Of a stretch of DNA of 64,000 bases, positions 1 through 64,000 are shown one piece after another. Within the stretch, counting starts at the first letter, position 1; every line of letters begins with the position of its first letter. Under the pieces are notes generated by a model. It had not been told where the DNA came from. It saw nothing but the letters and a program-made list of their open reading frames with translations, and did no database searches. Location of the stretch: contig NZ_JARKPQ010000210.1 in the NCBI RefSeq assembly GCF_029975155.1, positions 1-64,000 on the forward strand, written 5' to 3'. The position numbers and the translations under genes were made by a program. Source of the DNA: Propionicimonas sp. (GTDB taxonomy: Bacteria; Actinomycetota; Actinomycetes; Propionibacteriales; Propionibacteriaceae).

Positions 1-118
1 GGCAACTTTCGGCAGCTTCTGTTGGGCGACGCCAGAGCCGAGGGCCGGGGGCCCGGGGGCGGTGGCCGGGCGACGCCAGAGCCGGGGGGCCGGGGCGGGG
101 CTGGCGCGGCGGGGCGGG
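1..118. other. Low-complexity intergenic edge with a 17-bp direct repeat
   Basis: No gene is seen here. The first 21 bases resemble one arm of the GCTGCCGAA hairpin at 47078-47135. A 17-bp word, GGGCGACGCCAGAGCCG, occurs at 24-40 and again at 68-84, a period of 44 bp. The rest is G-rich low-complexity sequence downstream of the minus-strand TetR gene. Confidence 0.5.
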
Positions 119-769
119 TCAGGCCTGGGTGGCGGCGGGCAGGGACAGGCGGGCGGCGATGCCGGCGATCAGCGCCTCGACGGCCCACTCGAAGGATGCC
201 TCCGGGAGCTGGACGACCTCGGCGCTGACGGCGTAGTTCAGCGGCTGGGCGTCCGGGTCGAGCCGGGCCTGGCGGTCGGCGGCGGTGTAGCGTCCGGCGG
301 TGTCCAGGCGCTGCTGTTCCTCGATGACGTAGCCGCTCACGAGGACGTTCACGGCGAGCAGGGCGCGCTGGGCGTCGACGGGGGAGAATCCCTCCGCCAC
401 CAGCGCGGCCAGGGGGACCTCGGTCGCGCGCAGCGCCTCGTCGTCGGTGAGGAAGGTGCCGGACACCACGCGCGCGCCGTCCCGGTACTCCAGCAGCAGG
501 CCGCGCCACCGGTGCGCCAGCTCCCGCAGCAGGGTGCTCCATGGCATGCCGGCCGCGTCGGCGGCGCCGGCCACCATGCGCCGGACGATCCGCGTCGCCA
601 TCTCGTCGCGAAGCGCGGCCATGTCCTTCAGGTGGTAGTACAGCGCACCGGCCTGCACGCCCAGGCGACCGGCGAGCGCGCGGGCGGTGATCGCGTCGAG
701 ACCGCCCTCCGCCAGGAGGTCGAAGGCCGCGTCGATGATCGCGTCCCGGCTGAGGACGGCCCTGGGCAT
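119..769 (-). CDS. TetR-family transcriptional regulator
   Basis: A 216-residue cytoplasmic DNA-binding repressor. The N-terminal TetR helix-turn-helix spans about residues 8-55 (SRDAIIDAAFDLLAEGG, then TARALAGRLGVQAGALYYHL). The rest is a helical ligand-binding and dimerisation domain resembling the TetR_C class that starts after YYHLKDMAALRDEM. It is divergent from the quinone-oxidoreductase-like gene at 859. The 89-bp gap between them holds two palindromes, TTGAAC-N3-GTTCAA and a near copy, which are the natural operators for this protein. Autorepression plus repression of the reductase is inferred from this layout. The ligand is unknown. Start: ATG at 769, followed by a typical PRAVLSRDAI beginning. 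Confidence 0.9.
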   Translation of the reverse strand: MPRAVLSRDAIIDAAFDLLAEGGLDAITARALAGRLGVQAGALYYHLKDMAALRDEMATRIVRRMVAGAADAAGMPWSTLLRELAHRWRGLLLEYRDGARVVSGTFLTDDEALRATEVPLAALVAEGFSPVDAQRALLAVNVLVSGYVIEEQQRLDTAGRYTAADRQARLDPDAQPLNYAVSAEVVQLPEASFEWAVEALIAGIAARLSLPAATQA

Positions 770-787
770 CGGTGCTCCTGCGAGGTC

Positions 788-793
788 TTGACA
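788..793 (+). promoter_or_regulatory. Candidate -35 box upstream of the oxidoreductase gene
   Basis: A perfect TTGACA hexamer lies directly beside the first operator palindrome at 796. No strong -10 box stands 17 bp downstream; the nearest AT-rich hexamer, AACGAT at 812-817, is weak. Repressor bound at 796-810 would occlude such a promoter. Confidence 0.35.
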
Positions 794-795
794 GT

Positions 796-810
796 TTGAA
801 CCCTGTTCAA
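796..810. promoter_or_regulatory. Operator palindrome 1 for the TetR regulator
   Basis: Perfect inverted repeat TTGAAC-CCT-GTTCAA between divergent genes. Six-base half-sites with a three-base centre fit a TetR dimer. Its partner lies at 832-846. Confidence 0.7.
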
Positions 811-831
811 CAACGATAGCAGGAGGTAGGT

Positions 832-846
832 TTGAACAGTGTTCAG
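832..846. promoter_or_regulatory. Operator palindrome 2 for the TetR regulator
   Basis: Second copy, TTGAAC-AGT-GTTCAG, with one mismatch. The two centres are 36 bp apart. The copy lies just before the ATG at 859, so a bound repressor would block transcription or early elongation. A TTG codon at 832 is preceded by AGGAGG, but using it would place the operator inside the gene. Confidence 0.65.
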
Positions 847-858
847 AAAGGTCTTGAG

Positions 859-1806
859 ATGAAGGCTGCCGTCGTCACCGATGTCACCTCCGCACCCCGG
901 TGCGCCGACTTCCCGGAGCCCTCCCCGCGGGACGGCTTCGTCCAGGTCCAGATGCTCGCCGCGGGCGTCCACCAGGTCGTGCGGTCGATCGCGGCCGGCG
1001 CGCACTACTCCTCCGGCGACGAGCTGCCCTTCGTCGCCGGGGTCGACGGGGTGGGCCTGATCGAGGGACGGCGGGTCTACACCGGCGGCTGTCCGGACCC
1101 ACTCGGCACCATCGCGGAACGCACCCTGGTGCCGGCGGGCTTCGCCGTCCCGGTGCCGGACGTCCTGCCGACCGACCTCGCCGCGGCCGTCGTCAACCCG
1201 GCGATGTCGTCGTGGCTGCCGCTGGTCTCGCGCGGGCTCCGCCCCGGCGGGACGGTGCTGGTGCTCGGCGCGACCGGCACGGCCGGGCAGCTCGCCGTCC
1301 AGGTGGCTCTCCACCTCGGAGCCGGACGGGTGCTCGCCGCGGGCCGCAACGCCGCCGTCCTCGCCCGGCTCGCCGCCGATCCGCGGGTCTCGGCGGTGTC
1401 GCTCTCCGGGCCGCGGGAGGAGGCCGTCGCGGCGATCGCGGCGTCCGGTGGCCCGGACATCGTGCTCGACTACCTCTGGGGACCGGTGGCCGAACTCGCG
1501 CTGGACGGCCTGCGCTCCCGCAGCCTGGTCGACGGCGGCTCGGCCGTCCAGTACGTGCAGATCGGGGCACTGGCCGGACGGACGGCTGCCCTCGACGCGG
1601 CGATCCTCCGCGCCCGGGACATCACGATCTCCGGATCGGGCGCCGGCAGCATCGACCGGGCGCTGCTCTTCACGGAGCTACCGAAACTGCTGGACGCCGC
1701 CGCGTCCGGCGAGCTCACCGTGGAGGTGCGCGTCGCGCCGCTCGCCGATGTCGCCGAGGCCTGGACCTCGGCGGCGCCGGGCCGGCTCGTGATCTCGATG
1801 GTCTGA
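859..1806 (+). CDS. Zinc-independent quinone oxidoreductase / alcohol dehydrogenase-like (MDR) protein
   Basis: A 315-residue medium-chain dehydrogenase/reductase of the QOR type, a cytoplasmic NADPH-dependent reductase of quinones or enones. Residues 1-110 form the GroES-like fold. The Rossmann motif VLVLGATGTAGQLAVQVA lies near residues 131-150, and the catalytic-zinc cysteines and histidine are absent. The substrate cannot be read from sequence. I chose ATG 859 because MKAAVV is the usual QOR beginning and AAAGG sits 7 bases upstream; a TTG at 832 would add nine residues. It is controlled by the divergent TetR repressor through two palindromes, a typical arrangement for an electrophile- or drug-inducible reductase. 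Confidence 0.85.
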   Translation: MKAAVVTDVTSAPRCADFPEPSPRDGFVQVQMLAAGVHQVVRSIAAGAHYSSGDELPFVAGVDGVGLIEGRRVYTGGCPDPLGTIAERTLVPAGFAVPVPDVLPTDLAAAVVNPAMSSWLPLVSRGLRPGGTVLVLGATGTAGQLAVQVALHLGAGRVLAAGRNAAVLARLAADPRVSAVSLSGPREEAVAAIAASGGPDIVLDYLWGPVAELALDGLRSRSLVDGGSAVQYVQIGALAGRTAALDAAILRARDITISGSGAGSIDRALLFTELPKLLDAAASGELTVEVRVAPLADVAEAWTSAAPGRLVISMV

Positions 1807-1920
1807 GATCTCCCTCCGTGGACGGGGCCCCGCGGATTCGTCCCGCGCCCGCCTGCGGGGGGCTAGCCTGAGCCCGGAGCGGCCGCCACCGTGGGCGGCT
1901 GCGGACTGAGCGAGGCTGAT

Positions 1921-3675
1921 GTGTCCGACAGGCTGACGCTTCGCCGGGTTCTGCTGGGCTGCGTGGTGCTCGTGGTCTGGGCCGGGCCCGTGGCGGCTTC
2001 CGGATGGGGCACGGTCGCGTCCGCGGCGCCGAGCGAGACCGCGGCCCCGGCGGAGGGGTCGGCTCCCGTCAGCACCGCCGGGCCGACGGACGAACCCGGC
2101 GGGCCGACCGACGAACCCACGGACGAGGAGGCGACGACCCCGCCGGAGCCGACCGACTCCGCGCCCGCTCCGCCAACGGCCACCGCGCCGGCGACCACGC
2201 CCGTCCCCACCGAAGCGCCCACCACCGCCACGTCGACGCCCACCGAGGAGGCGCCCACGGAGGACGGCAGGCTGGACGCCCAACCGCCCGTCCTGGGGCA
2301 GGACTACACGGCGCCGTTGACCTGGGTGACCGCGCTCGTCGTGCTGCTGGCCGGGCTGGCCGCCGGCCTGGTGCTGCGTCGCAGGACGATCCGGGAGGAG
2401 GCCGATCGGCCCGTCGTCCCGCCGGCGCGGCCCCCGATCGGCGACGACCCCGCGGAGGCGGCCGGACGACTGGCGGCGCTGGAAGCGATCGGGGAGGCCA
2501 TGATCGACGCCGGCTACTCCGTGACCGCGGTACGGCAGTCGCTGGAGGAGGTCGCGGCCACCAACGGCTACCCCGACACCGAGGTCGTCGTGTTCCCGAC
2601 CGCGCTGTTCGTGTCGGCGCGAGGCCTCGGCGAGGTGCGGACCGGCGCGGTCTCCAGCGGACGTCGCGACCTCCTCCTGGCACAGGCGGACGCCCTCGAC
2701 GACGTGATCGAGGACGCCCGCACCGCTCCCATCGCCTCCACCGCGATCATCCGGCGGATCGAGGAGATCCGCGGGATGCCCGAGCCGTACAGCCTCGGCC
2801 AGAGGGTCCTCGCGTACGCCGGTGCCTCCGCCGGGATCTCCGTCCTGCTCGGCGCCTCCTGGGGCGGACTGGCGATCGCGGCGGTGCTGGGGGCGTTCGT
2901 GGGCTGGGCGCAGATTCGCGGCGACGCGGTCGAGCAGCGGTACCGGGCGCTGGTGACCGTCACCTGTTCGTTCGCCGTGGCCACCGTCGTGTTCACCGTG
3001 GCCACCATCGGGCTCGACCCCGGCGTGCTGCCGTCCCTGATCGCACCGCTGGTGATCTTCCTGCCCGGCGGCCTGCTCACCACGGGGGTGATCGAGTTGT
3101 CCACCGGGCACATGATGTCCGGCGCGGGACGGCTCGCCGCCGGGGTGATGCAGCTGGTGCTGCTCGCGGCCGGGGTCGTGGCGGCCGCCGCGCTCGTGGG
3201 CGTCCCCAGCCTGGAACTCACCGGGTCGGACCAGCCGATCGGGCCGCTGGGTCCGTGGGTGGCGGTGGCGGTGTTCGGCGTCGGCATCGTGATCCACCAG
3301 TGCGGACGCGCCGCGTCGATCGGCTGGACCCTGCTGGTGCTGTACGTCGCCTACGGCGCGCAGGTGCTCGGCGACATCTTCTTCGGAGGAGTGCTCTCGG
3401 CGTTCGTCGGTGCGCTGGCGATGACGCCGGTGGCCGCGGTGGTCGCCCGGCAGCGGTCGGGGCCGGCGGCCTTCGTCAGCTTCCTGCCCGCGTTCTGGCT
3501 GCTGGTTCCCGGCTCGCTGGGCCTGGTCGGGGTCGCCACCATCCTCGACGGCAACTCGGCCGGCCTGAACACCCTGCTGACCACGGCGTCCACCATGGTC
3601 GCGATCGCGCTCGGCACACTCGCCGGTTCGGCGGTGAGCACCCGGCTCACCCCGTTCCACCGTTCGCTGATCTGA
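1921..3675 (+). CDS. ThrE-family threonine/serine exporter
   Basis: A 584-residue inner-membrane protein. After an N-terminal hydrophobic segment comes a long Pro/Thr/Glu-rich stretch (about residues 35-125), then one membrane segment. Next is the soluble ThrE domain (DUF1212; AARLAALEAIGEAMIDAGY onward), and last a block of about ten membrane helices (ThrE_2/DUF3815). Corynebacterium ThrE, which exports L-threonine and L-serine by proton motive force, has about 490 residues; the extra length here is the low-complexity N-terminus. GTG 1921 is preferred because GAGCGAGG lies 6 bases upstream; a GTG at 1891 is in frame but has no ribosome site. It is monocistronic, with palindrome 3684-3719 just after it. 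Confidence 0.85.
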   Translation: MSDRLTLRRVLLGCVVLVVWAGPVAASGWGTVASAAPSETAAPAEGSAPVSTAGPTDEPGGPTDEPTDEEATTPPEPTDSAPAPPTATAPATTPVPTEAPTTATSTPTEEAPTEDGRLDAQPPVLGQDYTAPLTWVTALVVLLAGLAAGLVLRRRTIREEADRPVVPPARPPIGDDPAEAAGRLAALEAIGEAMIDAGYSVTAVRQSLEEVAATNGYPDTEVVVFPTALFVSARGLGEVRTGAVSSGRRDLLLAQADALDDVIEDARTAPIASTAIIRRIEEIRGMPEPYSLGQRVLAYAGASAGISVLLGASWGGLAIAAVLGAFVGWAQIRGDAVEQRYRALVTVTCSFAVATVVFTVATIGLDPGVLPSLIAPLVIFLPGGLLTTGVIELSTGHMMSGAGRLAAGVMQLVLLAAGVVAAAALVGVPSLELTGSDQPIGPLGPWVAVAVFGVGIVIHQCGRAASIGWTLLVLYVAYGAQVLGDIFFGGVLSAFVGALAMTPVAAVVARQRSGPAAFVSFLPAFWLLVPGSLGLVGVATILDGNSAGLNTLLTTASTMVAIALGTLAGSAVSTRLTPFHRSLI

Positions 3676-3683
3676 CCTTGGGT

Positions 3684-3719
3684 GTGAGTTCGTCCACCAA
3701 TGACGGTGGACGAACTCAC
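3684..3719. terminator. Perfect 15-bp stem hairpin (family E), copy 1
   Basis: Stem GTGAGTTCGTCCACC and its exact complement, with loop AATGAC. It lies 8 bp after the ThrE gene and contains the stop codon (3716-3718) of the minus-strand AbiEi/DUF559 gene, so it can act as a bidirectional terminator. No T-run follows. The same core, with the loop in the same orientation, recurs at 4752-4787 on the other side of that gene. Confidence 0.7.
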
Positions 3720-4633
3720 GGCCAAGGACGACCGGAGCACTGGGGGCAGTCGTGAGGTGCGCCGCGCCAGCCCTGCCGGCGCAGGACCGGCGCCACCCGC
3801 CGCGCGACCGCGCAGGGACGCTCGACGGTGTCGCCCCAGCCGAACCGGAGCGTCGCCAGACCGGCTTCGGTGTGGCGGTTGTCCCTCGTGTGGTCGCGGA
3901 AGCGCGCCGGGCCGTCGTGCCAGGTGCGCCCGTCGAGTTCGACGACGGTGGAGTACTGCTCGTACCAGGCATCGGTCGCGTACGGCCCGGCCGGGCTCTC
4001 CTGCCGGAGCGCTCGCGGTAGCCCGTGCGCCCGCTCGACGTCGTGGAGGTAGTGCCGCTCCAGCGGTGAGCGGATGCCGTCGCCAACGTCCGCGAGCAGT
4101 TCGGTGAGCAGGCGCCGGCGAGGATGGCGGGGAAGCGCGGCCAGGGCTGAGCGGAGGCTGTCCGGGTGCACACCGCGGCGTCCCACGGCCTCGGCGAGGA
4201 GGGTGACCAGTGCGTCCGTCCGCTGGACGGCGGCCAGATCCAGCACGGTGCGCTCGATGGTGGTCCGGGGAGGACGGCCCCACGGCTGCCGCGCGCCGCG
4301 CCGGAACACCCACGGCTCCCGGTCGCGCACCTGTCGGTCGGGCGGCACCCAGACGGCGATGCCGTCCGGTGCGGGCATCATTCGGTGCAGGTGCGCCGCG
4401 GCCGCCAACCCCACGCAGGAGCCAGGCCCGCCCAGCAGCACCCCTGCCCAGCATCGTCCGATCCAGGTCGGTTCGGATCGCAGCGAGTAGATGCCGGACG
4501 CGAGCTGCCGCCACTCGCCCTGGATGAGCCGGCTGACCACGCGGTCGGTCAACCCGGCAGCGAGCACCTGGTCCCGGGAGAGCACCCAACCCTGTGCCTC
4601 GGCGAGCCGGACGAGGCCCGGCGGGACCTTCAT
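3716..4633 (-). CDS. AbiEi-like winged-helix / DUF559 (PD-(D/E)XK-like) protein
   Basis: A 305-residue protein. Residues 1-60 (RDQVLAAGLTDRVVSRLIQG, then LASGIYSL) resemble the winged-helix AbiEi antitoxin-type domain. The middle contains the typical RTTIERTVLDLAA motif. The C-terminus (about residue 220 on) has VVELDGRTWHD and a trailing LRFGW, matching DUF559, a Vsr-like endonuclease fold. Many actinobacteria carry such genes as orphans without an AbiEii toxin, and none is seen next to this one. ATG 4633 gives the usual MKVPPGLVRLAEAQG start; a GTG 12 bp upstream is also possible. The gene is bracketed by two copies of one palindrome, which suggests a mobile or cassette-like unit. The biochemical role is unproven. 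Confidence 0.75.
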   Translation of the reverse strand: MKVPPGLVRLAEAQGWVLSRDQVLAAGLTDRVVSRLIQGEWRQLASGIYSLRSEPTWIGRCWAGVLLGGPGSCVGLAAAAHLHRMMPAPDGIAVWVPPDRQVRDREPWVFRRGARQPWGRPPRTTIERTVLDLAAVQRTDALVTLLAEAVGRRGVHPDSLRSALAALPRHPRRRLLTELLADVGDGIRSPLERHYLHDVERAHGLPRALRQESPAGPYATDAWYEQYSTVVELDGRTWHDGPARFRDHTRDNRHTEAGLATLRFGWGDTVERPCAVARRVAPVLRRQGWRGAPHDCPQCSGRPWP

Positions 4634-4751
4634 CCGTGGGATCACGCCTCTCACTATCGGCAACAGCGCTCCCGGACGGTCAGGCCACTGGCCTGCCTGT
4701 GGACAAGCGCGCCCGACCGTCGCGCCTGTGGACGACCGGATGCCGCTGACT

Positions 4752-4787
4752 GTGACTTCTTCCACCAATGACGGTGGATGAACTCAC
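4752..4787. repeat. Family E hairpin, copy 2
   Basis: Imperfect copy of 3684-3719: the core TCCACC-AATGAC-GGTGGA is identical, with two mismatches in the outer stem. It lies upstream of the AbiEi/DUF559 gene and in front of the AraC gene. The apparent ATG at 4768 lies in its loop and is not a credible start. Confidence 0.7.
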
Positions 4788-4836
4788 ACCCTCCGGCGTC
4801 TGGGCGACCGGCCGGTGCCGTGGCAGCATTGCGCGG

Positions 4837-5286
4837 GTGACCAGCCGATCCGCGGAGGCCCAGCGCCTGGACGATCTCGCGCGGCTGCGGCGCGTCCGGG
4901 ACCGGATCGACCGCGAGTACGCGCAGCCACTGGACGTGGAGGCGCTCGCGCGCGGCGCGAACATGTCCGCCGGGCACCTCAGCCGGCAGTTCCGGCAGGC
5001 CTACGGAGAGTCGCCCTACTCCTACCTGATGACCCGGCGGATCGAGCGGGCCATGGCGCTGCTGCGGCGCGGCGACCTGAGCGTCACCGAGGCCTGCTTC
5101 GCCGTGGGCTGCGCCTCGCTGGGCACGTTCAGCACCCGATTCACCGAGCTGGTCGGCATGTCGCCGAGCCGGTACCGCGCCCTGGCGGCCAACACGTCCG
5201 CGGAACTCCCGGCCTGCGTGGCGAAGACCGTGACCAGACCGGTCAGGAATCAAGAAGCGCCGGCGCTCCCCCCGCACGTAGCGTGA
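4837..5286 (+). CDS. AraC-family transcriptional regulator (short, HTH only)
   Basis: A 149-residue protein consisting almost only of the AraC/XylS double helix-turn-helix (about residues 18-115: LDVEALARGANMSAGHLSRQ, then FSTRFTELVGMSPSRYR). It has no N-terminal cupin or other sensor domain. GTG 4837 is chosen because an earlier ATG (4768) lies in the hairpin loop. It ends 5 bp before the VOC-protein gene and is followed by a UvrA-like ATPase gene. The same trio order is familiar in actinobacteria, so it probably controls this operon in the manner of small MarA/SoxS-like regulators. The signal is unknown. Confidence 0.85.
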   Translation: MTSRSAEAQRLDDLARLRRVRDRIDREYAQPLDVEALARGANMSAGHLSRQFRQAYGESPYSYLMTRRIERAMALLRRGDLSVTEACFAVGCASLGTFSTRFTELVGMSPSRYRALAANTSAELPACVAKTVTRPVRNQEAPALPPHVA

Positions 5287-5291
5287 GGCCC

Positions 5292-5702
5292 ATGGACATC
5301 ACCATTCACACCACACCCCTTCCGCACACCGATCCCGAGGCCTCGCTGGCGTTCTGGCGCGACACCATCGGCTTCGAGGTGCGCAGCGACGTCGGCACCG
5401 GCGCCATGCGCTGGATCACCGTCGGCCCCGTCGGCAAGCCCGACACCTGCATCCTGCTCGCGCCGCCGTTCGCCGACCCCGGGATCACCGAGGAGGAGCG
5501 CCGGGTCGTCACCGAGATGATGGCCAAGGGCACCTACGGCTGGATCATGCTCGCCACCCCCGACCTGGACGCCGTCTTCGAGAAGGTCCAGGCGGCGGAC
5601 GCCGAGGTCGTGCAGGAGCCGGTCGAGCAGCCCTACGGTGTGCGAGACTGCGCGTTCCGCGATCCCGCCGGGAACCTCGTCCGCATCCAGCAGCTGCGTT
5701 GA
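5292..5702 (+). CDS. VOC-superfamily (glyoxalase/bleomycin-resistance-like) protein
   Basis: A 136-residue protein with the paired beta-alpha-beta-beta-beta VOC fold: N-terminal half ASLAFWRDTIGFEVRSD, C-terminal half YGVRDCAFRDPAGNLVRIQQ. VOC proteins are either metal-dependent lyases/dioxygenases or drug-binding resistance proteins; the substrate is not evident here. It sits between the AraC gene (5-bp gap) and the UvrA-like gene (61-bp gap), so it is very likely co-transcribed with both. The start ATG 5292 is the only one that gives a complete first strand. Confidence 0.85.
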   Translation: MDITIHTTPLPHTDPEASLAFWRDTIGFEVRSDVGTGAMRWITVGPVGKPDTCILLAPPFADPGITEEERRVVTEMMAKGTYGWIMLATPDLDAVFEKVQAADAEVVQEPVEQPYGVRDCAFRDPAGNLVRIQQLR

Positions 5703-5763
5703 GCCGATGTGCCGACCGGGCTGGCGCGAGGCCCGCGCCGGCGCCCTGACCGAGAGGACCACC

Positions 5764-8109
<2,346 letters not shown>

Positions 8110-8122
8110 CTGCACCCAAGGT

Positions 8123-8140
8123 TTGTCAACTGGTTGACAA
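8123..8140. promoter_or_regulatory. MarR operator 1 (perfect palindrome) with overlapping -35
   Basis: TTGTCAAC-TG-GTTGACAA, a perfect 8-bp inverted repeat. It contains TTGACA (8134-8139), followed after 18 bp by TAACAT (8158-8163), a plausible promoter for the MarR gene at 8170. Repressor binding would cover the -35 box. Confidence 0.65.
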
Positions 8141-8146
8141 CTGGGG

Positions 8147-8162
8147 TGTCAACCAGTTAACA
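8147..8162. promoter_or_regulatory. MarR operator 2 (imperfect palindrome)
   Basis: TGTCAAC-CA-GTTAACA, one mismatch from a perfect repeat, centred about 23 bp (two helical turns) from operator 1 and overlapping the candidate -10. Two sites on the same helix face fit cooperative autorepression. Confidence 0.6.
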
Positions 8163-8169
8163 TTCCGGC

Positions 8170-8601
8170 ATGAGCGCACAGGTGACGGCGAGTCTGCACG
8201 AGTTGGTGTTCGCGATGGACGCCTACGCCGATCGACTCGTGACGAGGGAGTTCGGTACCGACCACAGCCACTTCGTCTTCCTGAGTCCGCTGCGCGAGGG
8301 CGCTCTGGACGTGACCAGGCTGGCGGAGCGGCTGAACCTGACGAAGGCCGCGGTCAGCAAGCGCGTCCCGGTGCTGGAGCAGGAGGGCTGGCTCGCGGCG
8401 TCGGCCGATCCCGCGCACGGCCGCCGGGTGCTGCTGGCGCTCACGCCCAAGGGCGAGGCGATGGTCGTCGGCGCGGGTGCGCGGCTCAACCACGAGTTCG
8501 GCGGGCTGCTGGCCGGGCTCTCGATCGACGCCACGGCCCTCGACCACCAGCTGCGGTCGCTGATCGCCGCGGTGCGCGGACTGGCGGGAAAGGAGTCGTG
8601 A
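8170..8601 (+). CDS. MarR-family transcriptional regulator
   Basis: A 143-residue winged-helix dimer. The recognition helix region is DVTRLAERLNLTKAAVSKRV (about residues 45-65), the wing contains the Asp-Pro...Gly-Arg-Arg motif (SADPAHGRRVLLALTPKG), and helical dimerisation ends flank it. It lies 7 bp after operator 2, so the transcript may have a very short leader. Its stop overlaps the ATG of the following membrane-protein gene by one base, so the two are translationally coupled and that protein is its likely target. The ligand is unknown; MarR proteins commonly sense phenolic compounds or oxidants. Confidence 0.9.
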   Translation: MSAQVTASLHELVFAMDAYADRLVTREFGTDHSHFVFLSPLREGALDVTRLAERLNLTKAAVSKRVPVLEQEGWLAASADPAHGRRVLLALTPKGEAMVVGAGARLNHEFGGLLAGLSIDATALDHQLRSLIAAVRGLAGKES

Positions 8602-9473
8602 TGACCCAGTTGGCTTCTCGTCCGTCCACCGCAAGGGTGCGCGGCGGCGTCCGTCCACGCTGGATGCTGCCGGCGACCCTGGTGATCGCCGCGCTCGTGC
8701 TCACCACCAGCCTGCTCGGCCTGTTCACCGCGTGGCCGTACGCGGCGGAGACGGCGAACTGGCAGCTGCAGGCGCGCGGACAGGATCTGGGCAACCTTCT
8801 CGCCGTGGTCGTCCTGCTCGGTGGGGGGACGACGGCCGCGCGCGGCTCACTGCGAGGCCTGCTGGTGTGGTCGGGCGCGCAGCTCTACCTCGCGTACGCG
8901 TTCGCGATCTACGCGCTGGCCGTCCACTTCGGTGCGTTGTTCCTGCCGTACGTGGCCGTGCTGGGTCTCTCGGTCTACGCGCTCGGCTTCGGGCTGCGCT
9001 GGTGGGAGGGCGGCGTCCGGATCGCGCCGCGTCCGCTCGCCGCGGAGACGGTCGTGCTCGCCGGCATCGCCGCCGTGTTCTGCCTGCTCTGGTTGGGGTT
9101 GATCGTGCCGGCACTGCTGGCCGGGACGGTGCCGTCTGAGCTGGTGGAGACGGGGCTGGTCGCGAACCCCGTCCATGTGCTCGACCTCGCGCTCGTGCTG
9201 CCCGGGATGCTGATCACCGCCGTCCTGGCGCGGCGGGGGAGCGCGGCGGCGCAGGTGCTCGTGGGCCCGTGGCTGGTTTTCGCCGTCCTGATGGCCGCGA
9301 GCATCCTGATCACGCTGGTGCTCAGTGGGGCTGCCGTCCCGGCCGCGGCGGTGGGGGCGCTGGCTGCGGTGGCGGCAGCGACGGGCTGGGTCGTGGTGCG
9401 GTCCGCGATCCCGGAGCGCGCGGCCCTGCGCGGGGTGCTGTCGCGATCTGGCCGCTCGACACCCGAAATGTGA
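8601..9473 (+). CDS. Multi-pass membrane protein of unknown function
   Basis: A 290-residue protein with about eight hydrophobic helices, the first near residues 22-45 (WMLPATLVIAALVLTTSLLG) and the last near 240-265. I recognise no transporter signature. Its start overlaps the MarR stop (ATGA at 8598-8601), so it is presumably regulated by that repressor; MarR partners are often efflux or detoxification membrane proteins, but nothing in the sequence shows this. The last ten residues and the stop codon are encoded inside a 72-bp repeat (9442-9513), so the C-terminus may have been replaced by repeat DNA. Confidence 0.75.
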   Translation: MTQLASRPSTARVRGGVRPRWMLPATLVIAALVLTTSLLGLFTAWPYAAETANWQLQARGQDLGNLLAVVVLLGGGTTAARGSLRGLLVWSGAQLYLAYAFAIYALAVHFGALFLPYVAVLGLSVYALGFGLRWWEGGVRIAPRPLAAETVVLAGIAAVFCLLWLGLIVPALLAGTVPSELVETGLVANPVHVLDLALVLPGMLITAVLARRGSAAAQVLVGPWLVFAVLMAASILITLVLSGAAVPAAAVGALAAVAAATGWVVVRSAIPERAALRGVLSRSGRSTPEM

Positions 9474-9513
9474 CCGTTGAGGCGATTGGGACGACATGAG
9501 TGGCCAGATCACG
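9442..9513. repeat. 72-bp element (family F), copy 1
   Basis: Inverted ends CGCGATCTGGCC and GGCCAGATCACG (11 of 12 complementary) separated by exactly 48 bp. It overlaps the last codons of the membrane-protein gene. Its spacer matches copies 2 and 3 best as the reverse complement (about 30 of 48 against copy 2). Confidence 0.6.
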
Positions 9514-9599
9514 TCACGGGTGCGGCCGGCCATAGCGAACGGGTGACGCACCCGTGCCCGATGCGGGCCACTCGGGGACGACCTCATCGATGACCGTGT

Positions 9600-9671
9600 C
9601 GTGATCTGGCCGTTCGGTGCGTCCCATCTGTCCCAACCGCCACACCGGGACTGTTGCGCGGCCGGATCACG
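9600..9671. repeat. 72-bp element (family F), copy 2
   Basis: Ends CGTGATCTGGCC and GGCCGGATCACG (11 of 12 complementary) with exactly 48 bp between. It lies 86 bp from copy 1, in the opposite orientation judged by the spacer. Confidence 0.6.
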
Positions 9672-9757
9672 ACAAGCGTGAGCCACGGATGCGCCGGCCG
9701 TGAGGTGGTGGCTTGCCACATACCGTCCTCCGGTTCAGCCCACCGTCCAACCGCTGG

Positions 9758-9799
9758 TCGAGCTTGTCGAGACCTCGCCAGGCATCTCGACAAGCTCGA
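9758..9799. repeat. Family A hairpin repeat
   Basis: TCGAGCTTGTCGAGA (9758-9772) and its exact reverse complement (9785-9799) with a 12-bp loop. Flanking CCGCTGG/CGG bases extend the stem. Single or paired copies of the same 15-mer occur at 11058, 33197 (one change) and 62499/62525, and a degenerate copy lies inside the gene at 29959. It probably terminates one or both convergent transcripts. Confidence 0.65.
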
Positions 9800-9871
9800 T
9801 GAGCGGTGGGGGCTGGATGGGCGGTGGGGGCTGGATGGGCAGCGGGGTGGGTAGGAACCGTCCCGGGGTGG

Positions 9872-10894
9872 CTACTCGGTGACCTTCTTGGCGTTCTGCA
9901 GGATGCCGGTGAGGACGTCGAGATTCTTCGCCTGCGAGGAGTAGTCCATGGGGGAGACGCGGCGCTCGTAGACCTGGCCGGCCTGCAGGGCGGCGTCGTC
10001 GGAGAAGGTGGGCTGCTTGAGCAGGTCGGCCTTCTGGTAGCCCTCGTTCGACAGCAGGATCACGTCGGCGATCTTCACCTTGCCGGCGTTCTCCCAGCTG
10101 TAGATGTCCCAGTAGTAGTCGCCGTCCGGATTGAGGTTCAGGTAGTCCACGCCGAGGCTGGAGTAGAGCTGGGTCTCGGGCTCGTCCGCGGGCTTCACCA
10201 GGTAGATGCCGTCCGCGTCGGCGTACATCGGCGCCACCTTCAGGCCCTTCTCCTTCGCCACCGCGGTCAGATTGGCTGCGGCGGTCTCGAAGGCCTTCTG
10301 GTCGGCGTCCACCTTCGCCTGATCGGCGCCCAGCGCGAGCGCCAGCTTGGTGTTGCTCTTGATCACGTCCAGGCCCGCGCCGCCGACCTTGATGGTCACG
10401 ATCGGGGCGATCGCCTCCAGCTTCTTCTGCTGCTCGAGGTCCTTGAAGCCGTAGTAGGGCTGGGTCTTGTCGATCGTGCCCTCACGGTCGGTCGGATAGA
10501 TGCCGGTGACGATCAGGTCGGGCTGCGCGGACGCGAGCGCCTCCAGGTCGATCTCGCCGTAGGTGTTGCCGGTGATCGCCACGCCGCTCATGTCGTAGTC
10601 GGCGAACCGGGTGTCGGACTTCACGTCCGTCCGGCCGAAGACGGCGACCGGCTTGACCCCGTAGCTCATCAGCGACAGCACCTGATCGGTGAAGCCGGCC
10701 ACCCTGGCCGGCACATGGTCGAGGGTCACGGTGTTGCCGATGTCGTCGGTGTAGGTCCAGCCGGACGCGCTCGACGCCGCGCTGCCTTCGGGGGCCGGGG
10801 CGGCGCTGGAGCAGCCGCCGAGGGCGAGCAGGAGGACCACGGCAGGCAGCAGGACGGCGCGCGAGGCGCGCTTCAGTGTCTCGGAGAAAGGCAT
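9872..10894 (-). CDS. Iron-siderophore ABC transporter substrate-binding lipoprotein
   Basis: A 340-residue lipoprotein. The signal peptide ends in lipobox LALGGC (Cys about residue 28), followed by a short Ala/Ser/Pro linker, then a class III periplasmic-binding fold: GNTVTLDHVPARVAGFTDQV at the start, EIDLEALASAQPDLIVTGIY in the middle and a long connecting helix. The family (FepB/FhuD-like) binds Fe(III)-siderophores at the outer membrane face and delivers them to FecCD-type permeases. The matching permeases and ATPase lie directly upstream on the same strand. A DtxR-type box overlaps the region just before its ATG, giving it its own iron-regulated promoter. The siderophore type cannot be assigned. 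Confidence 0.88.
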   Translation of the reverse strand: MPFSETLKRASRAVLLPAVVLLLALGGCSSAAPAPEGSAASSASGWTYTDDIGNTVTLDHVPARVAGFTDQVLSLMSYGVKPVAVFGRTDVKSDTRFADYDMSGVAITGNTYGEIDLEALASAQPDLIVTGIYPTDREGTIDKTQPYYGFKDLEQQKKLEAIAPIVTIKVGGAGLDVIKSNTKLALALGADQAKVDADQKAFETAAANLTAVAKEKGLKVAPMYADADGIYLVKPADEPETQLYSSLGVDYLNLNPDGDYYWDIYSWENAGKVKIADVILLSNEGYQKADLLKQPTFSDDAALQAGQVYERRVSPMDYSSQAKNLDVLTGILQNAKKVTE

Positions 10895-10899
10895 GGGAT

Positions 10900-10918
10900 T
10901 TAGGTTAGCCTATCCTTA
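10900..10918. promoter_or_regulatory. DtxR/IdeR iron box upstream of the binding-protein gene
   Basis: The 19-mer TTAGGTTAGCCTATCCTTA matches the consensus TTAGGTTAGCCTAACCTAA at 17 of 19 positions. It begins 5 bp upstream of the minus-strand start codon, so Fe-DtxR would block initiation in iron-replete cells. Confidence 0.85.
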
Positions 10919-10937
10919 CCAAAATCTGGATCCATCG

Positions 10938-11115
10938 ATGGGGCGTGAGATCCCGGGTCGAGCCCGGGATGACGATGGGTCGAGCCCGGGATGACGGCGG
11001 GTCGGGGCCGGGATGACGGTGGGTCGGGGCCAAGCCCGGATCCACCGAAACCGGTCGTCGAGCTTGTCGAGACGCGCTCGATCTGTGGATCGGGGCCAGG
11101 ATGACCGTGGGTCGG
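10938..11115. repeat. Intergenic repeats (families C and A)
   Basis: Between the ATPase gene and the binding-protein gene on the minus strand. It contains several copies of the family C half-unit (GGGTCGAGCCCGGGATGACG and degenerate forms) spaced about 21 bp apart, then a family A core at 11058-11072. It separates the two parts of the iron operon. No gene is seen. Confidence 0.65.
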
Positions 11116-11116
11116 G

Positions 11117-11944
11117 CTACACGGCGTCCGCGAGATCCCAGGTGGACGCGTCGTCCGCCGCCTCGGGTTCCAGCGGCACGATCAGCGGCGTCCCACAGCC
11201 CGGGTCGGGCAGCACGGTTGCGTGCAGCCCGAACGCGGTCGCGAGCACGTCCGGGGTGAGCACGTCCCACGGGGACCCGTCGGCGAGCACTCGGCCCTCG
11301 TGCACCACGACCAGCCGGTCGGAGTAGCGGGCCGCGAGGCTGAGGTCGTGCAGCACCATCACGATCGTGCTGCCGCGCTCGCGGTTGATCGAGCGGACGA
11401 GCCGCAGCACCTCCAGCTGGTGGGCCAGGTCGAGGAACGTCGTCGGCTCGTCCAGCAGGATCGTCGGCGTCTGCTGGGCCAGCACCAGCGCGATCCACGC
11501 CCGCTGCAACTGCCCGCCGGACAGCGAGTTCACGTCGCGGTCGGCGACCTCGGCGATGCCGGTCGCGGCCATCGCGGCCTCGGCGGCGACCGCGTCCTCA
11601 CGGGTCCACGGGCGCAGCAGGCTCTGGTGCGGGTGCCGTCCCCGCATCACGAGGTCGCGGACGCTGGTCGCCGCCGGCGTCAGCGGACGCTGCGGCAGCA
11701 CCGCCAGCCGCCGGGCGACCGCGCGGGCGGACAGGTCGCCGATCGGCGTCCCGGCCAGCCGGACGGTGCCCCGCGAGGGCGCCAGCAGCCGTCCGAACGC
11801 CTTCAGCAGCGTGGACTTGCCGCAGCCGTTGGCGCCGATCAGCGTGGTGATCGTGCCCTCCTCGACGGCCAGGTCGAGGTTCTCGAACACGGTCACCTGG
11901 TCGTAGCCGAGCGTGAGGCCGTCCGCCTCGAGTGCCAGGGTCAT
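11117..11944 (-). CDS. Iron-siderophore ABC transporter ATP-binding protein (FepC/FecE-type)
   Basis: A 275-residue ABC ATPase: Walker A GANGCGKSTLLKAFGRL (about residues 37-53), Q-loop LAVLPQRP, signature LSGGQLQRAWIALVLAQQ, Walker B TILLDEPTTFLD, and H-loop VLHDLSLAARYSD. It powers import through the two FecCD permeases encoded just upstream; its ATG overlaps the stop of the second permease by four bases (ATGA), so the three are translationally coupled. The C-terminal 30 residues are acidic and poorly conserved. Confidence 0.9.
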   Translation of the reverse strand: MTLALEADGLTLGYDQVTVFENLDLAVEEGTITTLIGANGCGKSTLLKAFGRLLAPSRGTVRLAGTPIGDLSARAVARRLAVLPQRPLTPAATSVRDLVMRGRHPHQSLLRPWTREDAVAAEAAMAATGIAEVADRDVNSLSGGQLQRAWIALVLAQQTPTILLDEPTTFLDLAHQLEVLRLVRSINRERGSTIVMVLHDLSLAARYSDRLVVVHEGRVLADGSPWDVLTPDVLATAFGLHATVLPDPGCGTPLIVPLEPEAADDASTWDLADAV

Positions 11945-13014
11945 GCCATCGCCTCCTTGTGGCGGGTGAGCAACCAGATCAGGTACGGGGCGCCGATGAT
12001 CGCGGTGAGGATGCCGACCGGCAGTTCGCCGGGCATCGCCACCCGGGCGATCACGTCCGCGACGAGCACGACCACGGCTCCCACCAGCGCGGACGCGAGC
12101 AGCGGCGGACGGGCGGTGCCGGCCAGCCGGCGGGCCAGCTGGGGGGCGACGAAGGCGACGAACTCCACCGGGCCGGCGGCGGAGACGGCCATGCTGGTCA
12201 GCACGACGGCCGCGGCGATCACCACGAGCCGGTGCCGCTGCAGCGCCACGCCGAGGCTGCGGGAGAACTCGTCCCCGAGCTGGGTGATTCCCAGCGGCGC
12301 GGACTGCGCGAGGGCGAGGGGCAGGACGACGGCCAGCGCCACCGCCATCGGCCACACGCTCGCCCACGAGACGCCGGAGAGGCTGCCGACCAGCCACTGG
12401 GTTGCGGCGGTGGCCTGGGTGAGCTGCGCGTGGACGAGCAGGTAGCTGGTCAGGCCGCCCAGGCTCGCGGTGACGCCGATGCCGATCAGCACGATCCGGT
12501 AGCTGTCCACGCCGCCCCGCCAGGACAGCCCGTAGACCAGCGCGGCGGCCGCGAGTCCGCCGACCGTCGCCACCACCGGGATGCCGAAGCCCAGCAGCGA
12601 CGCGCCCACGGAGTAGCCGCCGCCCCCGAGCACGATGGCCGCCACCGCGCCCGCGGAGGCACCGGAGGTGACGCCCAGGATGTCCGGGGTGGCCAGCGGG
12701 TTGCGGGAGAAGGTCTGGGTGAGGGCGCCGGCGAGGCCGAGGCACAGCCCGACGGCGACACCCGCTGCCGCCCGGGGCAGGCGCAGTTCGAACACGATGA
12801 ACTCCGTGGCCTTCGTGCCGCCGCCGGTCAGCGTGCGGACGACGTCCACGATGGTCAGGTTGGCCGAGCCGGCCGCGATGCCGGCGGTGAACACGAGCGC
12901 CACCGCGACCAGGCACGCCAGCGTGACCGTGAGGACGCGCGCCCGCCACGGCAGGCCGAGCGGACCGATCCGGACGCCCGTCCTGACCTCGGCCGGCAGC
13001 GTCGAGGTGCTCAC
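11941..13014 (-). CDS. FecCD-family iron-siderophore permease, second subunit (FepG-like)
   Basis: A 357-residue inner-membrane protein with about ten helices of the BtuC/FecCD fold. Motifs: FELRLPRAAAGVAVGLCLG near residue 90, TFSRNPLATPDILGVTSGAS near 115, and the ATPase-coupling region FVAFVAPQLARRLAG near 285. It starts with GTG (STSTLPAEV) overlapping the TGA stop of the first permease (GTGA) and ends overlapping the ATPase ATG. It forms a heterodimeric channel with the product of 13011-14030. Confidence 0.88.
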   Translation of the reverse strand: MSTSTLPAEVRTGVRIGPLGLPWRARVLTVTLACLVAVALVFTAGIAAGSANLTIVDVVRTLTGGGTKATEFIVFELRLPRAAAGVAVGLCLGLAGALTQTFSRNPLATPDILGVTSGASAGAVAAIVLGGGGYSVGASLLGFGIPVVATVGGLAAAALVYGLSWRGGVDSYRIVLIGIGVTASLGGLTSYLLVHAQLTQATAATQWLVGSLSGVSWASVWPMAVALAVVLPLALAQSAPLGITQLGDEFSRSLGVALQRHRLVVIAAAVVLTSMAVSAAGPVEFVAFVAPQLARRLAGTARPPLLASALVGAVVVLVADVIARVAMPGELPVGILTAIIGAPYLIWLLTRHKEAMA

Positions 13015-14030
13015 AGGGCCGCCAGCTTCGTCCGGCGGACGATCAGCACGAACATGACGCCGCCGAGCGCGGCCAGCACCACGCCGACCGCGACCTCCGC
13101 CTGGCCGCCGATCAGCCGGCCGAGCACGTCGCAGGCCAGCAGCGCCACGATCCCGACCAGTCCGGACGCCGGCAGCAGCCGGTAGTGGTTGCCGCCGACC
13201 AGCGCGCGGGCGACGTGTGGCGCGGTCAGCCCGACGAAGGCGATCGGCCCGGCCAGCGCGACCGCGCCGGCGGTGAGCAGCGTGATCGCCCCGAGCCCGA
13301 CCAGCCGGGCGCGCAGCAGGCTCTCGCCGAGGCCGCGGGCCATCTCCGTGCCGAGCGCGAGGTTGTTCAGCGAGCGGACGTTGGCCGCCGCGCAGATCAG
13401 CCCGGCGGCCACGAAGATGAGCACCGGGCCGACGCCGTCGAGCGTCCGTCCGGACAGCGAGCCGACCACCCAGATGCGGTAGGCCTCGAGCGTCTCCTGG
13501 TCGGTGAGCACCAGGAACGAGGTGATCGCGCCGAGCAGGGCCGTCACGGCCGTTCCGGCGATCGCCAGCGGGACGGGACTGGACAGCCCGCGTCCCATCG
13601 CGGCCACGCCGAACACGATGACGCTGGCGACCACGGCGCCGAGCAGCGCCATCGCGAGCGTGAGGACGGGCGAGTTCACCCCGATCACGTAGACGCCGAG
13701 CACCACGGCGAGGCTGGCGCCGGCGGAGACCCCGAACAGTCCGGGGTCGGCGAGCGGGTTGCCGGTCTGGCCCTGCATCACCGCGCCGGCGACGCCGAGG
13801 CAGCACCCGACCAGCACGCCGAGCAGGGTCCGCGGCACCCGGGAGCCCCACACGATCGCGTCCCCGTCACTCAGCGGGTCGAGCAGGGCGTGCAGCACGG
13901 TGGCCGGGGCGATCGGGTTGCTGCCGAGGAAGAGGCTGGCCGTCATCACGACCAGGACGGCGCCGACGAGCGTGCCGAAGATGCTGACGTTCCGCGGCCG
14001 GACAAGGGGGATCGCGGGCGCCACGGACAT
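13011..14030 (-). CDS. FecCD-family iron-siderophore permease, first subunit (FepD-like)
   Basis: A 339-residue, roughly ten-helix permease of the FecCD family: SRVPRTLLGVLVGCCLGVAG near residue 62, GQTGNPLADPGLFGVSAGAS after it, and the coupling motif FVGLTAPHVARALVGGN near 267. First gene of the permease-permease-ATPase operon. A DtxR-type box lies 25 bp upstream of its ATG and is shared with the divergent siderophore-interacting protein gene. Confidence 0.88.
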   Translation of the reverse strand: MSVAPAIPLVRPRNVSIFGTLVGAVLVVMTASLFLGSNPIAPATVLHALLDPLSDGDAIVWGSRVPRTLLGVLVGCCLGVAGAVMQGQTGNPLADPGLFGVSAGASLAVVLGVYVIGVNSPVLTLAMALLGAVVASVIVFGVAAMGRGLSSPVPLAIAGTAVTALLGAITSFLVLTDQETLEAYRIWVVGSLSGRTLDGVGPVLIFVAAGLICAAANVRSLNNLALGTEMARGLGESLLRARLVGLGAITLLTAGAVALAGPIAFVGLTAPHVARALVGGNHYRLLPASGLVGIVALLACDVLGRLIGGQAEVAVGVVLAALGGVMFVLIVRRTKLAAL

Positions 14031-14054
14031 GCCCGCAAGCGTAGCCCAATTAGG

Positions 14055-14073
14055 TAAGGTGAGCCTAACCTAA
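14055..14073. promoter_or_regulatory. DtxR/IdeR iron box between divergent iron genes
   Basis: TAAGGTGAGCCTAACCTAA matches the DtxR consensus at 17 of 19 positions. It lies between the permease start (14030, minus) and the SIP start (14092, plus), so one site can repress both directions when iron is plentiful. Confidence 0.85.
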
Positions 14074-14091
14074 ATAGATAAGGACCACATC

Positions 14092-14892
14092 ATGGCCCGC
14101 TACCCGCGCCTCATGCCCACCGAACCGCGGCTGTTCACCGCGACCGTCGCCCGCACCGAGCGGGTCTCTCCGTCGTTCCAGCGGGTGACGATCACGGGCC
14201 CGGAGCTGGCGACGTTCGAGTGGCTGGGCCGCGACCACTGGTTCCGCCTGTTCCTGCCGCAGGCCCCCGGCGAGCCGCTGCGGCTGCCGAAGGTCAAGGG
14301 CAGGGCGTGGTGGCGGTCTTACCTGATGATCCCGGCGGGGGAGCGGCCGCACTGCAGCAACTACACGGTGGCCGACTTCCGTCCGGCGGGCGAGGCGTCC
14401 GAGCTGGACATCGACGTCGTGCTGCACTGGCACGGCGACGAACTCGGCGGCGCCGTGGCGACCTGGGCCGTGGGCGCCGTCCCGGGTACGCCGGTGGGGT
14501 TCCTCGACCAGGGCGTGATGTTCGACCCGCCTGAGGACGCGTCCGAGTTCTGCCTGGCTGCGGACGAGACCGGCCTGCCCGGTCTGCGTGGCATCCTCCG
14601 GAACCTGCCCGAGTCGGCCACCGGCTCCGTCTTCCTCGAGGTGCCGGATGCCGGGGACGTGACCGAACTGGCCGCCCCCGCGGGTGTCGATGTGCGCTGG
14701 CTGCCGCGGCAGAACGGGCACCACGCCCCCGGCCAGCTGGCCCTGGCGGCACTGGCCGAGTTCTCCCCGCATCCGGACGGCTACGCCTTCGTGGTGGGTG
14801 AGTCCGGCCTGGCCACCGGCGGCCGCCGTGCCCTGAAGAAGGCCGGCCTGCCCACCTCCCGGATCACCTTCTCCGGCTTCTGGCGGGCCTGA
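14092..14892 (+). CDS. Siderophore-interacting protein (FAD-binding ferric-siderophore reductase)
   Basis: A 266-residue cytoplasmic flavoprotein of the SIP/ViuB family. An N-terminal FAD-binding barrel (PSFQRVTITGPELATFEWLG; RSYLMIPAGERPHCSNYTV, about residues 20-110) is followed by a C-terminal NAD(P)H-binding-like domain (FVVGESGLATGGRRALKK near 233). It reduces Fe(III) in imported siderophores so that iron is released. It is divergent from the importer and shares its DtxR box, and therefore its iron control. It ends 4 bp before the convergent MFS gene, leaving no separate terminator between them. Confidence 0.9.
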   Translation: MARYPRLMPTEPRLFTATVARTERVSPSFQRVTITGPELATFEWLGRDHWFRLFLPQAPGEPLRLPKVKGRAWWRSYLMIPAGERPHCSNYTVADFRPAGEASELDIDVVLHWHGDELGGAVATWAVGAVPGTPVGFLDQGVMFDPPEDASEFCLAADETGLPGLRGILRNLPESATGSVFLEVPDAGDVTELAAPAGVDVRWLPRQNGHHAPGQLALAALAEFSPHPDGYAFVVGESGLATGGRRALKKAGLPTSRITFSGFWRA

Positions 14893-14896
14893 TTCC

Positions 14897-16516
14897 TCAC
14901 TCGGCCGGGTCCGGATCCGGGGGTGGCTCGGCCGGCAGCAGATGGACGGTCCGGGGCGGGTCGGTGATGAACGAGAAGGCGTGCTCCTCGATGTCCTGGT
15001 CCTCGGCGGTCAGCCGGGTCTGGTGCTGGTGCAGGTGCTCGGCCCACGACGGGACGGTGAACACCTCGAGGTAGGTGTCGGCCTGTTCGCCGACCCGATA
15101 GACCTCCCAGCGGCTGGCTCCGCTGCGCAGGCGGGAGCGGCGCATCCCCTCCATGGCCTGGCGCCAGTCGGTGAACCTCTCCGGCGGGACGACGTAGCGC
15201 ACCTGCACCTGGACGGGGCCGGCGTCCGGGTCGGGCTCGAACAGCACCTGCGCCTCGCCCCAGTAGGACACTGGCGCCCGGTCGAGGTGCTCGCTCTCGG
15301 GGAAGTGCCAGGCGAACCCGGCGACCCCGCCGACCACGACCAGCCCGGACGCGATCCACACCGCCGCGGCGAGGCTCACGTGCTGGGCGGTCAGCCCCCA
15401 GACCGGGGACGCCAGCGCCTGCGCACCGGTGAAGGTCATCATGTACACCGCGACCGCCCGCGCCCGCACCCAGCCCGGCAGGAACAGCTGCAGCTCGGCG
15501 TTCAGGGTGGCCGCGGTCGCCGTCCAGCCGTAGCCGAGCACGACCAGCAGCGGGATCGCCGGCAGCAGGCCCGGCACGACCATGGTCAGCGCGAACGCGA
15601 TGCCGTACACCACGCCCATCACGCTGAGGGTCCTGTTGGCCGACAACGCGGTGCTGAGCCGGCCGACGGTGAACGCGGCCGCGATCGCACCCACGCCGAG
15701 GGCGCCGAAGAGGACGCCGTAGCCGTCCGCGCCGAGGCCCAGCTGCCGGTTGGCGATCAGCGGCAGCAGCGCCCACATGGCCGTCGCCGGCGCGACGAAG
15801 ATCGCCAACCGCAGCAGGATCAGCCGCACCACCGGCTCGTGCCGGACGTACCGTCCGCCCGTCCGCAGCGCGGGCAGGAAGCGCTCCCGCGCCACCGCGG
15901 ACGCCGGCGCGGGCCGCCGCCAGCCGATCAGGGCGACGATCAGGAACAGGGTCAGGGCGGCGTTGATCGCGAACACCGGCGGCACGCCCCACGCGGCGAT
16001 CACCAGGCCGGCGATCGCCGGGCCGATCGCCCGGGCGACGTTCACGCTGACCATGTCCAGCCGGATGGCCGCGGCCAGCTGCGAGCGCGGCACCAGTTCG
16101 GTGATCAGCGGCTGCCAGGTGGAGACCATCACCGCGTTGCCCAGCCCGATCGCGAACGTGAACGCGAGCAGCAGCAGTGGCGGCATCCGGCCGACCGCGG
16201 TCAGTGCGGCGAGCAGCCCGGCCACGACGAGGAAGTACAGCTGCACCCACAGCAGCAGCCGACGGCGATCGAACGCGTCCGACAACACGCCCGCGGCAAG
16301 GGAGAACAGCACCATCGGCAGCGTCGCGGCGGTCTGCACGAGCGAGACGATCGTCGCGGCGTTCGGGTCGTTGATGAACAGCCACTGCGCGCCGACGGTC
16401 TGCGCCCACGCACCGACGCTGGTCAGCACGACGCCCACCCACAGCCAGCGGAACGCCCGCCGCCGGAACGGAGCGAAGATCCCGGCGCGTTCCGCGGCGG
16501 TCTCCGGCTCGGCCAT
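14897..16516 (-). CDS. MFS transporter with a C-terminal soluble domain (EntS/MFS_3-type)
   Basis: A 539-residue protein. Residues 1-410 carry about 11-12 helices of an MFS_3 exporter; the loop SDAFDRRRLLLW is the Gly-Asp-Arg-type motif A region. Residues 415-539 form a soluble tail (VQVQVRYVVPPERFTDWRQA, EVYRVGEQADTYLEVFTVPS) that looks like a dimeric alpha/beta-barrel (ABM-like) domain. EntS-type members export siderophores, and the neighbouring iron genes make that possible, but no DtxR box lies before it. ATG 16516 is preferred over an upstream in-frame codon because AGGGACG lies nearby. This tail fusion is not rare in actinobacteria; its function is not known to me. Confidence 0.8.
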   Translation of the reverse strand: MAEPETAAERAGIFAPFRRRAFRWLWVGVVLTSVGAWAQTVGAQWLFINDPNAATIVSLVQTAATLPMVLFSLAAGVLSDAFDRRRLLLWVQLYFLVVAGLLAALTAVGRMPPLLLLAFTFAIGLGNAVMVSTWQPLITELVPRSQLAAAIRLDMVSVNVARAIGPAIAGLVIAAWGVPPVFAINAALTLFLIVALIGWRRPAPASAVARERFLPALRTGGRYVRHEPVVRLILLRLAIFVAPATAMWALLPLIANRQLGLGADGYGVLFGALGVGAIAAAFTVGRLSTALSANRTLSVMGVVYGIAFALTMVVPGLLPAIPLLVVLGYGWTATAATLNAELQLFLPGWVRARAVAVYMMTFTGAQALASPVWGLTAQHVSLAAAVWIASGLVVVGGVAGFAWHFPESEHLDRAPVSYWGEAQVLFEPDPDAGPVQVQVRYVVPPERFTDWRQAMEGMRRSRLRSGASRWEVYRVGEQADTYLEVFTVPSWAEHLHQHQTRLTAEDQDIEEHAFSFITDPPRTVHLLPAEPPPDPDPAE

Positions 16517-16588
16517 GCGTGCGTCCCTGTTCAGTGGTGGTGCTCGACGCCCCAAGTCAACCGGGTTTCGCGCCGCTGGGCCAGCGAC

Positions 16589-17992
16589 TCAGCCCAGGTG
16601 TCTCGCCGCCTCGCGGTCGTACTGCGCGGTGATCTCCGGACGGTGGTCCGGGACGGGCGTGGCCGCGATCGCGACCGGCCAGTCCGGCCGCTGGCCGGTG
16701 AGCACCCAGGCTGCCTGGCGGGCGGCCCCGTCCGCGACGTACTCACCGGGGGTGGGCACGTGCACCGCGACGTCGAACACCTGCCCGGCGATGGTCTGGA
16801 CGGCCGGGTTCGCCGCCGCGCCACCGATCAGCAGGACGCGGCCGACGCCGACCCCGAGGTCCCTGACCGCACCCAGCCCGGCCGCGAGGCCGCAGAGCAT
16901 GCCCTCGACCGCCGCGCGGGCGACCGCCGGCCGCGTGGTGTTCACGAGGGTGAGCCCGGCGAGGGTGGCGGTGGCGTCCGGGAGGTTGGGGGTGCGTTCG
17001 CCCTCGAACCAGGGCACGAGGACGGCCCCGCCCGCTCCCGGCGCAGCCTCGAGGGCGAGCCGGGCGAGCTTGGCGTGGTCGACGCCGAGCAGGCCGGCGA
17101 CGGCGTCCAGCACCCGGGCCGCGTTGAGCGTGCAGACGAGCGGCAGGAAGCCGCCGGTGGCGTCGGCGAAGCCCGCGACGATGCCGGTCGGGTCGGCGAC
17201 CGGACGGGTCGTGGCGGCGAACACCGTCCCGGACGTGCCCAGCGACACCACCACGTCGCCGGGACGGGCGTCCAGCCCGAGCGCCGCCGCGGCGTTGTCG
17301 CCGGCGCCCGGCCCGACCAGGACGCCCGGTCCCCCGGCGCTCTCGGTCGGGCCGAGCACCCGCGGCAGGACCGCGTCCCGGCCGAGCGCCAGCTCCAGCA
17401 GCTCGCGGTCGTAGCCGCCGGTCGTGGGGGACCAGTAGGCGGTGCCGGACGCGTCCGACCGGTCGGTGACCAGCTCGTCCAGCGCCGGGCCGAGCTCGGA
17501 CTCGCCGGCGGGGCCGTAGCCGCGCAGCCGCCAGGTCAGCCAGTCGTGGGGGAGGCACACGGCGGCCACGCGACCGGCATTGCCCGGCTCGTGGTCGCGC
17601 AGCCAGCGCAGCTTGGTCGCGGTGAACGACGCCACCGGGACGACGCCGGTGCGGGCGGCATAGGCGCCCGCACCGACCTCTGCGACCAGGTCGGCCGCCG
17701 CCCCGGCCGAGCGGGTGTCGTTCCACAGCAGCGCGGGCCGGATCACCCGGCCGTCGGCGTCGAGGGCGACCATGCCGTGCTGCTGGCCGGCGATGCTGAC
17801 CGCGGCCACGCCGGCCAGCCCGCCGGCCTCGGTGAGCGCCGCCCGCAGCGCCGTCCACCAGTGCGCCGGGTCGACCTCCGTGCCGGCCGGGTGGGGCGCC
17901 CGTCCGGCGGCGAGCAGCTCACCCGTCCCCGCGTCCCGGACGACGACCTTGCAGCTCTGGGTCGAGGAGTCGACCCCGATCACCCTGGCCAT
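16589..17992 (-). CDS. xylB: Xylulokinase
   Basis: A 467-residue sugar kinase of the FGGY family. It phosphorylates D-xylulose to xylulose 5-phosphate with ATP in the cytoplasm. The N-terminal phosphate-binding motif is [15 protein letters not shown]; the conserved [13 protein letters not shown] and LLWNDTRS follow; the second domain has [12 protein letters not shown] and [15 protein letters not shown]. Length fits the family (about 460-500). It lies 3 bp downstream of xylA on the same strand, so they form one operon, controlled from the xylA-xylR intergenic palindrome. Confidence 0.93.
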
Positions 17993-17995
17993 GGC

Positions 17996-19186
17996 TCAGC
18001 GGGCGCCGAGGAGGTGCTCGGTGGCCAACTGCTGCAACCGGACGAAGCCGAAGCCGTGCCCGTTGTAGTAGGCGGCGGCGTCGAAGTCCTCGAACGCGGA
18101 CCGGTCGGCCAGCAGTTCGGTGTAGCCCTCGCCGTCGCCGAGCGTCGGCACCGAGAGCTCGGGAACCTTGGCGTCGGCCAGTGCCTGCTGCACCTCGGGA
18201 TCGGCGCGGAAGGCCTTGGCGCGCTCCTTCAGCAGCAGGTAGGTGCGCATGTTGGCCTGGACGGAGTCCCAGACGCCGGCCTCGTCCTCGGTCCGCGACG
18301 GCTTGTAGTCGAAGTGCCGCATGCCCTCGTACGCGCGGCCGCCGTCCGGCCCGCCGTTCTCCAGCAGGTCGACCAAGGCGAAGGCGTTGTGCAGGTCGCC
18401 GTGGCCGAAGACCAGGTCCTGGTCGTACTTGATGCCGCGCTGGCCGTTGAGGTCGATGTGGAACAGCTTGCCGGCGTACAGCGCCTGGGCGATGCCGGCG
18501 GCGAAGTTGAGCCCGGCCATCTGCTCGTGGCCGACCTCGGGGTTCAGGCCGACCAGCTCGGGGTGCTCGAGGGACTCGATGAACGCCAGTGCGTGGCCGA
18601 CGGTGGGCAGCAGGATGTCGCCGCGCGGCTCGTTCGGCTTGGGTTCGATCGCGAACCTGATCTCGTAGCCCTGGTCGAGCACGTACTGGCCGAGCAGGTT
18701 GACCGCCTCGCGGTAGCGCTCCAGCGCGGCCCGGATGTCCTTGGCCGCGTCGTACTCCGCGCCCTCGCGTCCGCCCCACATCACGAACACGGACGCGCCC
18801 AGCTCGGCGGCGAGGTCGAGGTTGCGCAGCACCTTGCGCAGCGCGAACCGGCGCACCGTCCGGTCGTTGGAGGTGAACCCGCCGTCCTTGAACACCGGCG
18901 CGCTGAACAGGTTCGTGGTGATCATCGGCACCTTCAGCCCGGTGGCCTCGCACGCGCCCAAGAGCTTGTCGATCTGGGTGCGCCGCTCGGCGTCGGTGGA
19001 GCCGAACGCGAACAGGTCGTCGTCGTGCAGGGTCAGGCCGTAGGCGCCGTAGGAGGCGAGCTTCTCGACGACGTGCACCACGTCCAGCGGCGCGCGAGTG
19101 GGCCCGCCGAAGGGGTCGGTGCCGTTGTAGCCGACGGTCCACAGACCGAAGGTGAACTGGTCGGCGGGGGTCGGAGTGAGGGTCAC
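17996..19186 (-). CDS. xylA: Xylose isomerase (actinobacterial class I)
   Basis: A 396-residue TIM-barrel enzyme that interconverts D-xylose and D-xylulose using two divalent metals. Diagnostic segments: [27 protein letters not shown] (metal-binding Glu and the base region), [17 protein letters not shown] and [19 protein letters not shown]. Length fits the Streptomyces type (about 388). GTG 19186 ([15 protein letters not shown]) is chosen because an ATG at 19234 would put the operator palindrome 19218-19232 inside the gene. It is divergent from xylR and co-transcribed with xylB. Confidence 0.94.
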
Positions 19187-19217
19187 GGGACGTCCAATCT
19201 CTCGACGGTGAGTATTC

Positions 19218-19232
19218 GTTGTGTTCCACAAC
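19218..19232. promoter_or_regulatory. Xylose operator palindrome between xylA and xylR
   Basis: GTTGTG-TTC-CACAAC, a perfect 6-bp inverted repeat 31 bp before the xylA GTG and 53 bp before xylR. It is the obvious site for the adjacent ROK repressor to control xylAB, and possibly itself. Confidence 0.7.
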
Positions 19233-19285
19233 ATATCGCATGCCTTCGGTAGTCTGCTACCCAGTCGGACGCGAAAGGGGCTGGG

Positions 19286-20452
19286 GTGCCCGAAGGAACC
19301 ACGGAGGACGTGCGGCGGCAGAACCTGGGTGCGGTGCTCGGCATCCTCTACCGCGGCGGCCCGGCGTCCCGCTCGACGCTCAGCCGGCTGACCGGGCGCA
19401 ACCGGTCGACGATCGCCAGCCTCGTCACGGACCTGGTCGACCTCGGCCTGGTGGTCGAGCGCGAACCCGGCTCGCTCGGTCAGGTCGGGCGTCCGAGCCC
19501 GGTGGTCGCGCTGCGACCCGAGGTCACGGCGATCGCGGTGAACCCGGAGATCGACGCGCTGACCATCGGCCTGATCGGGCTGGACGGCGCCGTCCGGCGG
19601 GTCGTCCGGCACGAGTACGACCGCATTCCGACCGCGGCGGAGGCACTCGGCATCACCTCGACGGTGCTCGCCGGCATGCGGGCGGAACTGGAGGAGATGC
19701 TGGTGCTCGGGATCGGCGTCGCGGTGCCCGGGCAGGTGCGGACGAGCGACGGGGTGATCCGCAACGCACCCCACCTGGACTGGCACGACGAGCCGTTCGG
19801 CGAGCCGCTGGCGGAGGCGACCGGGCGCCCGGTGCAGGTCGCGAACGACGCGGCGCTGGGCGCCCTCGCGGAGCACGAGTTCGGCGCCGGACGCGGGTGC
19901 AACCACCTGATCTACCTCAACGGCGGGGCGTCCGGCATCGGTGGCGGGGTGATCACCGGCGGCACGCTGATGGGCGGCTCGTCCGGCTACGCGGGCGAGC
20001 TGGGCCACGTCCGGGTCTCCAGCGCCGACGTGACCGACTCGGCCGGCATCCGCGGCACCCTCGAGGCGGAGGTCACCAGAGCCGAGCTGATGGACGCCCT
20101 CGGCCTGCGGCGTGCCGACCCCGCCGAGTTCGAGGCCGCGCTGCTGGCGAACCGGTCGGAGGCGGTCGCGGCCATTGTCGAGCGGCAACTGCGCCATCTC
20201 GGCACCGCGCTCGCCGCCGCGGTCAACCTGTTCAATCCTCAGGTGGTGGCGCTCGGCGGGTTCCTCGCCGCCCTGCAGGCCTACGATCCCGAGGGTCTGG
20301 CCCGCGAGGTGGAGAGGTCGGTGCTGGTGCCGTCGCTGGAGGGCGTCCGGATCACACCGGCAGAACTCGGCCGCGACCTGCTGATGATCGGCGCGGCCGG
20401 CCAGGCGTTCGCCCCCGTGCTGGCCGACCCGTCGTCCGCCGCCCGCTCCTGA
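19286..20452 (+). CDS. xylR: ROK-family xylose repressor
   Basis: A 388-residue regulator. An N-terminal winged helix ([20 protein letters not shown], about residues 30-50) joins a ROK sugar-kinase-like sensor ([50 protein letters not shown]). XylR proteins release the operator when xylose binds. The ROK zinc motif CxCGxxGCxE normally following ELGH is missing: here [15 protein letters not shown] runs into IRGTLEAEV with no cysteine. GTG 19286 has GAAAGGGG 5 bases upstream. The TGA stop is the first triplet of the hairpin at 20450. It is divergent from xylAB. Confidence 0.9.
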
Positions 20453-20517
20453 ACGACAGGGGACAGGTCCCATTCCCGTTCACCTGAACGGAAACGGACC
20501 CGTCCCCTTTTCGTTCA
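20450..20517. terminator. Tandem family D hairpins between convergent genes
   Basis: Two consecutive palindromic units (20450-20482 and 20485-20517), each running from TGAACG to CGTTCA with a GGGGACAGGTCCC- or GGACCCGTCCCC-type core. The first TGA is the xylR stop and the last TCA is the reverse-strand stop of the alcohol dehydrogenase, so each unit provides both a stop codon and a terminator. Confidence 0.7.
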
Positions 20518-21537
20518 GGCGGACCGGGGGCGCAGGAGGGACTTGATCGCGCGGCGCTCGTCCATGGCGGCGTAGGCCTCGGCGACCTCGGCCAGCGGCA
20601 ACTCCAGGTCGAACACCAGGCCGGGGTTGATCGTCCGGGCGAGGACGAGGTCGAGCAGGTGCGGCAGGTACGCGCGGCAGTGGGCGGGTCCGCCCTTGAC
20701 GCCGACGTTGCGCCAGAACAGGTCGTTCATGGGGAGCTCGCCGTGGGGCACGCCGACCAGGCCGATGTTGCCACCGTCCCGGACGCAGGCGACGGCCTGC
20801 AGCCGCGCGTCCTCCGTCCCCACGCACTCCAGGACGCAGTCGGCGCCAATGCCCTCGGTGAGCTCCCGCACCCGCGCCGCGCCGTCCTCGCCGCGCTCGG
20901 CGATCACGTGGGTGGCGCCGAACTCTCGGGCCACCCGCTGGCGGGGCTCGTGCCGGCTCATCGCGATCACGGCGTCCGCGCCCAGCTGGGCGGACGCGAG
21001 CACCGCGCACAGGCCGACCGCGCCGTCCCCGACCACCGCGACGCTCCTGCCGGGGCCGACGCCGGCGCTGACCGCGGCGTGCCAGCCGGTGCACATCACG
21101 TCGGAGAGGGCGAGGATGCTGGGGACCTGGTCCTCGGCCGGGTGCTCCGGCGTGGCGACCAGCGTGCCGTCCGCCCACGGGATGCGGATGCGCTCTGCCT
21201 GCGCCCCGTCGTAGTGCGCGCCGTTCAGGCAGTTGGCGTGGGCGCCCTTGCGACAGACCGGGCACGTGCCGTCGGACGGGTTGAAGCCGCCGACCACGAA
21301 GTCGCCCACCGTCACGGTGGTGACGGCGTCGCCCACGGCCTCCACGACGCCGCAGAACTCGTGGCCGATCGGCGTCGGCCGCGGGACAGGCGAGATGCCG
21401 CGGTAGCGCCACAGGTCAGAGCCGCAGACGCAGGCGGCAACGGTGCGGACGACGGCGTCCGTCGGTTCGACGATGGTGGGATCGGGACGTTCCTCGTAGC
21501 GGACGTCGCCAGGTGCATGGATGACAGCTCCGAACAT
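20515..21537 (-). CDS. Zinc-dependent alcohol dehydrogenase (MDR family)
   Basis: A 340-residue cytosolic NAD(P)-dependent dehydrogenase. The catalytic zinc region is ACVCGSDLWRYRG, then PIGHEFCGVVEAVG; the structural-zinc lobe is GTCPVCRKGAHANCLNG, which shows three of the usual four cysteines; the Rossmann motif is VAVVGDGAVGLCAVLASAQLG near residue 165. The substrate is unclear; the ACVCGSDLWRYRG and GHEFCG wording is shared with many actinobacterial Zn-ADHs. It is monocistronic, convergent with xylR, and its stop lies in the family D hairpin. Confidence 0.88.
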   Translation of the reverse strand: MFGAVIHAPGDVRYEERPDPTIVEPTDAVVRTVAACVCGSDLWRYRGISPVPRPTPIGHEFCGVVEAVGDAVTTVTVGDFVVGGFNPSDGTCPVCRKGAHANCLNGAHYDGAQAERIRIPWADGTLVATPEHPAEDQVPSILALSDVMCTGWHAAVSAGVGPGRSVAVVGDGAVGLCAVLASAQLGADAVIAMSRHEPRQRVAREFGATHVIAERGEDGAARVRELTEGIGADCVLECVGTEDARLQAVACVRDGGNIGLVGVPHGELPMNDLFWRNVGVKGGPAHCRAYLPHLLDLVLARTINPGLVFDLELPLAEVAEAYAAMDERRAIKSLLRPRSA

Positions 21538-21630
21538 GCGTCCATGCCATCACACCCGAGCGGATGGAGGGAGGCACTGGCAGGACCCCCCGCGCGGCCC
21601 CTCGCGCCGCCCCCTGCCCGTCCCGCGCGC

Positions 21631-21674
21631 AGAGTGGCCAGAATTGGTCGAAGACGGCCAATTCTGGCCACTCT
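21631..21674. terminator. 17-bp perfect-stem hairpin
   Basis: AGAGTGGCCAGAATTGG (21631-21647) and its exact complement (21658-21674), with a 10-base loop. It lies between the SseB-like gene and the downstream alcohol dehydrogenase gene on the minus strand, about 40 bp after the SseB-like stop, so it probably terminates that transcript. Its AGTGGCCAGA segment resembles an end of the family F element. Confidence 0.65.
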
Positions 21675-21714
21675 GTGGGTCGTGGGGGCGCGGGGTCCCC
21701 GAAACCGCGCGGAC

Positions 21715-22197
21715 CTAGGAGGCCAGGGCTGCTTCGGCGCGGGTCGGGCGCGGGGCGGCCGTCCGTGGGGCCACCGGACGCGGAGCCGGCGCGCCCGAGA
21801 CCAGGGCCTCGGTGTAGCCGGCCGCGACCTGCAGCGACTGCGCGGCCCGGGCGGGCACGCGGCACTCCAGGGGGGTGCCGCCGTCGAGGACGATCCCGCT
21901 GCCCATCGCGCCGGCCAGCCGTAGCAGGGACGCACCCGTGAACGCTTGGTACTCCGGAGCCCGGTCGCCCGGTGCCACGGCTGCGCGGTGCGCTCGTGGC
22001 GCCGTGAAGGCCTGCAGCCACGTCCGGCCGGTCACATCGGTGCGGACGAGGGGCTCGAATCTCGTGGACGTGGTCACGCCGGGCACGTAGAGACTGGCGG
22101 GGCCCATCGCCGCACCGAGCTGGTACAGGCTGCGATGACACATGCCCTGCCGTGTGATGGCCTGAAGGGCCGCCCGAACCGTGGTGATCGTCGTCAT
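21715..22197 (-). CDS. SseB-family protein (N-terminal domain)
   Basis: A 160-residue protein resembling the SseB N-terminal domain: LYVPGVTTSTRFEPLVRTDV, then GRTWLQAFTAPRA, then GSGIVLDGGTPLECRVPAR, which is the usual order of strands and the IVLNPGSP-like turn. The last 30 residues are Ala/Pro/Arg-rich. SseB-like proteins in actinobacteria are often near secretion or enhanced-serine-sensitivity genes, but the function is not established. A 14-bp palindrome (22231-22244) lies upstream and the LacI gene lies beyond it on the same strand. Confidence 0.6.
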   Translation of the reverse strand: MTTITTVRAALQAITRQGMCHRSLYQLGAAMGPASLYVPGVTTSTRFEPLVRTDVTGRTWLQAFTAPRAHRAAVAPGDRAPEYQAFTGASLLRLAGAMGSGIVLDGGTPLECRVPARAAQSLQVAAGYTEALVSGAPAPRPVAPRTAAPRPTRAEAALAS

Positions 22198-22230
22198 TGA
22201 CTGTTCTCCCGCAAGCTTCGCCGCTGGTGA

Positions 22231-22244
22231 TCGACGCGCGTCGA
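22231..22244. promoter_or_regulatory. Candidate LacI-type operator
   Basis: TCGACGCGCGTCGA is a perfect 14-bp palindrome, followed by a related half-site ATCGCGTCGAT at 22249-22259. It lies 34 bp upstream of the SseB-like gene and downstream of the LacI gene. LacI-family operators are often CG-centred palindromes, so this may be its site. Confidence 0.4.
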
Positions 22245-22299
22245 CTAATCGCGTCGATATATGGTGACACGACGATGCTCCGCTCGCAAGGGGCCGCGC

Positions 22300-23304
22300 T
22301 CAGGGAACCTCGCGCACGCTCCCGCGCTCGATCAGCCGGCCGTTGAGCAGCACCTCCCGGTGGGTGCCCGGATGCCCCTCGACCTCGTCCACGAGCAGTC
22401 GGACGGCCGCGTCGGTCAGCTCGGTGACCGGCGGCGTGATCGTGGTGATCGGCGGATCGAGTTCGCCGGCTTCATCGCCCATGCCGATCGAGAGCACCGA
22501 CAGGTCGCCGGGGATCGAGCGTCCGTCCAGCTGCGCGGCGTGCACGAAGCCGACGGTGGCCTGGTCGTTGAAGGTGATCACGCCGGTCGTGGGGGTTCCG
22601 GACGCGCGGAGCCGTCGGTAGGCGTCCCTGCCGGTGCCGTAGGTCCGCGGACCGGTGGAGATGGCGAACGAGACCCCGAAGCGGCGGGAGCTGTCCTGGA
22701 GCTCGCCGACCGTCCGCACCATGGGGCCGTGGCCCTGCTCGACCCGGTCCTCGCCGACGAACAGGACGTCGCGGTGACCACGGTCGACGAGGTACTCCAG
22801 CGCCGTCCGTGCGGACGCGCGGAAGTCGGTGTCGACGTACGCGAGTCCGGCCGGGTCCGAGTTCCGGCCGAGGAGGACGAACTTCACGTCGCGTTGGCGG
22901 AAGAGCTCGATCCGGGGATCGTCCCACTCGACCTCCATGACGATCACGCCGTCGACGAGCTGTGACGAGAGCAGGTCGGTGAGAGTGCTCACGTCGTCGG
23001 CTGCGTTGGGCCACAGCAGCAGGTGGAAGCCGTACTCCCGGGCCGCCGCGGTCGCGGTCTCGAAGTAGCTCACCTCCATCGGCGACCAGCCCTCGTCCTT
23101 CAGCGGGTAGTTCAGCGCGAGGATCCCCTTGCGGGCGCCGGCGAGGCCGCGGGCGAACGCGTTGGGCGTGTAGTCGAGTTCGCGCATGGCGGCATACACG
23201 CGCTCGCGGGTCTCGTCGGAGATCCGCCGCCGGCCGCTGATCGCGTACGAGACCGTGCTGGAGGACACGCCGGCAAGGCGCGCCACGTCGTCCCTGGTCG
23301 CCAC
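22300..23304 (-). CDS. LacI-family transcriptional regulator
   Basis: A 334-residue repressor. The N-terminal LacI helix-turn-helix and hinge occupy residues 1-60 (TRDDVARLAGVSSSTVSYAI; hinge PNAFARGLAGARKG). A periplasmic-binding-like effector domain follows, with typical segments VDGVIVMEVEW, AYVDTDFRASARTALEYLVD and GVITFNDQATVGFVHAAQ. It probably binds a sugar. No sugar operon is directly adjacent: the giant redox operon lies upstream on the same strand across a repeat-filled gap, and the SseB-like gene lies downstream. The target is therefore uncertain. Confidence 0.88.
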   Translation of the reverse strand: MATRDDVARLAGVSSSTVSYAISGRRRISDETRERVYAAMRELDYTPNAFARGLAGARKGILALNYPLKDEGWSPMEVSYFETATAAAREYGFHLLLWPNAADDVSTLTDLLSSQLVDGVIVMEVEWDDPRIELFRQRDVKFVLLGRNSDPAGLAYVDTDFRASARTALEYLVDRGHRDVLFVGEDRVEQGHGPMVRTVGELQDSSRRFGVSFAISTGPRTYGTGRDAYRRLRASGTPTTGVITFNDQATVGFVHAAQLDGRSIPGDLSVLSIGMGDEAGELDPPITTITPPVTELTDAAVRLLVDEVEGHPGTHREVLLNGRLIERGSVREVP

Positions 23305-23575
23305 GCCGTCACCTCCTCGTCGACGAGACCCCGCGCGATGTGCTCGCCGCAGCCTACCCCCGCGCCGCCCGCGCCCGGGTGTCTCCTCTGGTGGATGGCG
23401 TGGGGCGTGAACGGAAAGGGGACGGGTCCTTTACCGTTCAGGCCTCGCGTCATCCCGGCTCGACCCGGAATCCCCGACAGCCGGGCCGATCTCGGGGGTG
23501 AACGGGAATGGACCCGTCCCCTTTCCGTTCAGCCGGGGTGAACGGGAATGGGACCTGTCCCCGTTCGTTCGGGCG
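23305..23575. repeat. 271-bp intergenic region with three family D hairpins
   Basis: Palindromic units at 23408-23440, 23499-23531 and 23539-23570 (TGAACGG...CCGTTCA type), plus a degenerate family C word near 23451. It lies downstream of the redox operon (stop at 23576) and upstream of the LacI gene, both on the minus strand. It is a likely terminator cluster. No gene is seen. Confidence 0.65.
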
Positions 23576-26305
23576 TCAGAAGCCGTGGCGGGCTCGGCTC
23601 TCCTGCTCCTGGGTGCGGAACTGGGCGAAGCGGGGGAGGAACTTGTCCCAGTCGATGGTGTGGGCGTCGATCTCGGGGCCGTCGATGCAGGCGTGGCGGC
23701 GGACGGGCTTGCCGTCCTCCACCACGGGCACCATGCAGGCGCCGCACATGCCGGTCGCGTCGACCATGATCGAGTTCAGGCTGGCCACGCAGTGCACGCC
23801 GTAGGGACGGGTCAGGTCCGCGACCGAGCGCATCATCAGCGGCGGGCCGATCGCGATCACCTCCGCGACGCTCCGCCCGCGGCCGTCCCGGGCGACGTCC
23901 AGCAGCGCCTCCAGTGGCGTCGTCACGAACCCCTGCACGCCGACCGAGCCGTCGTTGGTGGCGTAGATCACGTCCAGCAGGGCGCCGAACTCGGCCTTGA
24001 GCGCGCCGATCCGCTCGTCCGGGCCGTCCCAGAACATCAGGTCGGCGCTGCGGAAGCCCGAGATCAGCGTCACGTGGTTCCCCAGCCGCAGGTGCTCGCG
24101 CATGATCGGGTACACCGGCGGCAGGCCCAGTCCACCGGCGGTGAACACCACGGTGTGGCCATCCGGGTGCCGTTCGAGATCGCTCGGCCGGCCCAGCGGC
24201 CCGGCCACCCCGGCCAGCGCCTGGCCCACCCGCATGCCGTTGATCGTGATCGTGGACGTGCCCATGCTCTGCACGACGATCGTGATCGTGCCGGCCTTCG
24301 CGTCCCAGTCGGCGAGGGTGAGCGGGATCAGCTCCCCGTCCGGAGTGGGCAGCACGCGGACGAACTGTCCGGCCTGCGCGGACCGCGCCACCACCGGCGC
24401 GCGGACGGTGAACTCCTCGATCCCGACGCTCAGGTGCTGCTTGGCCACGATCACCGGCTGCTCGCCGGCCAGCTCGGTGTACGCCAGCGCCCTGGCCACC
24501 GCCGCGGTCACCTCCTCCGGCTCCGCGTGGTTCAGCGTGCGGATGATCTCCCGGGCGGCCGACTGCCCGTCCCCGGCGGCGCGGATCGCGGTCGAGCCGC
24601 CGCGGGCGGCGTCACCGCCGGTGTACACCCCGGGCAGCGTCGTCTCCTTCGACCCGTCGCCGACCTGCTCGATCGTGCCGGCGGACGACACCGACAGCCT
24701 CGGCTCGGAGTCTTTGATGATCGGGTTGGCCGAGTTGCCCAGCGCCATGATCACCAGATCGGCGGGGATCTCGGTGGTCCGTCCGGTGGCCACCGGACGG
24801 CGCCGTCCGGACGCGTCCGGCTCGCCGAGGCCCATCACCTCGACGGTCGCGGAGGTGACGAAACCCGTCTCGTCGCCGGCGAACTCGACCGGGGAACGCA
24901 GCACCGCCAGCTCGATGCCCTCCTCGAGGGCGTGTTCGAGCTCCTCGACCCGGGCCGGCATCTCCGCGCGGGTGCGCCGGTAGACGATCGTCACCAGCCC
25001 GCCCAGCCGGCGGGCGGTACGGGCGGCGTCCATCGCGGTGTTGCCGCCGCCGACGACCAGCACCTGCCTGCCGGCGACCAGCGGCAGCGGGGTCTCGTGG
25101 TCGCCGCGGTGCGCGCGCATCAGGTTGACCCTGGTCAGGAACTCGTTCGCGCTCATCACGTTCAGCAGGTGCTCGCCCGGCACGTTCAGGAACCGCGGCA
25201 GGCCGGCGCCGCTGCCGACGAAGACCCGGGCGAACCCGGCGTCCCGCAGCTGTTCGAGCGTCGCCGAGCGGCCCACGACGAAGTTGGTCACGAAGCGGCC
25301 ACCGAGCTGGCGGATCTTCGCCACCACGTCGTCGATCAGCTCGTTCGGCAGCCGGAACTCCGGGATGCCGTAGCGCAGCACGCCGCCCAGCTCGTGGAAC
25401 GCCTCGAACACCGTCACCGGGAAGCCCTCGGCGGCCAGCAGGTACGCCGTGATCAGCCCGGACGGGCCGGAGCCCACCACCGCGATCGGCGGCCGCAGGG
25501 CCACCGCCCAGGGGTCCCGGACGCCGGTGTGGCGCGAGCGGGCACCCTCGGGATCGACGAGCTTCTCCCACTCCGGCAGGAACCACTCCAGCTGGCCGAT
25601 GGTCATCGACTGCTTGTGGATGCACATGCCCTGGCACTGCAGTTCCTGCGGGCATACCCGTCCGGTGACGTTCGGCAGCGGGTTGCACGACTCGAGCATC
25701 TCCAGCGCCTCGCGGAAGTGCCCGGTGCCGATCAGCTCGAACATCTTCGGGATGTGGATCTGGACGGGGCAGCCGCCCTGCGGCTCCTTGTGCCCGGCCA
25801 GCAGCACGCCCAGCTCGCACGGCGCCTCCGCGCACTGCTTGTCGCGCAGCGCCTCCAGCCAGACGAACAGCTCGACGTCGCGGCGGGTGTAGCCGAGGTC
25901 CATGTAGCCGAGGAACCCCTTGTTGACCAGCTCGAAGTCGTCGGAGCGCTCGGCCGGCTTGCGGACGTACGGCGGGATCGCGTTGCCGGCGGGCCAGTTC
26001 TCGCTCAGCCCCGCGAACATCGGGTAGCGCCCGGACAGATGCTCGTCCAGCGCGCGCATGAACATCCGCTTCTTGCCCAGCGGCAGCTGCCACAGGAACC
26101 GCATCAGCAGCTTGCTGGAGTCGTCGTCGCGGCTCAGTACCTCCCACAACTGGCGGGTGAACTTCGCGCCGAGCTCCGGCTGCCGGAACTCCCAGGCGAC
26201 CGCCTCCATGCCGTCTGCGGTGAACAGCTCCCGGAACGCCCGGGGGTCGGCGACCAAGCGCCGCTCGAGCAGGCCGAGCTGGTTGGAGAACGACGGCGTG
26301 GTCAC
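23576..26305 (-). CDS. Single-chain Nfn-type ferredoxin:NADP oxidoreductase (GltD/NfnB + NfnA/SudB fusion)
   Basis: A 909-residue protein. Residues 1-160 are an extension I do not recognise. Next is a GltD/NfnB-like half: cysteine region CELGVLLAGHKEPQGGCP, then NPLPNVTGRVCPQELQCQGM, for two [4Fe-4S] clusters; FAD motif VVGSGPSGLITAYLLAAEG near 275; NADP motif VVGGGNTAMDAARTARRLGG near 418. The C-terminal third (about 610-909) is an NfnA/SudB-like FAD/NAD module ending in DATGMCGACMVP and HACIDGPEID, the [2Fe-2S] ligand pattern. Nfn normally has two subunits and exchanges electrons between NADH, NADPH and ferredoxin. The GTG start overlaps the upstream PFOR-like stop (GTGA), so it very likely reoxidises that enzyme's ferredoxin or clusters. 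Bifurcation itself is not shown. Confidence 0.82.
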   Translation of the reverse strand: MTTPSFSNQLGLLERRLVADPRAFRELFTADGMEAVAWEFRQPELGAKFTRQLWEVLSRDDDSSKLLMRFLWQLPLGKKRMFMRALDEHLSGRYPMFAGLSENWPAGNAIPPYVRKPAERSDDFELVNKGFLGYMDLGYTRRDVELFVWLEALRDKQCAEAPCELGVLLAGHKEPQGGCPVQIHIPKMFELIGTGHFREALEMLESCNPLPNVTGRVCPQELQCQGMCIHKQSMTIGQLEWFLPEWEKLVDPEGARSRHTGVRDPWAVALRPPIAVVGSGPSGLITAYLLAAEGFPVTVFEAFHELGGVLRYGIPEFRLPNELIDDVVAKIRQLGGRFVTNFVVGRSATLEQLRDAGFARVFVGSGAGLPRFLNVPGEHLLNVMSANEFLTRVNLMRAHRGDHETPLPLVAGRQVLVVGGGNTAMDAARTARRLGGLVTIVYRRTRAEMPARVEELEHALEEGIELAVLRSPVEFAGDETGFVTSATVEVMGLGEPDASGRRRPVATGRTTEIPADLVIMALGNSANPIIKDSEPRLSVSSAGTIEQVGDGSKETTLPGVYTGGDAARGGSTAIRAAGDGQSAAREIIRTLNHAEPEEVTAAVARALAYTELAGEQPVIVAKQHLSVGIEEFTVRAPVVARSAQAGQFVRVLPTPDGELIPLTLADWDAKAGTITIVVQSMGTSTITINGMRVGQALAGVAGPLGRPSDLERHPDGHTVVFTAGGLGLPPVYPIMREHLRLGNHVTLISGFRSADLMFWDGPDERIGALKAEFGALLDVIYATNDGSVGVQGFVTTPLEALLDVARDGRGRSVAEVIAIGPPLMMRSVADLTRPYGVHCVASLNSIMVDATGMCGACMVPVVEDGKPVRRHACIDGPEIDAHTIDWDKFLPRFAQFRTQEQESRARHGF

Positions 26306-29300
26306 TGGATGATCTCCGCGTCGCAGGTGGCCTTGACCCGGGTGATCCGGGCCTGCAGCTCCGCGGTCAGTTCCAGCCCGTCCAGCGCGTCGGGACGCAT
26401 CCTGCCGACGGTCTGCGGGTTGCCGTCCACCACGATCGTGGCCTTCTCGAACAGCGCCGGCAGCTCCTGGTAGCAGGTCGCGCAGTCGTTGCAGGTGGGC
26501 AGATCCTCGGGGTCGAGCCAGATGGGCCGGTCGGCCACGGCCGTCGCCACCGGGGCCGGCTCCTCGACGGGCGCGGCCATCGGCGCACCGAACAGGCCCA
26601 GGTGCAGCGGCCCTCCGGCCGGCGCGCCGCTGGCCGTGGCGAGGTCGGCCATGGCCTTGGCGATCACGTCGAGCGCCGACTCCCGAGCGTCGATCGCCTC
26701 GCCGTAGCGGGCCGTCCACTCGTTCACCTCCACCCGGTGCCGGGCGGTGAGGACGGTCTCCGACTGCCCCGCGAGGAACTGCAGCGTCTGCCAGTTGTGC
26801 CTCCGGTCCTCGACCAGGGCGACGATGCTCGGCGAGCACGCCATCTTCACCAGCCGCCGCCGGCGGTCGGTGGTGTAGACGAACGGCGTCCGGCCGGTGC
26901 GCTGGTGGGCGGGCAGGTCGACGTACTCGGCGATCGGCACCGCGCCGGCCTCCTCGTGGGTCGCGAGCCAGCGGAACTGCTTGGCGAACCGCACCTCACC
27001 GAGGGCGAAGTCGGCGGGGGTCAGCGGGATCGTCAGCAGCTGCAGCTGGCCACGCTCGTCGCGATAGGTCAGCGAGGTCTCCGTCCACAGGCCGTCGGGC
27101 TCGGGGTTGCCGTCGAGGCTGAACCGCTCTGACAGCGTGGCGCCCCTGCGCGGGTCGTGGACGAACAGCGGGTGCATCCGGCTCTCCACGGCGAGCCGCG
27201 AACGGGCGTTGGCGAGGTCCTCCGCCATGCCGTTCTCGGTGTCGCAGGGCGCGTAGGCGATCATCAGCGCCGCGCCCTCGGAGTACCCGATCAGGTCGGC
27301 CGAGGCGCGCAGGAAGTGGCCGTGGAAGGCCGTCGCGGTCGAGCAGACGAACACGTGCGGATGGAACGCGGCCAGCAGGCCCAGCTCCTTGCGCGACTCC
27401 TGCTTGCCGCCGTGGGCGCTGCCGTACCGGGCGAGGTCGGCGTCCTGGCCGGCGAAGCTGGCCGTGGACGCCTGCCCGCCGGTGTTGGAGTAGCCGCCGG
27501 TGTCCAGCACGAGCGACTTGATCGGGGTGCCGCCGGCGAGCACGCGGGACATCGCGCCGAAGCCGATGTCGAACGCCGCGCCATCGCCGCTGATCGTCAG
27601 CACGACCGGCACCATGGCACGCTCCTCGGGCGTGAAGTCGCGCCAGGACAGCGTGGCCAGGGCGGCATCGTGTAGTTCAGCGTCATACGCTCCGGCCAGC
27701 TCCAGCCGCGCGACCCGCAGCGCGCGCACCTCGCCGACGAGGCCGGAGACCAGGCCCTCGTAGATGCCCATCGCCAGCGGCTGCGCGTCCTGGAACAGGC
27801 CGTTCACCCACGGGTCGAGGTACGGCGAGAACGGCACGGTGGACGCGTACACGCTCGAGCACCCGGTCGAGTTCGCCATCACCGTCGGGGACGGGCCGTC
27901 GCCGGTCGGTCCGGACTCGTAGAGGTACAGCCGCCGTTCGAGCTCGGCGATCGTGTCGGCCACCCGGCCGCGGCGGACGCCGTCCGGGAGTTTGGCGACG
28001 AGCTCGGCGAGGGCGTCCAGCGTGGTGTCCAGCTCGCGCAGGTGCGCCTGCCGGCGGTCCTCGCCGATCCGGTGGCTGAGCGCGTTCAGCAGATGGATCG
28101 CGGTCACCTCGCCGCAGCCGCGGCAGGCGCCGTGGCCGCCGGTCATCGAGTAGTAGTCCGCGCGGCTCAGCAGGATGCGCTTGATGTCGCCGCCGGGCGC
28201 GGTGGCGTCCGCGGCCAGCCGGGACGGCGAGTCGGGCAGCTTCGTCAGCCGCTCGAACCGGGTCGCCAGCATCTCCAGCAGCACGTCGTCCTGCTCGGCG
28301 GACGACAGCGCGTCCGGGCCGCACACCTCGATGCACTGCAGACAGCCCGTGCACTTCCACGGGTCGATCACCGCCGAGAACAGCACGCCGCTGCCCGGCT
28401 CGGACTTCTCCGCGGCGTCGAACAGCGGCCGGGTGCGCGCCACGGGGAACGCCGCGACGGCGGCCAGCACCGCCTCCAGCTGGCCGGACGGCAGCTGGTC
28501 GTCGGGCAGCGTGCCCGCCGCGGCGCGAGCCACGGAGGCCAGGTCGGTGGCGGCCGGATCGGCCCGGTACCCCTGCCGGACGGCCTCCGCCCACGCCGGC
28601 ACCAGCCCGTACCAGACGGCGCGTTCCGGCTCACTCAGCCCGGCGGCGTCGACGGCCGCGCCCAGCAGGTCGCCGAGCTCGTGGCCGGTGTTCGGGATGG
28701 CGTTGTCGGGGCAGGCCAGCGCGCACTCCAGGCAGGCCGTGCAGGCGGCCGGGTCGAAGACCGGGACCGTGCGCCGGAAGATGCCCTTGTTCTTCGCCGC
28801 GCCCGTTCCCACCGGGATGAACAGTCCGGTCCCCGGCAGGACGGGTGCCTCGTCGATCGTGCCCTCCCGGAACGGCCGGGCCAGCATCTCCTCGTAGTAG
28901 CCGGGGTCGAACAGGCCACTGGTGCGCTCCCGGACGACGGACGGCGTCATCGCCACCGACAGCGAGTCGCGCACCCCGGCGAGGATCGGGTCGGCCTCGA
29001 CGGCGGCGAAGGCGGGGTCGGCGTAGTCGACAACGACCGCCTGCATCCCGTCCCGGATCACCGCGAGGTTGGCCTCGATCACGGTCTCGCCGCGGCGGCC
29101 GAACTTGCGGGCGAGCTCCGCGCGCACCTCGGCCTCGATCTCGGCCGGGCCGCCCTGCACCCCGACCTGGCCCAGGATGGCGCCGATGAACGCGATGCCC
29201 ATCATCCGGGTCTCCAGCTCGGGGTTGGGGGCGTGCGCGCGAGCGATCGCGAACGCGTCCAGCACCAGGAACCGGATCCCCCGCTCGCGGATCGCGCGGC

Positions 29301-31320
29301 GGGCGAACGCGGGGAGTTCCCGCCAGACCTCCAGGGGCTGCCGGTCGGACTGCATGATCAGCGTGCCGCCGGCGATCAGGCCCTTCAGCGGGTTGGTGTG
29401 GGAGAACACCTGGTGGTCGGGGCAGACCACGAGCTCGACGTCCTCCAGTTCGGCGTTGGTGAGCAGCACCGGTTCGGGGGAGAGGGTGATGTAGTAGTTC
29501 GTCGCCGCGCCGGACTTCTCCGAGCCGTACTTGGGCGCCGACTTCGAGTGCATGCCCAGCAGCGATGACAGCACGTCGGTGAGCAGCTTGCCGGTCGCCA
29601 CCGTCCCGTAGCCGCCGACGGAGTGGAACCGGATCCGCAGCGTGCCCTCCGGCAGGATCGGGGGGTTGGGCCGGGCCTCCAGCGCCATCAGCTCGGTCTC
29701 GGGGTACGCCTCGCGGAGCCGGTCTTGGATGGCCGCCACGGCGGGCGTCGGGTTCGGGGAGAAGAACTGCGAGCCCAGGTAGACCAGGGGTGCGGGCACC
29801 TCCTTCGCCATGTTCTCGAACGCGGCCACGAGGTACCGCGGCTGGATGTCGTGCCCGCCGAGGCCGAAGATCGCGGTGGTCAGGCGCGGGATCGCCGGCA
29901 GCGCGGGCACGCCGGGGTACGGCGCCACCCCATCGCTCCCCGCCACGCCATCGCTCCCCGAGCCTGTCGAGGGGGCCTCGGCGTTCGCCCGCGCGCGGAA
30001 CAGCGCCTGGGTCACCAGCCGGGTGAGGGCGGTGTCGTCCGAGCGCTCCAGCACGGTGACCGCCTTCGCCGTGCGCAGGGCCGCGACCAGCTCGGCCTCG
30101 CCGAACGGCTGCAGCAGCTTCACCGAGACCACACCGACTTTCAGGCCCTGGGCGCGCAGGTACGGCAGCACCGCGCGGACGTCGTCGGTGATCGAGCCCA
30201 TGCCGACCATCACGTAGTCGGCGTCCTCGCAGCCGTAGCTCAGCACGGGCGCGTACTCCCGTCCGGTCAGGCCGGAGTACTCGGCCATCGCCTGCCGGAC
30301 CAGGGCGGGCACGGCGCTGGCGAAATGGGTGCGGTGGTCGGCGGACCCGGCCTGGAAGTCGGGCTGGTTCTGGACGGGGCCGGTGAGGCCGGGGTTGTGC
30401 GGGTCGACCAGGGCGGGGACGAGCTGCCGGGTGCCGGCCGGCCAGGCGTTCAGCCACTGCCGCCGCCACTGCGCGTGCAGCTGCGGCGGGACCCGGACGA
30501 GGGTCTCCTCGACCAGGTCGCCCTCGTCGTCCGCCTCGATCCGCGGGACGCGGGCGTCCAGCCAGCTGCGCAGCGCGGCCAGGTCGCCGGCGGAGAAGTC
30601 GTCCGCGTGCCGGTCGAGGTAGCGCTGCAGCTGGAAGACGCGGCCCTTCGCGCCGAACAGCAGTTCCTGGGCGACCGTCGGGCACGGGATCCGTCCGGCC
30701 GGGTCGCCGAGGTAGGTGTGAAGCAGCTCGGGCTCGGGCAGCAGCAGCTCACTCATCACGTGGCTGGTGGCGAAGCCGTCCATGGCGTTGGCGACCGGGA
30801 TCAGCGACAGGGCGGACGCGCGGTAGGCGATCGCGGCGAGGTCGGCGGCCTCCTGCGGGTTCGAGCCGAACAGGATCGTGTAGCCGGTCGGCAGCAGCGC
30901 GTAGACGTCGTCGTGGCCGGCCATCACGTTCAGCGAGTGCCGGGTGACCACGCGGGCCGCCACCTGCAGCACGAAGCCGCCGATCTTGCGGCCGACGCTC
31001 ACGTAGTGCGACTCCAGGCCGTAGAGGATGCCCTGGCTGGAGGAGGCGTTGGAGATGTAGTTGCCGCCGACGAGCGCCGCGCCGAGCGCCCCGCTCTGGG
31101 CGGAGTGCTCGCCCTCGGTCTCGACGAAGAACGGGTGCCGTCCCCACACGTTCAGCTGGCCGTCGGCCCGGGCCGCCTCGAAGATCTCGGACAGTTCCGT
31201 GGACGGGGTGATCGGGTAGCCGATCACGCCTCCGCAGACGTGCTTCATCACGTGGGCGACGGCACCGTTGCCGTTGATCACGTCAGGAATGCCAGGGAAC
31301 TTCACGTCGGGCACGGACAT
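26302..31320 (-). CDS. Giant pyruvate:ferredoxin oxidoreductase-like 2-oxoacid oxidoreductase
   Basis: A 1672-residue TPP/Fe-S enzyme; NifJ has about 1180. Domains in order: alpha (GYPITPSTELSEIFEAARAD, about residue 35); second alpha part (about 380-540); gamma (FHSVGGYGTVATGKLLTDVL, about 570-720); ferredoxin-like region with CTACLECALACP (about 857) and CTGCLQCIEVCG (about 992), the two clusters about 130 residues apart; beta/TPP domain with GHGACRGCGE (about 1063), GDGAAFDIGFGAM (about 1242) and NTGGQAS (about 1278). An extra C-terminal tail has CNDCATCYQELPALFE (about 1608), like a further cluster site. Residues 447-470 come from a family A repeat. It oxidises a 2-oxoacid, identity unknown. 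ATG 31320 has GGAAGAG 5 bases upstream. Confidence 0.82.
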   Translation of the reverse strand: MSVPDVKFPGIPDVINGNGAVAHVMKHVCGGVIGYPITPSTELSEIFEAARADGQLNVWGRHPFFVETEGEHSAQSGALGAALVGGNYISNASSSQGILYGLESHYVSVGRKIGGFVLQVAARVVTRHSLNVMAGHDDVYALLPTGYTILFGSNPQEAADLAAIAYRASALSLIPVANAMDGFATSHVMSELLLPEPELLHTYLGDPAGRIPCPTVAQELLFGAKGRVFQLQRYLDRHADDFSAGDLAALRSWLDARVPRIEADDEGDLVEETLVRVPPQLHAQWRRQWLNAWPAGTRQLVPALVDPHNPGLTGPVQNQPDFQAGSADHRTHFASAVPALVRQAMAEYSGLTGREYAPVLSYGCEDADYVMVGMGSITDDVRAVLPYLRAQGLKVGVVSVKLLQPFGEAELVAALRTAKAVTVLERSDDTALTRLVTQALFRARANAEAPSTGSGSDGVAGSDGVAPYPGVPALPAIPRLTTAIFGLGGHDIQPRYLVAAFENMAKEVPAPLVYLGSQFFSPNPTPAVAAIQDRLREAYPETELMALEARPNPPILPEGTLRIRFHSVGGYGTVATGKLLTDVLSSLLGMHSKSAPKYGSEKSGAATNYYITLSPEPVLLTNAELEDVELVVCPDHQVFSHTNPLKGLIAGGTLIMQSDRQPLEVWRELPAFARRAIRERGIRFLVLDAFAIARAHAPNPELETRMMGIAFIGAILGQVGVQGGPAEIEAEVRAELARKFGRRGETVIEANLAVIRDGMQAVVVDYADPAFAAVEADPILAGVRDSLSVAMTPSVVRERTSGLFDPGYYEEMLARPFREGTIDEAPVLPGTGLFIPVGTGAAKNKGIFRRTVPVFDPAACTACLECALACPDNAIPNTGHELGDLLGAAVDAAGLSEPERAVWYGLVPAWAEAVRQGYRADPAATDLASVARAAAGTLPDDQLPSGQLEAVLAAVAAFPVARTRPLFDAAEKSEPGSGVLFSAVIDPWKCTGCLQCIEVCGPDALSSAEQDDVLLEMLATRFERLTKLPDSPSRLAADATAPGGDIKRILLSRADYYSMTGGHGACRGCGEVTAIHLLNALSHRIGEDRRQAHLRELDTTLDALAELVAKLPDGVRRGRVADTIAELERRLYLYESGPTGDGPSPTVMANSTGCSSVYASTVPFSPYLDPWVNGLFQDAQPLAMGIYEGLVSGLVGEVRALRVARLELAGAYDAELHDAALATLSWRDFTPEERAMVPVVLTISGDGAAFDIGFGAMSRVLAGGTPIKSLVLDTGGYSNTGGQASTASFAGQDADLARYGSAHGGKQESRKELGLLAAFHPHVFVCSTATAFHGHFLRASADLIGYSEGAALMIAYAPCDTENGMAEDLANARSRLAVESRMHPLFVHDPRRGATLSERFSLDGNPEPDGLWTETSLTYRDERGQLQLLTIPLTPADFALGEVRFAKQFRWLATHEEAGAVPIAEYVDLPAHQRTGRTPFVYTTDRRRRLVKMACSPSIVALVEDRRHNWQTLQFLAGQSETVLTARHRVEVNEWTARYGEAIDARESALDVIAKAMADLATASGAPAGGPLHLGLFGAPMAAPVEEPAPVATAVADRPIWLDPEDLPTCNDCATCYQELPALFEKATIVVDGNPQTVGRMRPDALDGLELTAELQARITRVKATCDAEIIQ
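29937..29983. repeat. Repeat-derived in-frame insertion inside the PFOR-like gene
   Basis: A degenerate family A core (CCGAGCCTGTCGAGG at 29959) next to a direct repeat of CGCCACSCCATCGCTCCCC. On the coding strand it is read as APSTGSGSDGVAGSDGVA, a low-complexity linker between ALFRARANAE and YPGVPALPAIP. It sits between the second alpha part and gamma domain, where canonical enzymes have no such stretch. Confidence 0.65.
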
Positions 31321-31437
31321 GCGCACTCTTCCTCGAGTCGGGTTCGGTCCGGGAGTCCGTCCTTGCCAGGGACGGAAGTCCCGGCTCGCGATGCCTGCAT
31401 TCTCTCTCCGTTCAAACCCCTGGGGGCATGAACCGGA

Positions 31438-32724
31438 TTATTCGAAGACGGTGTCGCGGTCGCTGTCCGGCGCGTCCGCCTCGGCGACCCGCCGTTCGGC
31501 ACGGCGGAGGGTGCGCAGGAAGGTGACGGCGATCAGGGCTGCCGCGGCGGCGAAGGCCCCGACGCTGAGGAAGCCGGAGTGGTAGCCGTCGGCGTCGATC
31601 AGCGCTCCGGAGACACTCGATCCGGCCGCGGCGCCGATGCCGATGCCGGTGCCCATCCAGGCCAGGCCCTCGGTGAGCCGTTCGCGGGGCACCAGCCGTC
31701 CGATCAGGGTGTTGCCGTTGATCAGCGTCGGGGCGACGGTGGCCCCGACCAGCAGGCCGACGCCGGACAGCAGCAGCACCGAGTTGGCCGCGAACAGGCC
31801 GAGCGTGCACACGAACAGGGCCACCACCCCGACGGCGAACCGGCCGGGCAGGGGCGAGTGCCAGGTGCGTGCCCCGTAGAGCAGGCCCGCGAGGCCGGAC
31901 GCCGCGGAGAACACCGCCAGCACGATGCCGGACGCCGCCCGGACGTCCCACGTGCTGGCCGCGGCGACCACGCTGACGTCGATGCTGCCGAAGACGCAGC
32001 CGATCAGCAGGTTCACCGCGACCACGACGGCGACGCCCGGCGTGAACAGGATGAACTGGCGCCATGCCCTGCCGACGCCCCCGGGACGCGGCGACGGTGG
32101 CGGCTCCGTGGCCCGCTGCGAGTAGAACAGCTGGGCACCCGCCAGCGAGAGCACCACCGGTGCGACCAGGCCCGCCGCGGGGTGCACGCCGGTGGAGAGG
32201 GCGGTGGCCACCACCGGCCCGATCACGAACGTCACCTCGTCGAGGGTGGATTCGAGGGAGAACGCGGCGTGCAGTTGGTGCGGCTCGCTGGTGACGTGGT
32301 TCCAGCGGGCGCGGACGAGGGCACCGGGCGAGCCGCCGGTGAATCCGCTGACCACTGCTGGCAGGAAGAGCGTCCATGCCGGGAGCCCGAGCACGGCGAG
32401 CACGACCACGACGGCCAGCGACAGGGCGGACGCGACCGCGGCCGGGTACATCACCCGGCGCTGCCCGTACTGGTCGACGAGGTTCGACAGCAGGGCCGTC
32501 CCGACCGCCCAGGCCACCGCGTTCGCGGCGGCCAGCGCGCCGGCCAGGGCATAGCTGCCGTAGAGCGAGGAGACCATCAGCACGATGCCGAGGCCCATCA
32601 TCGCGCCGCCGGAGCGGGCCAGCATGCCCGCTGCGGAGAAGGCGAGCGCGCCCGGGATGGAGAGGATGTCACGGTACGAGCGCACCAGATGAGTCTCGCA
32701 CAGCTGGGAGCGCTCCCTGACCAT
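31438..32724 (-). CDS. MFS transporter
   Basis: A 428-residue membrane protein with about 12 helices. The cytoplasmic loop NLVDQYGQRRVMY between helices 2 and 3 is the motif A region; the halves are joined by a loop containing PPPSPRPGG. The type resembles actinobacterial sugar- or drug-efflux MFS proteins, and the substrate is not evident. An in-frame GTG at 32685 is an alternative start that would remove 13 residues; neither has a good ribosome site. It lies 117 bp downstream of the giant redox operon start, on the same strand but transcribed into the operon's upstream region, so it could feed that operon by read-through. Confidence 0.82.
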   Translation of the reverse strand: MVRERSQLCETHLVRSYRDILSIPGALAFSAAGMLARSGGAMMGLGIVLMVSSLYGSYALAGALAAANAVAWAVGTALLSNLVDQYGQRRVMYPAAVASALSLAVVVVLAVLGLPAWTLFLPAVVSGFTGGSPGALVRARWNHVTSEPHQLHAAFSLESTLDEVTFVIGPVVATALSTGVHPAAGLVAPVVLSLAGAQLFYSQRATEPPPSPRPGGVGRAWRQFILFTPGVAVVVAVNLLIGCVFGSIDVSVVAAASTWDVRAASGIVLAVFSAASGLAGLLYGARTWHSPLPGRFAVGVVALFVCTLGLFAANSVLLLSGVGLLVGATVAPTLINGNTLIGRLVPRERLTEGLAWMGTGIGIGAAAGSSVSGALIDADGYHSGFLSVGAFAAAAALIAVTFLRTLRRAERRVAEADAPDSDRDTVFE

Positions 32725-33250
32725 GTGACGGGCAGCGTGCCTGCCCGTTCAGGACCGGTCTGGGCCGGAGCCACGAGGGGTCGGGATGGCTCCGGCCACG
32801 CCGTCTCGGACTGCCTATCCCTTGCTCGCCCGATCGTGCGTCACCGATTCCCTGGAGTGCAGGGTGGGCAGGTTGAGGGGGACTCACCCGTGACCCACGG
32901 TGTCGAGGAACCCCCGGGGAGCGGGAGTTTCCTCTCTGAGGAATTCTGGCAGAAAGACAGGGCTGCTCCGGACGAAGCGGCGGGTTTGGATGCCGATTTG
33001 GTCAGCCGATTGGTACAGCCAACGCCTTCGTGACGGACACGACCGGTCGCTGAGGAGCGAGCGCCAGCGAGCGTCACGAAGGGCCTCGGGACGAACGTCG
33101 CCCGGACCGCCAGCCGACCCCACCCACCGTTCCGTGAGGAGCGAGCGTCACGAAGGGCCCTAAGGGCGGACGCCGCCTACCCCACCCAGCCGTTGGTCGA
33201 GCCTGTCGAGACCGGTCGGGATCGTCAGACCCACCTGTTCGGATGGGTTC
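32725..33250. other. 526-bp intergenic region, right half repetitive
   Basis: No convincing gene. The left 300 bp show nothing recognisable. The right part holds two reverse-orientation family B units (33050-33085 and about 33133-33158) and a family A core with one change (33197-33211), all just before the HNH gene at 33251. Confidence 0.6.
33050..33085. repeat. Left inverted repeat (family B) flanking the HNH gene
   Basis: A 36-bp sequence beginning CTGAGGAGCGAGCGCCAGCG and ending CACGAAGGGCC. Its reverse complement matches 34683-34718 at 35 of 36 positions. The pair encloses the HNH gene and spans 1669 bp. Confidence 0.7.
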
Positions 33251-34591
33251 ATGACGTTGAGCAGCACGCTTGTTCCGGCCGGTGAGGTCCTGGCCGGGAT
33301 GGGTGCGTTGTTGGACCGGCTCGATCCCGACCGCAGCAACGTGGATCCGGCGACCCGCCTGGCGTGGCTGCGTACCGCCCCGACGGTGCAGGCCCGGGTC
33401 ACCGCGCTGACTGCACAGCTGACTGGTGAGGCCGACCAGGCCAAAGCGGCGGAGGAGGCGGTGGGGACGCCGTTGGCGTCGTGGCTGGGCATGGGCGAGA
33501 ACCTGTCCCGCCGGGAGGCTGCCGGGACGCTGCGGCAGGCCCGTAAGTTGGCTCAGCACCGGTTGGTGGGTGAGGCGGCGATCGCCGGCAGGCTGGGCAC
33601 CGGCCAGGCCCGGGCGATCACCGGAGTGCTGGACGGCCTTGCTCCGCAGCTGGATGAGGCCCAGCAGCAGCGGGCTGAGCGGGTGATGGTCGACCTGGCT
33701 GGCCATCTGGACGCCGACCAACTCGCCAAGGCTGCCGGGCAGGTGTTGAAGACGGTGGTGCCGGACCGGGCCGAGGAGGCCCTGGAGCAGCATTTGCAGC
33801 GGCAGGCGGAGGCGGCGTACCGGCAGCGGAGTCCGCGGTTCTTTGTGGAGGGGGCGTCGGTCCGGTTCGATGGTTCCTTGCCCCGCCCGGCCGCCGAGGC
33901 CTGGATCGCCCAACTCGACGCCCACGCCGAGCAGGCTCGCCGGACCGCCGTGGAGCGCCGCGACCCGCTCGCCAGCACAGTGACCCTTGAACAGCGTCGG
34001 GCTGATGCGCTGATCGCCCAGATCAGCCGGCAAGGCAATAGCGGTCCTGGTAGTCCCTCGGCGCGGGTGTTGGTCATGCTCGACTACGCCAAGCTGGCCG
34101 CCGGTGCCGCCGCAGCCGGGGTGCTGCCCGATGGGCAGGGGCTGTCGGCTGGCGAGTTGCGCCGGTTGTGTTGTGACGCCGAGCTGGTTCCGGTCGTGCT
34201 GGGCGGGCCGTCGCAGGTGCTGGATGTGGGCCGGGCCGAACGGCTCGTCACCCCGCAGCTGCGGGACGCGCTCTCCGTCCGCGACAGAGGCTGTGTGTTC
34301 CCCGGCTGTGACGCCCCACCCTCACGCTGCGAAGCCCACCACATCCTGCCCTGGCACCAAGGCGGCCGGACCTGCCTGGCCAACCTGGTGTTGTTGTGCC
34401 ACTGCCACCATCCGGTGTGTGAACCGGCCCGGCACAGCATCCGCGACCAATGGCAGATCCGGACCGCTGACGACGGGCTCCCCGAGTTCATCCCACCCGC
34501 CAGGCTCGACCCGCACCGTAAACCTGTCCGGCACACCCGACACCGACACCCACCCGGGCGACCACAAGCCCGACCAACCCACGCCGCCTAA
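33251..34591 (+). CDS. DUF222 / HNH endonuclease domain protein (13E12 family)
   Basis: A 446-residue protein of the actinobacterial 13E12 repeat family. The N-terminal DUF222 helical domain (about residues 10-330) includes LSRREAAGTLRQARKL and GQARAITGVLDGL. A C-terminal HNH nuclease motif spans CVFPGCDAPPSRCEAHHILP and GGRTCLANLVLLCHCHH (about 355-400), with zinc-type cysteine pairs and the HH...N...H catalytic set. The last 35 residues are basic and Pro-rich. Such genes are multi-copy in many actinobacteria and their biological role is unsettled. Near-perfect 36-bp inverted repeats lie about 165 bp before it and 90 bp after it, suggesting an element-like unit. Confidence 0.85.
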   Translation: MTLSSTLVPAGEVLAGMGALLDRLDPDRSNVDPATRLAWLRTAPTVQARVTALTAQLTGEADQAKAAEEAVGTPLASWLGMGENLSRREAAGTLRQARKLAQHRLVGEAAIAGRLGTGQARAITGVLDGLAPQLDEAQQQRAERVMVDLAGHLDADQLAKAAGQVLKTVVPDRAEEALEQHLQRQAEAAYRQRSPRFFVEGASVRFDGSLPRPAAEAWIAQLDAHAEQARRTAVERRDPLASTVTLEQRRADALIAQISRQGNSGPGSPSARVLVMLDYAKLAAGAAAAGVLPDGQGLSAGELRRLCCDAELVPVVLGGPSQVLDVGRAERLVTPQLRDALSVRDRGCVFPGCDAPPSRCEAHHILPWHQGGRTCLANLVLLCHCHHPVCEPARHSIRDQWQIRTADDGLPEFIPPARLDPHRKPVRHTRHRHPPGRPQARPTHAA

Positions 34592-34939
34592 CCCCGCGGC
34601 GGGGCTGGCCGCGACGCCTGCGTGAGGGGATCCCGGACATCCACCCGGGACGACACTGGAGGTTGTCCTCGCGTCGGTCGGTGGCCCTTCGTGACGCTCG
34701 TTGGCGCTCGCTCCTCAGGGGGTGTGGTGGGGTGCGCGACCCGACCCCGCCTACTGTCATCCCGGGCCCCGCCCCGGGATCCCCGGTGCGCGGGCCCTTC
34801 GTGACGCTCGCTGACGCTCGCTCCCCGGGGACCGCTTGGAGTGCGGCCCGCCTCCTCCGTCCGTCCACAGGGCCGACGCTGGCTCTCGCTCCTCGGGGAC
34901 CGTGGGTGGCCGACCAAAACGCCGGCGCTCGGCGGGGTG
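34592..34939. repeat. 348-bp repeat-filled intergenic region
   Basis: Contains three forward-orientation family B units (34683-34718, about 34793-34833 and a decayed one near 34868) and a family C word near 34757-34787 (TCATCCCGGGCC...CCGGGATCCCC). It lies between the HNH gene and the convergent LuxR-type gene. No gene is seen. Confidence 0.6.
34683..34718. repeat. Right inverted repeat (family B) flanking the HNH gene
   Basis: Begins GGCCCTTCGTGACGCTCG and ends GCTCGCTCCTCAG; it mirrors 33050-33085 with a single mismatch. Similar but less exact copies occur near 42264, 59930, 60150, 62340 and 62388. Confidence 0.7.
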
Positions 34940-36598
34940 TCAGGAGCGTGGTACCAGGCCCAGCTCGTGGGCCTTGCGGACCAGTTCGACGCGGGAGGAC
35001 GCGCCGAGTTTGCCGCGCAACGACACCACCTGCTTGCGGACGGTGTTCACCGAGACGTACAGCTGGTCCGCGATCTCCTTCGCGGTGGCCGGGCCGGCCA
35101 GCAATGGCAGCAGGACCTTCTCCCGCGGGGTCAGCCGGACCAGGTCCTGGGTGGCCGCCGCCTCCGCGCGCAGGCCCGCGAAGGCGCCGCCGCGCACCGC
35201 GCGGGCGAGGAAGCAGTCGGTCCCGTGCTGGTCCTCGTGCTGGGCGAGCAGTGCGGACCGTGCGGTGGGCGGCAGGACGGCGAACGGCACGAGGGTGTGT
35301 GCCTCCTCGCAGACCACGCAGGCCGCTGCGGCGGCGTGCGCAGCCCCGTCGTCGCCGGCGAGCCAGAGCGCAGCGGCCCGGACGGCGTGGAGCTGAGCGC
35401 GGTCGTCCAGCGACGTGTGCAGCGAGTAGATGCCGTCCTCCGCGGCGGCGATCGCGCTCTCCGCGTCGCCAGTGCGCAGGTACAGCAGGGCGGCGGGCAC
35501 GGCCGAGACGGCGTCGTCCGCGTGCTCGAGGAGTGCCTCGATGAGTTGTCCGGCCCGATTGGACGCCCCGGTGGCGAGCAGGAGTTCCGCGCGGGCGCGG
35601 AGCAGCAGCCCGCTCCAGGGGCCGTCGACGCCGGTGGCGTAGGTGGAGGCGATCGCGTCGAACTGGGCGAGCGCGCTCTCCGCATCGCGCCACAGGACGC
35701 CGACGGTGCTCCTGACCAGGGCGTGCATGGGCTGGAAGTCGAACCACGCCGCGATCGGACGGTGGTCGTCGTGCAGCGCGAGGTGCCGCTCCGCCTCCGC
35801 CTGGTCGAGGCGCCGTGCCGCGGTCGCCGCCCGGACGAGGTGCATGCCCGGCTCCAGCCAGGCGGCGGCGCGGCAGTCGTGCTCGGCGTGACGGGCCAGG
35901 AACCGCTCCACCGGCCCATGGTGCTGGCTGTCGCCGGACGCGACGGCGACGGTCGCCATCACCACGGCGGCGAGGAAGCCGGGCAGGCCGCAGTTCTCGC
36001 TGAGCAGCATCGCGAGGTCGGCGTTGTGGCGGGCGGTGCGCCAGTCCGCGCGCGGCAGCGACATCAGAGCCGCGGTGGCGTGGAAGAAGCTGATCGCCCA
36101 GGCACTCACCACCACACCGGAGCGGGCGGCTTCCCCGATGACGGCGCTGACCCGGTCGTAGGCGGTCGGGTACCCGTCCGGCTGATGGGCGCTCGCGACA
36201 GCCGGGACGGTCGCCTCCGCGAGCATCCACAGCGTCCCGCCCACGACGGCGGCCTCACCGGCCGGGTGCAGCGACCAGCTCGCGTGCAGCGTGCGTCCGT
36301 CCCGGACCAGTGCGATCGCCATCTGATCGAGGTCGACCAGATCGGCGACGGGGTCGTAGGCGGCGGCGAGCGCCGCGGTGTAGCTCAGGGTCGGACGGAG
36401 GGCCCGCTGGTCCGCCGGAACGCCGCGGAAGGCATGGCGGACCTGCTCGTCCCGCATCAGCGTGGCGGGGGAGCTGCTCAGCCAGATCGCTTCGAGGCCC
36501 GCCCCGTCGAGGGCGTCCTGCGCCCAGGCGGCGTTGGCGGAGTCGCCGTGGAGAACGTGCGGAGCCGGACCGGGCGGCCGGCATTCGGGCATGGGCAT
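34940..36598 (-). CDS. LuxR-family transcriptional regulator with long helical sensor region
   Basis: A 552-residue protein. The last 65 residues form a LuxR/GerE helix-turn-helix (LTPREKVLLPLLAGPATAKE, then LYVSVNTVRKQVVSLRGKLG). The preceding 480 residues are Ala-rich helices resembling TPR-type repeats (for example ALVRSTVGVLWRDAESALAQ and ASNRAGQLIEALLEHADDA). No Walker A motif is present, so it is not a typical ATP-binding LAL regulator, though its N-terminal region may be a remnant of that architecture. The target and signal are unknown. It is monocistronic; the divergent neighbour is a small membrane protein gene. Confidence 0.85.
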   Translation of the reverse strand: MPMPECRPPGPAPHVLHGDSANAAWAQDALDGAGLEAIWLSSSPATLMRDEQVRHAFRGVPADQRALRPTLSYTAALAAAYDPVADLVDLDQMAIALVRDGRTLHASWSLHPAGEAAVVGGTLWMLAEATVPAVASAHQPDGYPTAYDRVSAVIGEAARSGVVVSAWAISFFHATAALMSLPRADWRTARHNADLAMLLSENCGLPGFLAAVVMATVAVASGDSQHHGPVERFLARHAEHDCRAAAWLEPGMHLVRAATAARRLDQAEAERHLALHDDHRPIAAWFDFQPMHALVRSTVGVLWRDAESALAQFDAIASTYATGVDGPWSGLLLRARAELLLATGASNRAGQLIEALLEHADDAVSAVPAALLYLRTGDAESAIAAAEDGIYSLHTSLDDRAQLHAVRAAALWLAGDDGAAHAAAAACVVCEEAHTLVPFAVLPPTARSALLAQHEDQHGTDCFLARAVRGGAFAGLRAEAAATQDLVRLTPREKVLLPLLAGPATAKEIADQLYVSVNTVRKQVVSLRGKLGASSRVELVRKAHELGLVPRS

Positions 36599-36749
36599 GA
36601 GCAGGACCTCGCGGGCGACGTATGGCGGTACGTGTGGTCCGGTCGTCGAGAGTGGCGACTCGAGGTATCGGCCGTTGTCACCGGGGGATGACGGCGGCCG
36701 TCCGGACCCGGCAATGGTAACCCAGGGCCGAGCCGGTAGGCTGCCGATC

Positions 36750-37013
36750 GTGGAGGACCCGAAGCGTCAGGCCTGGATGTACGTCATCGTCGGCGGGATC
36801 GCGGTGATCGCCGCCATCTACTTCCTGTCCGTCGACGGCATGGGATCGGGCAGCTTCGGCATCTTCGACTGGGTGATCCTCGGCATGGGCATCGTCGCGG
36901 TGGCCCGCGGCGTCCGGATGTTCCTCGACCTCCGGCGGGGCAACGGCACCCCGACCAGGAAGACGATCACGAAGCCCGGGTCCTCGCGCGACAAGGACGA
37001 CGAAAAGCCGTAG
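36750..37013 (+). CDS. Small membrane protein, 87 aa
   Basis: It starts at GTG 36750 (EDPKRQAWMYVIVGGIAV) with GGTAGG 9 bases upstream. Two hydrophobic helices (about residues 8-26 and 34-50) are followed by a basic, Lys/Arg/Asp-rich cytoplasmic tail ending in KDDEKP. An ATG upstream at 36462 is in frame but lies inside the LuxR gene on the other strand. I do not recognise the family. Codon use is typical of the neighbourhood, which supports a real gene. Confidence 0.65.
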   Translation: MEDPKRQAWMYVIVGGIAVIAAIYFLSVDGMGSGSFGIFDWVILGMGIVAVARGVRMFLDLRRGNGTPTRKTITKPGSSRDKDDEKP

Positions 37014-37034
37014 CGAGCCGAGCGGCCGCCGGCC

Positions 37035-37187
37035 TCAGGGCAGGGCCCTGGCCACCGAGACCCCGGACGACCCGATCACCACGATAGCGGCGAAGGTGAG
37101 CACGACGAGCGTGAGGCTCAGGACGAACAGGGCCAACCTGGCCGGCGTCTGGGGCCGCTCGGTGCGCGGCAGCGTCGGGGCGATCAT
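37035..37187 (-). CDS. Small single-pass membrane protein, 50 aa
   Basis: An open frame from ATG 37187 to TGA 37035 that encodes MIAPTLPRTERPQTPARLAL, one strongly hydrophobic helix (about residues 19-41), and the end GVSVARALP. The basic N-terminus before a single helix fits an N-in membrane peptide. It ends 21 bp from the convergent 87-aa gene. The ribosome site is weak (GGGCGAG directly before the ATG), so confidence is moderate. Confidence 0.5.
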   Translation of the reverse strand: MIAPTLPRTERPQTPARLALFVLSLTLVVLTFAAIVVIGSSGVSVARALP

Positions 37188-37265
37188 CTCGCCCGCAGGC
37201 TAGCGGGATCCGGCGCCGGTCCGCAGTCCCCCGAAAGGGGTCACCTTTCCTCGAACGAGGGGCCG

Positions 37266-37655
37266 TCAGCGCAACTGCTGACCCTGCTGGGCGGCGATGC
37301 CGACCGACTGCCTGGTCGCGCCCGGCTCTCCCTCGGGGATCGGCTCCACGACGACGGCCGTGCCGTAGGCGCACACCTCGGAGTAGGCCTGGCCGATCTC
37401 GCCGGTGTCGAAGCGCATCGCGACGATGGCGTTCGCGCCGCGCCCGACCGCGTCCTGCCACATCCGCTGCATGACCTGCTGGCGGCTGTCGTAGACCAGG
37501 CGGGTGTACTCGTCGACCTCGCCCCCGCCGATCGCGCGGAAGCTGGCGACGATGTTCGCGCCGATGTTGGCCGCGCGCACCGTCATGCCCATGACCTCGC
37601 CGAGCACCGCCTCGATGCGGTAGCCGGGAACATCATTCGTGGTGACAATCAGCAT
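37266..37655 (-). CDS. YbjQ/DUF74-family protein
   Basis: A 129-residue cytoplasmic protein. The first 105 residues match the YbjQ (heavy-metal-binding-like, UPF0145) family: MLIVTTNDVPGYRIEAVLGE, GANIVASFRAIGGGEVDEYT and ANAIVAMRFDTGEI, with a following AYGTAVVVEPI. The family forms pentamers and its role is unsettled. The C-terminal 20 residues are Gln-rich and extra. ATG 37655 is preferred over one 42 bp upstream because MLIVTTND is the usual beginning. It sits 48 bp downstream of the DUF4203-like gene on the same strand, so co-transcription is possible. Confidence 0.85.
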   Translation of the reverse strand: MLIVTTNDVPGYRIEAVLGEVMGMTVRAANIGANIVASFRAIGGGEVDEYTRLVYDSRQQVMQRMWQDAVGRGANAIVAMRFDTGEIGQAYSEVCAYGTAVVVEPIPEGEPGATRQSVGIAAQQGQQLR

Positions 37656-37703
37656 GCGCCCATCGTAGGGACGGGCGCCCCCGGCAGGCGGCGTCACCGG
37701 CGA

Positions 37704-38345
37704 TCAGACGCGCTTGTACGCCTCGCGCAGTGTGTCCTCGGAGTTCTGCCGGAACTGGACCACCATGCCGGCCCCGGCCAGCACGACGAACGCGGCCGTC
37801 CATGCCGTGTTCGTGACCATGTCCGTCCGCCACCCGGCCTGGTCGAACCAGTCGAGTCGCTGACCGATCACCACCTGGAGGCCGTCGACGATCGCCCCGG
37901 CGCCGACCAGGGCGGTGATCACGACCAGCAGGAGCTTCGGCAGGTTCAGCGTCCAGCCGACCATCACGAGGCCGGCCGCGGCGATGAGCCCCATGCCGAA
38001 CGAGATCCAGTCCGGCAGATGCATGACCGTGGAGGCGAACTGACCGAGCCCCCAACCGATCGCCCCCATCGAGACCAGCACCCCGAAGGCGTAGAAGGCG
38101 AACGACAACCAGGCCAGCAGGAGCGCGCACGCGATGCTGACCGCCCACCACGGCACCCAGGTGATGAACGGTTCCTGCAGCCAGTTGGCCAGGATCACGT
38201 ACAGCACGCCGCCGCCGATGAGACCCACCAGCGCACCCCACAGTGCAAGGACCGCCCGGGCAGCCGTGTGGCCGATGAAACAGAAGACCAGGCCCAGGCC
38301 GACCTCGGCCACCCCCACCCAGACCGGATCCAACCCCTCGAACAT
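37704..38345 (-). CDS. DUF4203-like integral membrane protein
   Basis: A 213-residue protein with about seven helices and small-residue-rich transmembrane segments (GLGLVFCFIGHTAARAVLAL, AGAIVDGLQVVIG). The seven-helix layout and length fit the DUF4203 (TMEM198-like) family; I am not certain. The cytoplasmic tail is short (QFRQNSEDTLREAYKRV). It is divergent from the PPi-PEPCK gene (167 bp apart) and upstream of the YbjQ-like gene. Confidence 0.6.
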   Translation of the reverse strand: MFEGLDPVWVGVAEVGLGLVFCFIGHTAARAVLALWGALVGLIGGGVLYVILANWLQEPFITWVPWWAVSIACALLLAWLSFAFYAFGVLVSMGAIGWGLGQFASTVMHLPDWISFGMGLIAAAGLVMVGWTLNLPKLLLVVITALVGAGAIVDGLQVVIGQRLDWFDQAGWRTDMVTNTAWTAAFVVLAGAGMVVQFRQNSEDTLREAYKRV

Positions 38346-38512
38346 GGTGGGAGAGTACCCGCCGGTGACCGGAAAGCGCGGAAAATGTGCACAATCCGCG
38401 TTCCGGGACCACGCACGTCGAGCCTCTCGGTCGAGACCGTCCGGACGTCAATCCCGATCCCGCGAGCCAGAACCGGTTCGGACGGACCGCCGGGAGCGGC
38501 AAGAATGGACGC

Positions 38513-41500
38513 ATGGCCCGTATCGAACCCGCAGCCATCTGTCTCCGCCTCGCCCAGCTCGGCCTGCCCGTGCCGGCCGACGTGCAGGACTCGCTGACGG
38601 CGAAGCTGGTGGCGCCGATCCTCGCCCGGCAACGCGAACTGAGCCGACGGCTCGCCGACCGGCTGTGCGCGGCGGACGGCCGCATCCAGGCCTTCCTGGA
38701 CGACTACCTCGCCGACACCGGGGTGTACCCGAAGCTGCCGCGCCGCACCCTCGTGCTGGACGAGGCCGGCCTCGCCCGCGAGCTGTCGCTTCCCCACGGC
38801 TCGGACGAGTTCACCTCGCCGCTGCTGACTTCCTACCGGCTCGCCAACGGGGTGCTGCACAACCCGGCCAACGACCGCCGGACGACCGCGGGGGTGTTCC
38901 ACATCGCCGAGGGCGGGCTGCCGATCCCGGACGACAAGATCGCCGTCCCCAAGGCCGTGTTCGCCCGCCTTCTGGAGCTGGCGTTCCGGCCCCCCGCGCA
39001 GGACCTCGTGCTGCCCTACACCGCGGACGAGCCCACGCCGGCCGCCTGCTTCGTATCGCTGCAGCTGCGTCCGCTGGTCGCGCCGGCCGTGCCCGGGTGG
39101 GTGCGGGAGAAGCGCATGGAGACCCGGTTCATCGTGCCGGGCGGGCTGGTGGCCAACCTCGACTTCGTGGAGAGCATCTTCGGCAACGGCGGCGACCCGT
39201 ACCTGCCCGAGCACGACGCGTCGCTGGCCCCGGAGACGTGGACGGGGCACACCGGCGCGGTGATCCTCGCCCCGCACCTGACCGGGGTCACCAAGAGGGA
39301 GCTCGGCTTGCCACACATCAGTGAGGCCACCGACCGGCAGCGCCGCGACGGCATGTGCTGGGAGTCCGAGGACGAGCGGTACAACGGCGGCCAGGCGTTC
39401 AAGGTGTGCGCGCGGGACGAGCGCGGCGTGATCGTCACGGTGATCGCCGACAACTACTTCGGCTACTGCAAGAAGGAGGTGAAGACCCAGATCAGCTACT
39501 CGGCGAACCTCTTCGGCAACGCGGAGGAGGAGCACGCCGGTGGCGCCCTGGTCTTCCCCAGCTACAACCTCGGCCAGGAGTACACCGTCCCCGACGCCGG
39601 CCCGGACTACTCCCTCGCCGCCGTGCTGGAACGCGACCCCGACCGGTTCGCGCTGCAGCCCGAGGGCCACGCGCTCGACCTCGAGCAGCCGCACATCGTG
39701 CTGGTGCCCTGTGGCCCGACCTACTCGCTGCGCACCCTCACCGTCACCTGGCCCAACTCCGACGGCAGCGAGGGCCGGATCCGGCTGCGTGCGGACAAGA
39801 CCTACGTCAGCCCCGACGGCTACCGCGTCCAGATGGTGCAGCAGGTCGCCGACCGCACCCAGTGGAGCCTCGTCGGCACCTCGCCGACCGCGACCAGCTG
39901 CCACAAGCCGGCCACCGTCTCCGGCGGCGGCAAGTCGGAGATCTCCAAGGCGATCACCGACGCCTTCATCTTCGGCAACGCCTACACCCCCGACTTCGAC
40001 GCCGACATGGACGCGGTCGCCGCGATCCTCGGCCGGGACTTCTCCGGCCGGTTCCTCGACCCCGAGGAGCGTGGCCGGGACCAGCGACCCCTCCTCTCCG
40101 ACGACCGTTCGATCGGCAGCGTGATCAAGCTGCTCACGCCGTCGGCGACCGACTACACGGCCGAGTACAACGACTGGCTGGAGTCGATTCCGCAGCACGT
40201 CAAGGAACTGGTCTTCGTGGTGAAGCGCTTCTACCGTCCCGAGTGGGGCGGCGACTGGCGCAGCCACTTCACGGTGGGCATCATCAACGGCCGCCGCGGT
40301 GTCCAGCTGCGCCTGGACGGCGACAAGATCATGGTGAACATGCTGCGGGTCGGCTTCGGGACCGACGGCTCGTGGCGGTTGTTCGGGCTGCGGCACGACT
40401 TCAGTCCGGCGGTGAAGGTGCAGACCGAGGACGACATCACCGCGTCCGTCGTGATCGGCGGGCACATGCTGGGCCTCGATCCGGGCCGGTCGTACAAGCT
40501 GGTGGAGAACTGCGAGGAGTTGCTGTTCCAGCGCCCCGACGACGCCATCCACCGCGGCTACGACAAGCAGGCCGAGGCCGACATCGAGTCCCCGGACACG
40601 TTCCTGTCGAACTTCCAGCCGCTCACCCGCGCCGACGCGGTGGGGATGCGGGACGACGCCGTCGCCTTCAGCCAGTTCACCGAGCCGATGCAGAGGCTGA
40701 TCAGCGACTTCGCCGACGCCGAGCCGGGCTCGGTGCCCGACTACTTCGTGTCGTCTGCGAATCCGCGGCTGGTGGACGGGAAGCCGAGCAAGAACCCGCG
40801 GTACCTGCAGAAGCGTCCCGACCGCACCAACGCGAAGGCGACGGCCACGGCCGACCTCGCGTCCCACCTGGTGCGCCGGCTGCCCTCGCACGCGCCGCTG
40901 CCGCTGCCGGTGGACGTGGTGGCGGCGGGCCGCCGCAACAACCCTCCGGACGGTCCGGTCCCGCCGCTGTGCTCCTACAACCCACTGCACTACATGGAGC
41001 TGCCGGAACTGTTCGCGGAGTTCATCTCCTCGATGACCGGCAAGTCGCCCTCCACCACCGGCGCGGGCTCCGAGGGAGCGATGACCAAGGGCCCGTTCAA
41101 CGCGATGCCCGCGGTGCTGGACCTGAACGCCGCACTGCTCTCCTTCGCGCTGACCGGGGACGACGGCTGGGTGTCGTGCGCGGGCTATGTCGGCCCGCAC
41201 GTCCGGGTGGACCACGACATCTCGATGCTGGTGCCGGAGGTGTTCTCCCGGATGACGCCGGCCGAGCGGACGGCCGCGAACCTGATCGCCGAGGGCGCCC
41301 TGGAGCGGATCGAGGACTTCGAGCGGGACGGTGGGCGCGTGCTGGCCAGCCGGCTGGGCTACCGGATGACGCAGCAGTTCGCCCGCAAGTACTTCGGCCG
41401 GATCTTCCTGCACCCGCACGTCGTGTTCACTTCCGCGATGCTGCGGCCCGAGGAGCAGGACCCCGCGGTGTTCGCCGAGTCGGTGGCGACCATCGTGGCC

Positions 41501-41899
41501 ACTCACCAGCGGGTCGCGCAGGCGTACGTCGACGACGGCACGATCGAGCTGGCGATCCCGCCGCTGAAGGCGCTGCTGGAGATCATGGCGCACGGTGCGT
41601 CCGCCGAGGGCTGGACGCTGGAGTCGCCGGAGTTCCGGGCGCTGTTCTCGCGGGAGTCGATCCTCGCGTCCGACTGGTACGCCGCGCGGCTCGACGCCAA
41701 GCAGGCCGCCGCCGCCGGACGCGCGGACGCCGGACTGAAGGCGCTGGAGAAGTTCATCTCCACGCCGGGCAACGAGGAGCCGTCCGAGCGCCTCGACGTG
41801 CCCGGACGGATCGAGGCGGCCCAGGCCGAGTACGCCAAGTTCAGCAGCCCCGAGTACCGCGCCGGCATCATCGGGACGGTCGGCCGCCAACCCCTGTGA
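38513..41899 (+). CDS. Probable PPi-type phosphoenolpyruvate carboxykinase (PEP carboxytransphosphorylase)
   Basis: A 1128-residue (about 125 kDa) cytosolic protein. Size and the strongly conserved block NYFGYCKKEVKTQISYSANL (about residue 313), followed by FGNAEEEHAGGALVFPSYNL, match my memory of the PPi-PEPCK family from Propionibacterium and Entamoeba. Such enzymes interconvert oxaloacetate + PPi with PEP + Pi + CO2, replacing ATP/GTP-type PEPCK. Family assignment is from recall, not a search. ATG 38513 is chosen (MARIEPAAICLRLAQLG) over an upstream in-frame ATG at 38387. It lies upstream of NifJ in the same direction, which places two enzymes of the PEP-pyruvate-acetyl-CoA node together, but a 410-bp repeat array separates them. 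Confidence 0.68.
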   Translation: MARIEPAAICLRLAQLGLPVPADVQDSLTAKLVAPILARQRELSRRLADRLCAADGRIQAFLDDYLADTGVYPKLPRRTLVLDEAGLARELSLPHGSDEFTSPLLTSYRLANGVLHNPANDRRTTAGVFHIAEGGLPIPDDKIAVPKAVFARLLELAFRPPAQDLVLPYTADEPTPAACFVSLQLRPLVAPAVPGWVREKRMETRFIVPGGLVANLDFVESIFGNGGDPYLPEHDASLAPETWTGHTGAVILAPHLTGVTKRELGLPHISEATDRQRRDGMCWESEDERYNGGQAFKVCARDERGVIVTVIADNYFGYCKKEVKTQISYSANLFGNAEEEHAGGALVFPSYNLGQEYTVPDAGPDYSLAAVLERDPDRFALQPEGHALDLEQPHIVLVPCGPTYSLRTLTVTWPNSDGSEGRIRLRADKTYVSPDGYRVQMVQQVADRTQWSLVGTSPTATSCHKPATVSGGGKSEISKAITDAFIFGNAYTPDFDADMDAVAAILGRDFSGRFLDPEERGRDQRPLLSDDRSIGSVIKLLTPSATDYTAEYNDWLESIPQHVKELVFVVKRFYRPEWGGDWRSHFTVGIINGRRGVQLRLDGDKIMVNMLRVGFGTDGSWRLFGLRHDFSPAVKVQTEDDITASVVIGGHMLGLDPGRSYKLVENCEELLFQRPDDAIHRGYDKQAEADIESPDTFLSNFQPLTRADAVGMRDDAVAFSQFTEPMQRLISDFADAEPGSVPDYFVSSANPRLVDGKPSKNPRYLQKRPDRTNAKATATADLASHLVRRLPSHAPLPLPVDVVAAGRRNNPPDGPVPPLCSYNPLHYMELPELFAEFISSMTGKSPSTTGAGSEGAMTKGPFNAMPAVLDLNAALLSFALTGDDGWVSCAGYVGPHVRVDHDISMLVPEVFSRMTPAERTAANLIAEGALERIEDFERDGGRVLASRLGYRMTQQFARKYFGRIFLHPHVVFTSAMLRPEEQDPAVFAESVATIVATHQRVAQAYVDDGTIELAIPPLKALLEIMAHGASAEGWTLESPEFRALFSRESILASDWYAARLDAKQAAAAGRADAGLKALEKFISTPGNEEPSERLDVPGRIEAAQAEYAKFSSPEYRAGIIGTVGRQPL

Positions 41900-42309
41900 C
41901 CGGCGACAATGACGAGGTGAGCAGTCAGGCCAACCGTCATCCCGGCGAACGTCGGGATCCCCGCAGCCGACCTGAGGACGCTTCCGGGATCCCGGGTCAA
42001 GCCCGGGATGACGAGGGTCAAGCCCGGGATGACGAGGTGAGCAACCCGGCCAACCGTCATCCCGGCGAACGCCGGGATCCCCGCAGCCGACCTGAGGACG
42101 CTTCCGGGATCCCGGGTCAAGCCCGGGATGACGAGGGTCAGGCCCGGGATGACGAGGGTCAAGCCCGGGATGACGAGGGTCAGGCCCGGGATGACGAGGG
42201 TCAAGCCCGGGATGACGAGGGTCAGGCCCGGGATGACGAGGGTCAAGCGGCGAGGGACGCCATTCGTGACGCGCCGCTGGTGTCTCGCGCCGCTCCTCAG
42301 GGGCCGCTT
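41900..42309. repeat. 410-bp intergenic minisatellite: 2 x 120-bp units plus 21-bp tandem array
   Basis: Two 120-bp units begin at 41911 and 42031 (each starting GACGAGGTGAGCA) and differ at a few positions. Each carries a family C hairpin (GTCATCCCGGCGAAC...GGGATCCC). The second runs into six full 21-bp units at 42114-42239 (start GGGTCAAGCC or GGGTCAGGCC, end GGGATGACGA) that strictly alternate A and G at one position, plus a partial seventh. The last 50 bp hold a family B-like unit running into the NifJ start. Both strands are stop-free because 21 is a multiple of three. Confidence 0.85.
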
Positions 42310-45300
42310 GTGGGCAGCGCCCCTGACGCCACGAAGGGCTCGCCGACCCGCGCCGTCCTCGACGGCAACGAGGCCGCCGCCCGGGTGGCGCACGCGCTCT
42401 CCGAGGTGATCGCGATCTATCCGATCACGCCGTCCTCGCCGATGGGCGAGTCGGCGGACGCCTGGTCCGCGGCCGGCCGGCCGAACCTGTGGGGCGCGGT
42501 GCCCGAGGTGGTCGAGCTGCAGTCCGAGGCCGGGGCGGCCGGAACGCTGCACGGCGCACTGACGAAGGGCGTGCTGGGTACGACGTTCACCGCGTCCCAG
42601 GGCCTGCTGCTGATGCTGCCGAACATGTACAAGATCGCCGGCGAGCTGACGCCGGCGGTGATCCACGTCGCGGCCCGGACGATCGCCACCCACGCGCTGA
42701 GCATCTTCGGCGACCACTCCGATGTGATGGCTGCCCGGACCACCGGCTGGGCGATGCTGTGCGCGTCCAGCGTGCAGGAGGCGCACGACTTCGCCCTGGT
42801 CGCGCACGCCGCGACCCTGCGCACCCGGGTGCCGTTCGTGCACTTCTTCGACGGCTTCCGGACCAGCCACGAGGAGAACACCGTCGAACTGCTCGCGGAC
42901 GCCGACCTGCGCGCCCTGGTGCGGGAGGCCGACGTGCTCGCGCATCGCCTCCGCGGTCTCACCCCGGACGCACCGGTGGTCCGCGGTGTCGCCGAGAACC
43001 CCGACACCTTCTTCCAGGCCGCGGAGGCCGCCAATCCATTCCACTTCGCGGTGCCGGAGGTCGTCACCGAGGTCTTCGACGAACTCGCCGCCCGGACCGG
43101 CCGGCGGTACTCGCTGGTCGACTACACCGGCGCCCCGGATGCCGAGCGCGTCGCCGTGGTGATGGGCTCCGCCGCCGGCTGCCTGGCCGAGACCGTGGAA
43201 GAGCTTGTCCGCAGGGGCGAGAAGGTGGGCCTGCTCACCATCCGGCTGTTCCGCCCGTTCCCCGTGGAGGCGTTCCTCGCCGCGCTGCCCCCGGCCGTCC
43301 GCTCGATCGCCGTGCTCGACCGCACGAAGGAGGTCGGCGCCCCCGCCGAGCCCCTGCACGCCGACGTCCTGGTCGCGCTGGCGTCGCGACCGCACCTCGT
43401 CAGTCGTCATCGAGGTCCCGGCGTTCGCCGGGATGACACAGGGATGGTGCCACCTATGGTCATCGGCGGGCGTTACGGACTCTCGTCCAAGGAGTTCACG
43501 CCGCAGATGGCGAAGGCGGTCTTCGACGAGCTCGCGAAGGAGCACCCGAAGCCGCGGTTCACGGTCGGCATCGTCGACGACGTCACGAACCTCTCGCTCA
43601 CCCCGGACGCGACGTTCCGCGTCCCCGACGACCACCTGTCCGCGGTGTTCTACGGCCTGGGCTCGGACGGCACGGTGGGCGCGGCGAAGAACTCGGTGAA
43701 GATCATCGGCGACCGTCCGGACGCGCATGCGCAGGGCTACTTCGTCTACGACTCGCGCAAGTCCGGCGCGACCACGGTCTCGCACCTGCGGTTCGGGCGG
43801 ACGCCGATCCGGGCGACCTACCTGGTGGACGCCGCGGACTTCGTCGCCGTCCACCAGTTCGAGCTGCTGCGGTCGATGAAGACCGTCGACGTGGCCAAGC
43901 CCGGTGCCACGCTGCTGCTGAACTCGCCCTACGGCGAGGACACCTGGGACCACCTGCCGGTGGAGGTGCAGGCCGAGATCGCCGCCAAGCGGCTGCGCAC
44001 CTGGGTGATCGACGCGGAGGCGGTGGCGAAGGCCGCCGGCCTGGGGCGCCGGATCAACACCGTGATGCAGCCGTGCTTCTTCTACCTGTCCGGGGTGCTG
44101 CCCGCCGACGAGGCCATCGCCGCCATCAAGGCCGCCGTGGAACAGACCTACGGCCGTCGCGGCCGCACGGTGGTGGAGCGCAACTTCGCCGCGATCGACG
44201 CCGCTGTGGCGGCACTGCGGCCGCTGCCGGCGGGACTGCGTCCGTCCAGCCACGAGCACCGGCTGCCGCCCCTGCCCGAGGCCGCCGGCGACTTCGTCCG
44301 TCAGGTCACCGGGGCGATGCTGCACGGCCAGGGCGACCTGCTGCCGGTCAGCGCCCTGCCGGTGGACGGTGCCTGGCCGACGGGCACGTCGACCTGGGAG
44401 AAGCGCGGGCTGGCACAGGAGCTGCCGATCTGGGACCCGTCCCTGTGCATCGACTGCGGCAAGTGCGCTGTGGTCTGCCCGCACACGGCGATCCGGATCA
44501 AGCTGGCCGACCCGGCCGACCTGGACGCCGCGCCCGAGGGCTTCCTGCACAAGGAGTACAAGGACCGCGCGAACCCCGGCCGCCGGCTGATCGTCCAGGT
44601 CGCGCCGGACGACTGCACGGGTTGCGGCATCTGCTCCGACATCTGCCCGGCGCGCTCGAAGAGCGAGTTCAAGCACAAGTCGCTGGACATGCTGCCGGCG
44701 CGCGAGCACCGCGACCGCGAGCGGGCCAACTTCGACTTCTTCCTCGGCCTGCCCGAGATCGACCGGACGCAGGTGCGCCGCGACCAGGTGAAGGGCGTCG
44801 CCCAGCTGCAGCCGCTGTTCGAGTTCTCGCTGGCCTGCTCCGGCTGCGGCGAGACCCCCTACATCAAGACGCTGACCCAGCTGTTCGGCGACCGGATGAT
44901 CATCGCCAACGCGACCGGGTGCTCGTCCATCTTCGGCGGCAACCTGCCCACCACCCCGTACACCACCAACGCGGACGGCCGCGGCCCGGCCTGGTCGAAC
45001 TCTCTGTTCGAGGACAACGCCGAGTTCGGCCTCGGCATGCGGATCGCCTGGGAGCAGCAGCACGCCGAAGCCGTCCGCCTGCTGGGGGAACTGCGCAACG
45101 AGGTCGGCCCTGACCTGGCAGACGCGATCCTGACCGCCGACCAGAGCGACGAGGCCGGCCTCGCCGCCCAGCGGCAGAGGGTCGCCGAGCTGAAGCGGAC
45201 TCTCGCGCGTCACGCCGATGCCAGTTCTCGCGATTCCCGGCCACCACGTCATCCCGGCGAACGCCGGGATGACGTACACCCGAGTCGGGAGTCGGGGATC

Positions 45301-46047
45301 CCCGGTCGAGCCCGGGATGACGTGGTGGGGCTCTCCGAGGCTGCCGGACGCCTGCTCTCGCTGGCCGACGAGCTGGTGGAGAAGTCGGTCTGGATCGTCG
45401 GCGGCGACGGCTGGGCGTACGACATCGGCTACGGCGGACTCGACCACGTCCTGGGGTCGGGGCGGAACGTGAACATCCTCGTCCTCGACACGGAGGTGTA
45501 CTCGAACACCGGCGGGCAGGCGTCCAAGGCCAGTCCGCGCGGGGCGACCGCGAAGTTCGCCACCGCGGGCAAGGGCACCCAGAAGAAGGACCTCGGCATG
45601 CTCGCCCAGGCGTACGGCGACGTCTACGTGGCCCAGCTGGCGATCGGGGCGAACCAGCAACAGGCCGTCCGGGCGATGCTGGAGGCGCAGGCCTGGCCGG
45701 GACCGTCCCTGCTGATCGCCTACTCGACCTGCATCGCCCACGGCATCGACATGGCCACCTCGATGAGCCACCAGGCCGACGCCGTGGCCAGCGGGTACTG
45801 GCCGCTGTACCGCTTCCGTCCCGGAACGGACGGGCACCCGCTCCACCTGGACAGCAAGGCGCCCACGATCGGCGTGCAGGAGTTCATGATGAACGAGGCC
45901 CGGTTTGCGATGCTGGCGAGGGCGAATCCGAAACGCGCAGCGGAATTGGCAGAACTTGCCCAGGCAGATGTGGACGTTCGCTGGCACTATTACTCGCAAC
46001 TGGCCGGTGTCGAACGCACGCTGCCGGTGGTCAAGGAGGAACCATGA
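42310..46047 (+). CDS. nifJ: Pyruvate:ferredoxin (flavodoxin) oxidoreductase, single-chain
   Basis: A 1245-residue enzyme converting pyruvate + CoA to acetyl-CoA + CO2 and reducing ferredoxin or flavodoxin. Motifs: YPITPSSPMGE (about residue 38); gamma region GLGSDGTVGAAKNSVKII (about 450); clusters CIDCGKCAVVCP (about 713) and CTGCGICSDICP (about 768); beta-domain SCSGCGETPY-like site (about 843); TPP motif GDGWAYDIGYGG (about 1031) to NTGGQAS (about 1066). Canonical length is about 1170-1195; two in-frame repeat insertions (about 364-376 and 975-1005) add residues. GTG 42310, 6 bases after AGGGG, is a tentative start: the 5' end is repeat DNA, and DGNEAAARVAHALSEV marks the conserved beginning. 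It overlaps the next gene by 4 bp (ATGA). Confidence 0.9.
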   Translation: MGSAPDATKGSPTRAVLDGNEAAARVAHALSEVIAIYPITPSSPMGESADAWSAAGRPNLWGAVPEVVELQSEAGAAGTLHGALTKGVLGTTFTASQGLLLMLPNMYKIAGELTPAVIHVAARTIATHALSIFGDHSDVMAARTTGWAMLCASSVQEAHDFALVAHAATLRTRVPFVHFFDGFRTSHEENTVELLADADLRALVREADVLAHRLRGLTPDAPVVRGVAENPDTFFQAAEAANPFHFAVPEVVTEVFDELAARTGRRYSLVDYTGAPDAERVAVVMGSAAGCLAETVEELVRRGEKVGLLTIRLFRPFPVEAFLAALPPAVRSIAVLDRTKEVGAPAEPLHADVLVALASRPHLVSRHRGPGVRRDDTGMVPPMVIGGRYGLSSKEFTPQMAKAVFDELAKEHPKPRFTVGIVDDVTNLSLTPDATFRVPDDHLSAVFYGLGSDGTVGAAKNSVKIIGDRPDAHAQGYFVYDSRKSGATTVSHLRFGRTPIRATYLVDAADFVAVHQFELLRSMKTVDVAKPGATLLLNSPYGEDTWDHLPVEVQAEIAAKRLRTWVIDAEAVAKAAGLGRRINTVMQPCFFYLSGVLPADEAIAAIKAAVEQTYGRRGRTVVERNFAAIDAAVAALRPLPAGLRPSSHEHRLPPLPEAAGDFVRQVTGAMLHGQGDLLPVSALPVDGAWPTGTSTWEKRGLAQELPIWDPSLCIDCGKCAVVCPHTAIRIKLADPADLDAAPEGFLHKEYKDRANPGRRLIVQVAPDDCTGCGICSDICPARSKSEFKHKSLDMLPAREHRDRERANFDFFLGLPEIDRTQVRRDQVKGVAQLQPLFEFSLACSGCGETPYIKTLTQLFGDRMIIANATGCSSIFGGNLPTTPYTTNADGRGPAWSNSLFEDNAEFGLGMRIAWEQQHAEAVRLLGELRNEVGPDLADAILTADQSDEAGLAAQRQRVAELKRTLARHADASSRDSRPPRHPGERRDDVHPSRESGIPGRARDDVVGLSEAAGRLLSLADELVEKSVWIVGGDGWAYDIGYGGLDHVLGSGRNVNILVLDTEVYSNTGGQASKASPRGATAKFATAGKGTQKKDLGMLAQAYGDVYVAQLAIGANQQQAVRAMLEAQAWPGPSLLIAYSTCIAHGIDMATSMSHQADAVASGYWPLYRFRPGTDGHPLHLDSKAPTIGVQEFMMNEARFAMLARANPKRAAELAELAQADVDVRWHYYSQLAGVERTLPVVKEEP
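43407..43438. repeat. Family C repeat inserted in frame in nifJ (site 1)
   Basis: GTCATCGAGGTCCCGGCG then TTCGCCGGGATGAC, a family C hairpin, read in frame as SRHRGPGVRRDDTG between LVALASRPHLV and PPMVIGGRYG. The surrounding NifJ sequence is otherwise well conserved, so this is an insertion in the linker after the second alpha domain. Confidence 0.75.
45248..45326. repeat. Family C repeat inserted in frame in nifJ (site 2)
   Basis: A complete family C unit, from GTCATCCCGGCGAACGCC to GAGCCCGGGATGACG, read as RHPGERRDDVHPSRESGIPG and then RARDD. It lies between LKRTLARHADASS and GLSEAAGRLLSL, 25-30 residues before the TPP GDG motif, and keeps the frame open. Confidence 0.8.
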
Positions 46048-47048
46048 GGCCGGAACTGGCCACCACCTACCTCGGGCTGGAGCTGTCGGGTCCGCTGATC
46101 GCATCGGCGTCACCCCTCACCGGGCGCCTCGAGTCGCTGCTGGAGTTGGAGGCGGCGGGTGCTTCAGCCGTCGTGCTGCCGTCGCTGTTCGAGGAGGACG
46201 TCCTGGCGGAGGAGGCGCGGCTGGCGGACGTGATGGACGCCGGCAACGACTTCGTCGAGTATTCCGGCCCGGTCCTGCCCGACCTCGTCCAGCCCGACCT
46301 GGGCGCCGGCCGGTTCATGCGGCTCGTCCAGTTGGCCAAGGAACAGCTGAAGATCCCGGTTATCGCCAGCCTCAACGCGACCCGTCCGGGCTCGTGGCAG
46401 CGCTACGCGGAGGAACTCGCGGACGCCGGCGCGGACGCCCTGGAACTGAACCTGTACACGATGGCAGCCGACCCGACGGTCGGTGCGACCGAGGTCGAGC
46501 TGGCCCACCTCGCCGCCATCGAGGCCGTGAAGATCGTCGTGGACATCCCGCTGGCGGTGAAGCTGTCGCCCTACTACTCGGCGATGTCGAAGTTCGCCGC
46601 CCTCGCCGTGGACGCCGGTGCCGACGGCCTGGTGCTGTTCAACCGGTTCTACGCCCCCGACATCGACCTGGACCGGCTGTCCCTGCTCGCCCGGGCGCAG
46701 CTGTCCGAGCCGGTCGACCAGCACCTCGCGCTGCGCTGGCTGGGCATCCTGCGCGGCCAGCTGCCGGACGTGAGCCTGGCGTGCACGTCCGGCGTCCACT
46801 CCGGTGCGGAGATCATCAAGGCGCTGCTGGTCGGTGCGGACGTGGCGTGCACGTCGTCGGCCGTGCTCCGCCGCGGCCCGGAGGCGATCACGCCGATGCT
46901 CGGCGAGGTGGAGGCCTGGCTCACCGCGCACGAGTACACCAGCGTCAACCAGCTGCGGGGCTCGATGAGCGCCGCGGCGGTGGCCGACTCGTCCGCCTAC
47001 GAGCGTGCGCAGTACCAGTCCGTCCTGCACTCGGGCCGCTACGTCTGA
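46044..47048 (+). CDS. Dihydroorotate-dehydrogenase-like flavoprotein
   Basis: A 334-residue TIM-barrel protein of the DHODH class 1 fold (PLIASASPLTGRLES; PVIASLNATRPGSWQRYAEE; ADALELNLYTM; IPLAVKLSPYYSAMSKFA; ACTSGVHSGAEIIKALLVGA). The FMN-phosphate region is recognisable. It differs from true PyrD in the substrate region, and no pyr genes are nearby. Such DHODH-like genes are a recurrent neighbour of nifJ. Its start overlaps the nifJ stop (ATGA), so the two proteins are translationally coupled and may work together in ferredoxin- or pyruvate-linked redox chemistry. The reaction is unknown. Confidence 0.82.
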   Translation: MRPELATTYLGLELSGPLIASASPLTGRLESLLELEAAGASAVVLPSLFEEDVLAEEARLADVMDAGNDFVEYSGPVLPDLVQPDLGAGRFMRLVQLAKEQLKIPVIASLNATRPGSWQRYAEELADAGADALELNLYTMAADPTVGATEVELAHLAAIEAVKIVVDIPLAVKLSPYYSAMSKFAALAVDAGADGLVLFNRFYAPDIDLDRLSLLARAQLSEPVDQHLALRWLGILRGQLPDVSLACTSGVHSGAEIIKALLVGADVACTSSAVLRRGPEAITPMLGEVEAWLTAHEYTSVNQLRGSMSAAAVADSSAYERAQYQSVLHSGRYV

Positions 47049-47077
47049 GGCCGTCGCGGCCTCCACCTGCCGCAAAG

Positions 47078-47135
47078 GCTGCCGAAAGTCGCCGAAGCTG
47101 CCGAACCTTCGGCAGCCTCGGCAGTCTTCGGCAGC
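47078..47135. terminator. Long hairpin between convergent genes
   Basis: 28-nt arms (47078-47105 and 47108-47135), 23 of 28 paired, with a 2-base loop CC and an inner perfect stem GCTGCCGAA/TTCGGCAGC. It is built from repeats of the word GCCGAA. It lies between the plus-strand DHODH-like gene and the minus-strand HerA-like gene, so it is a likely bidirectional terminator. The first 21 bases of the window resemble one arm. Confidence 0.65.
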
Positions 47136-47169
47136 TTCTGTGGCGAGAGGGAACGGAGCGGCGGCGGCT

Positions 47170-48735
47170 CTAGCGGCGGGCGGTGCCCCACATCGTGCGG
47201 ACGACCTGGCCGCCGACGCGGATGACCTGGTTCCAGAACGTCGGTGAGCCGAGCACCTTCTCCACGCCCGACTTCGGCGCCGGACGGGACGAGCCCGACG
47301 ATCGCGTCGGACGGGCCGCGGACTTCTCCTCGGCGGCCTGCGCCTTGGCCTGCTCGGCGGCCTCCTTCTCGGCTGCCGCCTTGGCCGCGCCCTCTTCGAG
47401 CCGGCGCGCGAGCATCTCGTAGGCCGAGTCGCGGTTGATGTCCTGGCCGTACTTCCCCTGCATCGCCGAGGACGCGACCCCCTTCGTCAGCCACTCCTCC
47501 GGCATCGGCTCCATGGACGCGCGCGGCGCCATCATCCGCGTCCACGCCACCGGGGTGGGGGCGCCGTCCGGGTTCAGCACGGTGACGATCGCCTCGCCGA
47601 TGCCCAGCGCCTGCAGGGTCTCGGCCAGGTCGTAGGAGCTGGTCGGGTAGGTCTCGACGGTCGCCTTCAGGGCCTTCGCGTCCTTCGGCGTGTGGGCGCG
47701 CAGCTGGTGCTGCACGCGCGAGCCCAGCTGGGCGAGCACGTTGTCCGGGACGTCGGTGGGCGACTGGGTGACGAAGAAGATGCCGACACCCTTGGACCGG
47801 ATCAGCCGGACGGTCTGCGCGATCGCGTCCAGGAACGCCTTGGACGCGCCGTTGAACAGCAGGTGCGCCTCGTCGAAGAAGAACACCAGCTTGGGCACGT
47901 CCACGTCGCCGATCTCGGGCAGATCGTGGAACAGGTCGGCCAGCAGCCACATCAGGAAGGTGGAGAAGATCGCCGGACGGTCGGTCAGGTTCGGCAGCTC
48001 GAGCAGCGAGATGACCCCTTTGCCGTCCACTGTGCGGATCAGGTCGCGGGTGTCGAACTCGGGCTCGCCGAAGAACTCGTCCGCACCCTGGGTCTGCAGG
48101 GTGACCAGGCTGCGCAGGATCACTCCGGCCGTGGCCGCGGACAGCCCGCCGATGTTCTTCAGCTCGGACTTCCCCTCGTCGGAGGTCAGGTAGATCAGCA
48201 CCTGACGGAGGTCGGCCAGGTCGAGCAGCGGCAGCCCGGCGGTGTCGGCGTAGTGGAACACCAGGCCAAGGCTCGACTCCTGGGTCTCGTTCAGGCCCAG
48301 CACCTTGCTCAGCAGGATCGGCCCGAACGACGACACCGTCGCCCGCAGCGGCACACCGGACCCCTGGCCGCCGAGTGCGTAGAACTCGGTCGGGCACCCG
48401 GCGGGCTGCCAGTCCTGGCCGATCTTCTGCGTGCGGGCCAGCAGCTTCTCGCTGGGCTCGCCGGGGATCGCGATCCCGGACAGGTCGCCCTTGATGTCGG
48501 CGGCGAACACGCTCACGCCGGCCGCCGAGATCTGCTCGGCCAGCAGTTGCAGCGTGCGGGTCTTGCCGGTGCCGGTGGCGCCCGCGACCAGGCCGTGCCG
48601 GTTCAGCATGGAGAGGGAGAGCCTGATCCGGATGTCCGGCTGCGGCTGTCCGTCCACCATCAGCACCCCCAGGTCGATGGACGGCGTGGAGAAGGTGTAG
48701 CCGCTCTTGATCTTCTCGATGGCCTGCGCAGTCAT
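47170..48735 (-). CDS. HerA/DUF853-type ATPase
   Basis: A 521-residue P-loop ATPase of the HerA/FtsK superfamily (DUF853 class). Walker A HGLVAGATGTGKTRTLQLL (about residue 46), Walker B-like LVFFFDEAHLLFNGA (about 282), arginine/sensor region GVGIFFVTQSPTDVPDNVLA (about 320). The C-terminal 100 residues are an Ala/Glu/Lys-rich, probably coiled segment followed by a basic tail. DUF853 proteins are widespread in bacteria; a DNA-translocase or helicase role is inferred from the fold only. ATG 48735 (MTAQAIEKIKSGYTF) is preferred over one 24 bp upstream. It is monocistronic. Confidence 0.85.
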   Translation of the reverse strand: MTAQAIEKIKSGYTFSTPSIDLGVLMVDGQPQPDIRIRLSLSMLNRHGLVAGATGTGKTRTLQLLAEQISAAGVSVFAADIKGDLSGIAIPGEPSEKLLARTQKIGQDWQPAGCPTEFYALGGQGSGVPLRATVSSFGPILLSKVLGLNETQESSLGLVFHYADTAGLPLLDLADLRQVLIYLTSDEGKSELKNIGGLSAATAGVILRSLVTLQTQGADEFFGEPEFDTRDLIRTVDGKGVISLLELPNLTDRPAIFSTFLMWLLADLFHDLPEIGDVDVPKLVFFFDEAHLLFNGASKAFLDAIAQTVRLIRSKGVGIFFVTQSPTDVPDNVLAQLGSRVQHQLRAHTPKDAKALKATVETYPTSSYDLAETLQALGIGEAIVTVLNPDGAPTPVAWTRMMAPRASMEPMPEEWLTKGVASSAMQGKYGQDINRDSAYEMLARRLEEGAAKAAAEKEAAEQAKAQAAEEKSAARPTRSSGSSRPAPKSGVEKVLGSPTFWNQVIRVGGQVVRTMWGTARR

Positions 48736-48777
48736 GCGGAAAAGACTCCCACAACCCACGCCTCCGCGGGGCGATGA

Positions 48778-48849
48778 CGCGATTCGGCCACTCCCCGCAG
48801 ATCAGCGGCCACACCCGTCACATCCGGCACGTTGCGTGGCCGGATCACG
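48778..48849. repeat. 72-bp element (family F), copy 3
   Basis: Ends CGCGATTCGGCC and GGCCGGATCACG (10 of 12 complementary) with exactly 48 bp between, as in copies 1 and 2 about 39 kb away. The spacer shares GTCACAT at the same index as copy 1 reversed. It lies in the 165-bp gap between the HerA-like and serpin genes. Confidence 0.6.
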
Positions 48850-48900
48850 TCACGGTCCCGCAACGCCTGCGGCCGCTGCCGCGTGGCTTACGGTGTGAAC

Positions 48901-50178
48901 ATGTCGCGCACCTGCCGGCGCACCGTCGCGCTGGCCCTCCTGATGCCGCTCGCCGCGTGCGCCAGCGCCGACCCGCAGGCCGGCTTCGAGTCCGCCGCCG
49001 GCGTGACCCTGCGGACGGTGGCCCCGGCCGCCGCCGACGCCCTGCCGGCCGTGGTCAGTGCCACCCGCCGGCTGGGCATCACGATGCTGGCGAAGACACC
49101 GGCCGGCGCGAACGTGGTCACCTCACCGGCCAGCCTTGAGATCGCGCTGGGCATGCTGGCGGAGGGTGCCCGCGGCCGGACGCTCACCGAGCTCGAAGCC
49201 CTCCTCGGCGCCGGCGGCGACCAGCGCAAGGACGCGTTCGCCGCGCTGCGCGGCACCCTGCTGCGGATGGACGGCGACCCGGCGGTGGCCCGGGCGAAGG
49301 AACTGCCCGAGCGACCTGTCGTCCACCTCGCGGACGAGGTCGTGGTGGACGACGCCTATCAGGTCTCGCCCGACTACCTCACCGCGCTCGCCGAGGACTT
49401 CGGCGCCGGCATGCAGCGCGCCGACCTCGCGTCCGCCGACGGCAAGCGGGTGCTCGACGCCTGGGTCGACCACCACACCGGCGGGCTGGTGAAGAAGTCG
49501 GCGATCGAGCCCTCGCCCGATCTGAGGGTGGTGCTGCAGGACGCGATCCTGCTCGCGGCCCGGTGGGAGCAGCCGTTCTCGCCGCACGGGACGGCGCCCC
49601 GGCCGTTCACACTCCCGGACGGCACCCGCGCCGACGTGGAGACGATGGCGTCGTTGCGCCAGGTCGCCTACGCGGAGGCGGACGGCTGGCGAGCGGTCCG
49701 GCTGCCTTATGTGGACGGCCAACTGCACGCCGACCTGCTGCTGCCGCCTGACGGCACCGACCCGGCGTCGGCGACCCCCGAGTTGCTGGCGAAGATCTCC
49801 GCCGCACTCGACCGGGCCGAATCGGTCGAGGTGGAACTGACCCTGCCGACGCTCGACCTGAAGTCCGGCCCGCTCGACCTGAAGGACGTGCTCGCGTCCG
49901 CCGGTGCCACCAGCCTGTGGTGCGGTGCGGGTGCCGATCTCACCGGCATCGGCCCCGAGGACCTGTGCGTGTCGCAGGCCGTGCAGCAGGCCGTCCTCGC
50001 TGTGGACGAGGAGGGCACGATCGCCGCCGCCGTCACCGAGATCGGCGCCGCGGCAGGGGCGGCCCCCGCCGAGCCGGCGCGCGTGCTGCACCTGGACCGT
50101 CCGTTCCTGATGCAGATCGCGGCGACCGAGACGTCGTGGCCGCTGTTCCTCGCCGCCGTCCGCGACCCTCGCCACTGA
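48901..50178 (+). CDS. Lipoprotein serpin (serine protease inhibitor)
   Basis: A 425-residue protein with signal peptide and lipobox LMPLAAC (Cys about residue 20), so it is predicted to be membrane-anchored outside the cell. The serpin fold follows: NVVTSPASLEIALGMLAEGA (helix B region), VLQDAILLAARWEQPFSPHG, and a hinge QAVLAVDEEGTIAAAVTEIG that matches the inhibitory consensus Glu-Glu-Gly-Thr-x-Ala-Ala-Ala. The scissile bond falls in the small-residue stretch GAAAGAAPAEP, so elastase- or subtilisin-like targets are plausible. The C-terminal LHLDRPFLMQI is the conserved serpin end. Bacterial serpins are uncommon. The ribosome site is weak. Confidence 0.88.
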   Translation: MSRTCRRTVALALLMPLAACASADPQAGFESAAGVTLRTVAPAAADALPAVVSATRRLGITMLAKTPAGANVVTSPASLEIALGMLAEGARGRTLTELEALLGAGGDQRKDAFAALRGTLLRMDGDPAVARAKELPERPVVHLADEVVVDDAYQVSPDYLTALAEDFGAGMQRADLASADGKRVLDAWVDHHTGGLVKKSAIEPSPDLRVVLQDAILLAARWEQPFSPHGTAPRPFTLPDGTRADVETMASLRQVAYAEADGWRAVRLPYVDGQLHADLLLPPDGTDPASATPELLAKISAALDRAESVEVELTLPTLDLKSGPLDLKDVLASAGATSLWCGAGADLTGIGPEDLCVSQAVQQAVLAVDEEGTIAAAVTEIGAAAGAAPAEPARVLHLDRPFLMQIAATETSWPLFLAAVRDPRH

Positions 50179-50227
50179 CCAAGACTGGCTTCGGCCACCC
50201 CACGTCCAGCCGGGTCTGTGGGCAACG

Positions 50228-50260
50228 TGAACGGTAATGGACCCGTCCCCTTTTCGTTCA
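50228..50260. terminator. Family D hairpin at the 3' end of the HAAS-like gene
   Basis: TGAACGGTAATGGACCCG followed by TCCCCTTTTCGTTCA, the same palindrome type as at 20450-20517 and 23408-23570. Its last three bases are the reverse-strand stop of the gene 50258-50755. It also lies 50 bp after the serpin stop, so it probably terminates both. Confidence 0.7.
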
Positions 50261-50755
50261 GGCGGGCGACCAGGCCCGCCAGACGCGGGCGCCGAGCGCG
50301 AAGGGCAGGACGGTCGCGACCAGGAACCAGGCCAGGGACGCCCAGGTGAAGCGGAACTGCGAGGAGATCTCCGCCGCGGTGAACGTGAAGGTCGCCGGCG
50401 TGCCGAACACAGTGAGGTCCACGCTGCCGCCGCCGGTGCCGGCGACCGCGTCCATCACCCCGAGGGCGTAGGCGATCGCCAGTCCGACCAGCACGTACAG
50501 CCCGGCCGCCGCCCACCACAGTCCGCTGGACCAGCGCGGGATTGGTCGTCCGAGGGTCGCGAGGTACTCGCCGGCCAGGTCGCGCGGCCGGCCGAGTGAG
50601 GCCAGCGCGGGCGCCATGCCGGTCTCGCCGGCGGTGAGAGTGACCTCACGGCGCAGCTCCCGCTTGAGCTTCACGTAGCCCGGGTAGTCCTGGGCGTGCC
50701 AGCTGAAGCGGTTGAGGAAGTACTCGCGACGGAGCAGATCCAGCAGGTTCATCAT
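50258..50755 (-). CDS. HAAS-like membrane protein, PadR partner
   Basis: A 165-residue protein. A soluble N-terminal part (GYVKLKRELRREVTLTAGET, then GRPRDLAGEYLATLG), like a HAAS/DUF1700-type helical domain, is followed by two to three membrane helices (LWWAAAGLYVLVGLAIAYAL; ASLAWFLVATVLPFALGA). Such proteins are typically encoded just after a PadR regulator, and here the start overlaps the PadR stop (ATGA), so it is translationally coupled. Proposed role: membrane anti-regulator or sensor; not proven. The start may be either of two consecutive ATGs (50755 or 50752). Confidence 0.7.
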   Translation of the reverse strand: MMNLLDLLRREYFLNRFSWHAQDYPGYVKLKRELRREVTLTAGETGMAPALASLGRPRDLAGEYLATLGRPIPRWSSGLWWAAAGLYVLVGLAIAYALGVMDAVAGTGGGSVDLTVFGTPATFTFTAAEISSQFRFTWASLAWFLVATVLPFALGARVWRAWSPA

Positions 50756-51099
50756 GCCTCCTCGGTCAGGCCGGCCTCGGCCAGCAGCGGTTCGACGGTC
50801 GCGGTCAGCGCGTGCCAGGCGCGGGCGGAGTCCGCCAGGCCCCGCCGACCGGACGGGGTGGGGGTGTAGTACTTGCGGGCCGGTCCGGATCGGGACGGGA
50901 CCAGCCGCGACGTGATCTCGCCCTCGCGCTCCAGCCGGGTCAGGACGGGATAGACGGTGCCGGCGCCGAGGTCGGGAAGGCCGGCGGACTGCAACCGGAC
51001 GACGAGCTCGTAGCCGTACGACTCGCCCCCGCTCAGCGCGGCCAGCACGAGCATCGGCAGGACGCCCTTCAGCAACTGGGAGTCGTGGTTCTCCGGCAT
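50752..51099 (-). CDS. PadR-family transcriptional regulator
   Basis: A 115-residue winged helix: LPMLVLAALSGGESYGYELV, then GAGTVYPVLTRLEREGEITS, then RKYYTPTPSGRRGL, the classic PadR order with a short C-terminal dimerisation helix. Subfamily 2 by size. ATG 51099 (MPENHDSQLLKG) is chosen over an in-frame ATG 36 bp upstream. It is the first gene of the PadR-HAAS pair and divergent from the thiamine operon; the gap between holds the TPP riboswitch on the other strand. A clear PadR operator was not found. Confidence 0.88.
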   Translation of the reverse strand: MPENHDSQLLKGVLPMLVLAALSGGESYGYELVVRLQSAGLPDLGAGTVYPVLTRLEREGEITSRLVPSRSGPARKYYTPTPSGRRGLADSARAWHALTATVEPLLAEAGLTEEA

Positions 51100-51179
51100 G
51101 GGTTGACGGTAGCGCCCAGTATTAGGCAATGTCAACTACCAGGTGATGTCGCATTCTACCTCCGGTGGTATCCTTGCCG

Positions 51180-51268
51180 GCAGACAGGGGAGCGCCGCAG
51201 GGCGCTGAGAGTGCGGGTAGCCGCAGACCCTCGAACCTGATCCGGCTAGCACCGGCGTAGGGAGTCGG
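51180..51268 (+). ncRNA. TPP riboswitch (THI element)
   Basis: The hallmark segments appear in order: GGGGAGCGCCG, GGCGCTGAGAGTGCGGG (the invariant CTGAGA), then GACCCTCGAACCTGATCCGG and the closing GCGTAGGGA. It lies 54 bp upstream of thiB, so it senses thiamine pyrophosphate and represses the thiBPQ import operon. Between riboswitch and gene, CCTCC (51296-51300) can pair with the ribosome site GGAGG (51309-51313), which suggests translational control. Confidence 0.95.
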
Positions 51269-51321
51269 GATTCTCCCCGGGGCTGGTTCCCGGGCCCTCC
51301 GAGACATTGGAGGAGTCGAAC

Positions 51322-52374
51322 ATGTCCGTTCGAAAGCTGCTGGTCGCCGCGGCCGCGACCGTCCTGCTCGCCGGTTGTGCCGGTCCGGCCGCGCCGGCCG
51401 GGTCGACGGGGCCGGCCAGCCCGTCCGCGCTGACGGAGAGCCGCACGCTCACCGTGATCACCCACGACTCGTTCGCGCTGGACGAGAAGACCCTGGCCGC
51501 GTTCAAGACAGAGACGGGCTACGACGTCACCTACGTCGCTCCCGGCGACGCGGGGACGGTGCTGAACCAGCTGATCCTGACCAAGGACGCCCCGCTGGGC
51601 GACGTGGTCTACGGCATCGACAACACCTTCGCCGGACGGGCGATCTCCGCCGGCATCCTCAGCCCGTACACCTCTCCGGCCCTGCCCAAGGGCGCGGACG
51701 CCTACGCCGCGGACAGTGCGGGATCGCTCACCCCTGTCGACTTCGGCGACGTCTGCCTGAACGCCGACACCGGCTGGTTCGCCGCGCATGACCTCGCCGT
51801 CCCCGAGACCCTGGACGACCTGGTCAAGCCTGAGTACGCGAAGCTGCTGGTGGTGGAGAACCCGGCGTCCTCGTCACCGGGCATGGCGTTCCTCGCCGCG
51901 ACCGTCGGGGCGAAGGGCGACCCCGGCTACCTCGACTACTGGAAGGCACTGAAGGCGAACGGCGTGAAGGTGGCCAAGGGCTGGACGGAGGCGTACACCG
52001 TCGAGTTCTCCGGCTCCTCCGGCAAGGGGGAGCGTCCGCTCGTCGTGTCGTACGCGAGCTCGCCGGCCTACGAGCACGGCACCCAGGCCCTCACCCGCAC
52101 CTGCTTCCGGCAGGTCGAGTACGCCGGCGTGCTGGCCGGTGCGCAGAACGAGGTCGGCGCCCGGAAGTTCGTCGACTTCATGCTGTCGAAGGACGTGCAG
52201 GCGCAGATCCCCGAGCAGATGTACATGAACCCCGTGGACGCGAGCATCGAGCTGCCCGCCGACTGGAAGACCTACGCCGCGGTGGTCGACGAGCCCATCC
52301 AGGTGCCGCTGACCGACCTCAGCGCCAAGCGTGAGGAGTGGATCAAGGCATGGACGGCGGCGGTCATCGGGTGA
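51322..52374 (+). CDS. thiB: Thiamine ABC transporter substrate-binding lipoprotein
   Basis: A 350-residue lipoprotein (lipobox TVLLAGC, Cys about residue 20). Class II binding fold typical of ThiB/TbpA: SRTLTVITHDSFALDEKTLA, GDVVYGIDNTFAGRA, and ETLDDLVKPEYAKLLVVENP, then SSSPGMAFLAATV. It captures thiamine, TMP or TPP outside the membrane. GGAGGAG precedes ATG 51322 by 6 bases, within the riboswitch-controlled leader. First gene of thiB-thiP-thiQ; 100 bp separate it from thiP. Confidence 0.93.
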   Translation: MSVRKLLVAAAATVLLAGCAGPAAPAGSTGPASPSALTESRTLTVITHDSFALDEKTLAAFKTETGYDVTYVAPGDAGTVLNQLILTKDAPLGDVVYGIDNTFAGRAISAGILSPYTSPALPKGADAYAADSAGSLTPVDFGDVCLNADTGWFAAHDLAVPETLDDLVKPEYAKLLVVENPASSSPGMAFLAATVGAKGDPGYLDYWKALKANGVKVAKGWTEAYTVEFSGSSGKGERPLVVSYASSPAYEHGTQALTRTCFRQVEYAGVLAGAQNEVGARKFVDFMLSKDVQAQIPEQMYMNPVDASIELPADWKTYAAVVDEPIQVPLTDLSAKREEWIKAWTAAVIG

Positions 52375-52422
52375 CCCAGCCCCCGCGCCCCGCCGGCCCT
52401 GCACCCCGCCCGGCCACGTCCC

Positions 52423-52502
52423 CCTCGCCGAACGCCACCCTTTCGGTCAAACGCTCCACCCCAGGGTGGGGCGAATGACGCAAAGGGTGGCTTTCGGCGG
52501 GG
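52423..52502. promoter_or_regulatory. Long imperfect inverted repeat over the thiP start codon
   Basis: The central 28-nt arms (52434-52461 and 52464-52491) pair at 23 of 28 positions around a 2-base loop; the outer part (CGCCGAA/TTCGGCG) extends it to about 39 bp. The thiP ATG at 52475 lies in the right arm. As RNA it would bury start codon and ribosome site, so it could attenuate thiP relative to thiB. It may be a repeat element in origin. Confidence 0.6.
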
Positions 52503-54187
52503 TGGCGGGCCGGGGGCGGGGCCCGCGGACCTGGGGACGGCAGCCGGGCGTCGGCGGCAGCCCCTGGACGTGGGCCGCGGCTGCGGTGCTGCCGGTGGCC
52601 TTCCTGGCCGTCTTCTTCGCCTGGCCCGTGGCGGCACTCGTCGCCCGCGGCTTCGTGGTGGACGGCAGCCTCTCGCTCGCCGGCGTCCAGGAAGTGCTGG
52701 CCGCGCCCCGCACCTGGCGGATCCTCGGCCAGACGTTCTCCCAGGCCGTGCTGGGTACGGCCTTCGCGGTCCTGCTCGGGGTGCCCGGCGCCTACGTGCT
52801 CTACCGGCTCCGCTTCCCCGGACGGCGGCTGGCGCGGGCGGTGGTGAGCGTCCCGTTCGTGCTGCCGACAGTGGTGGTCGGGGTGGCGTTCCAGTCGCTG
52901 CTGGCCCCGACGGGCCTGCTCGGCGGCCTGCACCTGCAGGAGTCCATGACCGCCATCGTCGCCGCGCTGGTCTTCTTCAACTACTCGATCGTGGTGCGCA
53001 CGGTCGGCGTCCTGTGGTCGCGGCTCGATCCGCGCGCGGAAGACGCGGCCCGCAGCCTCGGTGCCGGGCGACTGCGCGTCCTCGCCACCGTGACCCTGCC
53101 GGCGCTGGCCCCGGCGATCGCGTCGGCCGCAGCCCTGGTCTTCCTGTTCTGTGCATCGGCGTTCGGGGTGGTGCTCGTGCTCGGCGGCGAGAGCTACGGC
53201 ACGATCGAGACCGAGATCTGGTACCAGACCACCCAGCTGCTCGACCTGCCCGCCGCCGCGGCGCTGTCCGTCCTGCAGCTGCTGGTCGTCAGCGCGTCCC
53301 TGATGGTGGCCGGCGCCACCCGCGCCCGCAACGAGCGGGCCCTGCGCCTGTCCGGCAGCCCCCGCGATGCGCGTCCGCGTCCGGCAGACGCGCCGGCCGC
53401 GCTGCTCACCGCCGCGGTGGTGGCGGGTCTGCTGCTGCTTCCCATGGGCTCGCTGGCGGCCCGCTCCTTCGTCACCGCGGACGGCCCGGGCCTCGGCAAC
53501 TACGCGGCCCTGGCTGGCAACGCCGGGCACATCACCACCAGCGTGTGGCAGGCCCTGGTCAACTCGGTGTGGACGGCGCTGGCCGCCACCGCGCTGGCCG
53601 TCGGGCTGGGGCTGCTGGTCAGCTACGTGTTGTCGCGACGCCCGGCATCGGCGCGGGGCCGCCGCGCCATGCGGACGGTCGACGCCGTGTTCATGCTGCC
53701 GCTCGGTGTCTCCGCCGTCACCGTCGGCTTCGGCTTCCTGATCACCCTGAACCGGCCGCCGCTCGACCTGCGCTCCAGCTGGCTGCTGATCCCGATCGCC
53801 CAGGCCATGGTCGCGTTGCCCCTTGTCGTCCGGACGTTGCTGCCCACCCTGCGGGCCATCGACCCACGGCTGCACGAGGCGGCGGCGACCCTCGGGGCCG
53901 GCCCGGCGCGGATCGTGGCCACCATCGACGTGCCGTTCGCCCTGCGCGGCCTCGGACTCGCCCTCGGGTTCGCCTTCGCCACCAGCCTCGGCGAGTTCGG
54001 CGCCACGTCCTTCCTCGCCCGGCCCGACCGGCCCACGCTGCCGGTGGTGATCTTCCAGCTGATCGGACGTCCGGGGGCAGAGAACTTCGGCATGGCCATG
54101 GCCGCGTCGGTCGTCCTGGCCGTGCTGACCGCGATCGTGATGGGGTTGGCCGAGTGGGTCGGGCCGAGGGAGGTGACCCCGTGGTAG
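52475..54187 (+). CDS. thiP: Thiamine ABC transporter permease
   Basis: A 570-residue inner-membrane protein made of two fused MetI-type permease domains, each with about six helices, as in ThiP. The EAA coupling loops are EDAARSLGAGRLRVLATVTL (about residue 190) and HEAAATLGAGPARIVATIDV (about 470). Length is close to E. coli ThiP (536), with a longer N-terminus. ATG 52475 (MTQRVAFGGVAGRG) is the first good in-frame start after thiB, but it lies inside the inverted repeat at 52423-52502. It overlaps thiQ by 7 bases. Confidence 0.9.
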   Translation: MTQRVAFGGVAGRGRGPRTWGRQPGVGGSPWTWAAAAVLPVAFLAVFFAWPVAALVARGFVVDGSLSLAGVQEVLAAPRTWRILGQTFSQAVLGTAFAVLLGVPGAYVLYRLRFPGRRLARAVVSVPFVLPTVVVGVAFQSLLAPTGLLGGLHLQESMTAIVAALVFFNYSIVVRTVGVLWSRLDPRAEDAARSLGAGRLRVLATVTLPALAPAIASAAALVFLFCASAFGVVLVLGGESYGTIETEIWYQTTQLLDLPAAAALSVLQLLVVSASLMVAGATRARNERALRLSGSPRDARPRPADAPAALLTAAVVAGLLLLPMGSLAARSFVTADGPGLGNYAALAGNAGHITTSVWQALVNSVWTALAATALAVGLGLLVSYVLSRRPASARGRRAMRTVDAVFMLPLGVSAVTVGFGFLITLNRPPLDLRSSWLLIPIAQAMVALPLVVRTLLPTLRAIDPRLHEAAATLGAGPARIVATIDVPFALRGLGLALGFAFATSLGEFGATSFLARPDRPTLPVVIFQLIGRPGAENFGMAMAASVVLAVLTAIVMGLAEWVGPREVTPW

Positions 54188-55230
54188 CCGACGCCGCCGT
54201 CGCGACCGGACTCGACGTCCGGGACGCCGTCGTGCGCTACGGCCCGGGCTCCCGTGAGGAGCGAGCGTCCCGAACGGTCGTCGCCGTCGACCAGGTGTCG
54301 CTGGCGGTCGGCCCCGGCGAGGTGGTGGCGGTCCTCGGACCGTCCGGCTCCGGCAAGTCGTCGCTGCTGCGGGCGGTGGCCGGGCTCGAACCGCTGGCCG
54401 GTGGGACGGTCGCCTGGGACGGCGAGGACCTCGCCGGCGTCCCGGTGCACCGGCGCGGCTTCGCGGTGATGTTCCAGGACGGCCAGCTGTTCCCGCACCT
54501 GTCCGTGGCGGGCAACGTCGGCTACGCCCTGCATCGCCGGCCGCGGCCGGAGCGCGACCAGCGGGTCACCAGCCTGCTCGACCTGGTCGGCCTCGCCGGC
54601 TACGGCGGACGCCCGATCACCGCGCTGTCGGGTGGCGAGGCCCAGCGGGTCGCGCTGGCCCGCTCACTGGCGGCCCAGCCACGGTTGCTGCTGCTGGACG
54701 AACCGTTGTCCGCGCTGGACCGCGGACTGCGTGAGCGGCTGGTCGGGGTGCTGGACGAGACCCTGCAGGCGACCGGTGTCCCCGCGCTGTACGTGACCCA
54801 CGATCAGGACGAGGCCTTCGCCCTCGCCGACCGGGTGGCGGTCCTGTCCGCCGGCCGGCTGCTCCAGTTGGCCGATCCGGCCACCCTCTGGCGGCAACCG
54901 GCGAACCGGGAGGTGGCCGCATTCCTCGGCTACGCGCCCTTCCTGGGTGCCGCCGCGGCCGCGGCGCTCGGCTGGACCGGCCCGGCCGGCCTGGTCGCCG
55001 TGGGGCCGGACGGGCTCGCCCTCGACCCCGGCGGCGTGGAGGTGCCGGTGCTGCAGGTCCGGACCCGAAGGGGCGGCAGCGAGGTCACCGTCCGGCTTCC
55101 CGGAGGTGCGGAGGGCAGGGTCCGGACGCCGGACATCCCCGCCCACGGACGTCCGCCCGCGAGTCTGTCCGTCCGGCTCGACACCACCGGTTGTGTGGTC
55201 CTCGACCCGGCTGCGGACGGGGTTCGGTGA
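54181..55230 (+). CDS. thiQ: Thiamine ABC transporter ATP-binding protein
   Basis: A 349-residue ABC ATPase; the first ten residues are poorly conserved. Walker A VLGPSGSGKSSLLRAVAGL (about residue 57), signature LSGGEAQRVALARSL (about 148), Walker B LLLLDEPLSALDR, H-loop VTHDQDEAFALADR. The C-terminal 100 residues form an OB-like extension. GTG 54181 overlaps the thiP end, with GGGAGG upstream. Residues 21-34 (GSREERASRT) come from a family B repeat copy that lies between the first strand and VVAVDQVSL, where other ThiQ/PotA-type ATPases have only a short turn. Confidence 0.9.
   Translation: MVADAAVATGLDVRDAVVRYGPGSREERASRTVVAVDQVSLAVGPGEVVAVLGPSGSGKSSLLRAVAGLEPLAGGTVAWDGEDLAGVPVHRRGFAVMFQDGQLFPHLSVAGNVGYALHRRPRPERDQRVTSLLDLVGLAGYGGRPITALSGGEAQRVALARSLAAQPRLLLLDEPLSALDRGLRERLVGVLDETLQATGVPALYVTHDQDEAFALADRVAVLSAGRLLQLADPATLWRQPANREVAAFLGYAPFLGAAAAAALGWTGPAGLVAVGPDGLALDPGGVEVPVLQVRTRRGGSEVTVRLPGGAEGRVRTPDIPAHGRPPASLSVRLDTTGCVVLDPAADGVR
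54250..54280. repeat. Family B repeat inserted in frame in thiQ
   Basis: CCGTGAGGAGCGAGCGTC then CCGAACGG, nearly the intergenic unit at 33131-33158. It is read as SREERASRT and keeps the thiQ frame, adding about ten residues to the loop after the first beta strand. Confidence 0.7.
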
Positions 55231-55633
55231 CCAATCTCGAACGAATTTCGAAACAGGTGGACGGGCCGCGACGGCCGGCGGCGTGAAAAGCCCACATCTG
55301 GCCGGTTCCCGATGATTCTTTGACGGGCCTGCGCCGATCCCACAGGAATTCGGGACAACCTGTTGCATTCCCGATCTTGCGGGTCCCTCGCTAACAGCCG
55401 ACCCACAGGACCGGCGAGCCTGCCGTGTGGCTTCGCCCCGCGCGGCGGCCCAGGCGCTCGGGGTCCGGACAAAGGGGAATCGAACAGGAATCCCGGGACC
55501 GATGTTGAATGCCACAGAAATATCCCGCCGATGGTTGTTTTGTGACCTTTTCGCAACCGCTTCTTTGTTCGTGTGGCATGGGCTACATTTCCGCTCGGGT
55601 ACCCAGTTTCCTTCCAAAGAAGAAAGGCAGCAG
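55231..55633. promoter_or_regulatory. 403-bp upstream region of the FrcB-like gene
   Basis: Intergenic and noticeably more AT-rich than its neighbours in its last 130 bp. It contains TGTGACCTTTTCGCAA near 55540, a partial CRP/GlxR-type site, and a TACATT -10-like hexamer at 55584-55589; both are tentative. No gene and none of the window's repeat families were seen. It presumably carries the promoter of the sugar-import operon. Confidence 0.45.
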
Positions 55634-56674
55634 ATGTTCCGCAAAATCGCAGCGGCAGTCGCGATCACCCTTCCCCTCGTCCTCACCGCCTGCAGTTCGG
55701 GCGCACCGGCTCCGGCCGGCAGTTCGGCCGCAGGCTCCGGCGAGATCGTCGTCGGCCTGATCACCAAGACCGAGACCAACCCGTTCTTCGTGAAGATGAA
55801 GGAGGGCGCCCAGGCCAAGGCACAGGAGCTGGGGGCGAAGCTGCTCACCGGCGCCGGCGCCAAGGACGGCGACAACGAGGGCCAGGTCACCGCCATGGAG
55901 AACATGATCAACGCGGGTGCCAAGGGCATCCTGATCACCCCGTCCGACACCAAGGCCATCGTGCCGTCGATCCAGAAGGCCAGGGAGAAGGGCGTCGTCG
56001 TGATCGCCCTCGACACCGCCACCGACCCGCAGGACGCGTCCGACGCCCTGTTCGCCACCGACAACTTCAAGGCCGGCGAGCTGATCGGCCAGTGGGCGGC
56101 CAAGGCCATGGCAGGGAAGACCCCGGTGATCGCCACCCTCGACCTGCAGCCCGGCATCACCGTCGGCGCCCAGCGCCACAACGGCTTCCTGCAGGGCATG
56201 GGCCTGGTCTCCGGGATCGCGTCCACGTCCACCGACCTGGCGACCAGCAAGGAGGTCGTCTGCGCGCAGGACACCCACGGTGACCAGACCGAGGGCCAGA
56301 CCGCCATGGAGAACTGCCTGAGCAAGAACGCCGACATCAACCTCGTCTACACGATCAACGAACCGGCCGCGTTCGGCGCCTGGACCGCGCTGAAGAACGC
56401 CGGCAAGGACAAGGACGTCACCATCGTCTCCGTCGACGGCGGCTGCCAGGGCGTCCAGGGCGTCGTGGACGGCAAGATCGCGGCGACGTCGCAGCAGTAC
56501 CCGCTGAAGATGGCGTCCCTCGGCGTCGAGGCGATCGTGACCTACGCCAAGGACGGCACCAAGCCGTCCGGCTACACCGACACCGGCGTGACCCTGATCA
56601 CCGACAAGGCGCAGGAGGGCGTCGACAGCAAGGACTCCGCCTACGGCACGGCCAACTGCTGGGGCAACAAGTAA
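55634..56674 (+). CDS. frcB: Sugar ABC transporter substrate-binding lipoprotein (FrcB-like, probably fructose)
   Basis: A 346-residue lipoprotein (lipobox LVLTACSSG, Cys about residue 20). It has a type I periplasmic-binding fold: GEIVVGLITKTETNPFFVKM, GDNEGQVTAMENMINAGAKG, then SDALFATDNFKAGELIGQW. These segments agree with FrcB of rhizobia, which binds fructose, ribose or mannose; the substrate here is inferred from that resemblance and from the B-C-A-K gene order. RBS AGAAAGG lies before ATG 55634. A strong hairpin (56685-56717) follows the stop, a common way to keep the binding protein in excess. Confidence 0.8.
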   Translation: MFRKIAAAVAITLPLVLTACSSGAPAPAGSSAAGSGEIVVGLITKTETNPFFVKMKEGAQAKAQELGAKLLTGAGAKDGDNEGQVTAMENMINAGAKGILITPSDTKAIVPSIQKAREKGVVVIALDTATDPQDASDALFATDNFKAGELIGQWAAKAMAGKTPVIATLDLQPGITVGAQRHNGFLQGMGLVSGIASTSTDLATSKEVVCAQDTHGDQTEGQTAMENCLSKNADINLVYTINEPAAFGAWTALKNAGKDKDVTIVSVDGGCQGVQGVVDGKIAATSQQYPLKMASLGVEAIVTYAKDGTKPSGYTDTGVTLITDKAQEGVDSKDSAYGTANCWGNK

Positions 56675-56684
56675 CCGATCGGCA

Positions 56685-56717
56685 CGGGTGGCGGTGGGCA
56701 CGTCCCGCCGCCACCCG
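56685..56717 (+). terminator. Intra-operon hairpin after the binding-protein gene
   Basis: 14-bp stem CGGGTGGCGGTGGG with CCCGCCGCCACCCG (one G-T pair) and a 5-base loop, with no T-run. It sits 10 bp after the frcB stop and 29 bp before frcC. It likely stabilises the frcB mRNA or partly attenuates downstream genes. Confidence 0.7.
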
Positions 56718-56745
56718 GACCCGCACCAGAAAGGCAGTTGAACCC

Positions 56746-57729
56746 ATGAGCTCAGTGCAGAGCCCGGCCGTCGACGCGCGTCCGGCCTTCGCCAAGGTGC
56801 TGCTCTCCTCGCCGATCCTCGGCCCGGTCGCGGCCCTGCTGCTGGCCAGCATCTTCTTCGCCGTGATGAGCCCGCGCTTCCTCACCGGCCCCAACTTCTC
56901 GCTGATCCTGCAGCAGGTGATGGTGGTCGGCGTGCTGGCGATCGGCCAGACGCTGGTGATCATCACCACCGGCATCGACCTGTCCAACGGCATGGTGATG
57001 GCGCTGGCCGGCGTCCTGATCGCCAGCTTCGCCGCCCAGAAGGGACTCAACCCGTGGCTGGCGATCGTCATCGGCCTGCTGGTGGCGATGGCGTTCGGTC
57101 TGCTGAACGGCAGCCTGGTCACCGGGGTGGGGTTGCCGGCGTTCATCGTCACGCTCGGCACGATGAACATCGCCTACGCCCTGACCCGGATCTACACCAC
57201 GTCCACGATCACCGGCCTGCCGAAGGAGCTCACCTTCCTCGGCGACACCTTCACCCTCGGCGGCACGGCGATCGCGTGGGGCACGATCCTGATGCTCGTG
57301 CTGTACGCCCTGACCTGGTACATGCTGAAGTACACCGCGGCCGGACGGTCGGTCTTCGCCGTCGGCGACAACATCGAGGCCGCGCGGCTGGCCGGCATCA
57401 ACACCCGGCGGGTGCTGCTCGGCGTGTACACCTTCGCCGGACTCGCGTACGGCATCGCGGCGTTGCTGCAGGTCGCGCGCACCGGAGTCGGCGATCCCCA
57501 GGCCGGCCAGACCTCCAACCTGGACAGCATCACCGCGGTCGTGCTCGGCGGTACCAGCCTGTTCGGCGGCCGGGGCAGCATCGTCGGCACACTGATCGGC
57601 GCGCTGATCGTCGGCGTGTTCCGCAACGGCCTGCAGCTGATGGGCGTCGAGTCGACCTACCAGGTGCTGATCACCGGCATCCTCGTGATCGCCGCGGTGT
57701 CCGTCGACCAGCTCACGCACCGCAAGTGA
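56746..57729 (+). CDS. frcC: Sugar ABC transporter permease (FrcC/RbsC-like)
   Basis: A 327-residue permease with about ten helices of the BPD_transp_2 (RbsC) family. Diagnostic segments: LVIITTGIDLSNGMVMALAG, NGSLVTGVGLPAFIVTLGTM, RSVFAVGDNIEAARLAGINT, and the coupling VVLGGTSLFGGRGSIVGTL. It makes the homodimeric channel for the FrcB-like protein. It is 71 bp after frcB and 10 bp before the ATPase, and lies in the same operon. Confidence 0.85.
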   Translation: MSSVQSPAVDARPAFAKVLLSSPILGPVAALLLASIFFAVMSPRFLTGPNFSLILQQVMVVGVLAIGQTLVIITTGIDLSNGMVMALAGVLIASFAAQKGLNPWLAIVIGLLVAMAFGLLNGSLVTGVGLPAFIVTLGTMNIAYALTRIYTTSTITGLPKELTFLGDTFTLGGTAIAWGTILMLVLYALTWYMLKYTAAGRSVFAVGDNIEAARLAGINTRRVLLGVYTFAGLAYGIAALLQVARTGVGDPQAGQTSNLDSITAVVLGGTSLFGGRGSIVGTLIGALIVGVFRNGLQLMGVESTYQVLITGILVIAAVSVDQLTHRK

Positions 57730-57739
57730 AGTGGCCGCG

Positions 57740-59257
57740 ATGACCACCGGAGCGCCCGGACGGGTGCTGCTCGAGATGAAGGGGATCGGCAAGACGTTCC
57801 CAGGGGTGAAGGCACTGGAGGGCGTCAGCCTCGCCGTCCGCGAGGGGCAGGTGCACGCCCTGCTCGGGGAGAACGGCGCCGGCAAGTCGACGCTGATCAA
57901 GATCCTGTCCGGCGCCTACACCAGGGACGAGGGCGAGATCCTGATGGACGGGAAGGCCGCCGACATCCGCACTCCCGCGGACGCCGAGCGGCTCGGCATC
58001 TCCACGATCTACCAGGAGTTCAACCTCACCCCCAACATGACGATCGCCGAGAACATCTTCCTCGGCCACCTGCCGAGGAAGGCCGGGCGCGTCGACTGGC
58101 AGACCGTCCGGACGCGCTCCCGCGAACTGCTCGACAGCCTCGACGTCGACCTGCCCGTCGACGCCATGACCGGCACCCTGTCGGTCGCCCAGCAGCAGAT
58201 GGTGGAGATCGCCAAGGCACTGAACCGGAACACCCGGATCCTGGTGATGGACGAGCCGTCCGCCGTGCTCAGCGAGAAGGACATCGAGAACCTGTTCGCC
58301 GTCGTCCGGCGGCTGCAGGCGACCGGGATCGGGATCGTCTACATCTCCCACCGGCTGAAGGAGATCTTCGAGTTGGCCGACGAGGTCACCGTCCTCAAGG
58401 ACGGCCGCTACGTCGACACCAGGGCGGTCGCCGACGTCGACATGGACGACCTGGTCAGGCTGATGATCGGCCGCGACCTGGCCGACGTCTACCCGAAGCG
58501 CAGCAACCCGCCCGGCGAGGTCGTGCTCACCGTCTCGCACCTCGCCCAGCACCACCTGGCCAGGGATGTCAGCTTCGACCTGAGGGCGGGGGAGATCGTC
58601 GGCTTCGCGGGCATCACGGGCTCGGGGCGCACCGAGGTGGCCCGCGTGGTCTTCGGTGCCGACCGGGCGACCGCGGGGGAGATGACCCTGTTCGGCAGGC
58701 CGTACAGCCCGCGCTCGCCGCGGGACGCGATCAACCACGGCGTGGCCCTCGTCACCGAGGACCGCAAGCGCCAGGGTCTGCTGCTGAAGCTGCAGGTGTA
58801 CTTCAACACGACGATCTCCGGGCTGGACCGGCTGACCCGGTTCGGGGTGCTGCAGCTGAAGCGGGAGCAGTCGCTCGTGCGGACGTGGATCCAGAACCTG
58901 CGGATCAAGACGCCGTCGCCGCAGTTCCTGGTGGTGAACATGTCCGGCGGCAACCAGCAGAAGGTCGTGCTGGCCCGGTGGTTGAGCCTCGGCATCAAGG
59001 TGTTCATCATGGATGAGCCGACCCGTGGCATTGATGTAGGTTCCAAGGCGGAGATCTACCAGATCATGTCGGACCTCGCCGAGCAGGGCGTGGCGATCGT
59101 GATGATCTCGTCCGAACTGCCCGAGGTGCTCGGGATGAGCGATCGGGTGATGGTGATGCGGGAGGGTCGGATCGTGAAGGAACTCAGCCGCGAAGAGGCG
59201 TCCGAGGAACTCGTGATGCAGTACGCGGTCGGGCACGAGGAGGTGCTGGCGGGGTGA
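57740..59257 (+). CDS. frcA: Sugar ABC transporter ATPase, tandem ABC domains (FrcA position)
   Basis: A 505-residue ATPase with two ABC modules: first Walker A LLGENGAGKSTLIKILSG, signature LSVAQQQMVEIAKAL; second domain nucleotide motif GFAGITGSGRTEVARVVFGA (degenerate Walker A) and signature MSGGNQQKVVLARWLS with Walker B MDEPTRGIDVG. This is the RbsA/MglA architecture; rhizobial FrcA has only one module (about 260 residues), so the module is closer to RbsA in form. A GTG at 57731 is an alternative start, three codons earlier. It ends overlapping the kinase start. Confidence 0.85.
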   Translation: MTTGAPGRVLLEMKGIGKTFPGVKALEGVSLAVREGQVHALLGENGAGKSTLIKILSGAYTRDEGEILMDGKAADIRTPADAERLGISTIYQEFNLTPNMTIAENIFLGHLPRKAGRVDWQTVRTRSRELLDSLDVDLPVDAMTGTLSVAQQQMVEIAKALNRNTRILVMDEPSAVLSEKDIENLFAVVRRLQATGIGIVYISHRLKEIFELADEVTVLKDGRYVDTRAVADVDMDDLVRLMIGRDLADVYPKRSNPPGEVVLTVSHLAQHHLARDVSFDLRAGEIVGFAGITGSGRTEVARVVFGADRATAGEMTLFGRPYSPRSPRDAINHGVALVTEDRKRQGLLLKLQVYFNTTISGLDRLTRFGVLQLKREQSLVRTWIQNLRIKTPSPQFLVVNMSGGNQQKVVLARWLSLGIKVFIMDEPTRGIDVGSKAEIYQIMSDLAEQGVAIVMISSELPEVLGMSDRVMVMREGRIVKELSREEASEELVMQYAVGHEEVLAG

Positions 59258-59910
59258 CCCCGGAGCCGCTGCCGGTCGACGTGCCGGCGCTCGCCGCCCG
59301 GCTGCTCGGCCGGGCGGCCGCGGCGTCCCGCGTGCTGGTGGGCGTGTGCGGGGCGCCGGGAGCCGGGAAGTCGACGCTGGCCGCCCTGCTGGTCGCCGAA
59401 CTGAACCGGGACGCGCCCGGCACGGCGGTGGTCGTCCCGATGGACGGCTTCCACCTGGCCGCGTCCGTGATCGCGGTCGACGACCGGGCCACGCGCCGCG
59501 GCGCGCCCGACACCTTCGACCCCGACGGCTACGCGGCGCTGCTCGGCCGGCTCCGCGCGCTCGTCGACGACGTGGTGTACGCGCCGGAGTATCGGCGGGA
59601 GATCGAGGACCCGGTCGCCGGCGCGATCACCGTCCCGCGGACCTGCCGAGTCGTGGTCACCGAGGGCAACTACCTGCTGCACCCGGACCCGGAGTGGCAG
59701 CGGGTCCGCGCCCAGCTCGACGAGGTCTGGTTCCTCCGGGCGCCCGACGAGGACCTGCGGGTGGCTCACCTCATCGAGCGGCACGAGCGGTTCGGCAAGG
59801 CCCCCGATCACGCCCGCGGCCACGTCCTCGGTTCCGACGAGCGCAACGCCTCCCTCGTCGCCGCCCACGCCCCTCGAGCCGACCTGGTCCTCCGCTGGCC
59901 GCACTGGTGA
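59254..59910 (+). CDS. frcK: P-loop nucleoside/sugar kinase (FrcK-like)
   Basis: A 218-residue protein of the uridine kinase/pantothenate kinase-like P-loop fold. Walker A GVCGAPGAGKSTLAALL (about residues 31-47); acceptor region VVPMDGFHLAA; VVVTEGNYLLHPDPEWQRV is the Walker B/lid motif of this family. GTG start overlaps the ATPase stop (GTGA), so it is translationally coupled to the importer. In rhizobia FrcK occupies this same last place and is thought to act on the imported sugar; its true substrate is unknown. Confidence 0.82.
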   Translation: MTPEPLPVDVPALAARLLGRAAAASRVLVGVCGAPGAGKSTLAALLVAELNRDAPGTAVVVPMDGFHLAASVIAVDDRATRRGAPDTFDPDGYAALLGRLRALVDDVVYAPEYRREIEDPVAGAITVPRTCRVVVTEGNYLLHPDPEWQRVRAQLDEVWFLRAPDEDLRVAHLIERHERFGKAPDHARGHVLGSDERNASLVAAHAPRADLVLRWPHW

Positions 59911-60190
59911 CCCCACCGCTTTCCGCGCGGGCCCCTCGTGACGCCGTCCGGCTCGTTCCTCGCCAGCCGGCTCCTCAGGGAGCGGTGGGGGGCAGTGCAG
60001 CGGTCCCAGAGGAGCGGCCGCGGCGAGGGACGAGCGGCGCTCGCAGGTGACCGTTCGTCATCCCGGCGGACGCCGGGATCCCGGTAGGGGCTTGGAGAGG
60101 TGACTCTCGGGATCCCGGGTCGAGCCCGGGATGACGATAGGGCGGGGCCCTTCGTGACGTCGTCCGGCTCGTTCCTCGCCGGCCGACTCG
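59911..60190. repeat. 280-bp intergenic region with families B and C
   Basis: Two family B-like units (about 59930-59990 and 60148-60205) surround a family C hairpin (CGTCATCCCGGCGGACGCCG onward to GAGCCCGGGATGACG, 60056-60137). Convergent 3' region of frcK and the NifX-like gene. No gene is seen. Confidence 0.6.
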
Positions 60191-60541
60191 TCAGGGAGCG
60201 GGTGGGGCGCTGTGGGCGGCCACCGCGGCCAGCACGGACGCCTGGGCGTCGCCGGGGGTCGCCGGGAGCAGCGGAATGCCCATCGTTGCCATCACTCGCT
60301 GCATGCCCTCGCCCATGTGGTCCACGACGACGGCCTCGATGCCCTGCTCCTTCAGGAAGCGGACGATGCGCGCGTGGTGGGAGCCGTGCGTGCCTTCATC
60401 GTGGGAGGCGTCCCAGGCGACCTCGTGGATCTGCCAGGCGCGCACCTCGCCAGCCGTGACGTCGGCGACGCCGATCCAGTGGGCGCGTCCCCAGGCGGCG
60501 GCCGACTGTCCGTCCGGAGTGACCGGAGTGGCGACGATCAT
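60191..60541 (-). CDS. NifX/NifB-type (dinitrogenase iron-molybdenum cofactor-like) domain protein
   Basis: A 116-residue protein with the NifX/Nif11-like RNase H-type fold used for FeMo-co binding: MIVATPVTPDGQSAAAWGRA, HWIGVADVTAG, and FLKEQGIEAVVVDHMGEGMQ, then MATMGIPLLPATPGDAQASV. No nif genes are near. Such stand-alone proteins occur widely in non-fixing bacteria and may bind Fe-S or metal cofactors. It lies 65 bp downstream of tal on the same strand, beyond a terminator-like hairpin. ATG 60541 is chosen over an in-frame ATG 36 bp upstream. Confidence 0.75.
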   Translation of the reverse strand: MIVATPVTPDGQSAAAWGRAHWIGVADVTAGEVRAWQIHEVAWDASHDEGTHGSHHARIVRFLKEQGIEAVVVDHMGEGMQRVMATMGIPLLPATPGDAQASVLAAVAAHSAPPAP

Positions 60542-60560
60542 TGGGTGCTCCTCAGCAGGC

Positions 60561-60598
60561 GGTTGCGCTCGCCTCATCCTAGGAGCGCGAGCGCAACC
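60561..60598. terminator. Hairpin after the transaldolase gene
   Basis: 12-bp perfect stem GGTTGCGCTCGC/GCGAGCGCAACC with a 14-base loop, 7 bp beyond the tal stop on the minus strand and 20 bp before the NifX-like gene. It is a likely terminator of the rpiB-tal transcript, so the NifX-like gene probably has its own promoter or relies on read-through. Confidence 0.7.
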
Positions 60599-60605
60599 AC
60601 CGTGC

Positions 60606-61700
60606 TCAGCCCTGCCTGGCGGATACCAGGGCCGCGTCGACGGTCGCCACGAGTTCGTTCCAGGATGTGACGAACTTCGCGACGCCCTCGGCCTCGAGGG
60701 TGTCGAACACGTCCGGAAGGTCGATCCCGGCCGCGGTGAGCTGGTCGAGGACCGACTGCCCTTCCGCGGCCCGTCCCTCGATCGAGGTCTCCACCTCGCC
60801 GTGGTCTGCGAAGGCCATCATCGTCTTCTCCGGCATGGTGTTCACCACGCCGCGGGCAACCAGTCCGGACACGTACAGGGTGTCGGGGTAGGCCGGGTCC
60901 TTGGTCCCCGTGGACGCCCACAGCGGACGCTGCGGGTTTGCCCCCTGGGCGGCCAGAGCACGGAATCGCCCACCGCCGAACACCTCCTGGTAGGCGCCGA
61001 ACGCGACCAGTGCGTTCGCCACTCCGGCCTTGCCGGCCAGGTCGTGCCGGCCCAGCGCGGCGAGCCGCTTGTCGATCTCGGTGTCCACCCGCGAGACGAA
61101 GAACGACGCCACCGAGTGGATGGCCGACAGGTCACGGCCCGCGGCCGCAGCCTGTTCCAGTCCGCTGAGGTAGGCGTCCATCACCTCGCGGTAGCGCTCG
61201 ACGGAGAAGATCAGCGTGACGTTCACCGAGATCCCGGCGGCGATGGACGCCGTGATCGCCGGCAGCCCCTCGCGGGTCGCGGGGATCTTGATCAGCACGT
61301 TCTCCCGTCCGACCAGGTCGTGCAGCTCGGCGGCCTGCGCGATGGTCGCCTCGGTGTCGTTGGCCAGTCCGGGCTCGACCTCGATCGACACCCGGCCGTC
61401 GAAGCCGTGGGTGGCGCGGTAGGTGTCGGCGAACAGGTCACAGGCGTTGCGGACGTCCGTCGTGCACAGCGCGGTGATGGCGTCGGACGTCGACGCGTCC
61501 CCGAGCTCCCTCAGCTGGGCGGTGTACGCGTCCCCCTTGGCCAGCGCGGCGGCGAAGATCGTCGGGTTCGTGGTCACCCCGACCACCGAGTACCCGTCGA
61601 TCAGTTCGGCGAGGTTGCCGCTGTCGATCCGGTCGCGGGACAGGTCGTCCAGCCAGATCGAGACCCCGGCCTGCGCCAGCGCTGCGAGTCGGCCGTTCAT
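60606..61700 (-). CDS. tal: Transaldolase
   Basis: A 364-residue class I aldolase of the pentose phosphate pathway (fructose 6-P + erythrose 4-P to sedoheptulose 7-P + glyceraldehyde 3-P). TalB/subfamily 2 signatures: [40 protein letters not shown] (the Schiff-base lysine region) and [15 protein letters not shown]. Length fits actinobacterial Tal (about 360-370). ATG 61700 is preferred; a GTG at 61706 overlaps the rpiB stop and would add two residues. Operon with rpiB. Confidence 0.95.
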
Positions 61701-61702
61701 GG

Positions 61703-62194
61703 TCACTCACATCCCGGGACGGAATCGGCCTCGGCCACGCTGCCCGGCTCGTACTGGGCGAACGCCGCCACCTTCGGCGCGGAGGCGGACGACGGGTCGA
61801 ACGTGTAGCCCAGCCACTCCTTCGCGAGCCGGCGGGCGAGCTCGATCCCGATCACGCGGGCGCCGAGGGTCAGCACCTGCGCGTCGTTCGACAGCACCAG
61901 CCGCTCCACCGAGAACGAGTCGTGCGCGACCGACGCCCGGATCCCCGGGACCTTGTTCGCCGCCATCGCCACGCCCATGCCGGTGCCGCAGATCAGCAGC
62001 GCCCGGTCGGCGCGGCCCGCCGCGACCTCACGCGCGCCGGCCACCCCGATGTGGGTGTAGTAGGTGTGCTCGTCCTCGCCGACGCCCACGTCGATCACCT
62101 CGTCGACGCGTGGGTCGGCCGCCAGGTCGGCCTTGAGGACCTTCTTGTACTCCAGTCCGGCGTCGTCGCAGCCGATCGCGATCCGCATTCCCAT
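61703..62194 (-). CDS. RpiB/LacAB-family sugar-phosphate isomerase
   Basis: A 163-residue isomerase of the RpiB/LacA/LacB family, most simply ribose 5-phosphate isomerase B. Motifs: [59 protein letters not shown]. Ribose 5-P fits its operon partner tal; erythrulose-phosphate isomerases of the same family cannot be excluded. GGAGGTGA precedes ATG 62194 by 5-6 bases. The upstream gene on the strand is the sugar-binding protein, 470 bp away across repeats. Confidence 0.85.
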
Positions 62195-62663
62195 TTGGTC
62201 ACCTCCAGTGCTGGACGGTCCGGCAGGCAACGGGCGTACCTGCCGAACCGTCACGACTCTCTTCTTCCTATTCAACTCTGGTCCGCCGAACGGGGCCGGT
62301 GGACCATCGAGATCCCGGGACGGCGCGGGCCGGGGTGGGCCCTTCGTGACGCCGTCCCGGGGAGCGGTTGGGGAGGTCGGGGGGCCCTTCGTGACGGCTC
62401 GCTCGTTCCGCGCGAGCCTCCTCAGGGAGCGGTTGGCCCCGCTCCGGAGCGGCTCCCGGGTCGAGCCCCCGACCGCTGGTCGAGTCCCCGACCGCTGGTC
62501 GAGCTTGTCGAGACCACCACCGCGTCTCGACAAGCTCGACGACCGGTTGCCCGGACGATGGACGGCCACGACTCTCTCCGTGTCTGCAAGCCCGGGATGG
62601 CGGGGAGCCGATGGGTCATTCCCGGCTCCCCGCCACTGAACCCAGTACCCACCTTGTCCAGGA
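62195..62663. other. 469-bp repeat-rich intergenic region
   Basis: No gene. It contains family B-like units near 62340 and 62388, a tandem of CGACCGCTGGTCGAG words (about 62470-62500), a family A hairpin (62499-62513 with 62525-62539), and a family C word near 62588. It separates the sugar-binding protein gene from the rpiB-tal operon on the same strand; the promoter of rpiB must lie in its left end. Confidence 0.65.
62499..62539. repeat. Family A hairpin repeat
   Basis: TCGAGCTTGTCGAGA and its exact reverse complement with an 11-bp loop, the same arrangement as at 9758-9799. It is preceded by two tandem GACCGCTGGTCGAG words. Confidence 0.65.
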
Positions 62664-63650
62664 TCAGCCGAGCGGGACGAAGTCCTTGAACTGGTCGGCG
62701 TTGTCCTTGGTGATCAGCACGCAGTCCAGCGCCTGCTTCTCGGTGTCGGAGCCGGTCTTGCCGGTGCGCAGGAAGCTGTCGATCTGGGTGACGGCCAGCT
62801 TGGTGGCCTCCACGATCGGCTGCAGCACGGTGGCGACGAGCGATCCGTCCTTGACGGCCGCGACCGCGTCGCCGGAGCCGTCGAAGCCCAGCACCTTGAC
62901 CTTGTCGAGCTTGCCCGCGTCTTTCAGCGCGGAGATCGCGCCGAGGGCCATCTCGTCATTGCCCGAGATCACGCCGGTGATGTCGGGGTGCGCCTGCAGC
63001 ATGATCTCCATCTTCTGCTTGCCCTGCGCCCGGTCCCAGTTCGCCGTCTCGGTCTGGACGAGCTTCAGGTCGGGGTACTGGCTGATCACGGCCTTGTAGC
63101 CCTCGGACCGCACGTGGGCGTTGTTGTCGGTCGGCTGGCCGAACAGCTCGACGTACTTGCCCTTGCCGCCCATCTGCTTCACCCAGTACTCGGCGCCGAG
63201 GGTCGCGCCCTGGGCGTTGTTCGAGACGATCTGGCTCTTGGCGATGCCCTGCTCGGTGATCTCGGCGTTGATCAGGAACACCGGGATGCCGGCGTCCGTC
63301 GCCTTCTGCACGGCACCCACCGACTCCTTCGCGCCGGCCGGGTCGAGCAGGATCGCGTTCACCTTCTTGGCGATGGCGCCGTCGATGTACTGCTGCTGCT
63401 TGTCGGGATCGTTCTGGTGCGCGTCGACGGTGGTCTCGTAGCCGAGTTCCTTCGCCTTCGACTGCGCGGCCTCGACCTCGGCCTTCCAGAACGGGTTGGC
63501 GATGTCGACGGTGATGATGGCGATCGTGCCGCCGCCCTTGCCCTCGGCAGCACCCGAGCTGCCTGACGGGGTCGGGGCGGCGCTGCTGCACGCCGACAGG
63601 GCGAGGGCGGTCATCCCAGCGATGATCAGTGCGCCCAGTTTCTTCAACAT
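62664..63650 (-). CDS. Sugar ABC transporter substrate-binding lipoprotein (RbsB-like)
   Basis: A 328-residue lipoprotein (lipobox LALSACSSA, Cys about residue 21). Type I sugar-binding fold: [60 protein letters not shown], and [20 protein letters not shown]. The resemblance is to ribose- or pentitol-binding proteins; the sugar is not determined. It lies 44 bp after the permease gene that is cut by the window end, on the same strand, so permease-binding protein order. It is followed by the pentose phosphate genes rpiB and tal, supporting a pentose or polyol. Confidence 0.85.
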
Positions 63651-63694
63651 TCGAGTTCCTTTCTGTCACTCGACGGTCGGCCGTGCGGCCGCTT

Positions 63695-64000
63695 TCACTT
63701 GGCGGGTGCCGGGGTTTCCCGGCCCGCGAGGGAGGCCTGGGCCGCGCGCTTCATCGCGGAGCGGGCCTGGAGGGACTGCTGCAGCTGGTCGAGAGCGACC
63801 GCAAGGATGATCACGGCGCCCTTGATGATCTGCTGCCAGAAGACCGACAGCCCGATCAGGACGAGGCCGTCGACCAGGAAGCCGACGAGGAACGCGCCGA
63901 TCACCGTGCCGCGCACGGTGCCGCGTCCGCCGGCGAGGGACGCGCCGCCGATGACGACGGCGGCGATCGCGTTCAGCTCGTAGGAATCGCCGGCGCGGGG
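63695..64000 (-). CDS. Sugar ABC transporter permease (RbsC-like), partial
   Basis: Only the C-terminal 101 residues are in the window; the gene continues beyond 64000. The visible part has the RbsC coupling motif AIAAVVIGGASLAGGRGTVR, two membrane helices (GAFLVGFLVDGLVLIGLSVF; QIIKGAVIILAVALDQLQ) and a basic tail ending in GRETPAPAK. It forms one transport system with the following binding-protein gene; its ATPase is presumably further right. Confidence 0.88.
   Translation of the reverse strand, partial: PRAGDSYELNAIAAVVIGGASLAGGRGTVRGTVIGAFLVGFLVDGLVLIGLSVFWQQIIKGAVIILAVALDQLQQSLQARSAMKRAAQASLAGRETPAPAK

Follow-up and report, generated by a model that had tools for sequence, protein, structure and literature searches.

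The window, the 64,000-nucleotide stretch of Propionicimonas sp. DNA analysed here, belongs to a draft genome assembly of 404 contigs with 8.31% contamination. On its plus strand lies an intact 13E12-type gene (33251–34591) whose 446-residue product has a DUF222 domain (E = 7.7e-21) and an HNH domain (E = 7.6e-5). The HNH residues C348, C353, H363, H364, N378 and H387 are all there and are invariant in a five-row alignment, and no Pfam transposase domain was found in the protein. An AlphaFold model of the gene product, computed from a five-row alignment, had a mean pLDDT of 42.6 and was set aside. Genome-wide, we detected ten DUF222–HNH matches that correspond to nine genes, multicopy and dispersed. 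The nearest named relatives found are four loci of Microlunatus speluncae (48–49% over residues 290–430) and one actinobacterial MAG; a plasmid and phage search returned five plasmid records and one phage record, each below 60% identity. We conclude that the window gene, with its two domains and its multicopy, dispersed unit, belongs to the known DUF222/13E12 family.

The gene sits between two arms (33050–33085 and 34683–34718) that are reverse-complementary at 35 of 36 positions. The initial annotation had described both this near-perfect 36-bp inverted repeat and the intact gene inside it, and both stand: exact inverted 18-mers within 32000–36000 numbered 14 against a mean of 0.02 in 50 Markov resamplings, far above chance. 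The arms lie in two hairpins of one family, family B or REP-B, at 33048–33085 (+) and 34683–34720 (−). The weaker family B copies that had also been listed were recovered, one of them truncated and inside the arms (33132–33159, +) and the other outside them (34793–34830, −), as were the lone copies, all (−), at 42260–42302, 59932–59980, 60148–60196 and 62385–62427. The copies at 59932 and 60148 belong to a long-stem class, and REP-C copies are found close to the last one, at 62497 and 62523. Between 59932 and 62541, REP-B, REP-C and a GTCATCCCGGG palindrome are clustered without a DUF222 gene.

Upstream of the gene, a REP-C hairpin, TTGGTCGAGCCTGTCGAGACC (33193–33213, +), is followed 37 bp further by the ATG. 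A degenerate PafBC-type promoter motif, CGTCAGAC-N8-TCGGAT, occupies 33223–33244 (+) and fails the strict form of the motif. No match in an Rfam scan of 32000–36000 reached its gathering score, the top one standing at about half of the threshold. We rejected a hammerhead-like reading (CTGAGGAG...CGAA), as its conserved parts come in the wrong order for the hammerhead motif.

Hairpin structure and copy number

Family B copies consist of CCCTGAGGA, a variable inner stem-loop and then GTCACGAAGGG, and CCCT and AGGG are able to pair as an outer stem. The inner stem-loop varies in sequence among copies but mostly stays self-pairing: its Watson–Crick fraction was 0.785 against a shuffled maximum of 0.638 for 68 distinct inserts, 26 of which are fully paired over five positions. 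For GGTY-type hairpins, the fraction was 0.923 against a shuffled maximum of 0.815 (26 inserts, 19 fully paired). The window genome (5.0 Mb) holds 148 exact copies of the REP-B gapped motif, and the 18-mer core with up to two mismatches occurs at 110 places; reversed controls gave 0 in both cases. The gapped motif was also present in the relatives G012 (45 copies), G002 (24), G001 (2) and G005 (1), again with 0 in reversed controls, and was absent from the remaining 16 of 21 genomes searched. We conclude that family B is a REP-like hairpin with a covarying stem, that is, a short palindrome conserved in structure and dispersed in high copy.

The plan GAG...CGA is shared by hairpins with other outer stems, namely REP-C (GGTC/GACC) in the window genome and GGTT/AACC and GGCT/AGCC types elsewhere in the order. 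Read by eye, CGTC, TGTC or CCTC comes after the inner stem and yet is enclosed by the outer stem. REP-B copies are mostly single (20 of 24), whereas in genome G040 most hairpins come in pairs or clusters and 6 of 25 are single. In sampled stretches of the window genome (L216–L235), 13 of 24 REP-B matches, some of them weak, fell in called noncoding DNA and 11 in called genes, which indicates that REP-B also enters the coding DNA of other genes.

Hairpins also occur inside DUF222 genes. In two genes of the window genome (on contigs C264 and C8) and one gene of G012, the linker that precedes the HNH part contains an in-frame REP-B. The C8 gene (L053) and its G012 counterpart (L205, on G012:C18) are 75% identical and have REP-B at an equivalent site in two species; the two stems are not the same, yet each remains mostly self-complementary. 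The four M. speluncae loci have a short hairpin as an inverted pair in the same pre-HNH linker, and in genome G073 REP-C copies lie inside the open frame at at least four of nine loci.

Enrichment beside DUF222–HNH genes

We compared the surroundings of DUF222 genes in the window genome with 20 arbitrary stretches, each some 20 kb long, from a set of nine large contigs, and considered intergenic regions no shorter than 100 bp. Genes were called with a home-made dicodon script, which can assign DUF222 genes the wrong strand; orientation counts for DUF222 genes use the HMM strands. REP-B was found in 7 of 15 intergenic regions adjacent to DUF222 genes and in 10 of the 142 sampled ones (Fisher 1.9e-4), and REP-C in 8 of 15 and 12 of 142 (Fisher 6.3e-5); these p-values overstate the significance because paralogues of one genome are copies and their loci are not independent. 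The density of REP-B was 2.36 per kb beside DUF222 genes and 0.32 per kb in the sample. Neither the RAYT-type repeat REP-A (0 of 15 against 9 of 142) nor palindrome E (1 of 15 against 15 of 142) was enriched. Within 1.5 kb, REP-B accompanied 8 of 9 DUF222 genes, 0 of 8 rve genes, 0 of 2 RAYT genes and 1 of 30 TetR genes; the corresponding counts for REP-C were 7 of 9, 0 of 8, 0 of 2 and 5 of 30 (the TetR control comprised 30 loci of 40 matches). Hairpins beside other genes of this genome followed no orientation rule (32 '+' and 30 '−' on the 3′ side, 10 and 8 on the 5′ side).

The initial annotation had named two findings that would speak against a link between gene and repeat. One was that the repeats be equally common beside unrelated genes, and family B proved commoner beside DUF222–HNH genes than beside other genes. 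The other was orthologous loci that keep the gene and lack the repeats; most DUF222 genes of relatives do lack hairpins. The orthologous locus itself was not found, the window gene's neighbours (MFS, LuxR) being absent from all retrieved loci except the window's own.

Association and orientation in other genomes

A strict hairpin pattern within 1.5 kb was detected at 19 of 30 DUF222 loci (sampled from 72 matches) and 6 of 30 TetR loci (from 287 matches) in six hairpin-rich genomes. G040 and G067 represent a second family of the order. In G040, 28 of 40 DUF222-adjacent intergenic regions had a hairpin compared with 5 of 84 sampled regions; the figures for G067 were 8 of 16 and 0 of 76, the latter from a thin sample with four pattern matches in 200 kb, all within called genes. 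With the strict pattern and HMM strands, a hairpin within 1 kb upstream was present for 25 of 26 genes in G040 and for 9 of 13 in G067. Across 63 loci of five genomes, the nearest upstream hairpin was '+' at 33 and '−' at 6, and seven loci had a downstream hairpin.

A more flexible pattern, which like the strict one overlooks the GGCT-type hairpins of G047 and also misses those of G012 (both detected otherwise), was applied to 158 loci of 23 genomes and gave an upstream hairpin at 47, the nearest being '+' at 43 and '−' at 4, and a downstream hairpin at 16 (11 '−', 5 '+'). The TetR control with this pattern, both sides counted, gave 5 of 30 in the window genome and 5 of 30 in six others, which indicates that part of the single hairpin matches are chance. 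The upstream majority was '+' in eight genomes (the window genome G000, G003, G007, G008, G020, G040, G050 and G067), the loci of G007 and G008 being partly syntenic, and '−' in two (G014 and G073). In G047, 6 of 14 genes had a GGCT-type hairpin upstream, in each case '+'. Another 33 DUF222 loci outside the 158 yielded three upstream hairpins, all '+', of which the one in G082 is convincing and two look like coding chance, and two downstream hairpins; 30 of the 33 had no hairpin flank.

Other observations count against the link. G014 is rich in hairpins (195 pattern matches) and had a '+' upstream hairpin at 0 of 9 DUF222 loci (of 11 matches); G048, with 239 pattern matches, had none at its two DUF222 loci; and flanking hairpins were absent at all 23 DUF222 loci of G030, G034, G041 and G018, where compact DUF222 units occur. 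Since many DUF222 units have no hairpin, the hairpin is not required. REP-B lay within 1 kb of 2 of 5 DUF222 genes in G012 and of 1 of 8 in G002, though the latter genome has REP-B. A regular expression and an inverted-repeat scan that returned almost nothing from 28 loci of relatives had been tuned to REP-B or to arm pairs. Over 77 genomes, DUF222 and hairpin counts correlated weakly (rho 0.33; within families 0.59, 0.00, 0.23 and −0.04), the high DUF222 counts being lower bounds with about 25 candidates scored per genome. We conclude that the association of DUF222 genes with hairpins is real: repeat-specific in the window genome, it is seen again in a second family of the order.

Borders of the dispersed unit

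The window gene and its paralogues on contigs C84 and C386 share a block of 78–79% identity that corresponds to about 33190–34784 (+) of the window. It starts at the REP-C hairpin and extends beyond the first downstream REP-B, with the second downstream REP-B (34793–34830) immediately past its end. In these three closest paralogues, the REP-B at 33050 falls outside the common block and the one at 34683 within it, and flanks beyond 33190–34784 are non-homologous except for further repeats. Homology between the paralogues on C79 and C352 (78%) begins at a '+' REP-B and stops with the ORF, 7 nt before the end of the stop codon. We found no terminal inverted repeats common to copies and, by eye, no obvious target duplication at the borders, and no paralogue in this genome has both arms as its ends. 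We conclude that unit borders coincide with hairpins, though not as an inverted pair.

These borders revise the proposal of the initial annotation that the gene is part of an HNH homing-like or MITE-linked unit ending in family B repeats. A dispersed unit does exist. Exact ends at 33050 and 34718 are not supported, because the left arm lies outside the paralogue-shared block, and 'MITE' does not fit, given the lack of shared terminal inverted repeats and of an obvious target duplication.

A further set of copies comes from G067, in which 10 of 13 DUF222 genes are paralogues with 83–88% identity across all 45 pairs. Their common block stops no more than about 10 nt past the stop codon. Nine of the ten start at a '+' hairpin, and the tenth (L317) has the same leader without one. 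On the unit tree, which has some weakly supported nodes, the adjacent hairpin switches between the AGGCGC-stem and GGTTGC-stem classes no fewer than three times, which argues that the hairpin is not simply inherited. Such changes are easier to reconcile with separate landings behind different hairpins, or with hairpin conversion, than with plain inheritance.

Single loci showed further features. Behind the DUF222 gene of L049 (C386, about 10385–11652), a downstream module of REP-B and its flanks is repeated about four times in tandem. Upstream of the unit at L320 (G067) is a tandem row of 5′ half-hairpins (GGTGGTTGAGGAAGGCGC...) followed by one complete hairpin. The locus pairs L187/L195 and L191/L196 of the close relatives G007 and G008 match upstream and diverge about 310–318 bp past the HMM match, near the end of the gene, which gives the downstream border the look of a breakpoint.

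Promoter motif upstream of DUF222 genes

The published PafBC motif is TGTCRG-N10-TA-N3-T, and in M. tuberculosis five putative HNH endonucleases are among the mitomycin C-induced, RecA-dependent genes (PMC8151990); promoters of the PafBC type are described from other Actinobacteria as well (PMC8223512). A strict PafBC-type motif occurred upstream of DUF222 genes at 22 of 154 loci from 23 genomes, and the reverse strand gave 0 of 154. The core TGTCRGTG was present at 85 of 154 loci compared with 14 of 154 on the reverse strand, 11 of those 14 in G047 and G014. Four of the nine DUF222 genes in the window genome pass the strict motif. Judged by motif matches, about half of DUF222 genes thus appear to have a DNA-damage promoter core of the PafBC-like type.

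RAYT genes and their repeats

The window genome has two Y1_Tnp (RAYT) genes, L094 (C313) and L095 (C19); each lies between inverted copies of a distinct, GGTGAACGGGAATGGGACCTGTCCCC-like repeat family, and REP-B and REP-C were not found at either locus. RAYT genes set between inverted copies of their own repeat are a local example of the classical REPtron, whereas the protein among the hairpins studied here is a DUF222–HNH protein instead of a Y1/HUH RAYT. The window itself contains six copies of the RAYT repeat family, at 20459, 20485, 23418, 23499, 23537 and 50228. With the Pfam model, Y1_Tnp matches were found in none of nine hairpin-rich genomes and in 5 of 14 control genomes; unless missed by the model, RAYTs are therefore not moving hairpins in those nine genomes now.

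Discussion

The reading that we favour, at somewhat short of even confidence, is a damage-inducible, homing-like HNH element with the hairpin as its left end or landing site. The window gene would be one copy of a dispersed, compact DUF222–HNH element, made up of promoter and ORF and about 1.5–1.6 kb long. DNA damage would induce the HNH nuclease, presumably in this organism too; the nuclease would cut DNA, probably at or near the hairpin, and repair or recombination would then copy the unit in the fashion of a homing element. In lineages rich in GAG...CGA hairpins, the '+' hairpin would flag the unit's left border, either as a landing site or as the left end itself. To the observed association, its orientation, the unit borders, the covariation of the hairpins, the promoter motif and the lack of detectable RAYTs in nine hairpin-rich genomes, this reading adds the use of hairpins in unit movement, which we infer. 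A more speculative and rather doubtful version would cast DUF222 (13E12) HNH proteins as nucleases dedicated to a second REP superfamily (GAG...CGA) that does not depend on RAYTs, an HNH-based and damage-switched REPtron. By nicking or cutting at a hairpin, the nuclease would insert its unit behind that hairpin and would multiply solitary hairpins in trans.

It is quite possible that the association is passive, hairpins having spread by some other route into relaxed DNA and been caught and retained ahead of expendable DUF222 genes and in their linkers, with duplication of gene and hairpin together creating both the enrichment and the common orientation. Paralogues do share upstream blocks, hairpins included, hairpins also lie inside other ORFs (the 11 of 24 sampled REP-B matches, a set in which some are weak), and hairpin-free DUF222 genes are common. 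Passive spread sits poorly, however, with the lack of enrichment of REP-A and palindrome E of the same genome beside DUF222 genes, with the recurrence of the same orientation under different outer stems (CCCT, GGTC, GGTT and GGCT) in different genomes, and with the class switches in G067, on a tree with some weak nodes. A hairpin that insulates or tunes the DUF222 promoter and takes no part in movement would match the upstream position, the common orientation and a distance that is near-constant within several genomes; we consider it unlikely, as it leaves unexplained the downstream and ORF-linker hairpins and the coincidence of hairpins with borders.

Mobilization by classical REPtrons, in which RAYT (Y1/HUH) transposases move the hairpins and the DUF222 link is incidental, is very unlikely. 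The two Y1_Tnp genes of the window genome, with inverted repeats around each, speak for it, but the repeats around both belong to a different family and nine hairpin-rich genomes have no Y1_Tnp match. We regard as highly improbable an insertion sequence or MITE with terminal inverted repeats at 33050–33085 and 34683–34718: the complementarity of the arms suggests such an element, but the left arm lies beyond the block shared by paralogues, none of which ends in both arms, and the protein is without a Pfam transposase domain.

The homing-like HNH element that we favour can be set beside several known systems. The 13E12 or REP13E12 copies of M. tuberculosis are likewise multicopy, dispersed DUF222/HNH genes; they are described as gene-conversion hotspots (87 events) that 'lack defined biological function' (PMC13061034), and REP13E12/HNH endonuclease/DUF222 is counted among repetitive elements (PMC10589994). 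The cited parts of these two papers mention no hairpin repeat, whereas a class of hairpins marks the unit borders in several genomes here. REPtrons, composed of a RAYT and GTAG-type REPs, likewise place a nuclease gene beside short dispersed hairpins (PMC3733652); in our case, the nuclease is HNH and not HUH, the gene is multicopy, the hairpins are chiefly one-sided and the RAYTs of the same genome have separate repeats. CGTC-tagged REPs (Di Nocera 2013) are short palindromes followed by CGTC, TGTC or CCTC, for which the cited portion of the paper reports no dedicated transposase, and its main text does not contain 'actinobacteria' or 'actino' (PMC3733652). The hairpins here differ in that a 4-bp outer stem encloses the tag. 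With HNH homing endonuclease elements, the unit has in common a compact, dispersed nuclease gene with intact HNH residues, whereas no intron, intein or defined target site was seen here.

We found no report of a link between DUF222 genes and hairpins in the open-access literature searched on HNH, DUF222 and REP13E12 and on REP repeats. By these searches the hairpin link appears new; the DUF222/13E12 family itself was already known. A physical, oriented and repeat-specific link between a nuclease and a hairpin allows one testable hypothesis for both, namely that the nuclease may recognise the hairpins, and puts the DUF222–HNH proteins forward as a candidate, open to testing, for the partner that scattered hairpins lack.
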